Of a stretch of DNA of 60,565 nucleotides, positions 1 to 60,565 are shown piece by piece (positions within the stretch are counted from its first letter, which is position 1; the number at the start of each line of letters is the position of its first letter). Under the pieces are notes generated by a model, which saw nothing but the letters and a program-made list of their open reading frames with translations, was not told where the DNA came from and ran no database searches. This stretch comes from Marilutibacter spongiae (GTDB lineage: Bacteria > Pseudomonadota > Gammaproteobacteria > Xanthomonadales > Xanthomonadaceae). The translations under genes and the position numbers were made by a program. The stretch is from contig NZ_JACHTF010000022.1 of the NCBI RefSeq assembly GCF_014145325.1, positions 1 to 60,565 of the forward strand. The letters are read 5' to 3'.

Positions 1-2
1 CG

Positions 3-89
3 CGATGGCTATGGACGTACAACCACGAGCGCCCCAACATGGCACTCGGCGGCATCACTCCGGCCATGAAACTGGCGATGGCCGCTTAG
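3..89 (+). CDS. IS3-family transposase (OrfB), C-terminal end only
   Basis: Only the last 28 codons lie in the window and the gene continues off the left edge. The residues NHERPNMALGGITPAMKL are the characteristic C-terminus of IS3-family OrfB integrases, in the region following the DDE catalytic core. The stop is TAG at 87-89. The sequence just after it (CTTTTGGCAACAG, then a G-rich run near 110-121) resembles the right end of such elements. The catalytic residues are outside the window, so activity cannot be judged. An IS3-type OrfA start is also found at the far right end (60173-60292). Confidence 0.85.
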   Translation, partial: RWLWTYNHERPNMALGGITPAMKLAMAA

Positions 90-433
90 CTCCACTTTTG
101 GCAACAGCTAAAAATGGGGGGGTTACCGATCTTTCCTCCGGAAGATGCGCAGAAAAGCCAAAGTTCGCCGGAGGAACCATTCCCGCCAGCGGGGCCCCAC
201 GCGCTGTTCGGCGCATAGTCATTGCTTGTGGGAAGGCCGCCACCACTGCCGCCGCTTCCAATGGCTGTCCCGTCCTTGGTCTTTGCAGAGTCCTCGACGA
301 GATGTTCGAGGCTGGGGGTTGCGGCGTCCGGCTGGAAGCACGCGGAGTCGCCATTATTGAATCTCACGCAGACCTGTGTAGTCTGACCGAAATAGTGTTC
401 CAAGCGCTTGAGAATGAGCTTCCTCAGACGATT
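90..433. other. Intergenic stretch after the IS3 end; no confident gene
   Basis: These 344 bases are less GC-rich than the rest of the window and begin with the probable right end of the IS3 element. A minus-strand frame runs through most of it and encodes a protein-like segment (for example LRKLILKRLEHYF and QVCVRFNNGDSACF), but its first codons come from the palindrome at 434-541 and it ends in IS sequence. It may be the remnant of a real gene broken at both sides. I do not recognise a family, and there is no credible start or ribosome-binding site. Confidence 0.4.
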
Positions 434-541
434 AAAACAGGGGTCAGAGTAGACTTTCTCAGGTGAGGTGATCAATTGGGCCAGGCCACTTGCGTGGCGC
501 AGACAATGATCGAACGAAAAGTGCGCTCTGACCCCTGTTTT
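434..541. repeat. Inverted repeat with CAGGGGTCAGAG arms
   Basis: Two arms of about 27 bases (434-460 and 515-541) are inverted copies. Both carry AAAACAGGGGTCAGAG followed by an ACTTT-type end, and they are separated by about 54 bases. The right arm ends two bases before a gene fragment of DUF1294 type begins in mid-reading frame, so the element marks a rearrangement junction. A related palindrome with the same core is at 60148-60205. Such GGGTCAGAGT motifs are common around transposase genes in gammaproteobacteria; assignment to a named element would be a guess. Confidence 0.75.
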
Positions 542-543
542 CC

Positions 544-735
544 ACGCCCGAAACCACCCTGCACCTCCTGGACCTGCTCGGCGGCTGGCCCGGCGCCCTG
601 GTCGCGCAACAGTCCTTTCGGCACAAGACCGTCAAGGCCTCGTTCCAGAGGGGCTTCTGGTTTACCGTCGTGGTCAACCTTCTGGCCGTGGGCTGGTGGC
701 TGAAAAGCGGATGGGCGACGACGTTCCTTCCATGA
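544..735 (+). pseudogene. DUF1294 membrane protein, 5'-truncated remnant
   Basis: An open frame without a start encodes about 63 residues. The segment HLLDLLGGWPGALVAQQ followed by RHKTVKASFQ is the conserved end of DUF1294 proteins (often fused to a cold-shock domain), and a last hydrophobic segment (FTVVVNLLAVGWWL) follows. The frame begins immediately after the right arm of the 434-541 palindrome, so the N-terminal part was replaced. The family is seen directly from the motif; loss of function is inferred from the missing first half. Confidence 0.75.
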
Positions 736-855
736 GGGGCGACATCCGGGCGTCGGCTGCATTACGCCTGAGGCCAAGGACCGCACACTCAATGCTTGGC
801 GTGCGGATGACGAACGGGCACGCTGGCGCCGGTCCTGTCCAGACGGAGGTGTTCC

Positions 856-1260
856 ATGTCCAGTCATGCGGCCTGCCTGTGCGGCGGCGTCACCCTCGAG
901 GCCGAACTCGCCCGGCGCTACTTCACCGCCTGCCATTGCACGATGTGCCGTAGGTGGGGCGGGCTGTGGATGGCCGTGGAATGCGTGGAGGTGCGCTTCG
1001 GCGGCGCGGACGGGATCACCGTCTATGCTTCCTCGGAACAGGCCGAGCGTGGTTTCTGCGCGCGCTGCGGGACGCACCTGTTCTACCGCTCGCGCTGGAA
1101 CGACCGCTATTACGTGCCGGTCGGCCTGTTCGACGAGGCCGAGGGCTTCGTCCTGAAGCGGGAGATCTTCTTCGATACCAAGCCGGACTACTTCAGCCTG
1201 GCGAATCCGACGGAGACGTACACCGAGGCGGACCTGAAGAGGAAGCACGGGCTTGCCTGA
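856..1260 (+). CDS. GFA-family zinc protein
   Basis: This 134-residue protein has the cysteine pattern of the GFA (glutathione-dependent formaldehyde-activating) fold: C7-x-C9-G, C26-H-C28-x2-C31 and C68-x2-C71-G. These residues would bind one or two zinc ions. Most members do not have a proven reaction, so the enzyme name of the family should not be taken literally here. The length is normal and the start fits the fold. It stands alone between a gene remnant and an AraC-type regulator. A second, more divergent GFA protein lies at 58371-58892. Confidence 0.88.
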   Translation: MSSHAACLCGGVTLEAELARRYFTACHCTMCRRWGGLWMAVECVEVRFGGADGITVYASSEQAERGFCARCGTHLFYRSRWNDRYYVPVGLFDEAEGFVLKREIFFDTKPDYFSLANPTETYTEADLKRKHGLA

Positions 1261-1359
1261 GGCACGGGATGGCGCGGTGGATGCAATGGCGACGCGTGCG
1301 ATGCCTGGGAACGAGGCGATGAAGGCGGCAGGCGCTGGCCGAGGCGCGCGCCGGCGTGC

Positions 1360-1851
1360 GTGGCGGACAGCGCCGTGAAGCCCGGTCCCGAACTGCTGCG
1401 GCGCCTGCTGCGTGCGAAGGACCGGATGGACGGCGCGCCGCACGAGGACTGGCCGGTGCAGCGGTTGGCGCGGGTCAGCGCGGTGTCGCCTTCGCACTTC
1501 GCCCGCGCGTTCAAGCAGGCCTTCGGCGTGCCGCCGCATCGCTACCTGCTGACGCGGCGCATCGAGCGGGCCGTGGCGCTGCTGCGCGATACCGACCTGC
1601 CCATCACCGACATCGCCTTCCAGACCGGCTGGAGGAGCCTGGGCACCTTCGGGCGCGTCTTCCACGACATCACCGGCCAAAGCCCGGGGCATCTGAGGGC
1701 GCGCGAGCAGGCGGAACCGCATGCGCGCGCAAGCGTCCCGGAGTGCTTCGTGCGCGCGGCGCACCGCCCGGACCTCAAGAGCGCAGTTTCGGAGAAGCGC
1801 CGGACGCGGGTCGCTGGGACAGTAGCGCCTCACACCAAGGAGGTTCCATGA
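1360..1851 (+). CDS. AraC-family transcriptional regulator (short)
   Basis: The protein has 163 residues and a GTG start. Its first 110 residues are the double helix-turn-helix DNA-binding domain of AraC/XylS regulators, with the segments VSAVSPSHFARAFKQAFGV and DIAFQTGWRSLGTFGRVFHD visible. There is no separate sensor domain, only a basic tail of about 50 residues with no recognised fold. Its TGA overlaps the ATG of the next gene (ATGA at 1848-1851), so it is translationally coupled to the VOC protein, which is probably its regulatory target or sensor partner. Confidence 0.85.
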   Translation: MADSAVKPGPELLRRLLRAKDRMDGAPHEDWPVQRLARVSAVSPSHFARAFKQAFGVPPHRYLLTRRIERAVALLRDTDLPITDIAFQTGWRSLGTFGRVFHDITGQSPGHLRAREQAEPHARASVPECFVRAAHRPDLKSAVSEKRRTRVAGTVAPHTKEVP

Positions 1852-2279
1852 CACACGCGATCGATGTGGTCGGCCTGTACGTGCGCGACCAGGACGAGGC
1901 CCTGGCGTTCTATGTCGAGCAGCTGGGGTTCGAGATCCACACGGATGTCCGCAACGGCGACTATCGCTGGCTCACCGTGCAGGCGCCGGGGCAGGCGGGC
2001 TTCCAGCTGGGCCTGTTCAAGCCCGGCCCCCCGGTCCACGACGCCGCCACCGCGCGCGCCCTGGACGAGGCGGTCGCCAAGGGCGCGATGCCGCCGCTGG
2101 TGCTGCGGGTCGACGATTGCCGCGCCAGCTACGAGCGCCTCGTCGCGGCCGGGGTAGAGTTCACCCAGGCGCCGGTCGAGCGCTACGGCAGCGTGGATGC
2201 CGGCTTCCGCGACCCCTCCGGCAACGGTTGGAAGATGATCCAGGCCCGCGCCGCGACGCCAGCGGAGGGGTCGGCATGA
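1848..2279 (+). CDS. VOC-superfamily (glyoxalase-fold) protein
   Basis: This 143-residue protein has the paired beta-alpha-beta-beta-beta modules of the vicinal oxygen chelate fold. It opens with VGLYVRDQDEALAFYVEQLG and closes with FRDPSGNGWKMIQ, both typical of glyoxalase/bleomycin-resistance relatives. A strong Shine-Dalgarno AAGGAGGT (1837-1844) supports the start. It overlaps the AraC gene upstream and the small membrane-protein gene downstream by ATGA junctions, forming a three-gene unit. The substrate cannot be read from sequence; dioxygenase, lyase and resistance roles are all known in the superfamily. Confidence 0.87.
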   Translation: MTHAIDVVGLYVRDQDEALAFYVEQLGFEIHTDVRNGDYRWLTVQAPGQAGFQLGLFKPGPPVHDAATARALDEAVAKGAMPPLVLRVDDCRASYERLVAAGVEFTQAPVERYGSVDAGFRDPSGNGWKMIQARAATPAEGSA

Positions 2280-2494
2280 ACGCCGCCGACGGGACACGGG
2301 CCTGTCATCGCTGGGTGTCGATCGTGTTCACCCTCACCGTGGTCGCCAACTTCGCCTGGCGCGCGGTCGCGTCGGGCGAGCCGCCGGCATGGCTCACCTA
2401 CGCGCCACTGCCACCGCTCTTCGTCCAGCTGCTGTCGGGTCTCTATCTGTTCGCGTTGCCCTACACCCGCAGGTATGGGAAACGGCCCGCCTAG
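2276..2494 (+). CDS. Small two-helix membrane protein
   Basis: The predicted product has 72 residues with two hydrophobic segments, about residues 14-31 (SIVFTLTVVANFAWRAV) and 43-62 (LPPLFVQLLSGLYLFALPY), ending in a basic tail (RRYGKR). It starts inside the stop of the VOC gene (ATGA), which argues that it is translated. No family is recognised. Its co-translation with an AraC regulator and a VOC protein suggests an accessory role in the same response. Confidence 0.7.
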   Translation: MNAADGTRACHRWVSIVFTLTVVANFAWRAVASGEPPAWLTYAPLPPLFVQLLSGLYLFALPYTRRYGKRPA

Positions 2495-2617
2495 CCGATC
2501 GCTGCCGCGGCCCGCGTGTGGGCGATGCGCCCTGTGGAAAGTCAGGGGGACTTCCTGGCGTTCAAGGGCATGTGGACTCCCGATAGGCTGGATTCACCCA
2601 GGATCCGGAGCGCCCCC

Positions 2618-3232
2618 ATGCGCCACCTCGCTTTCCTCCTGCTCGCCTGCGCCTTCGCGCCCGTCCGCGCCGGGCCACCGGTGCCGGCACCGGAACCGGA
2701 CCCAGCACCGGCAGACGCGCCGATAGAGCAAGTGCTGGCGCACCCGCTCTTCCAGGCGCCGTACATGTGCTCGGAGCACGCAGCGGGCGAGCTGCCCTAT
2801 CCGGGCGACGACCTCGGACAGGACTGCATGGTCACCGGTATGGAGGAGGACGCGTCGCCCGGCTTCTTCAGGCTGTATCGGACCGACGGCCTGGGCAACG
2901 AGGACTGGTATGGCTGGAACCAGCCGGTGCACGCGCCCTGCGACTGCGAGGTCGTTCAGTTGCACGTGAACCCGCGGACGAATCCGCCGGGGCAGCCCCA
3001 CCAGAGCCGTGCGTCCGGCGTGGTCCTGAAGGCGGCCGACGGCACCCTGTTCGCCCTCGCGCACCTGCAGGGCTTCCTCGTGGAGGAAGGTGCGCACGTG
3101 AAGGCAGGGGAGCGCATCGGCTTCGTCGGCAACAACGGTTATGCCCGGGCGCCCCACGTGCATATCGGCGCGTGGCGGGGCAAGCAGGCGCTGCAGGTGC
3201 GCTGGGACCAGCGCGCGATGAGCGCCCACTAG
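2618..3232 (+). CDS. Secreted M23-like (LytM-fold) peptidase domain protein
   Basis: The protein has 204 residues with a signal peptide (about residues 1-18). The C-terminal half shows the M23 fold: AHLQGFLVEEGAHVKAGERI, then GFVGNNGYARAPHVHIG, which carries the second zinc motif (HVH). The first zinc motif, normally HxxxD before the GTPV turn, is not obvious: the corresponding stretch reads WNQPVHAPCDCEVV. It may therefore be a degenerate or non-hydrolytic member, or bind zinc differently. Several cysteines suggest disulfides. It is monocistronic, with a GGAG-like site upstream. Confidence 0.8.
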   Translation: MRHLAFLLLACAFAPVRAGPPVPAPEPDPAPADAPIEQVLAHPLFQAPYMCSEHAAGELPYPGDDLGQDCMVTGMEEDASPGFFRLYRTDGLGNEDWYGWNQPVHAPCDCEVVQLHVNPRTNPPGQPHQSRASGVVLKAADGTLFALAHLQGFLVEEGAHVKAGERIGFVGNNGYARAPHVHIGAWRGKQALQVRWDQRAMSAH

Positions 3233-3422
3233 GACGCGGAGGGAAGGCACGGCTTACCGGGTCTGGACGCATGTGCGATTGACGGCGCGCTCGCATCGCC
3301 GACATTCACTTCCGGGGGGCTCACGCCGCCTGCGCGTGGTTTCCTCGAGCCCGACGGACCGGGCACGTTAAGCTCGGACCCGGCCCGGCACCCTCCGACC
3401 GCCCGGGCCCCGTGGAGACCCG

Positions 3423-4127
3423 ATGCACGCCGATGAAATCAAGGCCTTGTTCGACCAGCAGGCCGCGCATTACGACACCCAGTGGGCGAAGACCTCGCCG
3501 ATCCGCGATTGCCTGCACTTGCTGGTCGATTCGCTCTTCGCCGCCCTCCCGGAGGATGCGCGGATCCTGTCGGTGGGTGCGGGCACCGGTGCCGAGCTGG
3601 CGTTCCTGGCGGCCCGGCATCCGCAGTGGCGCTTCACCGTGGTCGAACCCTCGGGCGGCATGGTCGCGGTGTGCCGCGAGCGCGCGGCGGCCGAAGGCTT
3701 CCTCGCGCGCTGCAGCTTCCACGAGGGCCATCTCGACACGCTGGAGGCCGGCGAGGCGCACCATGCGGCCACCTGCTTCCTGGTCTCGCAGTTCCTGCTC
3801 GAGCGCGATGCACGCGTGGCCTTCTTCGCCGGGATCGCCGCGCGTCTGTTGCCCGGCGGCATCCTTGCCAGCACCGATCTCGCCGCGGACATCGACTCCG
3901 ACGATTACGAGGTGCTGCTGCGCGCATGGCTGGCGATGATGGCCACGGCCGAGGTGACGCCCGACGCGGTGGCGCGCATGCGCCAGGCCTATGCCAACGA
4001 CGTCGGCGTGCTGTCGGCCGGCGACATCGCGGGGATGATCGAGGCGGCGGGCTTCGCGCCTCCGCTGCGGTTTTTCCAGGCCGGGCTGATCCATGGCTGG
4101 CGCTCGCAAGCGAGCGGAACGCTATGA
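3423..4127 (+). CDS. Class I SAM-dependent methyltransferase
   Basis: The 234-residue protein has the S-adenosylmethionine motif I ILSVGAGTGAELAFLA (near residues 49-64) and an acidic strand end FTVVEPS that would bind the ribose. A later LLPGGIL turn is typical of the Rossmann-type methyltransferase fold. The N-terminus FDQQAAHYD is frequent in small-molecule methyltransferases. The substrate is not identifiable. It stands alone, 190 bases after the M23-like gene. Confidence 0.85.
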   Translation: MHADEIKALFDQQAAHYDTQWAKTSPIRDCLHLLVDSLFAALPEDARILSVGAGTGAELAFLAARHPQWRFTVVEPSGGMVAVCRERAAAEGFLARCSFHEGHLDTLEAGEAHHAATCFLVSQFLLERDARVAFFAGIAARLLPGGILASTDLAADIDSDDYEVLLRAWLAMMATAEVTPDAVARMRQAYANDVGVLSAGDIAGMIEAAGFAPPLRFFQAGLIHGWRSQASGTL

Positions 4128-4283
4128 CCGGGGGCGCGGATCGTCCTCCTTTCGCTACATTGTGGCTTGGGCCCATGCACACCAGGCGCGGACTGTCTTG
4201 TCCGGTTTTCGTGTTCTGGGTACGTGTAGCTGGGTGTGGCCTGAAGAGGCCGTGTCCATGAGGAACACTGCAGCGGAGGCGTC

Positions 4284-4793
4284 ATGGAGTTCGAGGGGAA
4301 GTCAATCTCGGGTGAGGGCTTGGCGCTGCTCGTGCATGAGCTGAGGCTCAGGCGACGGGGAATCAAGGCTGAAACGAAGGCGAAGCTCGGCAAGCGCGCC
4401 GCCCTCACCAATGCGCAGAGGGAACAGGTGCTCCGTAAGACGGGCGGTCGCTGCCATATCTGCGGAGGTGCGATCGAGGGGCCATGGCATGCGGACCATG
4501 TCTTCCCGCATAGCGCCGGTGGTGCTCACGCAGTGGACAACTACCTGCCTGCCCACGATGTCTGCAACACCTATCGCTGGGACTACACACCGGATGAGTT
4601 CCAGCTCATTCTGAAGCTGGGTGTCTGGCTCAAGGGGGAGATCCTTCGGGAGACCAGGATTGGACGCGATGCAGCCGAAAGATTCGTGAAGCGCCAGGCG
4701 ACCATTGCGAAGCGCCGAAGGCCGAAGTCGATCGCAAGGCCGGGCGCCGACGGAAACGGCGACGCGAGCAAAGGCCTCGGTGGCAGGCAATGA
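4284..4793 (+). CDS. HNH endonuclease
   Basis: The 169-residue protein contains an HNH nuclease core: a CHIC knuckle, then WHADHVFPHSAGG, then the VDNYLPAHDVCN segment. Together these give the metal-binding and catalytic His/Asn/His set. The N-terminus is basic and the C-terminus very basic (KRQATIAKRRRPK), suitable for DNA contact. A GGAGG-type site (GCGGAGGCG) precedes the ATG. No methylase, McrBC subunit or phage terminase gene is adjacent, so it is an orphan. Roles in restriction or in mobile elements are possible. Confidence 0.82.
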   Translation: MEFEGKSISGEGLALLVHELRLRRRGIKAETKAKLGKRAALTNAQREQVLRKTGGRCHICGGAIEGPWHADHVFPHSAGGAHAVDNYLPAHDVCNTYRWDYTPDEFQLILKLGVWLKGEILRETRIGRDAAERFVKRQATIAKRRRPKSIARPGADGNGDASKGLGGRQ

Positions 4794-5076
4794 TCACGTG
4801 GTGCTTCTTGATCGACGAGGCCATGGGAGGCCGCAACTGGCAGCACCGGTAGGGCGAAGTTGGCTGAAGGGGCAATGCGCCGATCGAAGTCGCTGGACAC
4901 GTCGCGACCAAGGGCTACCGCCGTTGTGCCGGATCGGGTGGCTTCGGCGCTTCTTGACGGGTATTCGGCCTTTGGCGCCGCCTGCGTGTTCCAGGGTGTC
5001 GCGCGCTTCGCTAGTCTTCCGATATGTTTTCCACGGGATGACGGTCTCGGGACCGATCGCACAAGGAGCTGTAGTG

Positions 5077-5436
5077 ATGAAGAAGGAAGCATTGGCCGCA
5101 TGCTTGGCCATCGCTCTGGCGGCCTGCGCCGCCTCGGGAACCCGGCCGGACGCGCCGCGACTGGATGCGACGAGCGATGCCAGCGCGCAGTCGAGTTTCA
5201 AGCAGATGATCGAGGCCTTGCCGGGTGAGCAACGCATCCAGCTGCAATTGGCGATGGTGGCGATCAATCTCAAGGACGTGAAAAGCGCTTACGAGGTCGT
5301 GAATGATCCATCGCTGCAGTCGCCTTCCATCGTCCGCATCAAGGAAGAGGTGGATGGCATGACGGCCCAGGAGATCATCGACTACGCCGCCGAGGTCGCC
5401 GACATGCAGATGGAAGTGGAGGTCGGCCCGGGCTGA
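5077..5436 (+). CDS. Small putative lipoprotein
   Basis: The 119-residue product starts with a lipoprotein signal: basic MKK, a hydrophobic core and a lipobox ending at Cys17 (ALAAC). The mature part is predicted helical and acidic, with a conserved-looking segment FKQMIEALPGEQRIQLQLAM resembling the DUF6694 lipoprotein group, though I am not certain. The ATG at 5077 is preferred because of the signal peptide and the AAGGAG site at 5063-5068; the open frame itself extends further upstream. It converges with the FAD oxidoreductase gene. Confidence 0.72.
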   Translation: MKKEALAACLAIALAACAASGTRPDAPRLDATSDASAQSSFKQMIEALPGEQRIQLQLAMVAINLKDVKSAYEVVNDPSLQSPSIVRIKEEVDGMTAQEIIDYAAEVADMQMEVEVGPG

Positions 5437-5449
5437 TGCGCGGTCGTGC

Positions 5450-6658
5450 CTACGATCGCTTGAAAGAGAACAGGCGTTTCAGCGGATGCGCGCGTCGCTC
5501 GATGGTGGCGCGCAACAGGCCGGCGCCGATCGCCGAGTAGGTGATGCCGTTGCCGCCGTAGGCCATCGCGAACAGCACGCGGGGGCCCCACTGTTCGTGG
5601 GCGCCGAACCAGGGCAGGCCGTCGCGGGTCTCGGCGAAGGTACCCGCCCAGGCGAACGCCGGGCGCATCGCCAGGTGCGGGAACAATGCCTCGACCTTGC
5701 GACCGAGTTTGCGCGCCTTGGACATCACCCGCGCATCGCGGCGTGCCGGGACATCGACGGTATCGTCTTCGCCGCCGACCAGCAGGCGATGGTCGGGCGT
5801 GGTACGCAGGTACAGATAGGGGCGTGCCGTCTCCCAGACCAGGCTGTGGGCAAGCGGCCGCAGTAGATCGGGCGGCAGGGGGTCGGTGACGAAGGCATAG
5901 CTGCTGCGGTTCTGCGCCACGCGTTTCTTCAGCCAGCGCTCGTTCTCGTAACCGCAGGCCAGCACGACGTGCCCGGCGCGCACGGTGAAACCCGACGCGG
6001 TGCGCAGGGTGGCGCGGCGCGAGGTGGCCTGCAGGTCGACGATCTCCTCGTGGTCGTGCACCGCGGTGCCGCGCCGCGCCAATCCCGACAGCAGCTGCTG
6101 CGCCATCCGGTAGGGGTCCACCTGGGCCGCCTGGTGGCTGAGGATCGCGGCGTGGGGTCGGAATCCGTAGTCGGCGTCCACCTCGGCGGTGTCGAGCCAT
6201 TCCACGTCGATGCCATGCCGCAGGCGTGCGTCGAACTCCTCGCGCAGGCCGCGCACGTGCCGCTTGCGGCTGGCGTAGTACAGGCTGTTGGAGCGCCGGA
6301 ACGCGACGCCCGGCAGCCGCCCGGCGATGGCGGCGAGGGTTTCGATGGCCGCCACGCATGCCAGGTAGGCCTTCGCGGCATTGGCTTCGCCGTACTTTTT
6401 GGCGAGATCGACGAGATGGGTATCGATCTCGTACTGCAGCAGCGCGGTGCTGGCCGAGGTGCTGCCCCAGCCGACGTCGCGCTTCTCCAGCACGACGACT
6501 TCGTGCCCGTGGGACGCCAGTTCGTCGGCGATCAGCGCGCCGGTGATGCCGCCGCCGACGACCACGACGTCGACGTCGAGGTCCCGGTCGATGGGTGGGC
6601 GCGGGGCCGCGAGGCCGTTCCTGATCGCCCAGAAGGGGTAGCCGCTCTTGAGGTCCAT
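5450..6658 (-). CDS. FAD-dependent oxidoreductase (DAO family)
   Basis: The 402-residue protein starts at the ATG at 6658. The dinucleotide-binding motif VVVVGGGITGALIADELASH lies near residues 31-50, followed by the VVVLEKRDVGWGSTSAST segment typical of D-amino-acid-oxidase-like flavoenzymes. The C-terminal FAD motif DGLPWFG with MAYGGNGITYSAIGA completes the fold. The likely activity is oxidation of a secondary or tertiary amine (glycine- or amino-acid-oxidase type), using a non-covalent or covalent FAD; the substrate is unknown. The open frame extends far upstream into repeats, but that part is not protein-like. Confidence 0.85.
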   Translation of the reverse strand: MDLKSGYPFWAIRNGLAAPRPPIDRDLDVDVVVVGGGITGALIADELASHGHEVVVLEKRDVGWGSTSASTALLQYEIDTHLVDLAKKYGEANAAKAYLACVAAIETLAAIAGRLPGVAFRRSNSLYYASRKRHVRGLREEFDARLRHGIDVEWLDTAEVDADYGFRPHAAILSHQAAQVDPYRMAQQLLSGLARRGTAVHDHEEIVDLQATSRRATLRTASGFTVRAGHVVLACGYENERWLKKRVAQNRSSYAFVTDPLPPDLLRPLAHSLVWETARPYLYLRTTPDHRLLVGGEDDTVDVPARRDARVMSKARKLGRKVEALFPHLAMRPAFAWAGTFAETRDGLPWFGAHEQWGPRVLFAMAYGGNGITYSAIGAGLLRATIERRAHPLKRLFSFKRS

Positions 6659-6787
6659 GCGGCAGTGAAGCCTTATCGCGGCGATGACGTCGTGAAGGAT
6701 GCCACTGGCCACGGTCGGGTGTTCGCGGTTACAAGGGATTCGCCGCGCCTTCGGGCGCTGCCGACGCCTCCACCGGACCCCAATCCC

Positions 6788-7195
6788 ATGAAAGCCCTTC
6801 GCCCGCTGAGGGTTGCCTGCCTGCTCACGCTCGCCGCGGGCTCGATGGCTGCCGTGCTGTCGGGGGCTGGCTATCTTGAGCGCCTGCTGCCCGGCGGCCT
6901 GCCACTGGGCAACGCCCTGGTCGCGCTTGGCCTGGTCGCCGCCGCTGCCGCGGCATGGGTGCTTGCACCGCGCCGGACGTGGGTGGCCGCTGCCTCGGGC
7001 ATCGTGCTGCTGCTGGCAGTGGCATGGCTGCCGGTCTCCATTGCCCTGGCCGGCAACCTGGCCCTCAACTTCAGCGACGATCGCGGCTCGACCTGGTGGG
7101 TCTTCAGCCTGGGCCTGCTGCTCGCGATCCTCGTGTCGCTGGCCGGGGCGATGCTCGCCGCGTGGCGCCATGTGGTCCGCGCTCGCCGCCACTGA
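6788..7195 (+). CDS. Hypothetical four-helix membrane protein
   Basis: The 135-residue product has four predicted hydrophobic helices (about residues 9-28, 38-58, 66-88 and 101-124), with an ADFS-like polar loop NFSDDRGSTWW before the last one and a basic C-terminus (RHVVRARRH). No family is recognised. It is divergent from the FAD oxidoreductase gene, with 129 bases between them. The next 440 bases are REP repeats. The start ATG is the first that gives a normal membrane-protein N-terminus. Confidence 0.65.
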   Translation: MKALRPLRVACLLTLAAGSMAAVLSGAGYLERLLPGGLPLGNALVALGLVAAAAAAWVLAPRRTWVAAASGIVLLLAVAWLPVSIALAGNLALNFSDDRGSTWWVFSLGLLLAILVSLAGAMLAAWRHVVRARRH

Positions 7196-7228
7196 TGGCG
7201 GCCGAAATGGCGGAACCCGTCCGGCGGC

Positions 7229-7588
7229 GATGGGTTTCGCCTTCGGCTCTACCCATCCTACGAAGAGCGAAGCGTTCGTAGCCTCGTAGGATGCGCAGCG
7301 CGAAGCAAAGCCCATCGGCTGTCGTGGCGGACGGTTACGTCGCCGGGGCTGCCGGACGGGGATGATGGGTTTCGCCTTCGGCTCTACCCATCCTACGAAG
7401 TGCGAAGCGTTCGTAGCCTTGTAGGATGGGCAGCGCGAAGCAAAGCCCATCGCCCGTCGGGCGGACGGGTGCGTCGTCGGGCGTGTCGGGCGGCGATGAT
7501 GGGTTTCGCCTTTGGCTCTACCCATCCTACGAGAGCGAAACCGACTCGAGACGCGGTCGTCGTAACGTAGGATGGGTATGGCGAAGCG
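7229..7588. repeat. REP/BIME array, left part (three units)
   Basis: Three units start at 7229, 7364 and 7498, a period of 134-135 bases. Each unit is an inverted pair: GATGGGTTTCGCCTT with CTCTACCCATCCTAC on one side, and GTAGGATGGGCAGCGCGAAG with AAAGCCCATC on the other. GC-rich spacers between units are also repeated (CGTGGCGGACGG type). The last unit is more diverged near its end and leads directly into the RAYT gene at 7639. This is the architecture of bacterial interspersed mosaic elements. Confidence 0.9.
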
Positions 7589-7638
7589 GCTTGGAGCAGC
7601 CCTCGGCCGATCAACCCTCGTTGCAATGGAGGTCAAGG

Positions 7639-8172
7639 ATGACCCGATACCGTCGTGCGTATGTGCCAGGCGCGACCTGGTTCTTCACCGTCAACCTGGC
7701 GGACAGGCGCAGCCGCCTGCTTGTCGACCGGATCGATGTGTTGCGGGAGTCGATCCGCCACGTTCGGAAGAGGCATCCCTTCGCCATCGACGCGATGGTG
7801 GTGATGCCCGACCATCTGCATGCGGTGTGGACACTGCCGCCCGGCGATGCCGACTACTCGTTGCGTTGGCGCACGATCAAAGGGCTGTTCTCGCGGCGTA
7901 TCGCGGAGGGCGAGCGGCGAAGCGCCAGTCGCATCCGCAAGCGTGAGCGTGGCGTATGGCAGCGACGGTATTGGGAACACCTCATCCGCGACGACGAGGA
8001 CATGCGTCGGCATGTCGATTACACGCACTTCAATCCTGTGAAGCATGGATACGTCGCGTGTGCCGCCGCGTGGCCATATTCGACGTTCCATCGCGAGGTC
8101 GAGGCGGGACGGTTAGCGAAGAACTGGGGCGCGGCGGACACGGTAGATCAAGGGTTCGGGGAGCGGTCTTGA
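7639..8172 (+). CDS. REP-associated tyrosine transposase (RAYT, Y1/HUH family)
   Basis: The 177-residue protein is a Y1 HUH transposase of the IS200-like, REP-associated class. The opening YRRAYVPGATWFFTVNL, the HUH motif H59-L-H61 within MVVMPDHLHAVW, and the tyrosine region HVDYTHFNPVKHGY (probable nucleophile Tyr128) are all intact. A GGAGG site lies seven bases before the ATG. Members of this class bind and nick single-stranded REP hairpins; here the gene is flanked on both sides by such repeats, so they are its likely substrates. It appears complete and functional. Confidence 0.93.
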   Translation: MTRYRRAYVPGATWFFTVNLADRRSRLLVDRIDVLRESIRHVRKRHPFAIDAMVVMPDHLHAVWTLPPGDADYSLRWRTIKGLFSRRIAEGERRSASRIRKRERGVWQRRYWEHLIRDDEDMRRHVDYTHFNPVKHGYVACAAAWPYSTFHREVEAGRLAKNWGAADTVDQGFGERS

Positions 8173-8188
8173 TGGACGGGGCGGCGAT

Positions 8189-8516
8189 GATGGGTTTCGC
8201 CTTTGGCTCTACCCATCCTACGAGGTGCGAAGCGTTCGTAGCCTCGTAGGATGGGCAGCGCGAAGCAAAGCCCATCGCCCGTCGTGGCGGACGGTTACGT
8301 CGCCGGGGTTGCCGGGCGGGGATGATGGGTTTCGCCTTTGGCTCTACCCATCCTACGAAGGGCGGGATTCCGTGGGGCCGTAGGATGGGCAGCGCGAAGC
8401 AAAGCCCATCGTCGGGCGGGCCGGCTTGCGTCGTCGGGGCTGTCGGGGCGGACGGGTACGTCGCCGGGGCTGCCGGGCGGGGATGATGGGTTTCGCCTTT
8501 GGCTCTACCCATTCTG
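8189..8516. repeat. REP/BIME array, right part (two and a half units)
   Basis: Units begin at 8189 and 8324 (period 135) with the same inverted REP pairs as at 7229-7588. A half unit follows at 8485-8516 that ends in CCCATTCTGC rather than CCCATCCTAC. The spacers are near copies of those on the left side of the RAYT gene. The last half unit lies about 20 bases beyond the 3' end of nagA (minus strand) and may influence its transcript end. Confidence 0.9.
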
Positions 8517-8536
8517 CGCAGGGCGGGGGATTCGTA

Positions 8537-9670
8537 TCAGGCGCGGCCGTCGATCCAGGTGCCGGTGACCTGCAGGTCGGGGTCGAGGGCGACGAGGTCG
8601 GCGCGGTAGCCGGGCGCGATGTGCCCCAGTTCGTGGCCCAGGCCGAGGAACTCGGCGGGATAGGTGGAGGCCATGCGGCAGGCTTCGTCGAGCGGCAACC
8701 CCAGGCGCTGCACGGTGTTGCGCACGGCGGTGGCCATGTCGAGGGCGGAGCCGGCCAGGGTGCCGTCGGCGGTGCTGCAGCGACCGTCGCGGCAGGTCAT
8801 GGTGACGCCGTACAGTTCGAAGTCCTCGCGCTCGCCGCCGACCGGCGGCATGGCGTCGGTGACCAGCATCATCCGCCCGCGCGGCCGCGCATTGATCGCC
8901 ACGCGCAGGCTGGCATCGTGGGCGTGGTAGCCATCGACGATCAGGCCGCACCAGGCCTCGGGGTCGTCGAGCGCGGCGCCCACGCCGCCCGGCTCGCGGC
9001 TGTTCATCGGCGTCATCGCGTTGAAGAGGTGGGTCACGCCGGTGATGCCGGCGGCGAAGCCCTGGCGCATCGTCTCGTAGTCGGCGGCGGTATGGCCGGC
9101 GCTGAGGATCACCCCGCGCGCGACGAGGTCGCGCAGGACATCGGGCTCGAAGCGCTCCGGCGCCACGGTCAGCAGGGTCTTGCCGACGCCGAGCGACGCC
9201 ACCATCGCCAACTCGTCGGTCCCGGGCGTGTGGAACTTCGCCGGGTCGTGCACGCCCTTGCGCGCTTCGGCCAGGTAGGGCCCCTCGAGATGGATGCCCA
9301 GCACGCCGGGTACGCCGGCTTCGATCGCCGCGCGCACGGCCGCGATCGCCTTCTCCATGACCGCGACGTCGTCGCTGATCAGCGTCGGCAGCAAGCCGGT
9401 GGTGCCGAAGCGGCGATGCGCCTGGGCGATGCGGCGCACGCCATCCACGCTGGTGGCGTCGTTCAGCAGCACGTCGCCGCCGCCATTGACCTGGGTGTCG
9501 ATGAAGCCCGGCGCGAGGTAGCCGCCGCGCAGGTCGACCGCCTCCACCCCCGTCGGCGCAGCGCCGGGCACCACTGCCGCGACATGGCCGTCCTCGACGA
9601 TCACGCACAGCCCTTCGGCGAAACCGCGTTCGGTGAGGATGTGTCCGTTGTGGAAGGCGAGGGAAGTCAT
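8537..9670 (-). CDS. nagA: N-acetylglucosamine-6-phosphate deacetylase
   Basis: The 377-residue enzyme removes the acetyl group from GlcNAc-6-phosphate, giving glucosamine-6-phosphate in the cytoplasm. It shows the amidohydrolase TIM-barrel motifs of NagA: APGFIDTQVNGGG, the metal-ligand segment GIHLEGPYL, AGHTAADYE, THLFNAMTPM and the catalytic-Asp segment LVTDAMPPVGG. Its length is standard. It is probably the last gene of a GntR regulator, nagB-II, nagA transcript. There is no Shine-Dalgarno before the ATG: a heptamer array starts five bases upstream (9676-9758). Confidence 0.96.
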   Translation of the reverse strand: MTSLAFHNGHILTERGFAEGLCVIVEDGHVAAVVPGAAPTGVEAVDLRGGYLAPGFIDTQVNGGGDVLLNDATSVDGVRRIAQAHRRFGTTGLLPTLISDDVAVMEKAIAAVRAAIEAGVPGVLGIHLEGPYLAEARKGVHDPAKFHTPGTDELAMVASLGVGKTLLTVAPERFEPDVLRDLVARGVILSAGHTAADYETMRQGFAAGITGVTHLFNAMTPMNSREPGGVGAALDDPEAWCGLIVDGYHAHDASLRVAINARPRGRMMLVTDAMPPVGGEREDFELYGVTMTCRDGRCSTADGTLAGSALDMATAVRNTVQRLGLPLDEACRMASTYPAEFLGLGHELGHIAPGYRADLVALDPDLQVTGTWIDGRA

Positions 9671-9675
9671 TGGGT

Positions 9676-9758
9676 GGGAATGGGGAATGGGGAATGGGGA
9701 ATGGGGAATGGGGAATGGGGAATGGGGAATGGGGAATGGGGAATGGGGAATGGGGAAT
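9676..9758. repeat. GGGAATG heptamer tandem repeat (11.9 copies)
   Basis: Eleven perfect GGGAATG units plus six bases of a twelfth lie between nagB-II and nagA. On the coding (minus) strand the unit reads CATTCCC and occupies exactly the place of the nagA ribosome-binding site. Inverted copies (CATTCCC on the plus strand) lie at 9799-9826, so the nagB-nagA transcript can form GGGAATG/CATTCCC stems. Such arrays change copy number by slippage. Similar heptamers are common between genes of xanthomonads. Confidence 0.97.
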
Positions 9759-9832
9759 TGTCGGGGCGGGCGGGTCTTCAGGAAACCGGGCGCTTTACCA
9801 TTCCCGATTCCCCTTTCTCCATTCCCGCCCCA

Positions 9833-10882
9833 TCAAACCGTCTCCGTCACCTTGTTGAGGTGCGGGGGCAGGTCGGGGTTGTGGCCGCGGGCGACGGCAA
9901 GGGCGTTGACCGCCTTGTAGAAGGACTGGACGGTCAGCAGCGGGGTGACGGCCGGGTGGGTCGAGGCGGCGAGCGACAGTCGGCCTTCGCCGGGCGCCTG
10001 GCCGGGCATCGCCAGCCATACCGGCGCCCCGCGCTGGCGGAACTCGGCGGCGACCGCCGCGGTACCGGCGCCGGTGTCGTCGTCCTGCCCGAAGGCCAGC
10101 ACCGGGAAGCCGGGGCCGACGATCGCCATCGGGCCGTGCTTGACCTCGGCCGAGGAGAAGGCCTCGGCATGCAGGCCGCTGGTTTCCTTGAACTTCAGCG
10201 CCGCTTCCTGCGCCGCACCCAGGCCCAGGCCACGCCCGAGCACGAACAGGTTGCGCGCCTCGCGCAGGCCGTCCACGACCGGTGTCCAGTCCTGCGACCA
10301 GGCCTCGCGGAGCGCGGCGGGGAGTCCGTCGGTGGCCGCGAGCAGGTCGGTGTTGCCGCTCCAGCGCGCGGTCAGTTGCAACAGGGCGGCCAGCGAGCAG
10401 AGGTAGCTCTTGGTGGCCGCGACACTGCGCTCGGGCCCGGCATGCAGCGGCAGCACGGTGTCGGCCAGGCGCGCCAGCGGCGAGTCGGCGACGTTGACCA
10501 GGGCGACCACGATGGCGCCGGCGTCCTTGGCGATCTCGGCGTTGCGCAGCAGGTCGGGGCTCTTGCCCGACTGCGAGATGGCCACGAACAGCGCGCCCTC
10601 CATCTTCGGCTGGATCGCGTAGACCGAGCCCACCGAGGGCGAGGCCGAGGCGGTCACCAGGCCAAGCGTGGTCTCGAACAGGTACTTGCCGTAGGTGGCG
10701 GCGTGGTCGGAGCTGCCGCGCGCGCAGGTGACGATGAAGCGCGGCGGGTCGGCGCGCAGGCGCTCGACCAGCGCGTCGATGGTGGCGGCATTGGCCTGGA
10801 ACTGCCGCGCGACCGCATCGGCGGCTTCGGCGGCCTCGGCGAACATCAGGGTGTCTTCGGCGCGGAGCGCGCGTGCGGCCAT
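9833..10882 (-). CDS. nagB-II: Glucosamine-6-phosphate deaminase, SIS type (NagB-II)
   Basis: The product (349 residues from the ATG at 10882) has two sugar isomerase (SIS) domains: FIVTCARGSSDHAATYGKY and AISQSGKSPDLL in the first, and FVLGRGLGLGAAQEAALKFK in the second. A C-terminal FYKAVNALAVARGHNPD follows, matching the family replacing classical NagB in Xanthomonas and Shewanella. It converts glucosamine-6-phosphate to fructose-6-phosphate and ammonia. There is no glutaminase domain, which separates it from GlmS. Upstream in-frame starts exist (TTG near 10908, ATG at 10978 inside the regulator gene), but 10882 gives the usual length. Confidence 0.9.
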   Translation of the reverse strand: MAARALRAEDTLMFAEAAEAADAVARQFQANAATIDALVERLRADPPRFIVTCARGSSDHAATYGKYLFETTLGLVTASASPSVGSVYAIQPKMEGALFVAISQSGKSPDLLRNAEIAKDAGAIVVALVNVADSPLARLADTVLPLHAGPERSVAATKSYLCSLAALLQLTARWSGNTDLLAATDGLPAALREAWSQDWTPVVDGLREARNLFVLGRGLGLGAAQEAALKFKETSGLHAEAFSSAEVKHGPMAIVGPGFPVLAFGQDDDTGAGTAAVAAEFRQRGAPVWLAMPGQAPGEGRLSLAASTHPAVTPLLTVQSFYKAVNALAVARGHNPDLPPHLNKVTETV

Positions 10883-10940
10883 GGCGGTGGTATCCAGGGG
10901 TGCGTTCAAGGCGGGGTCTCGGCAACGGGGCGGGGAGGGC

Positions 10941-11684
10941 TCATTCGCTGTGCAGTTCGGCGACGAAGTCGTAGGCATCGCCGCGATAGAAGGACCGGGT
11001 GAACTCGACCACGCGGCCGTCGTCGAGGAAGGTCCGTCGCTCGATGAACAGTCCCGGGCTGCCTTCGGGCAGGCGCATCAGCCGTGCCTGTTCGGCGTCG
11101 AAGGCGATCGCGCGCAGCCGCTGCAGGGCGCGCGCGGGACGGACGCCCAGTTTCTCGAAGGCGGCGTACAGCGAGTTCTCCACCTGCGCGGGGTCGGACA
11201 GGATGTCGGCCGGCACCACCGTGCGTTCCAGCGCCAGCGCGGTGTCGTTGGCGGTACGCAGGCGGTAGTAGCGCACGACCTGGGCACCGGGCGAGAGGTT
11301 GAGGGCCATCGCCTCCTCGGGCGTGACTTCGCCGACGCTGCGCTCGAGGAACTCCGAGCGCGGGTCCAGCCCGCGCGCGCGCAGGTCGTCGGTGAAGCTG
11401 GTCAGGGCCGAGAACGACTTGACGATGCGCTCGGCAACGAAGGTGCCGGCGCCCTGGCGCTGCATCAGCAGGCCGTCCTCGACCAGGCCCGAGATCGCCT
11501 TGCGCACGGTGACGCGCGAGAGGTCGAGCAGGCGCCCCAGTTCGCGCTCGCCCGGCAAGGCCTGTCCCGCGGTCAGCTCGCCGTTCTCGATGGCGTGCTG
11601 CAGGGTGCGGCGCAGGTGCTGGTAGGCCGGGGCGCGGCGCGTGGCCGATTGGCGGTGGTATTCACTGGCCAGGTAGTCGTGCAT
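10941..11684 (-). CDS. nagQ: GntR/HutC-type repressor of GlcNAc genes (NagQ-like)
   Basis: The 247-residue regulator has an N-terminal winged helix (LPGERELGRLLDLSRVTVRK, residues about 42-61) and a C-terminal UTRA effector domain containing YYRLRTANDTALALERTVVP and ERRTFLDDGRVVEFTRS. UTRA regulators in this setting sense an amino-sugar phosphate. It heads the nagB-II/nagA unit and diverges from zwf. The ATG at 11684 is chosen because the AGATACCA half-site (11692-11699) then lies just upstream, allowing autorepression; an in-frame ATG at 11711 also exists. Confidence 0.88.
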   Translation of the reverse strand: MHDYLASEYHRQSATRRAPAYQHLRRTLQHAIENGELTAGQALPGERELGRLLDLSRVTVRKAISGLVEDGLLMQRQGAGTFVAERIVKSFSALTSFTDDLRARGLDPRSEFLERSVGEVTPEEAMALNLSPGAQVVRYYRLRTANDTALALERTVVPADILSDPAQVENSLYAAFEKLGVRPARALQRLRAIAFDAEQARLMRLPEGSPGLFIERRTFLDDGRVVEFTRSFYRGDAYDFVAELHSE

Positions 11685-11691
11685 GCGGAAA

Positions 11692-11792
11692 AGATACCAG
11701 TCAGAGACCACTTACGGCAACACCGCGGCCTTTACGCCTATGACAGCCTTGTTGCACGGGGTGTTTGCGTAATTGGTATCTAACAGGTATCT
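11692..11792. promoter_or_regulatory. Divergent nagQ/zwf promoter region with GGTATCT operator half-sites
   Basis: Between the divergent regulator and zwf are one AGATACCA (11692-11699) and two GGTATCT copies (11775-11781 and 11786-11792), the latter exactly 11 bases apart, one helical turn. The first is the reverse complement of the others. This is what a GntR-type operator region would look like and suggests that one repressor controls both transcripts. The protein-site pairing is inferred from position alone. Confidence 0.6.
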
Positions 11793-11846
11793 TCAATGGC
11801 AGGGCCCCTCCGGGCCTGCCCGCTCCCTTACCGGACACCGCCCTCC

Positions 11847-13335
<1,489 letters not shown>

Positions 13336-13352
<17 letters not shown>

Positions 13353-14103
13353 CGCCATGCGCGCCGAACTGAGGGTGGTCGAACCGATGCCGCTGCCGAT
13401 GCACACACATGAATTCGCCGATGGCGCCGCGCTCGCCGAGGCCCTGGCCCGCGCGGTCGCCGCCGACCTGCGCGGCGCGATCGCCCGCCGCGGCCGGGCG
13501 CGCGTCGCGCTGTCGGGCGGCTCCACGCCGAAGGCCTTCATGCAGGCCCTGTCCCGCCAGGTGCTGGACTGGGCGAGCGTGACCGTGCTGCCGATCGACG
13601 ACCGCTGGGTCCACGGTCGCCACGAGCGCTCGAACGAGCGCCTGATCCGCGAGAACCTGCTGCAGGGCGAGGCGGCGCAGGCGCGCTTCCTGCCGCTCTA
13701 CCGGCCCAGCCCCAGTCCCGAGGCCGCGCTGTTGCCGGTGCTCAGCCGCATCGCCAACGAGGCCCTGCCGCTTGACGTGGCGGTGCTGGGCATGGGCGAG
13801 GACGGCCATGTCGCGTCCCTGTTCCCGGACCTGGGCCTGGACACGCCGGGCCTGCGCGAGATCGGCCTGCAGCCGCGCGGCCGCGCCCCCGCGCTCGCGG
13901 TGCGCTCGGCCAACGCGCCCGAGCCGCGGATGACGCTCACCCTCAGCGCGATCTTCACCGCGCCGTCCGTCTACCTGCACATCGAAGGCGATCGCAAGCG
14001 CCGCGTGCTGGACGGGGCGGCCGGCGACCCGCGTTCCACGCTCCCGGTGCGTGCACTGCTGGCCGGCGCGCCCACGCCGCCGGCGCTGTACTGGTGCCCG
14101 TGA
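13336..14103 (+). CDS. pgl: 6-phosphogluconolactonase
   Basis: The 255-residue protein hydrolyses 6-phosphogluconolactone. It belongs to the NagB/SIS-like lactonase family, with VALSGGSTPKAF, VLPIDDRWVHGRHERSNERL and the catalytic VAVLGMGEDGHVASLFP. It starts inside zwf (17-base overlap), with a GGGAGGA site at 13323-13329 lying in zwf, so translation is coupled. Later in-frame ATGs at residues 8, 18 and 22 are possible alternative starts; the domain itself begins near residue 24. Confidence 0.95.
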
Positions 14104-14222
14104 AGGCGCACGCGCCGCGCCCTGCGCGACACTGAGGCGGGACAGCCCGCCACACATCGCGCAGGTCCGGACGCGGGCCCCGCGCAAGCGGCCCGCGGCA
14201 TCGAACACACAACGAGGTCACC

Positions 14223-16055
14223 ATGGTTTCCCTGCATCCCACCATCGCCGAGGTCACCGAACGCATCCGCGCCCGCAGCCGCGACGCGCGCGCGGCCTAC
14301 CTGGCGCGGATCGACGCCGCCGCCGGCCAGGGCCCGCACCGGGCCACCCTCTCGTGCGGCAACCTCGCCCACGGCTTTGCCGCCTGCGGACCCGCGGACA
14401 AGGACGCGCTGCGCGACGGCCACGCGCCCAACCTGGGCATCGTCACCGCCTATAACGACATGCTCTCGGCGCACCAGCCCTTCGAGCGTTTCCCGTTCCT
14501 GATCAAGAACGCCGCGCGCAATGCCGGCGCCACCGCGCAGGTCGCCGGCGGCGTGCCGGCGATGTGCGACGGCGTCACCCAGGGCCGGGCGGGCATGGAG
14601 CTGAGCCTGTTCTCCCGCGACGTGATCGCGCTCTCGACCGCGGTCGCGCTGTCGCACGACATGTTCGACGCCGCGCTGTACCTGGGCGTCTGCGACAAGA
14701 TCGTGCCCGGGCTGCTGATCGGGGCGCTGAGCTTCGGCCACCTGCCGGCGATCTTCGTGCCGGCCGGACCGATGCCCTCGGGCATCCCCAACGACGAGAA
14801 GTCGCGCGTGCGCCAGCGCTACGCCGAGGGCAAGGCCACGCGCGAGGAGCTGCTGGAGGCCGAATCGGCGAGCTACCACGCGCCCGGGACCTGCACCTTC
14901 TACGGCACCGCCAACTCCAACCAGATGCTGATGGAGATCATGGGCCTGCACCTGCCGGGCGCCAGCTTCGTCAATCCCAACACCCCCCTGCGCGATGCGT
15001 TGACCGCCGAGGCGGCGCGGCGCGCCGCGGCGATCACCGCGCTGGGCGATGACTACCGGCCGGTGGGACGGCTGGTCGACGAGCGCGCCATCGTCAACGG
15101 CGTCGTCGGCCTGCACGCGACCGGCGGCTCCACCAACCACCTGCTGCACATCGTCGCGATCGCCGCGGCGGCCGGGATCGAGCTCAGGCTCGAGGACTTC
15201 GACGCGCTGTCGTCGGTGGTCCCGCTGCTGGCGCGCGTGTATCCCAACGGCAGCGCCGACGTGAACCACTTCCATGCCGCCGGCGGGCTGGCCTTCATGA
15301 TCGGCGAGCTGCTCGATGCCGGCCTGCTGCATGGCGACGTGGAAACCGTCGCCGGGCCGGGCCTGGCGCGCTACCGCGTGGAGGCGGGCCTCGACGAGGC
15401 CGGCGGCCTGGTCCATGTGCCGGCCCCCGGGCGCAGCGCCGCTCTCTCCGTGCTGCGTCCGGTGGCCGAGCCGTTCCGTGCCGACGGCGGGCTGCGCGTG
15501 TTGCGCGGCAACCTCGGCACGGGAGCGATCAAGGTCTCCGCGGTACCGGACGACCGCCAGGTCGTCGAGGCGCCGTGCCGGATCTTCAGCGAGCAGGGCG
15601 AAGTCAAGCATGCCTTCGAGCAGGGCGAGCTCGACCGCGACGTGGTCGTGGTCGTCCGCTTCCAGGGGCCGCAGGCCAATGGCATGCCCGAGCTCCACCA
15701 GCTCACGCCGACCCTGGGCGTGTTGCAGAAGCGCGGCCATCGCGTCGCCCTGGTCACCGACGGCCGCATGTCCGGCGCGTCGGGGCAGGTGCCCGCGGCG
15801 ATCCACGTCAGCCCCGAGGCCGCCTGCGGCGGGCCGCTGGCGCGCCTGCGCGACGGCGACGTGGTCCGTGTCGATGCCGTCGCCGGCACCCTGGAGGCGG
15901 TGGTGGACGCGGCCACGTTCGAGGCCCGCGAAGCGGCCACGGCCGACCTGGCCAGCCACCACGCCGGCATGGGTCGCGAGCTGTTCGACCTGTTCCGTCG
16001 CGTCGCCGGTCCGGCCACGCGCGGGGCCAGCGCCTTCGACGCGAGCGCGGCCTGA
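14223..16055 (+). CDS. edd: Phosphogluconate dehydratase
   Basis: The 610-residue enzyme dehydrates 6-phosphogluconate to 2-keto-3-deoxy-6-phosphogluconate (KDPG). It is an IlvD/Edd-family iron-sulfur dehydratase. The signatures [20 protein letters not shown], the CDKIVPG segment and [18 protein letters not shown] are clear, and the cysteines expected for the cluster are kept. The length is standard. It lies 119 bases after pgl and 74 bases before eda in the same direction. Confidence 0.97.
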
Positions 16056-16129
16056 GCGGCACCGCGCTCCCTTCCCCATCGCGCGTGCGCCCGCCGGGTG
16101 CGCGCCAGCGGCCTTCCACGGAGACCCTG

Positions 16130-16759
16130 ATGACCCTGATCGAGAAAGTGCTGCACCTGGCCCCGGTGATCCCCGTGGTCGTGATCGACGATGCCCGCCA
16201 GGCGGTGCCGCTGGCGCGCGCGCTGGTGGCCGGCGGCTTGCCGGTGATCGAGGTGACCCTGCGGACCGCCGCCGCGCTGGACGCGGTGCGTGCGATCGCC
16301 GACGAAGTCCCCGACGCCGTGGTCGGCACGGGCACGGTGCGTCGTCCGGCCGACCTGGACGCTTCGGCGAAGGCCGGCGCGCGTTTCGCCGTCTCGCCCG
16401 GCGCCAGCCCGGACCTGGTCGCCGCCGCACGCGGCCACGACGTGGGCTGGCTGCCCGGCGCCGCCACGGCCTCGGAGGCGATGACCCTGGCCGAGCAGGG
16501 CTTCGTGTTCCAGAAATTCTTCCCCGCCGAGGCCGCCGGCGGTACTGCCCTGCTGCGCAGCCTGCACGGCCCGATGCCGGAGATCCGCTTCTGCGCGACC
16601 GGCGGCATTGGCGTCAAGAACGCACTGGACTACCTGGCCACGCCGAACGTGGCCTGCGTCGGCGGTTCGTGGTGCACGCCGGCGGCGCTGATGCGCGCCG
16701 GCGACTGGCAGGCCATCGAGGCCCTGGCGCTGGCGGCGTCGCAGTTGCGCGGCGACTGA
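16130..16759 (+). CDS. eda: KDPG/KHG aldolase
   Basis: The 209-residue class I aldolase splits KDPG into pyruvate and glyceraldehyde-3-phosphate, completing the Entner-Doudoroff route. Motifs are [19 protein letters not shown] (catalytic Glu), the [12 protein letters not shown] region and [12 protein letters not shown], which holds the Schiff-base Lys. A GGAGA site precedes the ATG. It ends only 19 bases before the convergent LacI regulator gene, with no clear terminator between them. Confidence 0.96.
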
Positions 16760-16778
16760 GCGCGCCCGCCCGCCGCCC

Positions 16779-17819
16779 TCAGGCCTTGGGCCGGGGCGGC
16801 GCGGTCGAACCGCGGACCACCAGCACCGGGCTGAAACCCTCGTTGGGGTGGGTGTCGATGGGGGTTTCGTTGTCGCGCCGCAACTCGGCGATCAAGCGGT
16901 AGGTGGCGTGGCGCGCGATCGCCTCGGTGGCCTGGCTGGCCGTGGTGAGCGGGGGCCAGGACTGCTTGGAGAACGGGCTGTCCTCGAAGCCGGCGATGGA
17001 CAGGTCGTAGGGCACGTTCAGGCCGCTCGAACGGGCCGCGGCCAGCACGCCGGCGGCGATCTCGTCGTTGCTGCCGAAGATCGCCGTCGGGCGGTCGGGC
17101 AGGGCCAGCAGGCGTCGTGCGCCGCGGAAGCCGTCGTCGAAGGAATAGTCGCCGGGCAGGACGAGGGTCTCGTCCTCTTCGATGCCGTAGTCGGCCAGGG
17201 CCTTGGCATACCCCTTGTAGCGCTCCCTGCTGGACTTGTGCGAGGTACCGCCCCACAGGAAGCCGATGCGCTGGTGGCCGAGCTGGATCAGGTGCTCGGT
17301 GATGTCGTAGGCGGCATCGTGGTCGTCCACCCACACGCAGGGCGCGCCGTCGTGCGGGTCGGCCGCGGCGGAGACGATGCGCACCAGCTTGATGTCCTGC
17401 GCGACCAGCGCCTTGACCAGCTCCATCTGCTCGGACATCGGCGGCGCCAGCACCAGCCCGGCCAGGCGGGCGCCCTGCACGAGGTCGATCAGGTCCGCGG
17501 CGAGCACCGGCGAGGAGGCGTCGCAGGGGTGGATCTGCAGGCCGTAGCCGGTTTCCCGGCAGGCCGAGAGCACGCCGTTCTGCACCGCGATGATGTAGTA
17601 GGGGTTCGGGTTGTCGTAGACCACGCCCAGCGCGTAGGGCTGCGCGCTGCGCAGGCTGCGCGCAGAGGGGTCGGGGCGGTAGCCCAGTTCGCTGATCGCC
17701 TCGTTGACGCGCTCGCGGGTGCGGGCGCGCACCCCGGGTTCGTCGTTGATGACCCGCGAAACGGTCTTGAGCGAGACTTCGGCGCGTTCGGCGACGTCTT
17801 TGATCGTGGGTCGGCGCAC
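16779..17819 (-). CDS. nagR: LacI-family regulator, probable NagR
   Basis: The 346-residue protein has a LacI helix-turn-helix [19 protein letters not shown] and hinge helix, followed by a periplasmic-binding-protein-like sensor ([42 protein letters not shown]). The start GTG at 17819 has a GAGG site; a TTG at 17843 is an alternative. It precedes no other gene on its strand and sits beside the permease gene of the GlcNAc cluster, 80 bases downstream of it. A TTGACA-TCGT-TGTCAA palindrome at 19421-19436 is its most likely operator. Confidence 0.85.
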
Positions 17820-17899
17820 CGGAACCTCGGTTGTTCGGGTCAATGGCCTAGCGTAACGTCCGCGGCGCGCGCCGGGAACACCGGGCGCGCCGCCGGTGC

Positions 17900-19189
17900 T
17901 CATCCCGCCTTCGGCAGCCCGGCACGATGGCCGGCGCGCGCGAAATACAGGATGTACAGGTAGCACGGCACCATCAGCAGCAGGAACACCCACTGGAAGT
18001 CGTGCGCTTGCTTGAAGTGGGCGAACAGCTGCGGGATCACCGCGCCACCTGCGATGCCCATGATCATGATCGCAGAGCCGTATTCGGTGAGCCGGCCCAG
18101 GCCACGGATCGCCAGCGGGAAGATCGCCGGCCACATCATCGCGTTGGCGAAGCCCAGCAACGCCACGAAGGCCACCGAGACATAGCCGCTGGTGAGGAAC
18201 GCGCCGATGGTGAACAGCACGCCCAGGACGGCCGACACCGAGAGGTAGCGTTCCTGCGAGATGTAACGCGGGATGGTGACCAGGCCCACCAGGTAGCCGA
18301 CCAGCATGCCGCCCAGGGTGAGCGAGGTGAAGAACTTGGTGTGGTCCAGCGGCAGGCCGAGCGATTCGCCGTAGATGCCGATCGCGTCGCCGGCCATCAC
18401 TTCGACGCCCACGTAGGCGAACAGGCAGGCCGCGCCCAGCCACAGGTGCGGGTACTGGAACAGGCTGCGCTTGCCGCCGGCGGACTCGGCGTTCGCTTCC
18501 TCGGGGCGGATTTCCGGCAACGGCGAGAACAGCACGCCGACCGCGACCAGCGCCAGCAGGCCGGCCATGACCATGTAGGGATCGTGGATGCGCGAGGCGA
18601 ACTCGTTGAGCAGGGCGTCCTTGGTCGCCGCGTCCGCGCCTTCGACCTGGGCAGCCAGGTCGCCCATGCCGTGCAGGACCAGCGCGCCGAGCAGCAGCGG
18701 CGCGGCGATGCCGGCGAGCTTGTTGCAGATGCCCATCACCGCGATGCGCTGCGCTGCGCCCTCGATCGGGCCGAGGATGGAGATGTAGGGATTGGCCGCG
18801 GTCTGCAGGATCGCCAGGCCGGTGCCGATGATGAAGATGCCGGTGACCGCGCCCGGATAGAAGCGTTGCGTCGTGTACTGGCCGAACACCGCGGCCCCCA
18901 CCGCCATGACCAGCAGGGCCAGCGCCATGCCCTTCTTCATGCCGGTCTTCTTCAGGATCACCGAGGACGGCAGGGCGAGGAAGAAGTAGGAGATGTAGAA
19001 CGCGAACGGGATCAGGAAGGCCGCGGACTCGCTGACGTCGAAGGCCAGCTTGGCGAAGCCGATCAGCGGGCCGTTGAGCCAGGTGACGAAGCCGAAGATG
19101 AAGAACAGCAGGCCGATGATCGCCATCGAGCCGAGGTGGCGCTGCGCGCCGCCCTGGCCGGCGATTTCGGTGGCAGTGGTGGATGACAT
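17900..19189 (-). CDS. nagP: Sugar MFS permease, NagP-like (FucP/GluP family)
   Basis: The 429-residue inner-membrane transporter has about twelve hydrophobic helices and the FucP/GluP family signatures FFIFGFVTWLNGPLIGFAKL, ILQTAANPYISILGP and GFANAMMWPAIFPLAIRGLG. Its place between the nag genes, the sugar kinase and the hexosaminidase makes GlcNAc the probable substrate, taken up with protons after outer-membrane import. Transport of glucose or another hexose cannot be excluded from sequence. It diverges from the kinase gene across a 400-base control region. Confidence 0.88.
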   Translation of the reverse strand: MSSTTATEIAGQGGAQRHLGSMAIIGLLFFIFGFVTWLNGPLIGFAKLAFDVSESAAFLIPFAFYISYFFLALPSSVILKKTGMKKGMALALLVMAVGAAVFGQYTTQRFYPGAVTGIFIIGTGLAILQTAANPYISILGPIEGAAQRIAVMGICNKLAGIAAPLLLGALVLHGMGDLAAQVEGADAATKDALLNEFASRIHDPYMVMAGLLALVAVGVLFSPLPEIRPEEANAESAGGKRSLFQYPHLWLGAACLFAYVGVEVMAGDAIGIYGESLGLPLDHTKFFTSLTLGGMLVGYLVGLVTIPRYISQERYLSVSAVLGVLFTIGAFLTSGYVSVAFVALLGFANAMMWPAIFPLAIRGLGRLTEYGSAIMIMGIAGGAVIPQLFAHFKQAHDFQWVFLLLMVPCYLYILYFARAGHRAGLPKAG

Positions 19190-19420
19190 GTACGGACTCC
19201 CCTCCGGAACGGCGGGACGTCCCGCCTGTGGTGTGGACTGGCCTGGACCTTGCCGGCAGTCGTTGACTGCACGTTGTCACAAGATTGTCCTGTAAGCCAG
19301 CAATGTTGCAGGACCCACTTATACCGGGCTTTCAGGCGCAAAAGCTTATGCTGCGCCGCAGCAAATTCACGGAATCGTGACGGTTGTTCGGGGCTCTCGG
19401 TGATTTTTTTGTCCGAAGTG

Positions 19421-19436
19421 TTGACATCGTTGTCAA
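19421..19436. promoter_or_regulatory. Palindromic LacI-type operator between nagP and the kinase gene
   Basis: TTGACATCGTTGTCAA is an almost perfect inverted repeat around a central CG, the form expected of LacI-family operators. It fits the TGACA-n-CG-n-TGTCA pattern described for NagR of other gammaproteobacteria (recalled, not checked). A second, weaker copy with the shared ACGTTGTCA half lies at about 19271-19279. Both are in the 400-base divergent region between the permease and the kinase, so one repressor could control both. Confidence 0.7.
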
Positions 19437-19590
19437 GACTGGAGCAGTCTCGGATCGCACACCGGGCGGGGAGACGCGGAGGCCGGATGAAAGGGGAATG
19501 CAGCAGCACATGTCACAACTTCTTCAATCGCATGGATGTCGGCCCGATGACGGTCTTCCACCCCGCCCTGTCCTGCGGGACGCCGGCCGC

Positions 19591-20604
19591 ATGAGCGCAG
19601 CGGAAAAGTTCGCCGCGTCCGCGCGCGGTCGTTTCATCGCCGCCGACGTCGGCGGCACGCATACCCGCGTGGGCCTGGTCCGCGCCGGCGGCCCGGACGA
19701 GTCGCCCATCGCCGTGCTGGCGCATCGCAAGTACGCCTGCGCCGACTATCCGGGCCTGGCGGAGATCCTGTCCGACTTCATCGCCGCCATCCCCGGCGGT
19801 GCCGGCCCGGTCGAGAGCGTGGCCATCGCCTGCGCCGGCGTGGTCCTGGACGACGCGGTCATCAACGCCAACCTCAGCTGGAAGGTCTCGCTGTCCGAGC
19901 TGCGTCGCGCGCTGGGCCTGGAGCGGGTGCTCTTCATCAACGACTTCCAGGCTGCCGCCCATGCCGCCCAGTGCATGGAGCCGGCCGATTCGACCCTGCT
20001 CACGCCCGGCGTCGACGCGATCGAGCCCGGCCCGGTCCTGGTGATCGGCCCGGGCACGGGCCTGGGCGCGGCGGTCCGTGTCCCGCATCGCGGCGGCACC
20101 GTCGTGCTGCCGACCGAGGCCGGCCACGCCGCGTTCTCGCCCGGCAACGCACGCGAGATCGAGATCCTGCGCCAGCTGCAGCAGCGCGGCGCGCACGTGC
20201 CCAACGAGGACCTCGTGTCCGGGCCGGGCCTGGCCAACATCTACCGGGCGCTGTGCGCCATCGACGGCACCCGCCCGATCACCCTGGCGCCGGCCGGCAT
20301 CACCGCCGCGGCCCGCGAGGGCGACGCGGTGGCGCGCGAGGCGGTGCTGACGTTCTGCGCGCTGCTGGGCAGCGTGATCGGCGACCTCGCCGTCACCAGC
20401 AGCGCCCGCGCGGTGTTCATCGCGGGCGGCATCCTGCCGCAGCTGAAGGATTTCCTCGCAGACAGCCAGTTCCTGGCCCGCCTGCGCGACAAGGGGGCGA
20501 TGCAGCCGGTGCTCGAGCGCCTGCCGGTCCGCCTGATCGAGAACGACCGGCTGGGCGTCATCGGTGCCGCCAGCTGGTACCTGGAGCATGCGCGCACCGA
20601 CTGA
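19591..20604 (+). CDS. Glucokinase-family kinase, probable GlcNAc kinase
   Basis: The 337-residue protein has the Glk-family ATP motif FIAADVGGTHTRVGLVRA, the VIGPGTGLGAA motif and a late FIAGGILPQ segment. In xanthomonad nag clusters the GlcNAc kinase (NagK-II) is of this family, and here the gene sits between the permease and the receptor/hexosaminidase pair. GlcNAc phosphorylation is therefore more likely than glucose phosphorylation, but this is context. In-frame ATGs at 19498 and 19510 would add a polar leader unlike the family and are less likely. A second Glk is at 48578-49585. Confidence 0.87.
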   Translation: MSAAEKFAASARGRFIAADVGGTHTRVGLVRAGGPDESPIAVLAHRKYACADYPGLAEILSDFIAAIPGGAGPVESVAIACAGVVLDDAVINANLSWKVSLSELRRALGLERVLFINDFQAAAHAAQCMEPADSTLLTPGVDAIEPGPVLVIGPGTGLGAAVRVPHRGGTVVLPTEAGHAAFSPGNAREIEILRQLQQRGAHVPNEDLVSGPGLANIYRALCAIDGTRPITLAPAGITAAAREGDAVAREAVLTFCALLGSVIGDLAVTSSARAVFIAGGILPQLKDFLADSQFLARLRDKGAMQPVLERLPVRLIENDRLGVIGAASWYLEHARTD

Positions 20605-20726
20605 ACCGACCGTAGCAACGAAGCGCCGCCCGGTCCGTGCCGGTCGGCATCGACACACCGGACCACGCCAGCCCCGCCAAGAAGGGAAGCGTAGGCCGGA
20701 TACGAAACCGAGGGAGAGAGAACACA

Positions 20727-23474
20727 ATGAAGCTTCGCAAATCCATGCTGTCGGCGAGCATCGTCGCAGCCTTGATGGTTTCGGCCACCGCGACCGCGCA
20801 GGACGCTCCGGCCGACGCCCCATCCGACAATCCCCAGGCCGCCGGCACCCGCGACGATGCCACCGACCTGGACACGATCATCGTTACCGGCATCCGCGGC
20901 AGCCTCGAGAAGTCCCTCGACACCAAGCGTGACGCGGCGACCCATGTCGAGGCGGTCAGCGCCGAGGACATCGGCAAGCTGCCGGCCAAGAACGTGGCCG
21001 ACGCCCTGCAGCAGCTGCCGGGCGTGAACATCAGCTCCTCCAGCGCCAGCGAGGGCGGCTTCGACGAAGCCGACCGCGTCAGCCTGCGCGGCACCAACCC
21101 GAGCCTGACCCAGACCCTGGTCAACGGCCACTCCATCGGCACCGGCGACTGGTTCGTGCTGAGCCAGGTCGCCAACGTCGGCCGCAGCGTCAGCTACTCG
21201 CTGCTGCCGGCCGAGATCGTGGACCAGGTCGTGGTGCACAAGTCCTCCGAGGCCAAGCTGGTCGAGGGCGGCAGTGCCGGCTCGGTCGACATCATCACCC
21301 GCAAGCCGCTGCAGTACCCCGACCAGCTGACCATCTCCGGCTCGGTTGGCGCGGTGCATTCGGACCTGGCCGGCGAGACCGACCCGCAGGTCAGCGCGCT
21401 GTTCAACTGGAAGAACGACGCCAACAACCTGGGCGTGCTGCTGCAGGCCTTCTACCAGGAGCGCAGCCTGCGCCGCGACGGCCAGGAAGTGGTCGGCGGC
21501 TACGGCCAGATCGCCTATGACGCGCCGGTCACCGCGACCAACCCCGACCTCGCCGGCGTGCTCTACCCGAACCTGCTCGGCGCGGTGCTGTTCGAGCAGA
21601 AGCGCGAGCGCCGCGGCGGCGTGCTGGACGTGCAGTTCAAGCCGACCGACAACCTGACGCTCGACCTCAACGGCTTCTACTCCAAGCTCGAGGCCGACAA
21701 CTACAACCGCAACTACATGATGTGGACGAGCCAGTTCGCAGGCATCCGCGCCCCGGAACCGGGTTATGTGGTCGACGGCAACCTGCTCACCCACGCCGTG
21801 TACCCGGCGGTGACCGGCGGCACCGAAGTGCCGTACGGCGTCTACGACATGATCTCCCGCCCGGGCGCGTCGTCCGAGTCGAAGTACCTGGCCCTCGAGG
21901 CCGACTGGCAGGCGACCGACAACCTGGACTTCCACTTCCAGGCCGGCACCACCAAGGGCAACGGCCGCAGCGAGACCCAGGACGTGCTCGAGACCGGCAT
22001 CGCCCCCAACGGCGGCGCCAGCTGGTCGATGCACGGCATCGACGAAGCGATCGACTGGAGCCTGGGCGGCAACAACACGCCCTCGACCCACCGTCCGGAC
22101 TTCGGCTGGATCTTCGGTGGCCAGGGCATCGACGTGCTGGACAAGGAAGACTGGTTCGCCGCCGACGGCACCCTGTTCACGATGAGCGACAGCGTGCTGT
22201 CCTCGCTGGACTTCGGCGTGCGATACGCCGAGCACGAGCGCAGCAACGACTACGAGATCGCGCAGGGCCCGAACTGGGCGTCGCCGTGGCAGGACATCAC
22301 CGCCTACCCGACCACCGGCGGCCACTACCCGGGCGACTTCGGCAACGGCCTGGGCGGCAACTTCCCGGGCGGCATCTGGTACTACACCCCGGACCAGCTG
22401 GCCCAGATCAACGCCGACTTCGCCAACCGCAACTATCCCGAGCGCTTCTACTTCTCCGACGTCTACGGCGTGTTCGAGAAGAACTCCGCGGCCTATGTGC
22501 AGGCCAACTTCACCGGCGACAACTGGAGCGGCAACCTCGGCCTGCGCTACGTCAAGACCGACAGCGACATCGAGTACACCCAGGCCCTGCCGATCGGCTC
22601 GGGCATCCCGGGCGCGATCACCGGCTCGGCGTTCGGCGACTACCTGAAGGTCACCAACAGCAAGGACTACGACGAGCTGCTGCCGAGCGCGAACGTCAAG
22701 TTCGACCTCAGCAGCGACCTGCTGCTGCGCTTCGCCGCGTCCAAGACCATGACCCGCCCGGACTACTCCGCGCTGGCCGGTTCGCTGACCCTGGACGACC
22801 TGACCCACACCGGCAGCGGCGGCAACCCCGACCTGGATCCGCTGGTCTCGACGAACTTCGACGCCTCGCTGGAGTGGTACTTCGCCCCGCGCGCGCTGCT
22901 GTCGTTCAGCGTCTTCCAGATGGACCTGAAGGACTACATCAGCTTCGGCAACCAGACCATCCAGTACAAGGACCAGCAGGCCAGCCAGGATGCCGGTACC
23001 GACGTCTACTCGGATTACCTGGTCTCCGTGCCGGTCAACACCGACGGCAAGCTGAAGGGCTACGAGATCGGCTACCAGCAGCCGATCGGCGAATGGTTCG
23101 GCGTCGCCGCCAACTACACCTTCGCCGACGGCGAGACCGACGACGGCAAGCCGCTCAATGGTGCCTCGCGCAACACCTACAACCTGTCGGCGTACTTCGA
23201 GAACGAGCGCTTCAACGCGCGCGTGGCCTATACCTTCCGCGAGGCCTTCTACGCTGGCGTGTCGCGCACCGACTCGTTCTACCAGGACGACTTCGGTACC
23301 GTGTCGGCGTCGCTGGGCTGGAAGATCAACGATGCGATGAGCCTGTCGCTCGATGGCCTGAACCTCAACAACCCGACCTACTCGTACTACACCGACAGCG
23401 CCGTGGGCGTCCTCCCGTACGCGATGTACTCCAACGGCCGCCAGTACTACCTGAACTTCCGCTTCAGCTACTGA
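20727..23474 (+). CDS. TonB-dependent outer-membrane receptor (chito-oligosaccharide type)
   Basis: The 915-residue protein has a signal peptide (1-25) and a TonB-box-like LDTIIVTGIR at 48-57, then a plug domain (VADALQQLPGVNISS, VSLRGTNPSL) and a long beta-barrel that ends in an aromatic residue (NFRFSY), as needed for barrel assembly. It would import glycans across the outer membrane with TonB energy. The hexosaminidase follows 144 bases downstream and the kinase precedes it by 122, so GlcNAc oligosaccharides are the likely cargo. A GGGAGAGAG site precedes the ATG. Confidence 0.92.
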   Translation: MKLRKSMLSASIVAALMVSATATAQDAPADAPSDNPQAAGTRDDATDLDTIIVTGIRGSLEKSLDTKRDAATHVEAVSAEDIGKLPAKNVADALQQLPGVNISSSSASEGGFDEADRVSLRGTNPSLTQTLVNGHSIGTGDWFVLSQVANVGRSVSYSLLPAEIVDQVVVHKSSEAKLVEGGSAGSVDIITRKPLQYPDQLTISGSVGAVHSDLAGETDPQVSALFNWKNDANNLGVLLQAFYQERSLRRDGQEVVGGYGQIAYDAPVTATNPDLAGVLYPNLLGAVLFEQKRERRGGVLDVQFKPTDNLTLDLNGFYSKLEADNYNRNYMMWTSQFAGIRAPEPGYVVDGNLLTHAVYPAVTGGTEVPYGVYDMISRPGASSESKYLALEADWQATDNLDFHFQAGTTKGNGRSETQDVLETGIAPNGGASWSMHGIDEAIDWSLGGNNTPSTHRPDFGWIFGGQGIDVLDKEDWFAADGTLFTMSDSVLSSLDFGVRYAEHERSNDYEIAQGPNWASPWQDITAYPTTGGHYPGDFGNGLGGNFPGGIWYYTPDQLAQINADFANRNYPERFYFSDVYGVFEKNSAAYVQANFTGDNWSGNLGLRYVKTDSDIEYTQALPIGSGIPGAITGSAFGDYLKVTNSKDYDELLPSANVKFDLSSDLLLRFAASKTMTRPDYSALAGSLTLDDLTHTGSGGNPDLDPLVSTNFDASLEWYFAPRALLSFSVFQMDLKDYISFGNQTIQYKDQQASQDAGTDVYSDYLVSVPVNTDGKLKGYEIGYQQPIGEWFGVAANYTFADGETDDGKPLNGASRNTYNLSAYFENERFNARVAYTFREAFYAGVSRTDSFYQDDFGTVSASLGWKINDAMSLSLDGLNLNNPTYSYYTDSAVGVLPYAMYSNGRQYYLNFRFSY

Positions 23475-23515
23475 GGCAAGCGCAGGGCCGCGCCATCCGG
23501 CGCGGCGATCCACCC

Positions 23516-23542
23516 GGCGGGCCCGCTTCTGGCGGGCCCGCC
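23516..23542 (+). terminator. GC-rich hairpin after the TonB receptor gene
   Basis: Perfect 11-base arms GGCGGGCCCGC (23516-23526) and GCGGGCCCGCC (23532-23542) with a five-base loop lie 42 bases after the receptor stop. There is no strong T-run, only CCCCCATTTCC. It could be a partial terminator or an RNA-stability hairpin separating receptor from hexosaminidase expression. Confidence 0.65.
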
Positions 23543-23618
23543 CCCATTTCCGCGAAGGCGCCCGCCATTGGGCGATCATCGCAACACGGATCCGAACGAT
23601 ACGAGCGGGGGAGACGGC

Positions 23619-25979
23619 ATGACCGGCAGCACACGCAGGGCGACCACACGATTCTTCGCGGCGGGCCTGGCCTGCGCACTGCTGGCGGCATGCAACGCGC
23701 CGGGCGGCGACCCCGACAGCGCCACGGGCGTCGCCAAGGCGCCGGGCGCGATCCCGGCGCCCGACCTCGTCCCGCGCCCGCGCACGCTGGAAGCAGGCCA
23801 GGGTCATTTCACTCTGTCGGCGTCCACGCCGCTGCTGGCCTCGGGCGAAGGCGCCGAGGCCGAGGCCGTGCGATTCGCCGCCTACATGCGCGACACCCTC
23901 GGCATCGCGCTGGCGCCGGGCGCCGGCAAGGAAGGCGAGGGCGCCATCCGCTTCGTCGTCGATCCCGGCTTCAAGGCGGATTCGCCGGAGGCCTATCGCC
24001 TGCAGGTCGCGCCTTCGGGCATCGAGCTCAGTGCCGCCACGCCCACCGGCCTGTCCCGCGGCGCGGCGACCCTGTGGCAACTGGCCGCCAATCCCGGCGC
24101 CGACGGCCGCATCCCGGCGCTGCGGATCGACGATGCGCCTCGCTTCGCGTGGCGCGGCTTCATGCTCGATTCCGCGCGCCACTTCCAGAGCCTGGACGAG
24201 ATCAAGAAGCTGCTCGACACCATGGCGCTGCAGAAGATGAACACCTTCCACTGGCACCTGACCGACGACCAGGGCTGGCGGATCGAGATCAAGCGTTACC
24301 CGAAGCTGACCGACGTGGGTGCCTGCCGCCTGCCCGCCGGCGACGGCGGCAAGGACCCCGCCACCGGCGAGCCACGTCCCTACTGCGGCTTCTACACCCA
24401 GGACCAGGTCCGCGAGGTCGTCGCCTATGCCGCCGCGCGCCACATCACGGTGGTGCCCGAGCTGGACATCCCCGGGCATGCGACCGCGGCGATCGCGGCC
24501 TATCCGGAACTGGGCACGATCGATACGCCGCTGGTGCCGTCCAACGAGTGGGGCGTCTTCCCCAATCTGTTCAACACCGAGGAGGACACCATGGTCTTCC
24601 TGGAGAACGTGCTGACCGAAATGATCGGGCTTTTCCCGGGCCCGTACGTGCACATCGGCGGCGACGAGGCCGTCAAGGACCAGTGGGAAGCCTCGCCGCG
24701 CGTGCAGCAGCACATGCGCGAGGCCGGCGCGAAGGACGAGATGGCCATGCAGGGCCTGATGGTCGAGCGCCTGGAGACGTTCCTCGCCGCGCACGACAAG
24801 CGCCTGATCGGCTGGGACGAGATCCTCGAGGCCGACCTGCCGGACGAGGCCACGGTGATGTCGTGGCGCGGCATCGAAGGCGGTATCGACGCCGCGCGCA
24901 AGGGCCACGACGTGGTGATGGCGCCGGTGTCCGACCTCTACATGGACTACCTGCAGACCGACTCGCCGAACGAGACCCCCGGCCGCCCGGCCACCATCCC
25001 GCTGCAGCAGGTCTACGCCTTCGACCCGGTGCCCGCTGCGCTCGACGAAACCCAGCGCAAGCACATCCTGGGCCTGCAGGCGACGATGTTCACCGAGCAC
25101 ACCCGCTTCGACGAGCGCCTGGAGCACAACGTCTTCCCACGCCTGGCGGCGGTCGCCGAGACCGGCTGGACGCCCGCCGCCGGTAAGGACTGGGCCGACT
25201 TCCGCCAGCGCCTGCCCGCGCAACTGCACCGCTATGACCTGCTCGGCATCCGCTACGCGAAGACGCCCTTCCAGGTGCAGGCCGTGGCCGAGGACGACCG
25301 CGCCGCCGGCACGGCGTCGATCCGCCTGTCCAATCCGCTCGAATACGAAGTGCGCTACACCACCGACGGGAGCGAGCCCGGCGCCGGTTCACCGGTCTAC
25401 GACGCGGCACTGGAGTTGCCCTTGCCGGTCGAGTTGAAGGCCGCTGCGTTCTTCGAAGGCCGACCGCTGGCAACGCCGCAGGCCTTCGAGTTCGATGCCG
25501 CATCGATGCTCAGCCGCACCGACGAACAGCTGGCGGTATGCCCCGATGCCGGGCGACTGTTGTTGCGCCTGGAGGACGATGGCCCGGCCGACGGCGAGCG
25601 CGCCATCTTCAACGTCACGATCTTCTATCCCTGTTGGCAGTGGAACGGCGCCGACCTGGATGGCATCGCCGCGCTGGATGTCCGCCTGGGGCGGATTCCG
25701 TACTACTTCCAGCTGGCGCACGACGAGACGCATCGCAGCTTCGAGCCGGCCACCGGCCCGCACGGCGAACTGCTCGTCAATGCCGGCGGCTGCGAGGGCG
25801 AACGCCTGGCCACGGTGCCGCTGCCCGCGGCGCCGGGCGCGGATGGCTTCGTCGACCTGGAGGTCGCGTTGCCGCCCGGCACCGGCGGCCGCCAGGACCT
25901 GTGCATCCGCGCCACCGGGGACACCCGTCCGACGATGTGGGTGCTCGATCGCGCGACGCTGGTGCCGCGCGCGCCCTGA
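23619..25979 (+). CDS. Beta-N-acetylhexosaminidase (GH20), lipoprotein
   Basis: The 786-residue enzyme has a lipobox at Cys25 (LLAAC) and so is probably anchored to a membrane facing the periplasm or surface. The GH20 catalytic barrel begins near FAWRGFMLDSARHF, and HIGGDEAVK contains the Asp349-Glu350 pair of substrate-assisted catalysis. MNTFHWHLTDDQGWRIEIK is also typical. A chitobiase-type tail of about 250 residues follows, with EVRYTTDGSEPG resembling a CHB_HEX_C domain. It would release GlcNAc from chito-oligomers imported by the receptor encoded upstream. Confidence 0.95.
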   Translation: MTGSTRRATTRFFAAGLACALLAACNAPGGDPDSATGVAKAPGAIPAPDLVPRPRTLEAGQGHFTLSASTPLLASGEGAEAEAVRFAAYMRDTLGIALAPGAGKEGEGAIRFVVDPGFKADSPEAYRLQVAPSGIELSAATPTGLSRGAATLWQLAANPGADGRIPALRIDDAPRFAWRGFMLDSARHFQSLDEIKKLLDTMALQKMNTFHWHLTDDQGWRIEIKRYPKLTDVGACRLPAGDGGKDPATGEPRPYCGFYTQDQVREVVAYAAARHITVVPELDIPGHATAAIAAYPELGTIDTPLVPSNEWGVFPNLFNTEEDTMVFLENVLTEMIGLFPGPYVHIGGDEAVKDQWEASPRVQQHMREAGAKDEMAMQGLMVERLETFLAAHDKRLIGWDEILEADLPDEATVMSWRGIEGGIDAARKGHDVVMAPVSDLYMDYLQTDSPNETPGRPATIPLQQVYAFDPVPAALDETQRKHILGLQATMFTEHTRFDERLEHNVFPRLAAVAETGWTPAAGKDWADFRQRLPAQLHRYDLLGIRYAKTPFQVQAVAEDDRAAGTASIRLSNPLEYEVRYTTDGSEPGAGSPVYDAALELPLPVELKAAAFFEGRPLATPQAFEFDAASMLSRTDEQLAVCPDAGRLLLRLEDDGPADGERAIFNVTIFYPCWQWNGADLDGIAALDVRLGRIPYYFQLAHDETHRSFEPATGPHGELLVNAGGCEGERLATVPLPAAPGADGFVDLEVALPPGTGGRQDLCIRATGDTRPTMWVLDRATLVPRAP

Positions 25980-26089
25980 AAACAGGGTTCCTGAACGGGC
26001 AATGCCCCGACGAGGCTGGAAAACGCGCTGTTTCCTGCGTCTCCCGCCGCAGTCGGGGTATCCTATAAGGAGTTACAGGGGGCCCCACG

Positions 26090-26719
26090 ATGAAACTACG
26101 CTTGCTGATCCTGGCGACGCTGTTCGCCACGTCTTTCTCCGCCCTGGCGCAGACCCTGCCCAGGCCCGTCGAGTTCTACTTCGACGCCGACAGCCACGCG
26201 ACCAAGTCGATCATCGCCGTCAACGAGACCGGTGAAGCCGCGATGGAGCGCCTGCTGGCGACCATCCAGCGCGACCCGCATGCCAACGCCGAGGCGGCCC
26301 AGTTGGGCCACATGGCAATGGAGGCCGGCCGCATCGAGGTCGGCCAGGCGCTGTACCAGCGCGCCCTCGGTGGCCTGGGCAGCGGCAATACGTTGTGGCG
26401 CGCGGCCAAGTGGAACTACGCCTGGGACCTCTACCGCAGCGGCGACCACGAGGCCGCGCTGACGCAGTGGGTCGAGCTGGTGACGGCGCGCAACATCACC
26501 GGCAGCTGGATGCCGCAGACCCTGGCCATGGCCCTGTGGTCGGTCGATCGCAAGGACGAAGCCGTGCAGTGGTATGCCGCCGCCGTGCGCAGCGAGCCCG
26601 ACCAGTGGCGCGGCACCTCGCGTTATGCCGAGCTGCTGCCCGACTGGCGCGACGACGAGCGCGCGACCCTCGCCGAGGTCCAGGCCGCCTGGAAGGCGAA
26701 TCCGCCGAGCTGGCCCTGA
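26090..26719 (+). CDS. Secreted TPR-like protein of unknown function
   Basis: The 209-residue product has a signal peptide cut near residue 20 (FSALAQ). The mature part is helical with paired repeats typical of tetratricopeptide proteins (AAQLGHMAMEAGRIEVGQAL, WNYAWDLYRSGDHEAALTQW, ALWSVDRKDEAVQWYAAAV). It is probably a periplasmic adaptor. It follows the hexosaminidase by 110 bases, with its own possible -10 element (TATCCTATAA near 26059), and ends at a strong terminator. Confidence 0.75.
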   Translation: MKLRLLILATLFATSFSALAQTLPRPVEFYFDADSHATKSIIAVNETGEAAMERLLATIQRDPHANAEAAQLGHMAMEAGRIEVGQALYQRALGGLGSGNTLWRAAKWNYAWDLYRSGDHEAALTQWVELVTARNITGSWMPQTLAMALWSVDRKDEAVQWYAAAVRSEPDQWRGTSRYAELLPDWRDDERATLAEVQAAWKANPPSWP

Positions 26720-26757
26720 GCCGCGACGGCGCGCCGCCCACATCGACGGACGCAACG

Positions 26758-26787
26758 CAGGGCCGCCTTCGGGCGGCCCTGTCTTTT
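26758..26787 (+). terminator. Rho-independent terminator
   Basis: Perfect 10-base arms CAGGGCCGCC (26758-26767) and GGCGGCCCTG (26772-26781) close a stable TTCG tetraloop and are followed by TCTTTT. It lies 38 bases after the TPR gene stop and is the clearest terminator in the window, probably ending the hexosaminidase-TPR region. Confidence 0.92.
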
Positions 26788-26970
26788 GGTTCTTCTCCCG
26801 GGTCGGGGGCGCACGGGACCGTTTGCGAAATTCCCTGGCGCCGCGTTTGCCAGCGGGCGATCAATCTGTCCGTGAAGGCATCGCACCTGCCGGGATCGAG
26901 GACGGCCCTCGTGCCGCGCAGCCGGGACTTCCGGCATGAGGGCCCATGAGGGTGGCGGGATGGGTCGTCG

Positions 26971-27154
26971 GGTGGGTCGAGCCGAAGGCGATACCCACCA
27001 TGGACTCCGGCTAGCGTGCACGATGGGTTTTGCTTCGCGCTACCCATCCTACGAAGCCACGGATACCTGATCGCCCGCCGCGTAGCCCGGGTAAGCGAAG
27101 CGCACCCGGGGGCCCGGTACGACCAAGGCTGGACCCCAGCATTCGCTGGGGTGA
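26971..27154. repeat. Composite REP cluster, copy 1
   Basis: Three different palindromic modules follow each other. The first is a REP pair, GGTGGGTCGAGCCGAAGG with its partner and GATGGGTTTTGCTTCGCGC with ACCCATCCTAC. The second is CGTAGCCCGGGTAAGCGAAG with CGCACCCGGG (27081-27111). The third is a hairpin, GGCTGGACCCCAGC with GCTGGGGTGA (27127-27154). The same order recurs 300 bases later. The 250 bases before it (26720-26970) hold the terminator and no gene that I can support. Confidence 0.85.
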
Positions 27155-27262
27155 GGCAGACCGCATGCGCGGCATTGCCGCGCGGTCCTGCCGAGCGCCC
27201 AGCGCGCTGCGCTGGGCAGGGGTGGGCGGGACTGCCGGATGGGGCCGGGCTGCGACCTGGCC

Positions 27263-27456
27263 GTAGGGTGGGTAGAGCCGAAGGCGAAACCCACCGTCGC
27301 GGGATTGCATGCACGATGAATGATGGGTTTTGCTTCGCGCTACCCATCCTACGAAGCCACGGGGACACCTGATCGCCAGCCGCGTAGCCCGGGTAAGCGA
27401 AGCGCACCCGGGGCACCGGTAGGGCCAAGGCTGGAGCCCAGCGTTCGCTGGGGTGA
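27263..27456. repeat. Composite REP cluster, copy 2
   Basis: This is a near copy of the preceding cluster. A REP pair beginning GTAGGGTGGGTAGAGCCG is followed by GATGGGTTTTGCTTCGCGC (27322 onward, 300 bases from its match at 27022), then the CGTAGCCCGGGTAAGCG module and the GCCCAGCGTTCGCTGGGGTG hairpin (to 27456). No gene is supported between this copy and the gamma-glutamyltransferase start. Confidence 0.85.
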
Positions 27457-27606
27457 CGTTGCGGGGCTCGGGACGCACGCTGCCCGGGCACGCCATTCGC
27501 CCTTCGGTTTGGAAAAGAACGTCCCTTGGCGGATCGGCAAGCCTCCGGCCCGCGCGTTAGGATGGGACTTTCCACCAACGCGGCCGCGGGCCGCGCCACC
27601 GCCGCC

Positions 27607-29322
27607 ATGCGCCGACTGCTTGCACTCTCCTCCCTGGGCCTCGCGCTAGCGCTGGCCATCCCCGCCGCCCCCGCCGCCGACCGCGTCGTCGGCGAGGCCT
27701 TCGCCACCCGCAGCGAGGTCTACGCCCCGCATGCGATGGCAGCGACCTCGCATCCGCTCGCGACCCAGGTGGCGCTGGACGTGATGAAAAGCGGAGGCAG
27801 CGCGGTCGACGCGGCGATCGCCGCCAACGCGACGCTCGGCCTGATGGAGCCCACCGGCAACGGCGTCGGCGGCGACCTGTTCGCGATCGTCTGGGATCCG
27901 AAGACCCGGAAGCTGTACGGCTACAACGGCTCGGGGCGCTCCCCCCGCGGGCTGACCCTCGAGGAATTCCAGCGCCGCGGCCTGACCGCGGTGCCGCCGC
28001 ATGGCCCGTTGCCGGTGACGGTGCCGGGGACGGTCGACGCCTGGTTCGCGCTGCACGGCCGCTTCGGCCGCCGACCGATCGCCGAGGACCTCGCCCCCGC
28101 CATCCGCTACGCCCGCGAGGGCCACCCTGTGCACCAGGTCATCGCCTACTACTGGGGCCGCAGCGTGCCGGTGCTGTCGAAGTGGCCGGGCTTCGCCGAG
28201 CAGTTCACCGTCGACGGCAAGCGCGGCCCGCGCACCGGCGAGATGTGGCGCAACCCCAACCTGGCCAACACCCTGGAGGCGATCGCCGAGGGCGGCCGCG
28301 ACGCGTTCTACAAGGGCGACATCGCGCGCCGGATCGACGCCTACTTCAAGGCCAACGACGGCTTCCTGCGCTACGAGGACCTGGCCGCGCACGAAGGCGA
28401 ATGGGTCGAGCCGGTCAGCACCAACTACCGCGGCTACGACGTCTGGGAGCTGCCGCCGAACGGGCAGGGCATCGCCGCTTTGCAGATCCTCAACATCCTG
28501 GAAGGCTACGACCTGAAGTCCTACGGCTTCGGCAGCCCCGAGCACGTGCACCTGTTCGCCGAGGCCAAGAAGCTCGCCTTCGCCGACCGCGCGGCGTCCT
28601 ATGCCGATCCGGACTTCTACCGCACGCCGGTGGAGCGGCTGGTGTCCAAGGACTACGCCGCCGAGCGACGCGCATTGATCTCCATGGACCGGGCGATGAA
28701 GGCCGCCGAGCCGGGCGTGATCCCGCAGCTCAACGAAGGCGACACCATCTACATGACCGTCGCCGACGCCGACGGCATGATGGTCTCGCTGATCCAGTCC
28801 AACTACCGCGGCATGGGCAGCGGCATGGCACCGCCCGGCCTGGGCTTCATCTTCCAGGACCGCGGCGAGCAGTTCGTCCTCAAGCCCGGCCACCCCAACA
28901 GCTTCGCGCCGGGCAAGCGCCCGTTCCACACCATCATCCCGGCGTTCGTCACGCGCGACGGCAAGCCGTGGATGTCCTTCGGCGTGATGGGTGGTGCGAT
29001 GCAGCCCCAGGGCCACGCGCAGATCATCATCAACATGGTCGACTTCGGCATGAACCTGCAGGAAGCCGGCGATGCGCCGCGCATCCAGCACGACGGCTCC
29101 ACCGAACCGGCGGGCCAGGCCGTCGCCATGAGCGACGGCGGCGAGCTCGACCTGGAGACCGGCTACCCTTACGAGACCGTGCGCGCGCTGATGCAGAAAG
29201 GCCACAGCGTTCGCTTCGCCCACGGCCCCTACGGCGGCTACCAGGCGATCCAGGTGAACCCGGAGGGCGGCTACATCGGCGCCAGCGAATCGCGCAAGGA
29301 CGGCCAGGCCGCCGGCTACTGA
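27607..29322 (+). CDS. ggt: Gamma-glutamyltransferase family protein, secreted
   Basis: The 571-residue precursor has a signal peptide (ATG at 27607; an in-frame ATG at 27562 would spoil it). It carries family motifs ATSHPLATQVALDVMKSGGS and GNGVGGDLFAIVWD, and the autoprocessing site EGDTIYMTVADADG with the probable nucleophile Thr380, which becomes the N-terminus of the small subunit. A QSNYRGMGSGMAPPGLGF lid segment follows. It would hydrolyse or transfer gamma-glutamyl groups from glutathione or related amides in the periplasm. Some relatives are acylases, so the substrate is uncertain. Confidence 0.9.
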   Translation: MRRLLALSSLGLALALAIPAAPAADRVVGEAFATRSEVYAPHAMAATSHPLATQVALDVMKSGGSAVDAAIAANATLGLMEPTGNGVGGDLFAIVWDPKTRKLYGYNGSGRSPRGLTLEEFQRRGLTAVPPHGPLPVTVPGTVDAWFALHGRFGRRPIAEDLAPAIRYAREGHPVHQVIAYYWGRSVPVLSKWPGFAEQFTVDGKRGPRTGEMWRNPNLANTLEAIAEGGRDAFYKGDIARRIDAYFKANDGFLRYEDLAAHEGEWVEPVSTNYRGYDVWELPPNGQGIAALQILNILEGYDLKSYGFGSPEHVHLFAEAKKLAFADRAASYADPDFYRTPVERLVSKDYAAERRALISMDRAMKAAEPGVIPQLNEGDTIYMTVADADGMMVSLIQSNYRGMGSGMAPPGLGFIFQDRGEQFVLKPGHPNSFAPGKRPFHTIIPAFVTRDGKPWMSFGVMGGAMQPQGHAQIIINMVDFGMNLQEAGDAPRIQHDGSTEPAGQAVAMSDGGELDLETGYPYETVRALMQKGHSVRFAHGPYGGYQAIQVNPEGGYIGASESRKDGQAAGY

Positions 29323-29374
29323 CGCCGCGGCCCGTCCCGGCGAATCCCCGGTTTCCCTCGATGCCCGCGACGCC

Positions 29375-30091
29375 ATGATCAACGACGCACTCGACCTTCC
29401 CGCGTGGCGCAGCGCGTTGCAGCGCGAGCGTCGCGTGCAGGTGCCCGAATTCCTGCAGGCCGAGGCCGCCGACCGGCTGCGCGAATGCCTGGAGCGCGAG
29501 GTGCCCTGGACCCTCGCCCTGCGCGACGGCGAGGGCCCGCGCACCCTCGATCCAGCCGCCTACGGCGCGATGGACGAGGCCGCGCGCACGGCGCTGTTCG
29601 CCCGCACGGCGGCGTCGGCGCGGGGCCAGGCGGGCGACGACGGCTATCGCTTCGCCTACGACAGCTACATGATGGTGTCGGCATACCAACAGGGGCGCGA
29701 TCCAGGCCTGCTGCTGCATCGCCTGCTGGAAGTCTTCAACTCGCCCCAGTACATCGCCTTCGCCCAGGCGCTGAGCGGCGATCCGCGGATCCGCCGGGTC
29801 AATGCCCAGGCCACGCGGTACCGCCCGGGCCAGTTCCTGCGCCGGCACACGGACATCGACAGCCGCGAAGGCCGCCTGTACGCCTACGTGCTCAACCTGA
29901 CGCCGCACTGGGAGGCGGACTGGGGCGGGTTGCTGCAGTTCATCGACGATACCGGCCAGGTGGTCGAGACCTTCCTGCCGCGCGCCAACAGCCTTTCGCT
30001 GTTCGCGGTGCCGACCGGCCACGCGGTGAGCCTGGTCGCGCCCTGGGCCGGCAACGATCGCCTCGCAATCACCGGCTGGTGGCAGCTTTGA
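29375..30091 (+). CDS. 2OG-Fe(II) oxygenase (prolyl-4-hydroxylase-like)
   Basis: The 238-residue protein shows the double-stranded beta-helix iron site. His158 and Asp160 lie in YRPGQFLRRHTDID, His216 in VPTGHAVSLVAPW, and the 2-oxoglutarate-binding Arg is in GNDRLAITGWW. The pattern LYAYVLNLTPHWEADWGGLL is typical of prolyl-4-hydroxylase relatives. It would hydroxylate a protein or small molecule in the cytoplasm. It is followed 10 bases later by a second iron-oxygenase gene, so the two are co-transcribed. Confidence 0.88.
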   Translation: MINDALDLPAWRSALQRERRVQVPEFLQAEAADRLRECLEREVPWTLALRDGEGPRTLDPAAYGAMDEAARTALFARTAASARGQAGDDGYRFAYDSYMMVSAYQQGRDPGLLLHRLLEVFNSPQYIAFAQALSGDPRIRRVNAQATRYRPGQFLRRHTDIDSREGRLYAYVLNLTPHWEADWGGLLQFIDDTGQVVETFLPRANSLSLFAVPTGHAVSLVAPWAGNDRLAITGWWQL

Positions 30092-30101
30092 GTCCAGCGC
30101 C

Positions 30102-31718
30102 ATGAGCCAGCAGGCGCGGATGTTCCTGCAACAGGCCTGGCAGGCGCTCCAGGCCGGGCAGTGGCAGGCCGCCTGCGACGCGGCCCACGAGGCGACGCGC
30201 GCGGATGCCGGCGCCTTCGATGCCTGGCGCATGCTCGGCATCGCCGCCTTGCAGCTCGGGCGCGGCGAGCTGGCCCTGCAGGCGCTGCAGCGCGCGCACG
30301 TGCTCAAGCCCGGCGACGCCGGCACCGCGCTCGACCTGGGAGGACTCTGGCTCGATGCCGGCCAGCCCGCGCGGGCCCGGCCCCTGCTCGCCGATGCCGC
30401 GGCGGGACTGCCAGGCGACCCCCGGGCACAGTTCCGCCTGGCCACTGCGGCCTATGCCCAGGGCGACTTCGAGGTCGCCGCGCGGGGGTTCGAGGCCGCG
30501 ACGCGCCTGCAGCCCGACTGGGTGATGGCCTGGAACAACCTGGCGGCCGCGCACGGCCGTCGCGGCGACTACCCGGCCGCCATCGCCGCCGCGCGAAACG
30601 TCCAGGCGCTGGCGCCGGAGGAGGCCACCGGCCACTTCGCGCTGGCGGCATTGCTGAGCAACCGCTTCGACCGCGAGGCGCTGGGCGATGGCCTGCGGGC
30701 GGTCGAGGAGGCCCTGCGCCTGGACCCGGGCATGGCCGATGCGCATCGCATCGCCGCCCTGTTGTTGCGCAAGCTCGACGCCCCGGCGCGCGCCGAGGCC
30801 CACGCCCGGCGCGCCCTCGCGCTGGCGCCGGACAATGCCGACAACGTCGACGCCTGTGGCGAGCAGCTGCTGCTCAACGACAAGCCGAGCGAAGCGATCG
30901 AGGTGTATGCAGCGGCCTTGGCGCGCGGCGTCGATGCCCCGGCGCTGCGCCGCCAGCACGGCATCGCGCTGCTGCAGGACGGTCGCGCCGGCGACGCCCG
31001 CCAGGCACTGGACGACGCGCTGTCGCGCGCGCCGGACGACCAGCGCGCGATTGCCCATCTGGGCGTGGCGACCGCCGACGTGGAGGGCGGGGAGGCGGCG
31101 GGCGCGCTGCTGGGCGTGCAGCGCCACGTGCACCGGATCGCACTGCCGACGCCGGCCGGCTTCCGCGACGCAGCCAGCTTCCATGCCGCCCTGGCCGAGG
31201 ACATCCGCCGGCACAGCCAGCAGCGATGGGAACCCGCCGGCCTCGCCGCGCGCCAGGCGTACCTCAGCGGCGACCTTCTGGCCGACGGAACGGCGGCGAT
31301 CATGGCGTTCGAGCAGGCCCTGAGGGCAGCGATCGACGCCTTCATCGCGGGCTGCAAGCCCGACCCCGCGGACGTGTTCCTGCGCAACATTCCCCGCGAC
31401 TACGCGCTGCATGTGTGGGCCACGCAGGCCGCCGAAGGGGGACACATCGACACCCACATCCACGAGGCGTCCTGGCTGTCGGGCGCGTACTACGTCGAAC
31501 TGCCGCCGGCCGTCGCGGGCGACGACGACGCGCATCCGGGGTGGATCGAATTCGGCCGACCCTATCCGCACCTGGCGCCTGCGGCCGCCGCGATGCGCCT
31601 GGAGCAGCCGCGCGTCGGCGACCTGTTGCTGTTCCCGTCGTACCTGTTCCATCGCACCTTGCCCTATCGGGGCGCGGGCGAACGCATCAGCATCTCCTTC
31701 GACCTCGCGGCCGCCTGA
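30102..31718 (+). CDS. TPR protein with C-terminal 2OG-Fe(II) oxygenase domain
   Basis: The 538-residue protein is mostly TPR helices (residues 1-330, for example AFDAWRMLGIAALQLGRGEL and RAEAHARRALALAPDNADN). The last 200 residues form a 2OG-FeII_Oxy_5-type domain: GGHIDTHIHEASWLSGAYYV with His452 or His454, and FPSYLFHRTLPY with the distal His517. The Arg of GERISISFDL would hold 2-oxoglutarate. Such proteins are thought to hydroxylate peptides bound by the TPR part. It is coupled to the preceding oxygenase gene. A short palindrome, CCGCCGCGCGGCGG then TTT, follows at 31720-31736. Confidence 0.87.
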   Translation: MSQQARMFLQQAWQALQAGQWQAACDAAHEATRADAGAFDAWRMLGIAALQLGRGELALQALQRAHVLKPGDAGTALDLGGLWLDAGQPARARPLLADAAAGLPGDPRAQFRLATAAYAQGDFEVAARGFEAATRLQPDWVMAWNNLAAAHGRRGDYPAAIAAARNVQALAPEEATGHFALAALLSNRFDREALGDGLRAVEEALRLDPGMADAHRIAALLLRKLDAPARAEAHARRALALAPDNADNVDACGEQLLLNDKPSEAIEVYAAALARGVDAPALRRQHGIALLQDGRAGDARQALDDALSRAPDDQRAIAHLGVATADVEGGEAAGALLGVQRHVHRIALPTPAGFRDAASFHAALAEDIRRHSQQRWEPAGLAARQAYLSGDLLADGTAAIMAFEQALRAAIDAFIAGCKPDPADVFLRNIPRDYALHVWATQAAEGGHIDTHIHEASWLSGAYYVELPPAVAGDDDAHPGWIEFGRPYPHLAPAAAAMRLEQPRVGDLLLFPSYLFHRTLPYRGAGERISISFDLAAA

Positions 31719-31790
31719 GCCGCCGCGCGGCGGTTTGACGCGGGGAAACCCGCGGGTGTACACCGGAAGCCCCGGCTGGAGGATCCCGCC

Positions 31791-32579
31791 ATGCGCCGCC
31801 CGCCCCAGGCCCTCGCCCTCGCTGTTGCCATGCTGGCACTGCTGTCGGTCCCACCGCTGGCCGCCCGGCCACATGCGTCACCGGACGCGTCGGCGGACGC
31901 GCGCAACCGATTGGCGCCCCAGTTGATGGAGCTGAGCCTCAACCAGCTCGACCAGGCCGCATCGATGGCGGCCGACCATCCCAACGAACTCTGGCGCGCG
32001 CGGGCGCTGCGCTCGCTCAAGCTCGAGCGGCCCGAGCGTGCGGTCGAGCAGTTCCGGACGGCCGCGCGCTACGCCGACAAGTTCTCGCAGCACTCGCTCA
32101 GCCTGATGTACTGGCATGGCGTGGGCGTGCCTGCCGATCGCGCCCTGGCCTATGTCTGGAGCGACCTGGCCGCCGAACGCGGCTACGAGGACCTGCTGCG
32201 CGTGCGCGAGAAGATGTGGCTGTCGCTGGACGCGGCCGAACGCCAGCGGGCGCTCGGGATCGGGCCGGCAATGTACGCCCGCTACGGCGACGACGTGGCG
32301 CGGCCGCGGACCGACTGGGCGATCCGACGGGCGCTGGCGGACGCGACCGGCAGCCGCGTCGGCGCGACGGCGGACCGCATCGAGATCGTCGCACCCACGC
32401 AGGGGCACGCCAGGATGAGCGCCCGCACCGACACGCCACGGGGCAGCGAATACTACGCCGCCCATCGCTGGTCCACCGAACGCTATTGGCAGGCCGAGGA
32501 CCGCAAGTGGAACGGGCGGGTCATCGTGCTGCCGTTGGAGACCGTCGACGCCGCTCCGGCCGATGGTCACCCTGACTAG
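31791..32579 (+). CDS. Secreted Sel1-like repeat protein, paralogue A
   Basis: The 262-residue product has a signal peptide (to about residue 26, LAARP). Its core HSLSLMYWHGVGVPADRALA followed by YVWSDLAAERGY is a Sel1-like helical hairpin. The C-terminus (SEYYAAHRWSTERYWQAEDR) is shared with the next gene, and the two are clearly tandem duplicates. Sel1 proteins act as scaffolds, often in the periplasm; no partner is visible. A GGAGGA site lies 8 bases before the ATG. Confidence 0.82.
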   Translation: MRRPPQALALAVAMLALLSVPPLAARPHASPDASADARNRLAPQLMELSLNQLDQAASMAADHPNELWRARALRSLKLERPERAVEQFRTAARYADKFSQHSLSLMYWHGVGVPADRALAYVWSDLAAERGYEDLLRVREKMWLSLDAAERQRALGIGPAMYARYGDDVARPRTDWAIRRALADATGSRVGATADRIEIVAPTQGHARMSARTDTPRGSEYYAAHRWSTERYWQAEDRKWNGRVIVLPLETVDAAPADGHPD

Positions 32580-32642
32580 CGGGCTGCGACGCATCCAGGG
32601 GCGGTGCGTATCATGGACGCACCCCCTCCTCATGGAAGAATC

Positions 32643-33413
32643 ATGCGCAAACGCGTCATTGCCCCGCTGCTGGGCCTCGGGCTCCTGGTCGCCGGCGCCG
32701 CGACCGCCACGGCCCAGGACGCGAAGCCGGCGATCGGGCTCGTGTTCAAGGGCATCGAGGACATCAGCGAAACCAGCCTGCAGTCGGCCGAGGCGCTGGC
32801 CGAGTTCGGCCATCCGAACGAGCTTTGGCGCATCCGCGCGATGATGGCGCTCAAGCGCGGCGACGTGGACGGCGGCCTGGAGCGCCTGCGCATGGCCGCG
32901 CGTTACGCCGACAAGCTGTCCCAGCATTCCCTGGCCCTGATGTACTGGCACGGGGTCGGCGTGCAGGCCGACCGCGCCCGGGCCTGGGCCTGGAACGACC
33001 TTGCCGCCGAGCGCGGCTACCCGAGCCTGGAGCAATCCCGCACGGCGATGTGGTCGAAGATGAGCGAGGACGAACGCCAGCGCGGCGCGGCCCTGCGTGC
33101 CGAACTCGCGGTGGACTATGCGGACGCCGTCGCCCAGCCGCGCATGGAGCTCGCCCTGAGCCAGGCGAAGAAGTCGATCACCGGCAGCCACCTCGGCTCC
33201 ACGATCAACCAGGTGCAGGTGGGCAGCACGTCGATGCGCCGCGTCGCCCACCAGGACAGCTACTACGCACCCCAGCGCTGGAACGCAGAGGAATACTGGC
33301 AGGGCGAGGCACGCGTCTGGAAGGGCAAGGTGATCGTCCGCGACACCGAGAAGGTGACCGACACCGATACCGACACCGGCACGCAGCGCGACGCTCCCGT
33401 CGACGGCGACTGA
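32643..33413 (+). CDS. Secreted Sel1-like repeat protein, paralogue B
   Basis: The 256-residue protein has a signal peptide (to about residue 24, ATATAQ). It aligns by eye with paralogue A over its length: HPNELWRIRAMMALKRGDVD, HSLALMYWHGVGVQADRARA and SYYAPQRWNAEEYWQGEAR. It differs by an Asp/Thr-rich tail (DTDTDTGTQRD) and by lacking the long basic middle of A. The start with the signal peptide at 32643 is preferred over the in-frame ATG at 32613. A bidirectional hairpin follows. Confidence 0.83.
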   Translation: MRKRVIAPLLGLGLLVAGAATATAQDAKPAIGLVFKGIEDISETSLQSAEALAEFGHPNELWRIRAMMALKRGDVDGGLERLRMAARYADKLSQHSLALMYWHGVGVQADRARAWAWNDLAAERGYPSLEQSRTAMWSKMSEDERQRGAALRAELAVDYADAVAQPRMELALSQAKKSITGSHLGSTINQVQVGSTSMRRVAHQDSYYAPQRWNAEEYWQGEARVWKGKVIVRDTEKVTDTDTDTGTQRDAPVDGD

Positions 33414-33420
33414 TCGCCGT

Positions 33421-33451
33421 CGGTACCGGCGGTGTCAGTCCGCCGGCACCG
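33421..33451. terminator. Hairpin overlapping the stop of the AAA+ gene (both directions)
   Basis: Arms CGGTACCGGCGG (33421-33432) and CCGCCGGCACCG (33440-33451) pair with one mismatch around a seven-base loop that contains the TGA of the minus-strand ATPase gene (33435-33437). It lies between convergent genes and could terminate both. There is no T-run, so the call is tentative. Confidence 0.55.
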
Positions 33452-34916
33452 TCCGTCCGCGTGCCCAATCGCGCAGCGCGTCCACCTGCTCGGCCATCAG
33501 CACCGACAGCGGGCGGGCCTGCTTGATCTCCGCGCGCAGGCTGAAGTCGTTGAGCGCCGCACCGGTGGCGTGCGTCGCGTACAGCGCCGACACGATCGCC
33601 TGCTCGATCTCGGCCCCGGAGAAGCCCTCGCTGGCCGCGGCCAGGGCATCGAGGTCGAAGCGCGACGGATCGAGCGTGCGCTTCTTCAGGTGCAGGGCGA
33701 ACAGCTGCCGGCGGCTGTCGACATCGGGCAGGTCGACGAAGAACACCTCGTCGAACCGGCCCTTGCGCAGCAACTCCGGCGGCAGCGCGTCGACCTGGTT
33801 GGCGGTGGCCACGATGAACACGCGCGAGTCGCGTTCGGCCATCCAGGTGAGCAGATGGCCCTGCACCCGGCGCGACACGCCGCCATCGCTGTCGTCGGCG
33901 GAGATGCCCTTCTCGATCTCGTCGATCCAAAGCACGCAGGGCGCCAGGCGCTCGGCGGCGGCAAGCGCTTCGCGCAGGTTGCGCTCGGTCTCGCCGTGGA
34001 ACTTGTTGTAGAGCGCGCCGATGTCCAGGCGCACCACCGGCACGCCGAACCCGCTGGCGACCGCCTTGGCCAGCATCGACTTGCCGCAGCCCTGCACGCC
34101 CAGCAGCAGCATGCCCTTGGGCAGGTCCAGGCCGGGCGGCGCCTCGCCGCTGGCGAACACGCCGCGGCGCTGATCGACCCAGCGCTTCAGCCGGCGCGCA
34201 CCGGCGACGTCGTCCATGCGCGCGCTGTCGTATTCGTAGTGGAGGTGGCCGCTGCGGCTGAGCAGCTCGAACTTCAGCTTGGCCAGCTCGGGCAGGTCGT
34301 CCGCGCCCAGCGCGCCGTCGCGGAAGATCAGGTGGCGGGCGATGCGCCGCGCATCCACCGGGTCCAGCCCGGCCAGGTTGCGGACGATCTGCTGCACGGC
34401 CTCGCCATCGACCTGCACGCGCTTGCCGCCATGCTCGCGCGCGTAGTCCTCGGCCTGCTGGCGCACCAGCTTGAGCAGGGCATTGGCGTCGGGCAGGCGC
34501 GGGCGGTAACGCACCGCCATCGACTCGAGGTCGGGCGGCAGTTCCACCGCGTGGCCGACCATCACCAGCACGTGCGGCTGGCTGCCCCGGCGGTCGATGA
34601 TCTCGCGCATCTGCCGCTGGGTCATGGCCGCACCTAGGAAGGGATGGGCATCGAACAGCAGGTAGACCCCGCGCTGACCGGCCGCGCGGATGCTGGCCAT
34701 CGTGCTGGACATGTCCGGCGCGCCTTCTGGCGCGTCCTCGCGGTCGATGTCGATCCGTCGCAGGCCCTCGGTGATCGACCAGCGGTACATGGCGCGCCAG
34801 ACCTGCATGAGCGCCTGGCGGAACAGCTCGACCACGCGGGCTTCGTCGCGCGTCTCGATGACGATCAGGGGGGTGTTGGCGCGGATCAGTGCGACCAGGT
34901 CTTGCAGTTCGCTCAT
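33435..34916 (-). CDS. AAA+ ATPase
   Basis: The 493-residue cytoplasmic protein has an N-terminal domain of about 240 residues that resembles the non-catalytic domain of Ycf46/FtsH-like AAA proteins. It is followed by a complete AAA+ module: Walker A GVQGCGKSMLAKAV (Lys279), Walker B CVLWIDEIEKG (Asp332, Glu333), the SRRVQGHLLTWMAER segment, sensor 1 VFIVATANQ and an ELLRKGRFDEVFFVDLPD arginine-finger region. No protease domain is fused. It is likely an unfoldase or remodelling factor. The ATG at 34916 is the natural start; the frame runs further up without protein-like sequence. Confidence 0.88.
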   Translation of the reverse strand: MSELQDLVALIRANTPLIVIETRDEARVVELFRQALMQVWRAMYRWSITEGLRRIDIDREDAPEGAPDMSSTMASIRAAGQRGVYLLFDAHPFLGAAMTQRQMREIIDRRGSQPHVLVMVGHAVELPPDLESMAVRYRPRLPDANALLKLVRQQAEDYAREHGGKRVQVDGEAVQQIVRNLAGLDPVDARRIARHLIFRDGALGADDLPELAKLKFELLSRSGHLHYEYDSARMDDVAGARRLKRWVDQRRGVFASGEAPPGLDLPKGMLLLGVQGCGKSMLAKAVASGFGVPVVRLDIGALYNKFHGETERNLREALAAAERLAPCVLWIDEIEKGISADDSDGGVSRRVQGHLLTWMAERDSRVFIVATANQVDALPPELLRKGRFDEVFFVDLPDVDSRRQLFALHLKKRTLDPSRFDLDALAAASEGFSGAEIEQAIVSALYATHATGAALNDFSLRAEIKQARPLSVLMAEQVDALRDWARGRTVPAD

Positions 34917-35033
34917 CTGGCAGGGCTTCCGTGTCGAACGCCCATGATAGCGGGCGCGGCGACGGCATCGGCTAGCGGAACGTCTACTTGAGCCGAACCG
35001 GGCCGGCGGCGAGGATGGCACGACCCCACACGG

Positions 35034-35960
35034 ATGCCGCCGATGGCCTTCGATGCCTTCGCCCTGGTGCTGGCGATGCTCGCGCTGGGCTACGCGTTCC
35101 AGCGTTTCAGGGTGCTGCCCGGCGATGCGCCGCAGGTGCTGAACCTGGTGATCCTCTATGTCTGCCTGCCGGCGGCGGTGCTGCGTTATGCGCCGCGCCT
35201 GTCGCTGGAACCGGCGTTGCTGGGCGTGGTCGCGGTGCCCTGGCTGTTGCTGCTGGCGACCGTCGTGCTGGTCGGCGCATGCGCGCGCTGGCTGGGCGTC
35301 CGGCGCGACGAGCATGCCGTCCTGCTGTTGACCGTCGCCCTCAGCAACACCAGTTACCTGGGCTATCCGCTGGTACGTGCCCTGGTCGGCGAGGCCGGCC
35401 TGCCGTACGCCGTGGTCTACGACCAGTTCGGCGCTTTCGTGATCCTCTCCACCTTCGGCCTGTGGGTGCTGGCGCGCTACGGCGGCGAACATACCCCGGG
35501 GGCGCGCGAGATCGCCGTGCGCATCCTGCGCTTCCCGCCGCTGTGGGCCCTGCTGGCGGGTTTCAGCGTGATGCCCGCCGAGCCTCCGCACTGGATCGCC
35601 GGCGGCCTGCAGAAGCTCTCCGATGCCTTGTTGCCGCTGGCGATGCTGACCATCGGGCTGTCGGTGCGCCTGGCCCTGCCGCGCGACGAGCTGCGTCCGC
35701 TGGCCGTGGGCCTGCTGCTGAAGCTGGCGGTCATGCCCCTGCTGGCGCTGGCCCTGCTGCCCCTGCTCGGCCTGCAGGGTGTCATGGCGCAGGCGACGCT
35801 GCTGGAGGCGGCGATGCCTTCGATGGTCACCGCCGGCGCCCTGGCCATCGCCCAGGGCCTGGCGCCGCGACTGGCCGCGGCCATGGTCGGCTACGGCGTC
35901 CTGTTGTCGATGGCGACGCTGCCGCTTTGGGCGATGCTGGCGCGATCGCTGTTCGCCTGA
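35034..35960 (+). CDS. AEC-family permease (auxin efflux carrier type)
   Basis: The 308-residue membrane protein has about ten hydrophobic helices and AEC features: an N-terminal LGYAFQRFRVLPGDAPQVLN, the central TVALSNTSYLGYPLVRALVGE motif, and a C-terminal EAAMPSMVTAGALA. Members export or take up organic acids, amino acids or related compounds; the substrate is unknown. An in-frame ATG nine bases later (35043) is an equally good start. It diverges from the AAA+ gene over 117 bases. Confidence 0.87.
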   Translation: MPPMAFDAFALVLAMLALGYAFQRFRVLPGDAPQVLNLVILYVCLPAAVLRYAPRLSLEPALLGVVAVPWLLLLATVVLVGACARWLGVRRDEHAVLLLTVALSNTSYLGYPLVRALVGEAGLPYAVVYDQFGAFVILSTFGLWVLARYGGEHTPGAREIAVRILRFPPLWALLAGFSVMPAEPPHWIAGGLQKLSDALLPLAMLTIGLSVRLALPRDELRPLAVGLLLKLAVMPLLALALLPLLGLQGVMAQATLLEAAMPSMVTAGALAIAQGLAPRLAAAMVGYGVLLSMATLPLWAMLARSLFA

Positions 35961-36007
35961 GCGTTCGCCTCGCTATGCTGTGGACTGGATCACGAGGGGG
36001 AGAGGGC

Positions 36008-37210
36008 ATGGAAGGCTTGCACTCGCGCGCGCTCGCCTGGCTCGCTTCGGGACTCGCGCTGGTCATGCTGGCCGCGTGCGGCGAGGCCGATCGCTCGCCG
36101 GGCGCAGTTGCGGGCGCTGCCGGCGATGTCGCAGTCGTGCCGGTGGGCGCGGCGCCCGTGCCGGCGACGTCCACGGGCCGCCCTGCCCCGGTTGCCTACC
36201 CTGCGCCGGATGAAACCTCGACCGCCGTGCAGCAGTGGTACGCCGACTACGACGCGGCGATCCTGGCCCACCTCCGCGCCCTTGCGGCACAGGGCGACCC
36301 CTACGCCCACCTGGCGCTCGCGATGATGCTCCCGTTCCCGGATGCGCCGGACCAGGCCGAGGCACTGGAGCGGGCGCGGATGGCCGCCTTGCGGGAAGCG
36401 GCGCGGCTTGCGCCCGACGATCCGCTGCTGGCCTGGATGGAGGCGCAGTTCTGTATGGCCGGGGACGCGGCATGCGACCGCGACGCGGCCCTGGCGCGCC
36501 TGCAGGCGATCGCGCCGGACAACGCGGCGCACTGGCTGCCTTCGCTCGCAGAGGCCTGGGAACAGGGCGATGCGGCGGCGATCGACCGTTATCTCGGGCT
36601 TGCAGCGGCGGCGGAGCGCCTGGACCTCCATTACGGAGACGTCCTCGCGATGATGACCGAAGCCACCCGGGACGCGCCTATACCGCCGCTGGATGCCCGG
36701 ACCCGCGCCCAGATCGGCCGGGAGTTGGGCCTCGGCAGGCCCGCGACCGACGCGGAACTGGCCGCGATTTCCGTATCCGCCCGCGCCGCGACATATGGGC
36801 TGCCGCCGTTCAACGCGGTCATGGCCACGTGCCGCCCGGACCCCGTCCGCCCGATGACGGCGACGCGCTCGGGCAATTGCCGCCGCCTGATGTCCCGGCT
36901 CGCCGCCGGGTCCTCACTTTACGAGCGAGCGCTGGGACTGGCGGGCATGGTCCGCCTGACGCAGGGAAGGCCGGAAGGCGTCGAATGGCGTGAACAGCTC
37001 CGCCGCTTCCTGTGGATCCAGCAACAGTACCCCCAGGACGCGCTCACGATCCCCGGCTATTGGGAGGCCCATGTCTATCAGGGCGAGATGGCGGCCCTCG
37101 AGGACTTCCTGCGGCGACAGGGGCGCCTGGAGCCGCCGGATGGGTGGCTGCCGGCCGATCCGCGCCAGCGCGAGCGGGTGCTGACGGGAGGCGAGCCGCG
37201 GGGGACGTGA
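36008..37210 (+). CDS. Putative lipoprotein with Sel1/TPR-like helices
   Basis: The 400-residue product has a lipobox at Cys24 (MLAAC) and a Pro/Ala-rich linker to about residue 70. A helical domain with Sel1-like parts (ALAAQGDPYAHLALAMMLPF, AAALREAARLAPDDPLLAW-type segments) follows, and then a C-terminal half without recognised motifs. It may be distantly related to the Sel1 proteins at 31.8-33.4 kb. A purine-rich GAGGGGGAGAGGG precedes the ATG. The function is unknown. Confidence 0.72.
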   Translation: MEGLHSRALAWLASGLALVMLAACGEADRSPGAVAGAAGDVAVVPVGAAPVPATSTGRPAPVAYPAPDETSTAVQQWYADYDAAILAHLRALAAQGDPYAHLALAMMLPFPDAPDQAEALERARMAALREAARLAPDDPLLAWMEAQFCMAGDAACDRDAALARLQAIAPDNAAHWLPSLAEAWEQGDAAAIDRYLGLAAAAERLDLHYGDVLAMMTEATRDAPIPPLDARTRAQIGRELGLGRPATDAELAAISVSARAATYGLPPFNAVMATCRPDPVRPMTATRSGNCRRLMSRLAAGSSLYERALGLAGMVRLTQGRPEGVEWREQLRRFLWIQQQYPQDALTIPGYWEAHVYQGEMAALEDFLRRQGRLEPPDGWLPADPRQRERVLTGGEPRGT

Positions 37211-37293
37211 CCGCGGGCGCGTCGTCACGCGTTGTCGATGGCCCGGCCCGCGCCGGCGGTGTAGGCTGCGGATTCCGTCCGGAGGGAGCGCGC

Positions 37294-37923
37294 ATGAAAA
37301 CCGTGCTGGTCGCCAGTTCCAAAGGGGGGGTCGGCAAGACCACCATTGCCACCCACCTGGCCGCGCATGCGGCCCTCGAAGGCCTGAACACCGTCCTGCT
37401 CGACGTCGACCCGCAACGCTCCTCGACCCGCTGGGCCGAGCGCCGCGCCGCCGCCGACAGCGCCGTCCTGCCGCTGGACGGGACCCGGCGCAAGAGCTGG
37501 CGCAAGCAGCTGCCCGACGATACCCAGCGCCTGGTGATCGACGCGCCGGCCGGGGCCATGGGCGAGGCGCTGGAGCACCTGCTCGACATCGCCGACCACG
37601 TGGTGGTGCCGGTCCAGCCGTCGACCTTGGACCTGGAGGCGACGGTGCCCTTCCTGGAATCGCTGGCCCAGCATCCGCGCGTGCGCAAGGGCGAGCTGGG
37701 CGTGGGCCTGGTCGCCAACAAGTTGCGGCCCTGGACCAACACCTCGCAACAGACCGTGGAGCTGCTCAAGCACTGGCCCTATCCGCTGGTGGCCGAGCTG
37801 CGCGACAGCCAGGCCTATGTCCTGCTGACCGGCCTGGGCAAGAGCCTGTTCGACTACCACTCGGCCAAGGTGCGCGAACACCAGGACGACTGGACCCCCC
37901 TGCTGCGATGGCTGAAGCGTTGA
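37294..37923 (+). CDS. ParA/MinD-family ATPase
   Basis: The 209-residue protein has the deviant Walker A KGGVGKTT (Lys10 and Lys15), the DPQRSSTRW switch region and a VIDAPAGAMGEALEH segment. It is an orphan ParA: there is no ParB or parS-like gene beside it. Such proteins position chemosensory, pilus or storage structures rather than chromosomes. A strong GGAGGGAG site is present. SixA follows by 61 bases in the same direction, but a functional link is not evident. Confidence 0.87.
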   Translation: MKTVLVASSKGGVGKTTIATHLAAHAALEGLNTVLLDVDPQRSSTRWAERRAAADSAVLPLDGTRRKSWRKQLPDDTQRLVIDAPAGAMGEALEHLLDIADHVVVPVQPSTLDLEATVPFLESLAQHPRVRKGELGVGLVANKLRPWTNTSQQTVELLKHWPYPLVAELRDSQAYVLLTGLGKSLFDYHSAKVREHQDDWTPLLRWLKR

Positions 37924-37984
37924 GGCCGGTCCCCGGCGTTGGCGCCCGCCCGGCGTCGTCCCATCCACCCATCGGGGCCCGTCC

Positions 37985-38461
37985 ATGCGTGAACTGATCC
38001 TGCTTCGCCACGCCCACGCCGAACCGGCCGTGATGGGGCGCGCCGACCTCGACCGGCCCTTGTCCGCCGAGGGCCTGGCCGAGGCCGAGGCGGCCGGCCG
38101 CTGGCTGGCCGAACAACGGCTGATCCCCGATTGCGTGCTGTGCTCGCCCTCGCGGCGGACCCGGGAAACCCTGGAGGCCGTGCTCTCGGTGATCGGCTAC
38201 GTCGACCAGCGCATCGAACCCTCGATCTACGAGGCCACGCCCGGCACCCTGATCGCGCTGGCCGATACCCATGCCGAGGTCGGCCGGCTGATGCTGGTCG
38301 GCCACAATCCCGGCTTCGAGCGCCTGTCGGCCTTGCTGCACAGCGGGCAGACGAGCGAATACCGCGGCATGCCGCCGGCCGGCCTGGCGGTGCTGACGGT
38401 CCCGCCAGAGGCGGCGCTGGAGCCTGGCATCGCCCAGCTCAGTGCCTTCTGGTGGCCCTGA
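37985..38461 (+). CDS. sixA: Phosphohistidine phosphatase SixA
   Basis: The 158-residue protein is a short histidine phosphatase: RHAHAE (catalytic His9), RTRETL and MLVGHNPGFERL carry the second catalytic His. SixA in other bacteria removes phosphate from histidine-containing phosphotransfer proteins such as ArcB or the nitrogen phosphotransferase carrier. The length is right for SixA, and the start is supported by the core beginning at residue 4. It leads into the YceI gene after 51 bases. Confidence 0.85.
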   Translation: MRELILLRHAHAEPAVMGRADLDRPLSAEGLAEAEAAGRWLAEQRLIPDCVLCSPSRRTRETLEAVLSVIGYVDQRIEPSIYEATPGTLIALADTHAEVGRLMLVGHNPGFERLSALLHSGQTSEYRGMPPAGLAVLTVPPEAALEPGIAQLSAFWWP

Positions 38462-38512
38462 TCGCAGCCCGGGACGCTTGATGCCGGCATGCGGTGGCAG
38501 GGGGACATCGGC

Positions 38513-39112
38513 ATGAAGCGGACAGGCCGGGGCGCTTGGCGGGCCCGGTGGTGCGCGGGCCTGGCGGCCGCCTTGCTGGCCGCTGCGCTGCCCGCGAGCG
38601 CCCAGCAGTCGGTGGGACGCTTCGACGAGGCCCACACGCGCTTCGGCGTGGAACTGCTCACCCGCTGGGGGCAGCGGGTGAAGGGCGATTTCCCCCGTTA
38701 CGATGGCAGGATCGTCGCGCTCGACGACACCCGGCGGCAGGTCCGCGTCCGCCTGCTGGCTTCGGCAGTGCGCATCGGCGATTCCGATCGCTACACGCAG
38801 ATGGCGCGCGGCGAGAGCTTTTTCGACGCCGCGCACTTCCCGTACGTGGAGTTCGTCTCCGATCCGATCGACATCCGCATGGTCGAAACCGGCGGTCCAC
38901 TGCGCGGTCGGCTTACCATACGCGACGTGACACGTATCGAGACCTTCCACCTCTTGCCGGCGACCTGCACCCGGCCGGCGCGCGCCTGCGACGTGGTCGC
39001 CCACGGCCAGGTCGACCGCTACGCCTACGGCCTGGATGCCTGGCGGCTGGCGCTCGACAAGGACGTGCGATTCACCATGCGCGTGCGCCTGGCCCCGGAC
39101 GAGCAACCGTGA
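38513..39112 (+). CDS. YceI-family periplasmic protein
   Basis: The 199-residue protein has a long signal peptide (to about residue 32, ALPASAQ). The mature part matches the YceI lipocalin-like fold: VGRFDEAHTRFGVEL, QMARGESFFDAAHFPYVEF and DRYAYGLDAWRLALDKDV. YceI proteins bind isoprenoids or quinone-like lipids. The start at 38513, with GGCAGGGGGAC before it, is preferred over the ATG at 38489, which would push the signal peptide inside. It is 13 bases before a phospholipase-D-like gene. Confidence 0.85.
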   Translation: MKRTGRGAWRARWCAGLAAALLAAALPASAQQSVGRFDEAHTRFGVELLTRWGQRVKGDFPRYDGRIVALDDTRRQVRVRLLASAVRIGDSDRYTQMARGESFFDAAHFPYVEFVSDPIDIRMVETGGPLRGRLTIRDVTRIETFHLLPATCTRPARACDVVAHGQVDRYAYGLDAWRLALDKDVRFTMRVRLAPDEQP

Positions 39113-39125
39113 GGCGGGCGTGCTG

Positions 39126-41141
39126 ATGGCGTATCCCGCGCCCGGGCGCGGGTCCAGCGGGCGGCAACGGGCACGGGTCGCTCTGCTGCTGGGCCTGGTC
39201 CTGCTGTTGCCGGCCTGCGCCGGCCTGTCCAACGCGCAACGCGTGCGCGCGCAGGCCGTCGCCGTGGAAGCGCAGTCGACCGAGGCCACCTGCGGGACGC
39301 CCGGCCACTGCGCCACGACCTCGCCCTTGAGGCGCCTGGCGTCGGAGGCATTCGCGTCCTCCACGCCCGACGCGCCCCGGCACTACGCCGTCCTGCTGGA
39401 CCGTGGCGACAACGCGCTGCTGGCGCGCCTGGACCTGCTGCGCAGCGCGACCACGTCGATCGACGTGCAGACCTACATCTTCGACGAAGACGACGCCGGC
39501 CTGCTGTTCCTGCAGGAACTGCTGGCGGCGGCCCGGCGCGGGGTGCGCGTGCGCCTGCTGATCGACCAGCTCGCCGCGATGCGCCATGTCGACACGCTGG
39601 CCGCGATGGCCGCGGCGCACGTCAACCTCGAGGTCCGCCTCTACAACCCGGTGATGGACAAGGGACGGCTGGGCTATCCCGAATACGTGCTCGCCGCCGC
39701 CTGCTGCTGGAACGACCTCAACCAGCGCATGCACACCAAGTTGCTGCTGGCCGACGGCGCGGTGGGCATATCGGGAGGCCGTAACTACCAGAACGACTAT
39801 TACGACTGGGGCGAGGACTACAACTTCCGCGACCGCGACGTGCTCGTGGCGGGCCCCGTCGCGCGGGAGATGCGCAGCGACTTCGACCTGTTCTGGAACG
39901 ACCGGCGCAGCGTGCCGGTGGCGCAGCTGGACGACGTCGGTCGCCGTCTCCTGGACGACGGTGCGCCCCCGCTGCCGGTCCCGGTCTACGAACGGCCCGA
40001 ACGCGTGGAGGCGATGCGCGCGCTGGTGGCCGACCCGGCCGCCGTGGAGGCTCGCGTGGCGCGCCGGGCCTTCCCGGTCGGCGAGGTGCGCTACCTGTCC
40101 GACACCCCGGAAAAGCACAGCGGACTGGTCGGGGCGGGCACCAGCCGGTCCCTGCGCGAGCTCATCGAATCCGCGCAGGACGAGGTGCTCATGCAGACCC
40201 CGTACCTGGTCCTGTCGCCGAGCGCGCAGGACATGTTCCGGCAGATGCACGAGCGCCCCGACGCGCCGCGCATCGTGGTGTCGACCAACAGCCTGGCCGC
40301 GACCGATGCTTTCATCGTCTATGCGCTGTCGCACAAGTACAAGCGTCGCTACCTGCGCGAGTTCGGCTTCCACATCTACGAGTACAAGCCGTTCCCGAAG
40401 GATGCGCCGATCGACGTGGGGGGGCTGGGCGCGATCGGCGCCGCCGACGACGCGCCACCGGCCGACGGCGTGACCCGCGACGACCTGGCCCGCGTCGACG
40501 TGGCCGACGCCGACGCCACGGCGGAGGTGCATCGCGACCTGCGCCAGCGCTACGACCGGCGCAGCGTGGTCGGCCGCGCGCAGTACCAGCGCGCGCTCTC
40601 GCGCGAATACCGGGCCCTGCGCTTCGCGTCGCAGTCGGCCAACGCCCCGGTACCGCTGGAGCGGGAAGGGCCGCGCACCGGCCTGCACGCCAAGTCGCTG
40701 GTGATCGATGGCCGGATCGGCGTGGTCGGGACCCACAACTTCGACCCCCGCGGCGACCACTACAACACCGAGGCGGCGGTCGTCATCGAGGACGAGGCCT
40801 TCGCCCGGGCCCTGGGCGACAGCATCCGCCGCGACATCAAGCCGGCCAACTCTTGGACCATCGCCCGGCGCGACAAGCCGCCGGTGTTCTCCGGGCTGGA
40901 CTATTCGCTGGGCAAGACGTTCGAGTACCTGCCTATCTTCGACTTGTGGCCGTGGCGCTACGCCACCAGTTACGAGTTCATGCCCGGCCCGGCCTGCCCG
41001 CACCCGTTGCCGCAGGACGACCCCGGCTTCCGCGCCTGCTACCAGCCCGTGGGCGACTTCCCCGAGGTCGACCTGGGCCTGAAGGGTCTCACCACGCGCA
41101 TCTTCACCGCCTTCGGCGCCGGCCTGGCGCCCATCCTCTAG
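39126..41141 (+). CDS. Phospholipase-D-like lipoprotein (cardiolipin-synthase-like)
   Basis: The 671-residue protein has a lipobox at Cys31 (LLPAC) and two HKD motifs: HTKLLLADGAVGISGGRN near residue 200, and HAKSLVIDGRIGVVGTHNFD near residue 520. These motifs define a two-domain phospholipase D active site as in cardiolipin synthases. The long insert with Asp/Ala-rich linker (about residues 440-480) is unusual. An outer-membrane or periplasmic phospholipid transferase is likely. The start at 39126 (or GTG at 39120) follows a short gap after YceI. Confidence 0.85.
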   Translation: MAYPAPGRGSSGRQRARVALLLGLVLLLPACAGLSNAQRVRAQAVAVEAQSTEATCGTPGHCATTSPLRRLASEAFASSTPDAPRHYAVLLDRGDNALLARLDLLRSATTSIDVQTYIFDEDDAGLLFLQELLAAARRGVRVRLLIDQLAAMRHVDTLAAMAAAHVNLEVRLYNPVMDKGRLGYPEYVLAAACCWNDLNQRMHTKLLLADGAVGISGGRNYQNDYYDWGEDYNFRDRDVLVAGPVAREMRSDFDLFWNDRRSVPVAQLDDVGRRLLDDGAPPLPVPVYERPERVEAMRALVADPAAVEARVARRAFPVGEVRYLSDTPEKHSGLVGAGTSRSLRELIESAQDEVLMQTPYLVLSPSAQDMFRQMHERPDAPRIVVSTNSLAATDAFIVYALSHKYKRRYLREFGFHIYEYKPFPKDAPIDVGGLGAIGAADDAPPADGVTRDDLARVDVADADATAEVHRDLRQRYDRRSVVGRAQYQRALSREYRALRFASQSANAPVPLEREGPRTGLHAKSLVIDGRIGVVGTHNFDPRGDHYNTEAAVVIEDEAFARALGDSIRRDIKPANSWTIARRDKPPVFSGLDYSLGKTFEYLPIFDLWPWRYATSYEFMPGPACPHPLPQDDPGFRACYQPVGDFPEVDLGLKGLTTRIFTAFGAGLAPIL

Positions 41142-41153
41142 TCCCGCGTCAGC

Positions 41154-41699
41154 TTAGGGGGCGGGCGTCGCGTCGCGGACGTCGAGGACCATGAACCGAT
41201 GGCGGGTGCTGCACTGCTCGCCGCTCCAGTCGCACAACATGCCCCAGCGCATCGTCTCGTTCTCGAAAACGAAGACGCGAATGCCCTGCGCCCGCGTGTT
41301 GGTCAGCGAGACCACCTGCGCGGTACGCCACGGCACGTCGATGGGTGCGAGGCCGTCGTTGAGCATCGCGGCCGCGTGGCGGGCAAGGGCGTGGTCGAGG
41401 GGGATGTCCTGGACCTGGATGTCCCGGAAGTAGGCAGGGCCTGGTTGTGCTGCCGACTGCCCGAAGCCGGCGGGCAGTACGAAAGCCCCGAGGGTGGTGA
41501 CGAACTTCCAGGACAGGCCCGGCGGCGCGGTGAGCAGCTGACCGTCCGGCGTGCAGGCCAAAGCGGCCCAGTCCGATACCGATGGCGGTACCTCCCCGAT
41601 CGCCTCCTGCGGGGCGCCGGTGCAATCGCCGAAGGTCGCGGCACTCGACAGGCACGGCAAGGCCACCAGGCAAAGCGTCGCCAAGAGACGTTGAATCAT
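41154..41699 (-). CDS. Secreted protein of unknown function
   Basis: The 181-residue product has a signal peptide cut near residue 21 (CLSSAATF). The mature part has five cysteines (DCTGAP, LACTPDG, LCDWSGEQCSTRHRF) and a segment FVLPAGFGQSAAQPG. No family is recognised. The ATG at 41699 is supported by the signal and by a GGGGAG site just upstream; an in-frame ATG further up would give a Pro-rich leader. It converges with the phospholipase-D-like gene across 12 bases. Confidence 0.7.
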   Translation of the reverse strand: MIQRLLATLCLVALPCLSSAATFGDCTGAPQEAIGEVPPSVSDWAALACTPDGQLLTAPPGLSWKFVTTLGAFVLPAGFGQSAAQPGPAYFRDIQVQDIPLDHALARHAAAMLNDGLAPIDVPWRTAQVVSLTNTRAQGIRVFVFENETMRWGMLCDWSGEQCSTRHRFMVLDVRDATPAP

Positions 41700-41916
41700 G
41701 GCTCCCCCCGTGGGTCCGGAAACGCCGACGAGCTTACCGCATGGCCCGGTCGTGCCCGGCCGACGACGTGGCGGCCCTGCCATCGGTCATGGCAACGCCG
41801 CGGCCCGGAGTGGCATCCCTTGTGTCACGGGCTTGGCAATGACCGCTTCAAACCTCGTTCCGGGCCCCTGTCTCCAGTGGGGTGACTTTCGGCACATGGG
41901 CAAACCGTCTAGGTGT

Positions 41917-41922
41917 TATACT
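41917..41922 (+). promoter_or_regulatory. Possible -10 element (TATACT) of the small protein gene
   Basis: A TTATACT box in an AT-rich pocket lies 83 bases before the small protein's ATG. The expected -35 region is weak (near CACATGG). It is the best candidate promoter in the 300-base divergent region between the secreted protein (minus) and the small basic protein (plus). Confidence 0.4.
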
Positions 41923-42004
41923 TTACCAGCACACCGATTCACTACACCGCTTCGGAACCCCCACAAGACGCTCCCCCGCACACACCACCCCAAAGGAAAC
42001 CGAC

Positions 42005-42199
42005 ATGAACGCCATCCTCAACAGCCAGCTCCTCAACCGCCGCCGCGACGACCGCCGCGCTGCCAACGACGATGCCAACCCGGTCCGTCGCCCCTACCGC
42101 GAACGCGATTTCGGCGTCGGCTACGGCAAGAGCAGCGGTTACGCGGCCGACCGCCGCTACACCACCCGCACCTTCACCCCCCTGTACCGCTGTGCGTGA
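42005..42199 (+). CDS. Small basic Tyr/Arg/Asp-rich protein
   Basis: The 64-residue product has no signal or membrane segment. Its composition is striking: RRRDDRRAANDDANPVRRPY, then a Gly/Ser/Tyr stretch (VGYGKSSGYAADRRYTTRTF). An AAAGGAAA site and a possible TATACT promoter suggest real expression, and the composition is unlike shadow frames. It may be a nucleic-acid-binding or disordered protein. I do not recognise a family. Confidence 0.6.
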   Translation: MNAILNSQLLNRRRDDRRAANDDANPVRRPYRERDFGVGYGKSSGYAADRRYTTRTFTPLYRCA

Positions 42200-42357
42200 A
42201 GCGGCGCCGGTGATCCGGCCCTCCCGACAGGCCCTCCCCCACGCGGCCCCGTTTTCCCCTGCCGATCGGCGCGCCTCCCTCCCCATCTCTCATGGGCGCG
42301 CCGGTCGGTGTTCTTGTCCCGCTGTCGGCGCGAGGCGCCAGACGGTATCGTGAGGCG

Positions 42358-42807
42358 ATGAACCCCACGCCCGAACCTGCCGCCGAACCCCTGTTCCGGC
42401 GCGACGTCAGCCTCGACGCCCTCAACGCGCTCTCGCGCAACACCGCGATGGAGCCCCTGGGCATCGTCTTCACCGAGATCGGCCCCGACTACCTGCGCGG
42501 CACCATGCCGGTCGATGCCCGTACCCACCAGCCCTACGGCCTGTTGCACGGCGGCGCGTCGGTGCTCCTGGCCGAGACCCTCGGATCGAGCGCCGGCGGC
42601 CTGTGCGTACCCGAGGGCAAGGGCGTGGTCGGCATCGAAATCAACGCCAACCATGTCCGCGGCGTCCGCGAAGGGCGTGTCACCGGCACCGCGCGCCCCC
42701 TGCACGTTGGCGGCAGCACCCAGGTCTGGGAAATCCGGATCGAGGACGAGGCGGGCCGCCTGGTCTGCGTCTCGCGCCTGACACTGGCCGTCGTCGGCCG
42801 TCGCTGA
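42358..42807 (+). CDS. Hotdog-fold acyl-CoA thioesterase (PaaI/YdiI type)
   Basis: The 149-residue protein has the hotdog signature HQPYGLLHGGASVLLAET, where the conserved acid (Glu) and the HGG turn form the thioesterase site, and the VVGIEINANHVRGVREG strand pair. The length and motifs match YdiI/MenI-type 1,4-dihydroxy-2-naphthoyl-CoA or general acyl-CoA thioesterases. It ends eight bases before the convergent YheT gene. Confidence 0.88.
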   Translation: MNPTPEPAAEPLFRRDVSLDALNALSRNTAMEPLGIVFTEIGPDYLRGTMPVDARTHQPYGLLHGGASVLLAETLGSSAGGLCVPEGKGVVGIEINANHVRGVREGRVTGTARPLHVGGSTQVWEIRIEDEAGRLVCVSRLTLAVVGRR

Positions 42808-42815
42808 CGGCGTCC

Positions 42816-43844
42816 TCAGCCGAGCGCGTCGGCCAGGCGGCTCGCGATCCAGCGCTCGGCGAAGCCGTCCAGCCGGGCGCTCTCCAGGAAACCGCAATGG
42901 CCGCCCCAGGGCGAGATCTCCAGGCTCGAGGCGGCCGGCAAGCGCAGTGCGCGGAAGCCTTCGACCGGGATCACCGGGTCGTCCTCGGCCATGAGGATGC
43001 TCGCCGGCACTTCCAGCGCGGCCAGCCGGTCGCCGGCGACCGAGTAGCCGTCGAAGTAGTTCTCCAGGCTGCCGAAGTCGGTGTGCCGCTCGATCATCCA
43101 CTGGGTCAGCGGGCGCATGCGCAGGCCCAGCACGCGGTTGTCGAAGGCGTGCTGCTCGGGGAACAGTTCGCGCTTGCGTGCCAGCGAGCTGCGCCACTTC
43201 TTCTCGAAATACCACAGGTACAGCGGCAGGCCGGCTTCCATGGCATCCATGGTCCGCGCCGGGTCGAGTACCGGGCAGACCGCCGCGACATGGGCCAGCG
43301 GCAGGCCCGCAGCCGGCGCGCGCAGCGCGAGGCGAAGGGCGAAGTTGCCGCCCAGCGAGTAGCCGGCCACCGCCATCGGCCGCCGGCCGAAGCGTCGCGA
43401 TACGTCGAGCGCCGCGTGCACCACCTCGTCGATGCGGTTGGAGTGGAACAGCCCCTCGTTGAGGTGGTGGGTACCGCCGTGGTCGCGGAAGTTGAGCCGG
43501 AACACCTCGAAACCCGCCCGCAGCAGGGCCGCGGCGGTGAGGCGCATGTAGCTCGAGTCGACGCTGCCCTCCCAGCCGTGCAGCAGCAGCGCCAGGCCGC
43601 GCGGCTCGTCGCCGGGCATCACGCTGTGCAGGCCGTGCAGGCGCACGCCATTGCCGCCGTCGATGATGTGGCCGGTGGTTTCCGCCTCGCAGGCCGCCAG
43701 GCTGCGCTCGCCATGGCGGCGCCGCAACGGGCTGCTGCCCAGGACCGACTGCACGTGCGGGCTGCGCAGGAAGCGGGGCGGCTGGTAGTCCGCGGCCGTC
43801 AGCCGGGGGCGCGGGGCAGGGGGCGGGGATGCCGGAGGGGGCAT
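42816..43844 (-). CDS. Alpha/beta hydrolase, YheT-like
   Basis: The 342-residue hydrolase has the YheT-family features: an N-terminal FLRSPHVQSVLGSSPLRRRH, the oxyanion region LALLLHGWEGSVDSSYMR, the nucleophile elbow VAGYSLGGNFA and a C-terminal SPWGGHCGFLES with the catalytic His. Members act as esterases with unknown physiological substrate. It is coupled to the acyltransferase gene just upstream on its strand (3-base gap), suggesting a lipid-related role. Confidence 0.87.
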   Translation of the reverse strand: MPPPASPPPAPRPRLTAADYQPPRFLRSPHVQSVLGSSPLRRRHGERSLAACEAETTGHIIDGGNGVRLHGLHSVMPGDEPRGLALLLHGWEGSVDSSYMRLTAAALLRAGFEVFRLNFRDHGGTHHLNEGLFHSNRIDEVVHAALDVSRRFGRRPMAVAGYSLGGNFALRLALRAPAAGLPLAHVAAVCPVLDPARTMDAMEAGLPLYLWYFEKKWRSSLARKRELFPEQHAFDNRVLGLRMRPLTQWMIERHTDFGSLENYFDGYSVAGDRLAALEVPASILMAEDDPVIPVEGFRALRLPAASSLEISPWGGHCGFLESARLDGFAERWIASRLADALG

Positions 43845-43847
43845 CGC

Positions 43848-44651
43848 TCAGCCCGCCATCGCGTCGACGATGCGCTGCCGCGCCAGCTCGGCGATGCGGC
43901 GGCGCGCGGACTCCGTCGCCGGCGGGATAGCTTCGAGGAAATGCACCTCGGCCACGCGGGGCGGATCGCCGAGCAGGCGCAGGAAGTTCTGCATGAAGTT
44001 CTCATCGGGCCCGAACGCGACGTCGGCCTGCGCGGCGCCGCGGGTCCCGTAACGCAGCGCGACCGGTTGCACCGGCACCCCGGCCTCGACCGCGGCCAGG
44101 AAGATGCGCGCATGGAAGGGGCCGACCTCGCGTCCGTCGCGGGTACGGCCCTCCGGAAACACGCCCACCGAATGCCCGCCGCGCAGGCGGGCCAGCATTT
44201 CATGCAGCACGCCGCCCATCGATTCGCTGCTGCCGCGCGCGTGGAAGATCGACTCGCCGCGGATCGCCAGCCAGCCCACCAGCGGCCAGTGCGCGATCTC
44301 GCGCTTGGCGACGAAGCCCATCATGCGCTGGCTGTGCAGGGTCGAGATGTCGATCCAGCTGACGTGGTTGGCCACGAACAGCGCCGCCCCCGGCAGCGGC
44401 GTGCCGGTCTGGCGCACGCGGAACCCGAAGATGCGCATCAGGCCGCCCTGCCAGGCGCGGATCACCCGGTAGTCGAAGCGCTCCCCGTGCACGCGCAGGC
44501 GCCGGGCCGGTCGCAGGGTCAGCAGCAGGACCAGCGGCAGCCCGACCAGCAGGTGCGCCAGCAGCAGCGGAATGCGATAGCCATAGCGGAGGGCACGCAC
44601 CGGCCACGCCGAACGCGCGCCGGCGCCGATCGGTGGGGGTGGCGCAGTCAT
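43848..44651 (-). CDS. 1-acyl-sn-glycerol-3-phosphate acyltransferase-like protein
   Basis: The 267-residue protein has an N-terminal hydrophobic helix (about residues 27-47) and the PlsC acyltransferase motifs NHVSWIDIST (catalytic His and Asp) and VGVFPEGRTRDG (glycerol-phosphate binding). It would add a fatty acyl chain to lysophosphatidic acid or ornithine-type lipids at the inner membrane. It starts at the ATG at 44651, divergent from the TPR gene. Confidence 0.88.
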   Translation of the reverse strand: MTAPPPPIGAGARSAWPVRALRYGYRIPLLLAHLLVGLPLVLLLTLRPARRLRVHGERFDYRVIRAWQGGLMRIFGFRVRQTGTPLPGAALFVANHVSWIDISTLHSQRMMGFVAKREIAHWPLVGWLAIRGESIFHARGSSESMGGVLHEMLARLRGGHSVGVFPEGRTRDGREVGPFHARIFLAAVEAGVPVQPVALRYGTRGAAQADVAFGPDENFMQNFLRLLGDPPRVAEVHFLEAIPPATESARRRIAELARQRIVDAMAG

Positions 44652-44775
44652 GTTGGAATCATACCGAAGCGCGGCACGGTCACGGCAAGGATCGCGCGCG
44701 GATGGCCCCGATGGCACGGGAAGCGCGGGCATACGCCCGGTACAATGGCGGTTTGCCGCTGACGTCCCGACCCTC

Positions 44776-46845
44776 ATGTACGAATCCATCATCGAAGCCC
44801 TGCGCCGTGGCGCCGCCGCCGAGGCCCTGGCCGCCGCCCGGACCCTGGTCGAGGACCAGCCCCAGGACGCGACCGCGCACCGCCTGTTGGCGGCCGCGCT
44901 GCGCCAGGGCGGTGAGCGCGACGCCGCCCTGGCCGCCCTCGACCAGGCGATCGCCCTGGCGCCCGAGGACGCGCAACTGCACCTCGAGCGCGCCGGACTG
45001 ATGCTGGACGGGCGCCAGCTCGACGCGGCGCAGGCGGACCTGGCGAAGGCCGTGGGCCTGGACCCCAACCAGTTCCCGGCCTACATCCTGCAGGCGCAGC
45101 TCGCGCTCGGCCGCGGCGACCTCGAGCAGGCCGAAAGCCTCGCCCGGACGGCCGCGCGCATCGCCCCGGAGCATCCCCAGGTCGCGGCCGTCGAGGGCAC
45201 GATCGCGCTGCGTCGTGGCGACGCCGACCGCGCGCTGTCGATCCTGAGCCGCGCCAGCGAAAAGGCCCCGGACGAGCCGATCGTGCAACATGCGCTGGCC
45301 TTCGCCTACGCCGCCAAGGGGCATTTCGCCTTCGCCGAGCAGGCCTTCCGGCGCCTGCTCGAGGCCCGACCCACGGACGCGATGCGGGCCATGATCGCCG
45401 ACCTGGTGCGTCGCCAGGGCCGTCCCGGCGAAGCCGCCGACGAACTGCGGCCGCTGCTCGAGCGCGGCGACGCCTCGCCCGCGCTGAAGCGACTGGTCGG
45501 CGAGTTCGAGATGGACGCCGGTCGCCACGAGGCGGCGGCCGCCCTTCTGAAGGAGGTCGTGCTGGCCCAGCCCAACGACCGCCGCGCCGTCGCCAGCCTC
45601 ACCGATGCCTGGCGCCAGTCCGGCCGCGACGAGGAGGCCCGCGCGACCCTGGAAAGCCTGCTCGCCACTCACTCCACGCAGCCGGACCTGTGGTTCGCGC
45701 GCCTGCTGTTCGAGACATTCGCCGGCCCCGAGGCCGTGGCGATCGTCGAGCGCTGGATGCAGGCCATGCCCGACTACATCCCCGCGCTCGAGGCGCGGGC
45801 GACGATCCACCAGCAGCAGGGCGAGCTCGACCAGGCCGACGCGATCGCCCTGCGCATCACCGAGCTGCAGCCCGGCCACTCCTCGGCGGAGATGCGGGTG
45901 ATCGACGGGCTCATGCGCACCGATCCCGACGCCGCCGTGAACCGGGTGGAGAGCCTGCTGGCGCGCGCGAAGGACGAGAACGTCCGGAAGATGCTGCGGC
46001 AGCTGCTCGGCCGCACCTTCGATGCCGCCGGCCAGCCCGATGCCGCGGTGGCTACCTGGGCCGAACTGCATGCCGAGGCCGTGCCGCAGCGCCTGCCGCT
46101 GCCGCCGCAGAGCGACCACATCCCCGCTTGGCCGCCCATGGGCGCGCGGGCCGAGCAGGCGCCCGGCATGGTCTTCCTGTGGGGCGCGCCGGGATCGCTG
46201 GTCGAGCGTGTCGCGTTGACCCTCGACCACGCCCGCCTGCCGCTGCTGGCCGACCGTCTCGGCGCCAAGCCCCCGAGCGACCCGACCCAGCGCTACGGCA
46301 CCACCCAGGCGCTGCTCGACGGCGGCCTCGATCCTTCGTTCCTGGTCAGCCAATGGCGCGCCACGCTGGCATCGCGAGGCGTCCAGGACGGCCGCATCAT
46401 CGACTGGCTGCTTTGGTGGGACAACGCCCTGCTGCTGGCGCTGCGCCCGCACCTGCCCGACGCCCGGCTGATGTTCGTGATGCGCGATCCGCGCGACATG
46501 CTGGTCGACTGGCTGGCCTTCGGCGCGCCGGTGCCCTTCGCCCTGGCCTCGCCGGAGGAAGCGGCGGCGTGGATGGCGCGTCCGCTGGCGCAGATCGCCG
46601 AGCTGCACGAGCAGGACCTCTTCCGCCACAGCCTGCTGCGGATCGACGACATCGCCAACGATGGCGCGGCCATCGCGGCGCGGTTGGGCGAGGTGCTGGG
46701 CACCGAGGTGCGCGCATTGCCCACGGGTGCCCAGGGGCCCGACCGTTTTCCCGCCGGGCATTGGCGCCAGTACGCCGACGCCCTGGGCGAGGCCTTCGCG
46801 ATCCTGGCGCCGGTGGCGGTGCGCCTGGGCTATCCGGCCAGCTGA
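44776..46845 (+). CDS. TPR protein with degenerate sulfotransferase-like domain
   Basis: The 689-residue protein is a TPR array for the first 430 residues (for example AHRLLAAALRQGGERDAALA, ALRRGDADRALSILSRASEK). The last part has a sulfotransferase-like fold: FVMRDPRDMLVDWLAFG matches the second motif of that family. The expected phosphosulfate-binding loop (usually GxPRSGT) reads FLWGAPGSLVERVALTL at about 467-483, so its Arg/Ser/Gly/Thr core is lost. It is therefore probably not an active sulfotransferase. No partner is visible. Confidence 0.8.
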   Translation: MYESIIEALRRGAAAEALAAARTLVEDQPQDATAHRLLAAALRQGGERDAALAALDQAIALAPEDAQLHLERAGLMLDGRQLDAAQADLAKAVGLDPNQFPAYILQAQLALGRGDLEQAESLARTAARIAPEHPQVAAVEGTIALRRGDADRALSILSRASEKAPDEPIVQHALAFAYAAKGHFAFAEQAFRRLLEARPTDAMRAMIADLVRRQGRPGEAADELRPLLERGDASPALKRLVGEFEMDAGRHEAAAALLKEVVLAQPNDRRAVASLTDAWRQSGRDEEARATLESLLATHSTQPDLWFARLLFETFAGPEAVAIVERWMQAMPDYIPALEARATIHQQQGELDQADAIALRITELQPGHSSAEMRVIDGLMRTDPDAAVNRVESLLARAKDENVRKMLRQLLGRTFDAAGQPDAAVATWAELHAEAVPQRLPLPPQSDHIPAWPPMGARAEQAPGMVFLWGAPGSLVERVALTLDHARLPLLADRLGAKPPSDPTQRYGTTQALLDGGLDPSFLVSQWRATLASRGVQDGRIIDWLLWWDNALLLALRPHLPDARLMFVMRDPRDMLVDWLAFGAPVPFALASPEEAAAWMARPLAQIAELHEQDLFRHSLLRIDDIANDGAAIAARLGEVLGTEVRALPTGAQGPDRFPAGHWRQYADALGEAFAILAPVAVRLGYPAS

Positions 46846-46964
46846 TCGCCCGGCCCGGGTCGCGCCGCGTGCTCGCGGCGCAATGACGCCGGGTGCGGCA
46901 GGATCGCGGCTTCGACCTCAACGCCGCGAGCACGCCCCGCGGCCCCGTTCATTGGAGACAGTGC

Positions 46965-47591
46965 ATGAAGATCCGCAGCGACAGTTTCGACAACGGCAAG
47001 CCGATCCCGGCGGAGTTCGCCGCCGGCCAGCGCGAGGGAGACGGCGTCGGTTTCGCGTCCAACCGCAACCCGCACCTGGCCTGGAGCGACGTGCCGGAGG
47101 GCGCCCGCTCCCTGGTCCTGCTGTGCATCGACACCGATGCGCCGACCGTCCCCGGCATGGCGGGCAAGCCCGGCGTGGAGATTCCCGTCGACCAGCCACG
47201 CGCGGATTTCGTCCACTGGGCCATGGTCGACCTGCCGCCGGGCCTGGACGCGATCGCCGCGGGCAGTTGCAGCGACGGCGTGGTCGCGCACGGCAAGACC
47301 GATCCGGACGGACCGGAGGGCGCCCGCCAGGGACTGAACGACTACACCGGCTGGTTCGCCGGCGACGCCGACCTGGAGGGCCGCTGGCACGGCTACGACG
47401 GCCCGTTCCCGCCGCCGAACGACCTGCGCGTGCACCGCTATTTCTTCCGCCTGTTCGCGCTCGACGTGGCGCGGCTGCCGGTGGACGACGGATTCACCGC
47501 CGCCGATGTCTTCGCGGCCATGCATGGCCACGTGCTGGCCGAAGCATCGGTGCACGGCACCTATACGCTCAACCCCGCCGTCGCGGCCTGA
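46965..47591 (+). CDS. PEBP-family (YbhB/YbcL-like) protein
   Basis: The 208-residue protein is a phosphatidylethanolamine-binding-protein relative: NPHLAWSDVPEGARSLVLL, the CIDTDAP motif, DFVHWAMVDLP and a C-terminal RYFFRLFALD. It lacks a signal peptide, so it is cytoplasmic. Bacterial members have no settled role. A GGAGA site lies seven bases before the start. Confidence 0.9.
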   Translation: MKIRSDSFDNGKPIPAEFAAGQREGDGVGFASNRNPHLAWSDVPEGARSLVLLCIDTDAPTVPGMAGKPGVEIPVDQPRADFVHWAMVDLPPGLDAIAAGSCSDGVVAHGKTDPDGPEGARQGLNDYTGWFAGDADLEGRWHGYDGPFPPPNDLRVHRYFFRLFALDVARLPVDDGFTAADVFAAMHGHVLAEASVHGTYTLNPAVAA

Positions 47592-47621
47592 GCGCGTCCG
47601 GGCCGGTCCCGTCGGCGTGTT

Positions 47622-48434
47622 TCAGCCGCCGGCGGGCAGCCACAGCAGCAGCGCCGCGCCCAGCGCGATCCGGTATGCAGCGAACACGGTGTAACGGTGC
47701 TGCTTGATGTAACCCAGCAACCAGCGCACCACCACGAAGCCGGTCGCGGCCGCGGCGACGAACGCCAGGCCCAGCTCGCCCCAGGCCTCGGGCTGCGCGC
47801 CGCCGTCCATCAGGTGTTCCAGCAGCGCATAGCCGCTGGCCGCGAACATGGTCGGGATGCCGACCAGGAACACGAACTCGGTCGCCGCCGAACGCTGCCC
47901 GGTCCCGGCCAGCATCGCCATGAAGATCGCCGCCGCCGATCGCGAGGTGCCCGGGAAGACGCCCGCGACCACCTGCGCCAGCCCCACCAGGATCGCCACC
48001 GTCCAGGTGATCTCGCTGCTGGGTGCCCGGCGCTCGGCCAGGCGTTCGGCGACCAGCATCCACACGCCGCCCAGGATCAGCGCGGTCGCCACCGGCGACA
48101 CCGTCTCGGGCAGTTCCCAGCCGGCCAGGCGCACCGGCAGGCCCACGACCGCCGTGACCAGGAAGGCGACGGCGATGCGCGCCAGGTATTGCCGGTTGGC
48201 GGGCTCGCGCAGGCCGGTCGCCAGCGACCACAGCCGTTGCCGGAACACCAGCGTGATCGCGATGATCGCGCCGGCCTGGATGACGATGTTGAACAGGTCC
48301 GAGCGCGGCCCGAGCCAGTGCTGCGCGATCAGCAGGTGGCCGGTGCTGGAGACGGGCAGGAACTCGGTCAGTCCCTCGAGGATGCCCAGCAGGAGGGCGG
48401 ACAGCAGGTCGGAAACGGCGGCGTGGCTGGGCAT
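47622..48434 (-). CDS. uppP: Undecaprenyl-diphosphatase
   Basis: The 270-residue inner-membrane enzyme recycles the undecaprenyl carrier of cell-wall synthesis. The two BacA/UppP motifs are intact: EGLTEFLPVSSTGHLLIAQH and VVAGVFPGTSRSAAAIFMAM. About seven hydrophobic helices are present. Overproduction in other bacteria gives bacitracin tolerance. It is divergent from the second glucokinase gene. Confidence 0.95.
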   Translation of the reverse strand: MPSHAAVSDLLSALLLGILEGLTEFLPVSSTGHLLIAQHWLGPRSDLFNIVIQAGAIIAITLVFRQRLWSLATGLREPANRQYLARIAVAFLVTAVVGLPVRLAGWELPETVSPVATALILGGVWMLVAERLAERRAPSSEITWTVAILVGLAQVVAGVFPGTSRSAAAIFMAMLAGTGQRSAATEFVFLVGIPTMFAASGYALLEHLMDGGAQPEAWGELGLAFVAAAATGFVVVRWLLGYIKQHRYTVFAAYRIALGAALLLWLPAGG

Positions 48435-48508
48435 TCAACGGGCTCCCGGGCAGGCCCGCTAGCATAGGCGAGCGCGGGCGCCGACGTCATCGACGTGGCG
48501 CGCGTGCG

Positions 48509-48522
48509 TGCAAACGTATGCA
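48509..48522. promoter_or_regulatory. TGCAAACGTATGCA operator upstream of glucokinase
   Basis: This 14-base near-palindrome has the TGnA-ACGT-TnCA form of LacI-family operators for malto-oligosaccharide genes. It lies 56 bases before the glucokinase start. Two variants occur in the divergent control region of the TonB receptor and amylase (52924-52958). The common regulator is not encoded in the window. Confidence 0.7.
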
Positions 48523-48577
48523 GGATGAGGTCGGGCGCGCGAGCGTTTAGGCTTGGCATCCACACAGGAGTGACTGG

Positions 48578-49585
48578 ATGAGCGCTGCCCCGGACCCGAC
48601 GCCGCACGACCGCGAAGCGGACTGGATCCTCGTCGCCGACGTGGGCGGCACCAATGCCCGCTTCGCCCTGGTCGACGGCCATGGCGTGGCGCCGGTCCTG
48701 CAACAGCCCCGCGCGCTGCGAAATGCCGATTACGCAAGCCTCCAGCATGCGGCGGAACACTATCTGCAACTCACCGGCGCCCGGCCGCGCCGCGCCGCCA
48801 TCGCCGTGGCCTCGCCCGTCGGCCATGACGAGATCCGCCTGACCAACCGCGCCTGGTCGTTCAACCGCTCCGAGTTGCGCAGCGGCCTGGGCGTGGAGGC
48901 GCTGGTCCTGGTCAACGACTTCGGTGCGGTCGCCCGTGCCGTCCCCGCCCTGGGCGATGACGACCGGGTCCACCTGCATGGGCCGGTCGAAGCACTGCGG
49001 CAAGGGCCGGTCAGCGTGCTGGGACCGGGTACGGGCCTGGGCGTGGGGCTGCTGGTGGGGTCGGCGTCCAAGGGCTGGGAAGTGGTGGAGACCGAGGGCG
49101 GCCACGGCAGCTTCGCGCCGCTCGATGCCGAGGAAGAGGCGATCGCCCGCTGGCTGGTCGCGCGCTACGGCCGTGCCTCCAACGAGCGCCTGTTATGCGG
49201 CGAGGGCCTGGCCTGCATCGACGCGGTCCTGCGCGGCGAACCGCCGACCCGGGAGGCGGTGTCACGCAAGCCCGCGGACGTCGTCGCGCTTGCCCTCGAC
49301 GGCCACGATACCGAGGCCCGGCGCGCGCTGGCCCGCTTCTGCGCGGTGCTGGGCAGCGTCGCCGGCGACATCGCGCTGGTGCAGGGCGCGCGCTGCGTGG
49401 CCATCGCCGGCGGCATGGTCCCGCGCTTCCTGCCCTTCCTGCGCGCAAGCGCGTTCCGCGAGCGCTTCCTCGACAAGGGGCGGTTCTCGGTCTATCTCGA
49501 AGCGTTGGCGATCCAGGTCGTCACCCATCCGTATCCGGGGCTGCTGGGCGCGGCGATGTCGATGCAGGACACCGGCTGGGGCTGA
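48578..49585 (+). CDS. glk: Glucokinase
   Basis: The 335-residue enzyme phosphorylates glucose with ATP. The family motifs are ILVADVGGTNARFALVD, VLGPGTGLGVGLLV and CVAIAGGMVPRFLPFL. Its proximity to the amylase/receptor pair and the shared operator suggest that it handles glucose from starch breakdown. It differs in detail from the kinase at 19591 (for example GGTNARFAL against GGTHTRVGL), which is likely the GlcNAc enzyme. A CAGGAG site precedes the ATG. Confidence 0.93.
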   Translation: MSAAPDPTPHDREADWILVADVGGTNARFALVDGHGVAPVLQQPRALRNADYASLQHAAEHYLQLTGARPRRAAIAVASPVGHDEIRLTNRAWSFNRSELRSGLGVEALVLVNDFGAVARAVPALGDDDRVHLHGPVEALRQGPVSVLGPGTGLGVGLLVGSASKGWEVVETEGGHGSFAPLDAEEEAIARWLVARYGRASNERLLCGEGLACIDAVLRGEPPTREAVSRKPADVVALALDGHDTEARRALARFCAVLGSVAGDIALVQGARCVAIAGGMVPRFLPFLRASAFRERFLDKGRFSVYLEALAIQVVTHPYPGLLGAAMSMQDTGWG

Positions 49586-49639
49586 GTCGCATGCCGATGC
49601 GCCTGGCGAACCCCGCGCTCGCCGGGAGCGTCGTGCATC

Positions 49640-49768
49640 GATGGGTTTCGCCTTCGGCTCTACCCATCCTACGGCGCTGCAACCGCGTAGCCCGGGTAAG
49701 GCCGAAGGCCGAAGCCGATACGCCCGCGATCCACAAGTCGCCATCCCAGCGGGCGCTGGGATCCAGCC
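49640..49768. repeat. Composite repeat cluster, copy 3
   Basis: A REP half GATGGGTTTCGCCTTCGGC with CTACCCATCCTAC (49640-49672) is followed by CGCGTAGCCCGGGTAAGG (49685 onward) and a hairpin ATCCCAGC/GCTGGGAT module (about 49743-49763) in reverse orientation to that at 27.1 and 27.4 kb. The order of modules is the same as in the 27-kb clusters. No gene is supported in 49586-49977 besides this repeat and the terminator. Confidence 0.8.
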
Positions 49769-49921
49769 TCTGGCTTTTCCACGCAAGCTGTCGTCGGAGC
49801 CGTCCCGACGCCCGTGCAGGCGCGCGGCGCGCCCCTGGAAACCCGCCTTCCCTCGAGCGGTGATCGCACGAACGCTCCCATCCAGCGCTCGCATCGCGCC
49901 CGATCCTCGCGGGCCCGGCAT

Positions 49922-49949
49922 AAAAAACCCCGCCGGAAGGCCGGCGGGG
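49922..49949 (-). terminator. Rho-independent terminator of the TonB receptor
   Basis: On the minus strand, arms CCCCGCCGG and CCGGCGGGG (49941-49949 and 49928-49936) close a four-base loop and are followed by a run of six T (49927-49922). It lies 28 bases after the receptor stop and is a strong terminator. Confidence 0.92.
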
Positions 49950-49977
49950 CGGGATCGGAATCCAAGGGAGAGCGGTA

Positions 49978-52752
49978 TCAGAACTTCACGTTGAGCCCGA
50001 CCAGGTAGGTGCGGCCCCATTCGATGTATTCCAGCGGGCGGTCCTTGCTGCCGGCGTAGGTCTGGTAGGGCGAGTTGGTCAGGTTCTGCGCCTGCAGCAG
50101 CAGGCTCAGGCCGCCCAGGCTGCTGGTTTCCGGGAACGTGTAGCTGACCTGGGCGTCGATGATGTCCTCGCCGACCACGTAGCGCAGGGTCCGGTTGCCG
50201 GCGAAGTTGCCGATCTCGCCGATGAAGTCCGAACGCTTGCGCTGGCTGACGCGGGCCTCGAAACCGCTGCGCTCGAAGTACGCCGTCAGGTTGTACACCT
50301 CGTCCGACAGCCCGGGCAGGCTGATCGGGCCGCTGCCGACGCTGCTGGCGCTTTCCGGGTCGCGGATCTCGATGTCGCTGTCGTTGAAGCTGGCGCTGGC
50401 GATGACGCCGAAGCCGCGCAGCGGCTCCCACAGCAGGTCCAGCGGCAGCGACGCGGTGAGCTCCAAGCCCTGCAGGGTGCCGCCCTGGCCGTTGAACGGC
50501 GCGGTGAAATTGCCGGTGGTCTGCACCGGCGGCGAACCCGGTGGCGGCACGTAGTCGGCGACCAGCGCGCTGAAGTCGTAGTCGTCGCGGGTCTGGGTGT
50601 AGATGTAGCTGCGCAGGTCCTTGTAGAAGTACGCCGCCGCCACGTAGGCGCGGTTGCCGAAGTACTTCTCGTAGGAGATGTCGAGCGCGTTGGCCTTCCA
50701 CGGATCCAGCTGCGGGTTGCCGCCGCTGGCGCCGGGGCGACCAGTGGAGGTGTCGACGCCGAACTCCAGCGAAGCGCGCATCTGGTCCACGCGCGCGCGC
50801 GCCAGCTGGCGCGCGAGGGCGAAGCGCACGGTCTGCTCGTGGGGGAGCTCGAAGGCCAGGTTGAGGCTCGGCAGCACGTCGGTGTAGGTCTTGCCGTCTT
50901 CGAACGGACGCACGTTGCTGCCGGCGGGCTGGGTGCCGTCCCAGTAGTTCGCGTTCGAGGACTGGTCGGTGTGCTGGACCTGCACGCCGATGTTGCCGCG
51001 CACCGGCACCGAGCCCCATTGGGTGTTGATGTCGGCCTGCACGTAGCCGGTGGTGATCTGCTCGTTCACCGTCCACGCCTTGGACACCAGGTAGGACGCG
51101 TCCGAGTTCGGCGCGAAGGTCATGTAGCGCGCGACCGCGCCGGGCACGTTCCACGACGGGATGAAGCCCACGCCCGCGAAGCCCAGGTCCACCAGTCCGT
51201 ACTGCAGGTCGGCGCCGATCGTGGTGTCGCCCTGCGGGCCCAGGTTGATGTTGCCCTCGGGCTGGGTCTTGCTCTTCTCGCGGTCGGCATAGTTCACGCC
51301 GAACTCGATGTCGGACAGCCAACCCAGCATTTCCGGCGCGGGCAGCAGGGCCGATACGCGGTAGCCGCGCAGCTCGTCCTCGACCTGGGGCACCTTGCCG
51401 TAGCCGGAACCGTAGATGGTGTTGGTCAGGAACAGCGTGTCCGGATTGGAATAATCCAGACCCGGCACCAGTTGCGAGAAATCGCTGTTCGAATAGTCCA
51501 GCTGCAGGGTGTCGAGTTGCGGCATCGGCGCCAGCTGGGTGTTGTTCTCCAGGTTGATCTCGTCGCGGGTAGCCTTGGAGTAGCTGACGTCGGCGACGAT
51601 CTGCGCCATGCCGACGTTGAACTCATTGTTCCAGCCGAACGCGTCGATCTCGTCCTCGCGCTTGTTGTACATGCCGCGCACCAGCGGGTACAGGCCACTC
51701 GCGGTGCCGCCGGTGAAGGTGCCGTTGCCGTTCACCTCGGGGTTGGTGATCTGCAGGCCCGGCGCGTAGCCGCCGTTGTAGTTGCCCAGGTTGACCTCGA
51801 ACTGGTTGGCCGTGTCGACCTGTTCGGCTTCGGAGTGGAACAGGTCCAGGGTGCTGTTCCAGGCGTTGGACGGGCGGTACTGCAGGGTCGCCATCACGCC
51901 GTCGCGTTCGGTACGGCCGGTGCGGCGCAGCGCCTTGATGCCATCGGAATACCACGTGCCGCCGGCCACGCCGGGACGCCAGCCGTCGCCCAGCTGCTGC
52001 CAGGGCTCATAAAGACCGACCTGGTTCTCCTGGATCGGCGTCTCGGTGTGCGAATAGCCGATCGACAGGCCCAGGGTGTTGTCCAGGAACTGGCCGATGT
52101 AGCTGGCGTTGATGCGGTTGCCGTCCTCGTCCGCGTTCGCGGCCGAGCCCAGCGAATTGCGCTGCAGGCGGCCGCCGGCGGCCACCACCGTCTCGCTGTA
52201 GCTGAGCGGACGCACGGTGCGCATGTCGATCGTGCCCGACAGGCCCTGGCCGACGAGCGCGGCGTCGGGCGTCTTGTAGATGGTCACGCCGTTGAACAGC
52301 TCGGAGGGGTATTGGTCGAACTCGACGCTGCGGTTGTCGCCGGTGCTCACCATCTCGCGCCCGTTCAGCAGGGTCGTGGCGAAGTCCGGCGACAGGCCGC
52401 GGACGCTGATCACCTGCGCGCGGCCGGCGACGCGCTGTGCGCTCAGGCCCGGCAGGCGGGCGAGGGATTCGGCGATGCTGATGTCGGGCAGCTTGCCGAT
52501 GTCCTCGGCGGAGATCGCCTCGACGATCGAGGTGGACTCGCGCTTGGTCGAGATCGCGCTCTCGATGGCGGCGCGGATGCCGGTGACGACCACGCTGTCG
52601 AGCGTGGTCGCGTCTTCGTTCCCGTCGGGGGTCCCGGTCTCGTCGGTCTCGCTGGCAGGCTCGGCCACGGACTGTGCCTGGACGCCCGCGGCCATCAGCA
52701 GCGTCGCCGAAGCCAGCGCCGCGCTGAGTAGATTACGCCTGAGTTGCAACAT
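49978..52752 (-). CDS. TonB-dependent outer-membrane receptor (malto-oligosaccharide type)
   Basis: The 924-residue receptor has a signal peptide (1-27) and a TonB-box-like LDSVVVTGIR, then a plug (IAESLARLPGLSAQRVAGRA, ISVRGLSPDFATTLLNGRE) and a beta-barrel ending in VGLNVKF. A GGAGGGGAAG site precedes the ATG at 52752; the open frame beyond it is spurious. It diverges from the amylase gene with operator sites between, so it probably imports maltodextrins released by the amylase. It is related in sequence style to the receptor at 20727. Confidence 0.92.
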   Translation of the reverse strand: MLQLRRNLLSAALASATLLMAAGVQAQSVAEPASETDETGTPDGNEDATTLDSVVVTGIRAAIESAISTKRESTSIVEAISAEDIGKLPDISIAESLARLPGLSAQRVAGRAQVISVRGLSPDFATTLLNGREMVSTGDNRSVEFDQYPSELFNGVTIYKTPDAALVGQGLSGTIDMRTVRPLSYSETVVAAGGRLQRNSLGSAANADEDGNRINASYIGQFLDNTLGLSIGYSHTETPIQENQVGLYEPWQQLGDGWRPGVAGGTWYSDGIKALRRTGRTERDGVMATLQYRPSNAWNSTLDLFHSEAEQVDTANQFEVNLGNYNGGYAPGLQITNPEVNGNGTFTGGTASGLYPLVRGMYNKREDEIDAFGWNNEFNVGMAQIVADVSYSKATRDEINLENNTQLAPMPQLDTLQLDYSNSDFSQLVPGLDYSNPDTLFLTNTIYGSGYGKVPQVEDELRGYRVSALLPAPEMLGWLSDIEFGVNYADREKSKTQPEGNINLGPQGDTTIGADLQYGLVDLGFAGVGFIPSWNVPGAVARYMTFAPNSDASYLVSKAWTVNEQITTGYVQADINTQWGSVPVRGNIGVQVQHTDQSSNANYWDGTQPAGSNVRPFEDGKTYTDVLPSLNLAFELPHEQTVRFALARQLARARVDQMRASLEFGVDTSTGRPGASGGNPQLDPWKANALDISYEKYFGNRAYVAAAYFYKDLRSYIYTQTRDDYDFSALVADYVPPPGSPPVQTTGNFTAPFNGQGGTLQGLELTASLPLDLLWEPLRGFGVIASASFNDSDIEIRDPESASSVGSGPISLPGLSDEVYNLTAYFERSGFEARVSQRKRSDFIGEIGNFAGNRTLRYVVGEDIIDAQVSYTFPETSSLGGLSLLLQAQNLTNSPYQTYAGSKDRPLEYIEWGRTYLVGLNVKF

Positions 52753-52923
52753 GCTTCCCCTCCACACGGTTGGTAGTGGTTGCCGGTGGGGTGAACGCCG
52801 GGCGACTGTCGCGCCCTTGTTCCGGCAGACCTCGATTTCACGCCTTCCCCGCGACGCACCGAACGGCGTCGCCATCGTGGCGTGGGGCGATAGTAGACGC
52901 GGGTGCAACTGCACAAACGATCC

Positions 52924-52958
52924 TGCAAACGTATTCACGGCGGCTGAAGACGTATGCA
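52924..52958. promoter_or_regulatory. Paired TGnAnACGTATnCA operators between TonB receptor and amylase
   Basis: TGCAAACGTATTCA (52924-52937) and TGAAGACGTATGCA (52945-52958) are two variants of the same 14-base palindrome, their starts 21 bases apart (two helical turns). Their consensus matches the glucokinase site at 48509-48522. The spacing favours a dimer-of-dimers LacI repressor controlling both divergent genes. The rest of 52753-53053 holds only the two gene leaders. Confidence 0.75.
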
Positions 52959-53053
52959 GCGGATCGACGGTGTCGGCGGCATGGAATAGTGATCCCCGAC
53001 GAACGGCGGCCCGTGACCGGGACCCTCGCCGTGGATGCACCGGGGGAGGTGGG

Positions 53054-55768
53054 ATGGCGCGGACGGGCGGGCGTTTGGAACAGGCCGGGCGGCATCGGCG
53101 CGTGGTAGGCACGGGCGGAACCTTGCGACGGGGCGCCGGCGTGCTGGCCGTCGTCGCGCTGCTGCAGGCCGGGTCGGCGATGTCCGCCGGTGTCGTCGCG
53201 CCGCCGGGGGACGACGCCGGCCTGCACGTGACCTCGCCCGACTGGCGCGACCAGGTCGTCTACTTCGCGATGATCGACCGCTTCGACGACGGCGACCCCG
53301 GCAACAACGACCAGGGCGCCGGCGAGTACGACCCGGCCGATGGCAGCCGCTACAGCGGCGGCGACCTGCGGGGTCTCGCCCGGCGCCTGGATTACATGCA
53401 ACAACTGGGTGCGACCGCGCTGTGGATCACGCCGCCGGTCGCGAACCAGTGGCTGAACCCGTCCGCCAGCTTCAGCGGCTACCACGGCTACTGGGCGAGC
53501 GACTTCAGCGCCGTGGACGCGCATTACGGCCGCATCGACGACTACCGCGCGCTGGCGCGCGCGCTGCATGGCCGCGGCATGTACCTGGTGCAGGACGTGG
53601 TGGTGAACCACGTCGGGGACTTCCTCGCCTGCGAACCGCCGGCGCCGGGCGCGCCCGAGCAGAATTGCCGCGTGCGTAGCGACCCGACCGGCCACGCCGC
53701 ACCGGTGCAGTCGCCGTTCGACCGCAACGATCCACGCGATCCCGCGCAGCGCGATGCCGGCATCTACCACTGGACCCCGGCGATCGCGGACTACACCGAT
53801 CGCCGCCAGGAGCTCGACCATCAACTGGCCGGGCTGGACGACCTCGACACGGAAAACCCGGTGGTGCGGCGGGCCCTGCGCAAGGCTTACGGCGACTGGA
53901 TCCGCGACGTCGGCGTGGATGCCTTTCGCGTCGACACCGCTTTCCACGTGCCAGCCGACTACTTCAGCGATTTCATGCAGGCCAGCGACCCCGACGCCCC
54001 GGGCATGGTCGCGGTCGCCGCCGCGACAGGGCGCCAGGACTTCCTGGCCTTCGGCGAGGGCTTCGGCGTCGATGCGCCCTTCGACGATACCCGCGCGCGA
54101 AAACTGGACGCCTACATGCGCACGCCCGGCGGCCTGCCGTCGATGATCAACTTCCCGCTGTACGGTGCCCTGGGCGACGTCTTCGCGCGCGGGCGGCCGA
54201 CCGCGCAGCTGGCCCACCGCATCCGCACGATGATGGCCCTGCACGCCGATCCCTGGCGGATGCCGACCTTCGTGGACAACCACGACGTCGACCGCTTCCT
54301 CGCAGGCGGCAGCGAAGCCGGCCTCAAACAGGCCCTGCTGGCCATGCTGACCCTGCCGGGCATCCCGGTCATCTACTACGGCACCGAGCAGGGCTTCCTG
54401 GCGCAGCGCCCGGCGATGTTCGCCACGGGGTTTGGCAGTCACGGGCGCGACCACTTCGACACCTCCGCGCCGCTTTACACCTACCTGCAGCGTGCGATCG
54501 CGCTGCGTCGCGGCGACACCCTGTTCTCGCGTGGCACGCCGGTGGTGCTGGCCGACAATCCGGCGCGCTCGGGCGCGATCGCCTGGCGCATCGATGGCGA
54601 AGGCGGCCGCCACGCGCTCGTGGCGTTCAACAGCGCCGCTACGCCCATGCTGCTCGACCGGGTGGCCACGGGCCTGCCCGCGGGGACACCGCTGCGCAGT
54701 GCGTTTGCGATCGAGGGTGCGCCACGCGACCTCTTGGTCGGCGCCGATGGAACCATCAGCGTGGTGCTTCCCGTGCACGGCGGCGAAGTGTGGCGCGCCG
54801 GCTCGGTATCCACCCCGGGGAAGGCGGGGGCGCCGTTGCCGCGCGGCGAGGCATTCCTGCCGCGCCTGCAGATGGATCCCGTGCCCGCGGTGATCCGGGG
54901 CAGCGAACAGATCGTGCACGGCCGCGCCGAGGGCGTGGCCCGGATACAACTGCTCGTCGACGGCGATCTCGGCCATGCGCAGACCATTCAAGTCGGCACC
55001 GATGGGCGCTGGCAGGCGCGATTGCGCACCGATGGCATGATCGACCCCGACCGCGTCCACCGCCTGCTCGCCCGCGATCCGCTCACGGGTGCCACCAGCG
55101 ATCCGGCCGCGTTCCGCGTCGCGCTCGACTGGCATCTGCTGGCCGACCGCGACGACCCGGTCGGCGACGACACCGGCCCCAACGGACGCTACCGCTACCC
55201 GAGCGATCCCGGCTGGCGCGAGCGCCATCCGGCCGACATCCACCGGGTCCGCGCCTGGCGTGCCGGCGGCGCACTGCGGCTCGAGATAGGCATGGCCGGA
55301 ATCAGCCAGGCCTGGCATCCGGCCAACGGCTTCGACCATGTCGCCTTCACCGCCTACCTGTCGTTGCCGGGCCGCGACGACGGCACCGCGGTGATGCCGC
55401 AGCAGGCCGCGCGGCTGCCCGGCGACCGGTGTTGGCAATACCGCTGGCGCGCGCACGGCTGGTCGAACCTGCTGACCCGTGCCGAAGGCGCCGACGCCCA
55501 GGACGAGGGCGAGACCGTCACCCCGGGTCCATCGCTGCGCGTGGACGCGGCGGCGGGCACGGTGACGGTGACCTTCCCGGCGAACGCGTTCGATGGCATC
55601 GACAGTCTCGATGGGGCGGTGGTGTACCTGACCACCTGGGACTACGACGGCGGCTATCGGGCACTCGCGCCGGAAGCGGGCCCGGTCCAATTCGGCGGCG
55701 GCGCGCCCGACGACCCGCGCATCATGGACGCCATCGACGTGGCGCTGGATCGCGACGCGTCGCGTTGA
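53054..55768 (+). CDS. Secreted alpha-amylase (GH13) with C-terminal glucodextranase-like module
   Basis: The 904-residue enzyme has a long Arg-rich signal peptide (to about residue 45). The GH13 barrel shows GDLRGLARRLDYMQQLGATA, DVVVNHVGD, VDAFRVDTAFH (Asp294), FLAFGEGFG (Glu335) and FVDNHDVDRF (Asp411), a complete catalytic triad. After a beta-sandwich, about 200 residues (DDTGPNGRYRYPSDPGW, YLTTWDYDGGYRAL) resemble a glucodextranase C-terminal carbohydrate-binding domain. It would cut starch or maltodextrin outside or in the periplasm. A GGGGGAGG site precedes the start. Confidence 0.93.
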   Translation: MARTGGRLEQAGRHRRVVGTGGTLRRGAGVLAVVALLQAGSAMSAGVVAPPGDDAGLHVTSPDWRDQVVYFAMIDRFDDGDPGNNDQGAGEYDPADGSRYSGGDLRGLARRLDYMQQLGATALWITPPVANQWLNPSASFSGYHGYWASDFSAVDAHYGRIDDYRALARALHGRGMYLVQDVVVNHVGDFLACEPPAPGAPEQNCRVRSDPTGHAAPVQSPFDRNDPRDPAQRDAGIYHWTPAIADYTDRRQELDHQLAGLDDLDTENPVVRRALRKAYGDWIRDVGVDAFRVDTAFHVPADYFSDFMQASDPDAPGMVAVAAATGRQDFLAFGEGFGVDAPFDDTRARKLDAYMRTPGGLPSMINFPLYGALGDVFARGRPTAQLAHRIRTMMALHADPWRMPTFVDNHDVDRFLAGGSEAGLKQALLAMLTLPGIPVIYYGTEQGFLAQRPAMFATGFGSHGRDHFDTSAPLYTYLQRAIALRRGDTLFSRGTPVVLADNPARSGAIAWRIDGEGGRHALVAFNSAATPMLLDRVATGLPAGTPLRSAFAIEGAPRDLLVGADGTISVVLPVHGGEVWRAGSVSTPGKAGAPLPRGEAFLPRLQMDPVPAVIRGSEQIVHGRAEGVARIQLLVDGDLGHAQTIQVGTDGRWQARLRTDGMIDPDRVHRLLARDPLTGATSDPAAFRVALDWHLLADRDDPVGDDTGPNGRYRYPSDPGWRERHPADIHRVRAWRAGGALRLEIGMAGISQAWHPANGFDHVAFTAYLSLPGRDDGTAVMPQQAARLPGDRCWQYRWRAHGWSNLLTRAEGADAQDEGETVTPGPSLRVDAAAGTVTVTFPANAFDGIDSLDGAVVYLTTWDYDGGYRALAPEAGPVQFGGGAPDDPRIMDAIDVALDRDASR

Positions 55769-55787
55769 CGCGTGGTGGCCGCCGGGG

Positions 55788-57746
55788 CTACTGGCTGGTG
55801 GCGCCACCCGGCGGCGTGCTGGTGGCTTCCGGCGCGCGAAAGTAGTCGGTGCGGCGGCGCTCGCGGATGCGATCACGCACCCGCTCGCCCTCGACGATTT
55901 CGTAGCCCATCAGCGCGAAGATCCGCGTGCCCATGAAGATCGGGCGCGCGTTGCCGTACCAGTCCACGCAGCTGGCCTGGCAGTCGTCCACGCGCGCGCC
56001 GTCCGGATGCGCATCCAGCGTGCCCATGCCCCGGAGCCGCAGGGCATTGTTGTGCAGGAAGACCACGCTGGCACCGTCGCCAACGCCCTCGCCGTCGAAG
56101 TGCAGGGCGGGCAGTCCGACGATGCCGGTGGCCTCGCCGGTGGGGCGATAGAAGAAGCCATGGGTCCGGTCGTCGCCCTGGGTGCTGTCGGGATGCACGT
56201 AGGCGCTCGTTGCCGCGGCCATCGCATCCAGGCGAACGCCGGTGAAATGCAGGTCCGGCCCGGACGCCCCCACGAGGATCGCATCCTTGCCCATCGCGTC
56301 GATGCGTTCGACCGCATGCCCGACCTGGAGTGCGAACGGGGCCCTGGCATCGCCCGGGCGCAGCGCATGTGCCGGCCGGCGTGCCTTCGGATCGCAGCCG
56401 TGGCATGGGCCCACCCCGTAGACGAGCCAGTCGCCGATGAAGCGGTTGCTGATGTCGTAGGGCGTCGTGCCGGCCGAGGGCAGGGGCCGGTAGTCGCCGG
56501 GGCGGGCGGCACGCCGACCGTCGCCCAGCCGGTCGAGGCCCAGGCGCAGGAGCGCCAACGTGCCCGTCGACCCTTCCGACGCCCACATGCCCTCGCCGCC
56601 GGACTCGCTTCCGACAAGGACGTTGAGCATGCCGTCAGCCTCCAGAAACGACATCTGGTCGATCGGCGCGCCGCTGGTGCGCAGGGCGGTGGGTGCGCTG
56701 CCGTCCAGGGGCAGGCGGTAGAGGGTGGACGCATCGGCTGCATCCTCGTCCGCGCTCAAGGGCGTCGTCCACAGGTAGATGGCGCTTTGCGACACATAGA
56801 ACACACGGCCCTCCGGACCCAGCACGCCCTCGGCTTCGCAATGCATGTCGCCATCGCCCAGCTCGCAGCGGCTGACGGTGTGCAGCACGACCTCGTCATG
56901 AAGGCCGGTCAGGTTCAGGTCCTGGCCCCGCACCCTGTGGATGCGCGTCGCCGGGAGAATCGGGTGGAAGTCGTCGGACGTCGCGCTGGGTGACCAGCGG
57001 CGCAGGGCGGGCATCGACGCCAGCGGGGACGCCTCGTCCAGGTACAAGGAGACCGGGCTGTAGAAGACGAGCGTGGTGCCGATCAAGCGGCTCGCATAGT
57101 TGCGGGCGGAGTAGTAGTCGCTGGCGCGCAGGTGGTACGTCGCCCGATGGGCGAGCGTACCTTCGTCCGACAGGTGGAACAGGCCGATCTCGGTCCCGCC
57201 GCGTTCGTAGCTGTAGCCCACCACCACCACCGTGGAGCCCGACAAGAGCATTTCGTCGTACCAGGTGCGCGAGGGATCGCTGCCGGGCGCGAACGCATCG
57301 ATGGAGGCCACGGGTTCGAGCCGGTCGTCCCCCACCTTGACGGTGAACAGGCGTCCGCGCCGCAGCACCACCAGGAAATCGCCATTCGCCTTGACGATGC
57401 CGCCTTCGTCCACGCCAGCGGTCTGGACATTGGTGATCGAGACCAGGTCGGCCGGCTCGATGCGCGAACCGGTGACCTCGATCGTGTCCAGGGCGGTGGC
57501 GGCAGCTTCGGACGAGGACATGGACAGCGGCGCGGGGACCGCGACCGGGACCGGCACGTTCCTGGCGCGCTCGCGCCGATACTTTTCCTCCGCGGCGCGG
57601 GCCTCGCGTCGCCAGTCCTGCCATTGCGCCAGGAATGCCGTCTCGTCCGCGAACGGCGCCAGGCCTTTCCTGCCAGCGGAGTGGGCCGCAGGGGCCGCCA
57701 TGACGCCGCACCCCACCACTACCGCGACCAGCAGTTGCTTGAGCAT
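55788..57746 (-). CDS. Secreted beta-propeller protein (Beta_propel, PF09826-like)
   Basis: The 652-residue product has a signal peptide (to about residue 24) and a charged linker (WQDWRREARAAEEKYRRERA). The segment NVQTAGVDEGGIVKANGDFL is the opening blade signature of this secreted beta-propeller family, and repeated strands follow to the end. Cysteine pairs (PCHGCDPK, DDCQASCVD) suggest disulfides. The tail is Pro/Ser/Thr-rich. Members are often annotated as copper- or peptide-associated, but their role is unsettled. The ATG at 57746 follows a GGGGGAACGGGG site. Confidence 0.82.
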   Translation of the reverse strand: MLKQLLVAVVVGCGVMAAPAAHSAGRKGLAPFADETAFLAQWQDWRREARAAEEKYRRERARNVPVPVAVPAPLSMSSSEAAATALDTIEVTGSRIEPADLVSITNVQTAGVDEGGIVKANGDFLVVLRRGRLFTVKVGDDRLEPVASIDAFAPGSDPSRTWYDEMLLSGSTVVVVGYSYERGGTEIGLFHLSDEGTLAHRATYHLRASDYYSARNYASRLIGTTLVFYSPVSLYLDEASPLASMPALRRWSPSATSDDFHPILPATRIHRVRGQDLNLTGLHDEVVLHTVSRCELGDGDMHCEAEGVLGPEGRVFYVSQSAIYLWTTPLSADEDAADASTLYRLPLDGSAPTALRTSGAPIDQMSFLEADGMLNVLVGSESGGEGMWASEGSTGTLALLRLGLDRLGDGRRAARPGDYRPLPSAGTTPYDISNRFIGDWLVYGVGPCHGCDPKARRPAHALRPGDARAPFALQVGHAVERIDAMGKDAILVGASGPDLHFTGVRLDAMAAATSAYVHPDSTQGDDRTHGFFYRPTGEATGIVGLPALHFDGEGVGDGASVVFLHNNALRLRGMGTLDAHPDGARVDDCQASCVDWYGNARPIFMGTRIFALMGYEIVEGERVRDRIRERRRTDYFRAPEATSTPPGGATSQ

Positions 57747-57891
57747 CCCCGTTCCCCCTGGATTGGACACGCGACGCCGTGCAATCGCCCGGCGCTTGGC
57801 AGCGTCAGTGTCCCTTGCCGCCGTCCGCCTGCCAATCCCCCGAAGCCCGTCGCGTGCGGGGCAAGCCGCCACGCCGCCACCCCAGGCCTCG

Positions 57892-58254
57892 TCAGCTTCC
57901 GGCGGGTTCCACCGTGATGCGCAAGCCGAGCTCGCCGGTCGACAGTGCCATCGCCTTTCCGATGCCCGTGGTCACCGACGTCGAGACCGACCCCTTGTGG
58001 GTATCGACCTTCGCCGCGACATCCAGTTCTCCTTCCTCGGGCGAGGTGACCGTCACCTGGAGCCGGTAGCCGGACTCCCCATTGATGCTGACCTGGCCCG
58101 TCACGCCATCCCTGACGACCAGCGTGGGCGTGTCGACCACCGTGTCCGCGTGCCTGATTTCGGCGGTGACCTTGTAGGTTTCGGCGGCGAGGCCGGGGAT
58201 CGCGAAAGCGCCGATCGCGGCGAGAAGCAAAGCCTGCTTGTACATCCTGTGCAT
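57892..58254 (-). CDS. Small secreted protein of unknown function
   Basis: The 120-residue protein has a signal peptide cut after about residue 24 (IPGLAAE). The mature domain is all-beta, with alternating strands YKVTAEIRHADTVVDTPTLV, YRLQVTVTSPEEGELDVAAK and a Ser/Thr-rich segment, so an Ig-like or beta-sandwich fold is likely. The ATG at 58254 is supported by a GGAGG site (AACGGAGGATTCC); a second ATG three codons later is possible. The neighbours do not suggest a role. Confidence 0.68.
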   Translation of the reverse strand: MHRMYKQALLLAAIGAFAIPGLAAETYKVTAEIRHADTVVDTPTLVVRDGVTGQVSINGESGYRLQVTVTSPEEGELDVAAKVDTHKGSVSTSVTTGIGKAMALSTGELGLRITVEPAGS

Positions 58255-58370
58255 GGAATCCTCCGTTTGACGTGGGTGTCGCTTTCCAGGCGATGGCGCG
58301 AAACAACGCCGACCTCGATCGATTGTCGGCCACGCACGCGATGCCTTCAACCACCGGAACTCGCGGACTT

Positions 58371-58892
58371 TCATTCGCCGCTCCGGCTGGCGACCCGCTG
58401 CGCCTTGATCAGCGGGAGAAGTATCCGATGGCGGGCCAGGCTCTCTTCGGGCCAGTGCTCCCGGCGGTCGTAGTATTCCGGTACGGCGGGCACGCCGGGA
58501 GGCAGGACGACCCACGGCTGCCTGGACGCCGTGAAGATATGGATGTCCGGTGGCATCAGGTCCGGGTCGTCCAGCGTGCCCACGCGGACGAACCTGATCA
58601 GCGGGCCCATGCCGGAATAGCTGCTCCAGACCGCGATCCTGCACGTCGGGCAGCGGGCGAATATCTGGCCCTTGCCGCTCTCCGAAGGCGTGTCGACGAG
58701 CTCGGGTTCCCCCGCGAGCAGGGTCACCTGGTCCGCCTCGATCAGGGCATTGAGCGCGAACGAAGCCCCCGACTCCCGCTGGCACCAGCGGCAGTGGCAG
58801 CAATGGACGAAGAGGGGTGCCGATTCGAGTCGGTATCGGATGCCCTTGCAGTCACAGCCGCCTTCGGCGGGGAACACATTCGACATTGACAT
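58371..58892 (-). CDS. GFA-family zinc protein
   Basis: The 173-residue protein has the GFA cysteine set: C13-x-C15, C32-H-C34-x2-C37 and C81-x2-C84 (ARCPTCRIAVW), preceded by a SALNALIEADQV-like strand. It is larger and more divergent than the GFA protein at 856-1260; its tail REHWPEESLARHR is typical of a GFA subgroup. As for that gene, the real substrate is unknown. Confidence 0.85.
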   Translation of the reverse strand: MSMSNVFPAEGGCDCKGIRYRLESAPLFVHCCHCRWCQRESGASFALNALIEADQVTLLAGEPELVDTPSESGKGQIFARCPTCRIAVWSSYSGMGPLIRFVRVGTLDDPDLMPPDIHIFTASRQPWVVLPPGVPAVPEYYDRREHWPEESLARHRILLPLIKAQRVASRSGE

Positions 58893-58982
58893 GGACGCTG
58901 CTCCCTACGAACGCTGACAAGTGGACCCAGGCAAGTCGCGGCGCGACTTCGAACCGTTTGGTCGACTGGGGATGGCGCGGAC

Positions 58983-59327
58983 TTATCTGGCGCTCTCCGC
59001 GCACTTCCGGGTAAGCGCATCGATCTCCTTGAAGAGCGCCTCGTCCTCCGACTTGAAGTTGAAACAGGACTTTCCCTGCATCCTCTTCCGGAGTTGTTCG
59101 CTTACGCCCTCCAGGAGGCTTGGGTCCTCGTACACCGGCATCAGGTGATAGCTCACGTAGGACTTCTTCGTCTGCACGGCGCCGAAAAAGCCCGGCTTGG
59201 ATCCGGGCGTGGCGGGCGGAATCTCGATGTAGAGGTTCCCGGGCGCATCCGTCCTGATCGACATGCCCGTGGCGCGGGCACGCATGATCCTTGCCAGCCC
59301 AGCGAACGTCGAATCCAGGTCAGCCAT
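58983..59327 (-). CDS. Conserved-looking hypothetical protein (DUF1801-like?)
   Basis: The 114-residue product has no signal or membrane part. The stretch SYVSYHLMPVYEDPSLLEGV followed by KRMQGKSCFNFKSEDEALFK resembles small proteins of the YdhG/DUF1801 type, but I am not certain. It lies between the GFA gene and the dioxygenase-like gene on the same strand with gaps of about 90 bases each, so a shared transcript is possible. Confidence 0.6.
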   Translation of the reverse strand: MADLDSTFAGLARIMRARATGMSIRTDAPGNLYIEIPPATPGSKPGFFGAVQTKKSYVSYHLMPVYEDPSLLEGVSEQLRKRMQGKSCFNFKSEDEALFKEIDALTRKCAESAR

Positions 59328-59417
59328 GACGATGCTCCTTGTGTCCCGTTGCGAGCGCGAACCGACCAGCCGAGCCGGGAAGCGGCACCGCCTCGAATGA
59401 AGCGCCGGTCCCCGGGC

Positions 59418-60050
59418 CTATCTCCTGCACGCAGGATACCCCGGGATATTCCTCCCCAGGTGGATGTCGCGGGTCACGTACCAGACACCTTCATGCTGGA
59501 TGGGCGTCGAGATCCCGTTTCCGCCACGGTCCTTCGCGATGCGCGCGATCTGCTTCGGCGTGAGCTTCGGGTCGTCCGTGAACATGATGTCGTCGACGTA
59601 ATAGGTCGAGCACCCAGGCTCGAGGACGTGGAAATGGATATGCTCCGGAATGTCTTCCCCCGGGTAGCTGCCGGGTCGAATGGTGTCGAATGCATACCGA
59701 CCCGATGCGTCTGTCTTGACCCAGGCGCGCAAGGTGCCCTGTCTCCTGGTCTCGAGGTTCGGAACCTCCGGCGACTCCGGATAGATTCCCTGGCTGTTGG
59801 TCTGATAGGCGTAAACGACGATGCCGGGTTCGGGGTTGCCCTGTGCGTCGAGCACTTTCCCCACCACAAGCATCGGGGCCCCGGGTTCGGATCCCGGCGC
59901 GATACGGGCGCGGGAGTTCAACCGGGCCGGGATCCCATCGAAAACGGCTTCGCATCCCTCGCAGGGCAATCCGACGACGGGTTCTCTCCCGCTCTGCGCC
60001 GAGGCGGTCGGAGCTGCGAGCAACATCAGGGCAAGCAATGGGGATCGCAA
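59418..60050 (-). CDS. Secreted intradiol-dioxygenase-like protein
   Basis: From a TTG at 60050 (GGAGAA site eight bases upstream), the 210-residue product has a signal peptide LLALMLLAAPTASAQ. The mature part shows the intradiol ring-cleavage dioxygenase core: VLDAQGNPEPGIVVYAYQTN, RYAFDTIRPGSYPGE and PEHIHFHVLEPG with the two iron His ligands. The iron Tyr ligands are likely Y-A-Y and a later YYVDD. Secreted members are mostly uncharacterised. In-frame ATGs further upstream give a non-signal leader. Confidence 0.78.
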   Translation of the reverse strand: MRSPLLALMLLAAPTASAQSGREPVVGLPCEGCEAVFDGIPARLNSRARIAPGSEPGAPMLVVGKVLDAQGNPEPGIVVYAYQTNSQGIYPESPEVPNLETRRQGTLRAWVKTDASGRYAFDTIRPGSYPGEDIPEHIHFHVLEPGCSTYYVDDIMFTDDPKLTPKQIARIAKDRGGNGISTPIQHEGVWYVTRDIHLGRNIPGYPACRR

Positions 60051-60147
60051 GACACCTTCTCCTGTGGTCCCACGCCCGGAGCAAGTTGCGCCGCGAAACG
60101 GCATCGGCTGCCACGGCGAGGATCTGGGATCCAAGAGTGAGATTCCC

Positions 60148-60205
60148 GAAACAGGGGTCAGAGTACCGTTTCTCACCTCTCGTAGAGAAAGCCTACTCTG
60201 ACCCG
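60148..60205. repeat. Inverted repeat with CAGGGGTCAGAG arms (second copy)
   Basis: Arms at 60148-60174 (ACAGGGGTCAGAGTACCG then TTTCTC) and 60185-60205 (GAGAAAGCCTACTCTGACCC) are inverted copies about 10 bases apart. The core matches the palindrome at 434-541. It begins inside the reading frame of an IS3 orfA fragment (60173-60292), which changes to unrelated codons exactly at the palindrome. It is thus younger than, or recombined with, the IS. Confidence 0.78.
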
Positions 60206-60292
60206 CACACCAGGTTGCTGGCTTAGCTGGACGGCGACCGCTTTGAATTCGTCGCTGTAACGGCCGATTGTTCTCGTGCCGGGCTTTGGCAT
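60173..60292 (-). pseudogene. IS3-family OrfA, N-terminal fragment
   Basis: A 39-codon frame begins with MPKPGTRTIGRYSDEFKAVA and continues VQLSQQPGV, the standard start of IS3-family OrfA helix-turn-helix proteins. After residue 29 the normal helix-turn-helix is missing. The codons run into the palindrome at 60148-60205 and stop at TGA (60173-60175). The gene is therefore broken. Beyond its start, TCAGGGTGTCCACTGAAG (60315-60332) may be the IS end. Confidence 0.82.
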
Positions 60293-60451
60293 GGGAACAC
60301 TCCTGAGGGCTAGGTCAGGGTGTCCACTGAAGCGAAGGAGCTACCGCGTCGGCTTGAATGATGAAATGGACGCCTCCCGCGTCGCCACACGGCTTCGATG
60401 AGCCAGACCGATACTGGATCGGGACACGGGAGCACGAGAGGAGTCCACGCC

Positions 60452-60565
60452 ATGCATGCTACGACCGTCGCCATCGACTTGGCAAAAGAGGTGTTCGAGC
60501 TGGCCTTCGCCGATGGGCAGGGCCGGGTGATCGAACGCAAACGTTTGTCGCGCCGGGCCTTCGCC
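60452..60565 (+). CDS. IS110-family transposase, N-terminal part
   Basis: The first 38 codons are in the window and the gene continues beyond the right edge. TTVAIDLAKEVFELAFAD is the start of DEDD-type IS110 transposases, with the first catalytic Asp (D9). An AGAGGAG site precedes the ATG. The element end would lie between the IS3 fragment and this start (about 60293-60451). The rest of the catalytic domain cannot be judged. Confidence 0.85.
   Translation, partial: MHATTVAIDLAKEVFELAFADGQGRVIERKRLSRRAFA

Follow-up and report, generated by a model that had tools for sequence, protein, structure and literature searches.

A dispersed palindromic heptad element at the nagB–nagA junction of Marilutibacter spongiae, where nagA has no predicted Shine–Dalgarno sequence

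The nagB–nagA junction and the start of nagA

The DNA analysed here, referred to below as the window, is a stretch of 60,565 nucleotides from M. spongiae (contig NZ_JACHTF010000022.1). A run of genes on its minus strand encodes a GntR-family regulator, a NagB-II-like deaminase and NagA, and 162 bases separate the nagB stop codon (9833-9835) from the nagA ATG (9668-9670). The best model for the nagB product in a family-model search was NF046059, at 342 bits and below its cut-off of 430. Comparisons within the genus drew on seven genomes, one per species; other genomes are given by G numbers (G001 is taken to be L. penaei and G003 L. aestuarii) and individual loci by L numbers. The features of the junction are as follows.

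8537..9670, minus strand: nagA, N-acetylglucosamine-6-phosphate deacetylase (TIGR00221, 314 bits against a cut-off of 226)
9671..9675, minus strand: spacer of five bases between the array and the nagA start codon
9676..9758, plus strand: perfect (GGGAATG)11.9 array, CATTCCC as read on the nagB–nagA mRNA
9759..9798, minus strand: loop of 40 bases separating both arms
9799..9826, minus strand: short G-rich mRNA arm, GGGAATG GAGAAAG GGGAATC GGGAATG, convergent with the long array
9831..9835, minus strand: TGATG at the nagB stop, possibly a relic of the overlapping stop and start of tight relatives
9833..10882, minus strand: nagB-II-like glucosamine-6-phosphate deaminase (SIS family), start uncertain, 10882 or 10978
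9842..9845, minus strand: Shine–Dalgarno (SD)-like GGAG within the final nagB codons, also in G003 and G006, absent from G001, G002, G004 and G005

The preliminary description of this DNA had placed 11.9 copies of GGGAATG five bases before the nagA ATG, at the SD position, and inverted copies at 9799-9826 on the same nagB–nagA transcript. Both observations are borne out. Tandem Repeats Finder reports the long array at 9676-9758 with a period of 7, 11.9 copies, a 100% match and a score of 166, the highest of its nine rows for the window, and the short arm, which reads CATTCCC GATTCCC CTTTCTC CATTCCC on the plus strand, consists of three good units and one decayed unit. Read along the mRNA, the junction thus comprises a few bases, the four-heptad G-rich arm, the 40-base loop, 11.9 copies of CATTCCC, the five-base spacer and the ATG.

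A gene for a REP-associated tyrosine transposase (RAYT) lies at 7426-8172 of the window (NF047646, 202 bits), and REP-like GTAGGATGGG repeats surround it, the flanks reaching from about 7280 to about 8540.

It had also been proposed that nagA is left without a classical ribosome-binding site, and this is upheld by the predicted pairing with the 16S rRNA tail. The 17-base stretch between -20 and -4 of nagA gave +3.3 kcal/mol, the poorest value among 40 window genes, for which the median is -5.05; these are 40 of the 50 called genes, with starts from a rough gene caller, the other ten having been omitted by hand, mostly because they are short or low-scoring. The anti-SD letters used in the calculation are presumed ones. 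The same weakness is seen behind similar arrays elsewhere in the genome: ten other genes that carry an array on the noncoding side within 60 nt of their start gave anti-SD values of -3.8 to +1.9, each of them short of the strength of the window median (ten of the 11 such genes, L005 with its array at 59 nt being omitted). Judging by their first residues, we take several of the array-led genes to be housekeeping genes; the identities of prmA and a YhdP-type gene were checked by family models.

Heptad elements across the genome and the history of the junction

The element is not special to nagA but is one of many copies in the genome. The exact 21-base pattern of three units has 45 overlapping matches across the 3.63 Mb genome, as against none for the reversed-pattern control, so that the array is far beyond chance. 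A search for two units of GGGAATG/C gave 98 overlapping matches, which fall into 29 clusters, 25 of them outside any called gene and four inside genes, where a window-trained codon model was used to call genes in the flanking DNA. Placement is strand-specific: of the 13 arrays that lie up to 60 nt ahead of a called start, 12 have the G-rich strand as the noncoding strand (the exception is L025), and of the 13 that lie up to 60 nt past a called stop, 12 have it as the coding strand (the exception is L003), although convergent pairs enter these counts twice and the entries are therefore not all independent. Three-unit arrays are found in two of the six other genomes of the genus, G003 and G006, and in none of the remaining four.

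In-frame heptad elements inside coding genes were noticed at L012 (about 2556-2568), L001 (about 2522-2541) and L008 (about 2422-2441 and 3235-3261), the genes being purL, dnaE and icmF (twice), and the arms translate there as GNGES-like and SPFPNP/SPIP-like stretches. Near position 2450 of L016, L018 and L026, GGGAATG arrays adjoin arrays of GGGGATT, GGTGATT and GGTGATG, and the period of seven is kept despite the change of unit. Next to the arms, the loops of many elements (L001-L026 and L217-L231) begin, by eye, with AAAGC or AACAGC and end with GCTTTG/GCTGTT-like letters; these shared loop edges hint at a common core of the elements.

To place the nag junction among its relatives, we read 110 family nagA loci, namely the top 30 matches plus a further 80 picked with skips from lower in the list, out of 172 matching genomes among 297 searched. 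The NagB C-terminus is found upstream of nagA in 105 of them. In 87 of these 105 the junction is tight, the presumed nagA ATG falling between -4 and +22 relative to the nagB stop, and in 60 of the 87 this ATG lies at -4 or -1; L180, with an ambiguous start, was entered as tight at 22 nt. The remaining 18 junctions are expanded, with the nagA start at least 50 nt from the nagB stop. Since the junction is tight in most relatives, the gap in the window is a derived state, and it is most likely, judging from this sequence comparison, that the element opened a once tight nagB–nagA junction.

Predicted SD strength is weaker at expanded than at tight junctions (medians -2.9 and -4.6; Mann–Whitney P 0.001). 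Four expanded junctions (L111, L131, L153 and L156) possess a fair SD of their own, with values of -6.6 to -11.5; those of the window, G006 and G003 have none. Among the final 25 nagB bases, GGAG occurs at 30 of the 87 tight and 7 of the 18 expanded junctions, and it is absent from the tight junction of L. penaei, so that an ancestral SD in the nagB end must be regarded as unsure.

Convergent heptads were seen by eye in seven of the 18 expanded junctions, L144 and L146 being alike. Their units belong either to the GGGAAT class, as in the window and G006, or to a GTGATT/GGGATT class, and several other expanded junctions carry other palindromes. A tree of the nagB C-terminus groups the window with G003 and G006 (99/90) and leaves G001 outside; in a nagA tree, the branching of the window, G001 and G003 plus G006 is not resolved. 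The simplest reading would be that the element was gained once in a common ancestor of the window's species, G003 and G006.

The accC–prmA junction, at which 22 loci were read and 15 of them showed the accC end, is similar. It carries a GGGAAT element in the window's genome and a GTGATT element in G003 and is tight in G001 and G005; in G002 and G004 it is longer, with no such heptads within the 150 bases read, and in G021, which belongs to another genus, it carries a convergent GGGGACC element (L239).

Correspondence of the two arms between species

A pattern search revealed seven GTGATT-type convergent elements in L. aestuarii. Six of them map to element sites of the window's genome, where four are of the GGGAAT type and two of the GTGATT type; the seventh, L262, has no match among the window-genome loci compared. 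The idea of a unit replacement throughout the L. aestuarii genome was dropped, as these two orthologous elements are GTGATT in both species. The four sites that differ, in both arms, are the nag junction, prmA, the rng–yhdP junction and a site inside purL. The purL and rng–yhdP sites in L. aestuarii were found by a search that itself needs matched arms, and the nag and prmA sites by gene order.

At these four sites, with arms picked by eye, arms from the same species pair with a mean of -35.2 kcal/mol, as compared with -18.6 kcal/mol for arms combined across species. The own-minus-chimera sum lies between -25.7 and -41.3 at each site, own arms being ahead in sum at all four; in the control with G006, which has the same GGGAAT unit as the window, the difference is -1.9. 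However, at the nag site the own pair of L. aestuarii (-20.6) is outdone by one of the chimeras (-29.3). Permutation tests of arm matching were not significant, with P between 0.06 and 0.35 for the GGGAAT class (17 elements, nine of them from the window's own genome) and about 0.11 for six nag junctions. The matching of arms within species, in sum, hints at a palindrome that may renew itself as a whole.

In purL, the reading frame runs open through the insert in either species, and the GTGATT-type insert of L. aestuarii is at the same place. Because a palindrome is kept in frame within a coding gene in both, a cause at the level of the DNA would seem likelier for the joint change of the arms than selection for an RNA hairpin. 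It is conceivable, though we regard it as a speculative possibility, that heptad palindromes are self-renewing, both arms and the loop being swapped for another seven-base unit while symmetry and placement are kept, even in frame in purL, either by hairpin-driven copying or by an unknown mobile palindrome, and that genes such as nagA are thereby left with a C-rich leader and no SD. In a search of the open-licence literature, none of the matches listed described GGGAATG arrays in Lysobacter or a change of unit in both arms.

On its own, the array is nothing unusual in this bacterial family, and it is the comparison across species, in particular the co-variation of the arms, that could matter and deserves follow-up. 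At four orthologous sites the heptads of both arms differ between species, which opens a direct route to the question of how palindromic repeats form in bacteria and stay symmetrical. SD-free initiation could in turn be tested within one genome, on the dozen or so genes that naturally have a CATTCCC leader.

Readings of the element and comparison with known systems

That the transcript can fold by pairing of GGGAATG with CATTCCC, as had been suggested, agrees with the predicted fold of the window junction (-55.7 kcal/mol, z -4.1). Seventeen expanded junctions were folded, L146 being omitted since its junction equals that of L144, and 13 of them have a minimum free energy z of -2 or below, the others being L114, L130, L139 and L193; in L114, L130 and L193, three of the 18 expanded junctions, no hairpin stronger than those of shuffled sequences was found. 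In the best fold of the window the 45 bases before the start are unpaired, since the long arm far exceeds the short one in number of units. The predicted cost of opening the start region is low in the window (2.2 kcal/mol), G003 (3.9) and G006 (5.1), as against 14.1 each in L138 and L139, 9.4 in L144 and 14-20 in tight junctions, so that an open leader is a trait of this small group and not general to heptad junctions.

We consider it probable that a dispersed palindromic heptad element entered a formerly tight or overlapping nagB–nagA junction and is tolerated there rather than acting as a switch, with a nagA start that is independent of an SD, coupled to nagB, or both, and with arms that are kept complementary. 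A convergent heptad pair separates the nagB stop from the nagA start in the window and its near relatives G006 and G003, and nagA would be translated on a largely unpaired CATTCCC leader without an SD, by ribosomes arriving from nagB, or in both ways. The element may be tolerated with its C-rich side facing the start codon, while the G-rich side could be harmful there, which would explain the orientation rule. Slippage may alter the length of the long arm, with little expected effect above about eight units, and the arms could stay complementary while the unit changes, most simply through hairpin-templated copying from one arm to the other or through replacement of the whole palindrome at the level of the DNA.

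The preliminary description had instead proposed a contingency-type switch, in which slippage of the array turns nagA translation up or down relative to nagB. The array is perfect here at 11.9 copies and numbers about 3.5 copies in G006, so copy number does differ between species, and in Xanthomonas, heptads of comparable composition differ in copy number from strain to strain (PMC8002079). Moreover, when the number of full units was modelled from 0 to 15 and at 20 and 25, the natural case being 11, the cost of opening -20 to +13 was 9.3 kcal/mol at 0 units, 3.9 at 1, 12-18 at 2-4, then 8.1, 6.5 and 3.8 at 5, 6 and 7, and 2.0-2.6 from 8 upwards. In this structure model, copy number thus shifts the predicted cost steeply between two and seven units but not on the plateau, where the present length lies and where slippage by one to three units should matter little; the start codon region alone (-3 to +6) costs 0.7 to 2.6 kcal/mol across all lengths. 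As a like arrangement stands before unrelated genes of the genome and 87 of 105 relatives have a tight junction, we find a nag-specific switch highly improbable, and phase variation was also judged unlikely for the Xanthomonas heptads in the report describing them (PMC4692102).

A different role for the stem would be that of a bridge, which loops out and brings the nagB end beside the nagA start, thereby preserving translational coupling; there is a precedent for this in phage T4. The stable folds of most expanded junctions, the GGAG kept in the nagB end of the window, G003 and G006, and the arms that differ together between species would all fit such a bridge. However, the exterior distance from the nagB stop to the nagA start is not significantly shorter than in shuffled sequences in 16 of the 17 folds, only L109 being shorter, and in the window it is longer than in most shuffles (P 0.93). 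In addition, an in-frame palindrome occurs within purL, where a bridge would serve no purpose, and coupling is reported to become weaker as the distance grows and when structure immediately follows the upstream stop (PMC12548453), all of which makes the bridge very unlikely. Somewhat better placed, though still rather unlikely, is an effect on the transcript, whereby an intercistronic hairpin or a template-strand G-quadruplex might stabilise the nagB mRNA or pause RNA polymerase and so lower nagA relative to nagB. REP elements tune transcripts in this manner in some operons. The predicted stem is strong, and the long array has, by sequence, enough G-tracts for a G-quadruplex, about twelve of them in the template strand. 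DNA of GGGAATC repeats forms a quadruplex in vitro, as stated in PMC4692102, but an RNA quadruplex of the long array is precluded by the C-rich sequence on the nagA side of the mRNA.

As for known systems, the closest are the GGGAATC repeats of Xanthomonas (Rehm et al. 2015; PMC4692102). That report describes (GGGAATC)n or (GGGANTN)n repeats of at least two units, with a preference for four, which are dispersed and mostly intergenic, lie preferentially up to 50 bp from starts, where they occupy the noncoding strand, or from stops, where they occupy the coding strand, form convergent inverted pairs (70 and 75 in two genomes) and vary in length and sequence between species; their function was left open. 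The heptads described here likewise consist of at least two units, are dispersed and mostly intergenic, occur in convergent pairs with the same heptad core and follow the same strand rule at starts and stops. They differ in that the long array of the window is pure GGGAATG, the GGGAATC unit occurring once, in the short arm at 9806-9812, in that they belong to a Lysobacter-related genus, and in that the class of the unit differs between species in both arms at four sites. Copies lie in frame in purL, dnaE and icmF here, and dnaE is among the repeat-associated genes named for Xanthomonas. Related heptads also serve as strain-typing markers in Xanthomonas, namely 5-12 copies of CGATTCC, which is GATTCCC rotated, and 6-18 copies of GGGATTT, with GGGATTC/GGGAATC as variants (PMC8002079); these loci vary in copy number at the strain level, whereas the window array is known from one genome.

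REP elements resemble the heptad elements as short palindromes dispersed between genes, and a RAYT gene with REP-like repeats lies close to the window array. However, by reading, the heptad units show no resemblance to the neighbouring GTAGGATGGG repeats. A parallel for the position at the start codon is provided by the TAACTGA heptads of marine Beggiatoaceae (MacGregor 2015), which overlap the ribosome-binding position just before starts, where canonical SDs are rare (PMC4679880). Like these, the window heptads occupy the ribosome-binding position in an SD-free leader; the Beggiatoaceae repeats have another unit, occur as direct repeats with two to six copies per set, and no sequence kinship with them is claimed. 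The window element is thus a member of the Xanthomonas-type heptads, and its SD-free heptad leader finds a published parallel in the Beggiatoaceae (PMC4679880).
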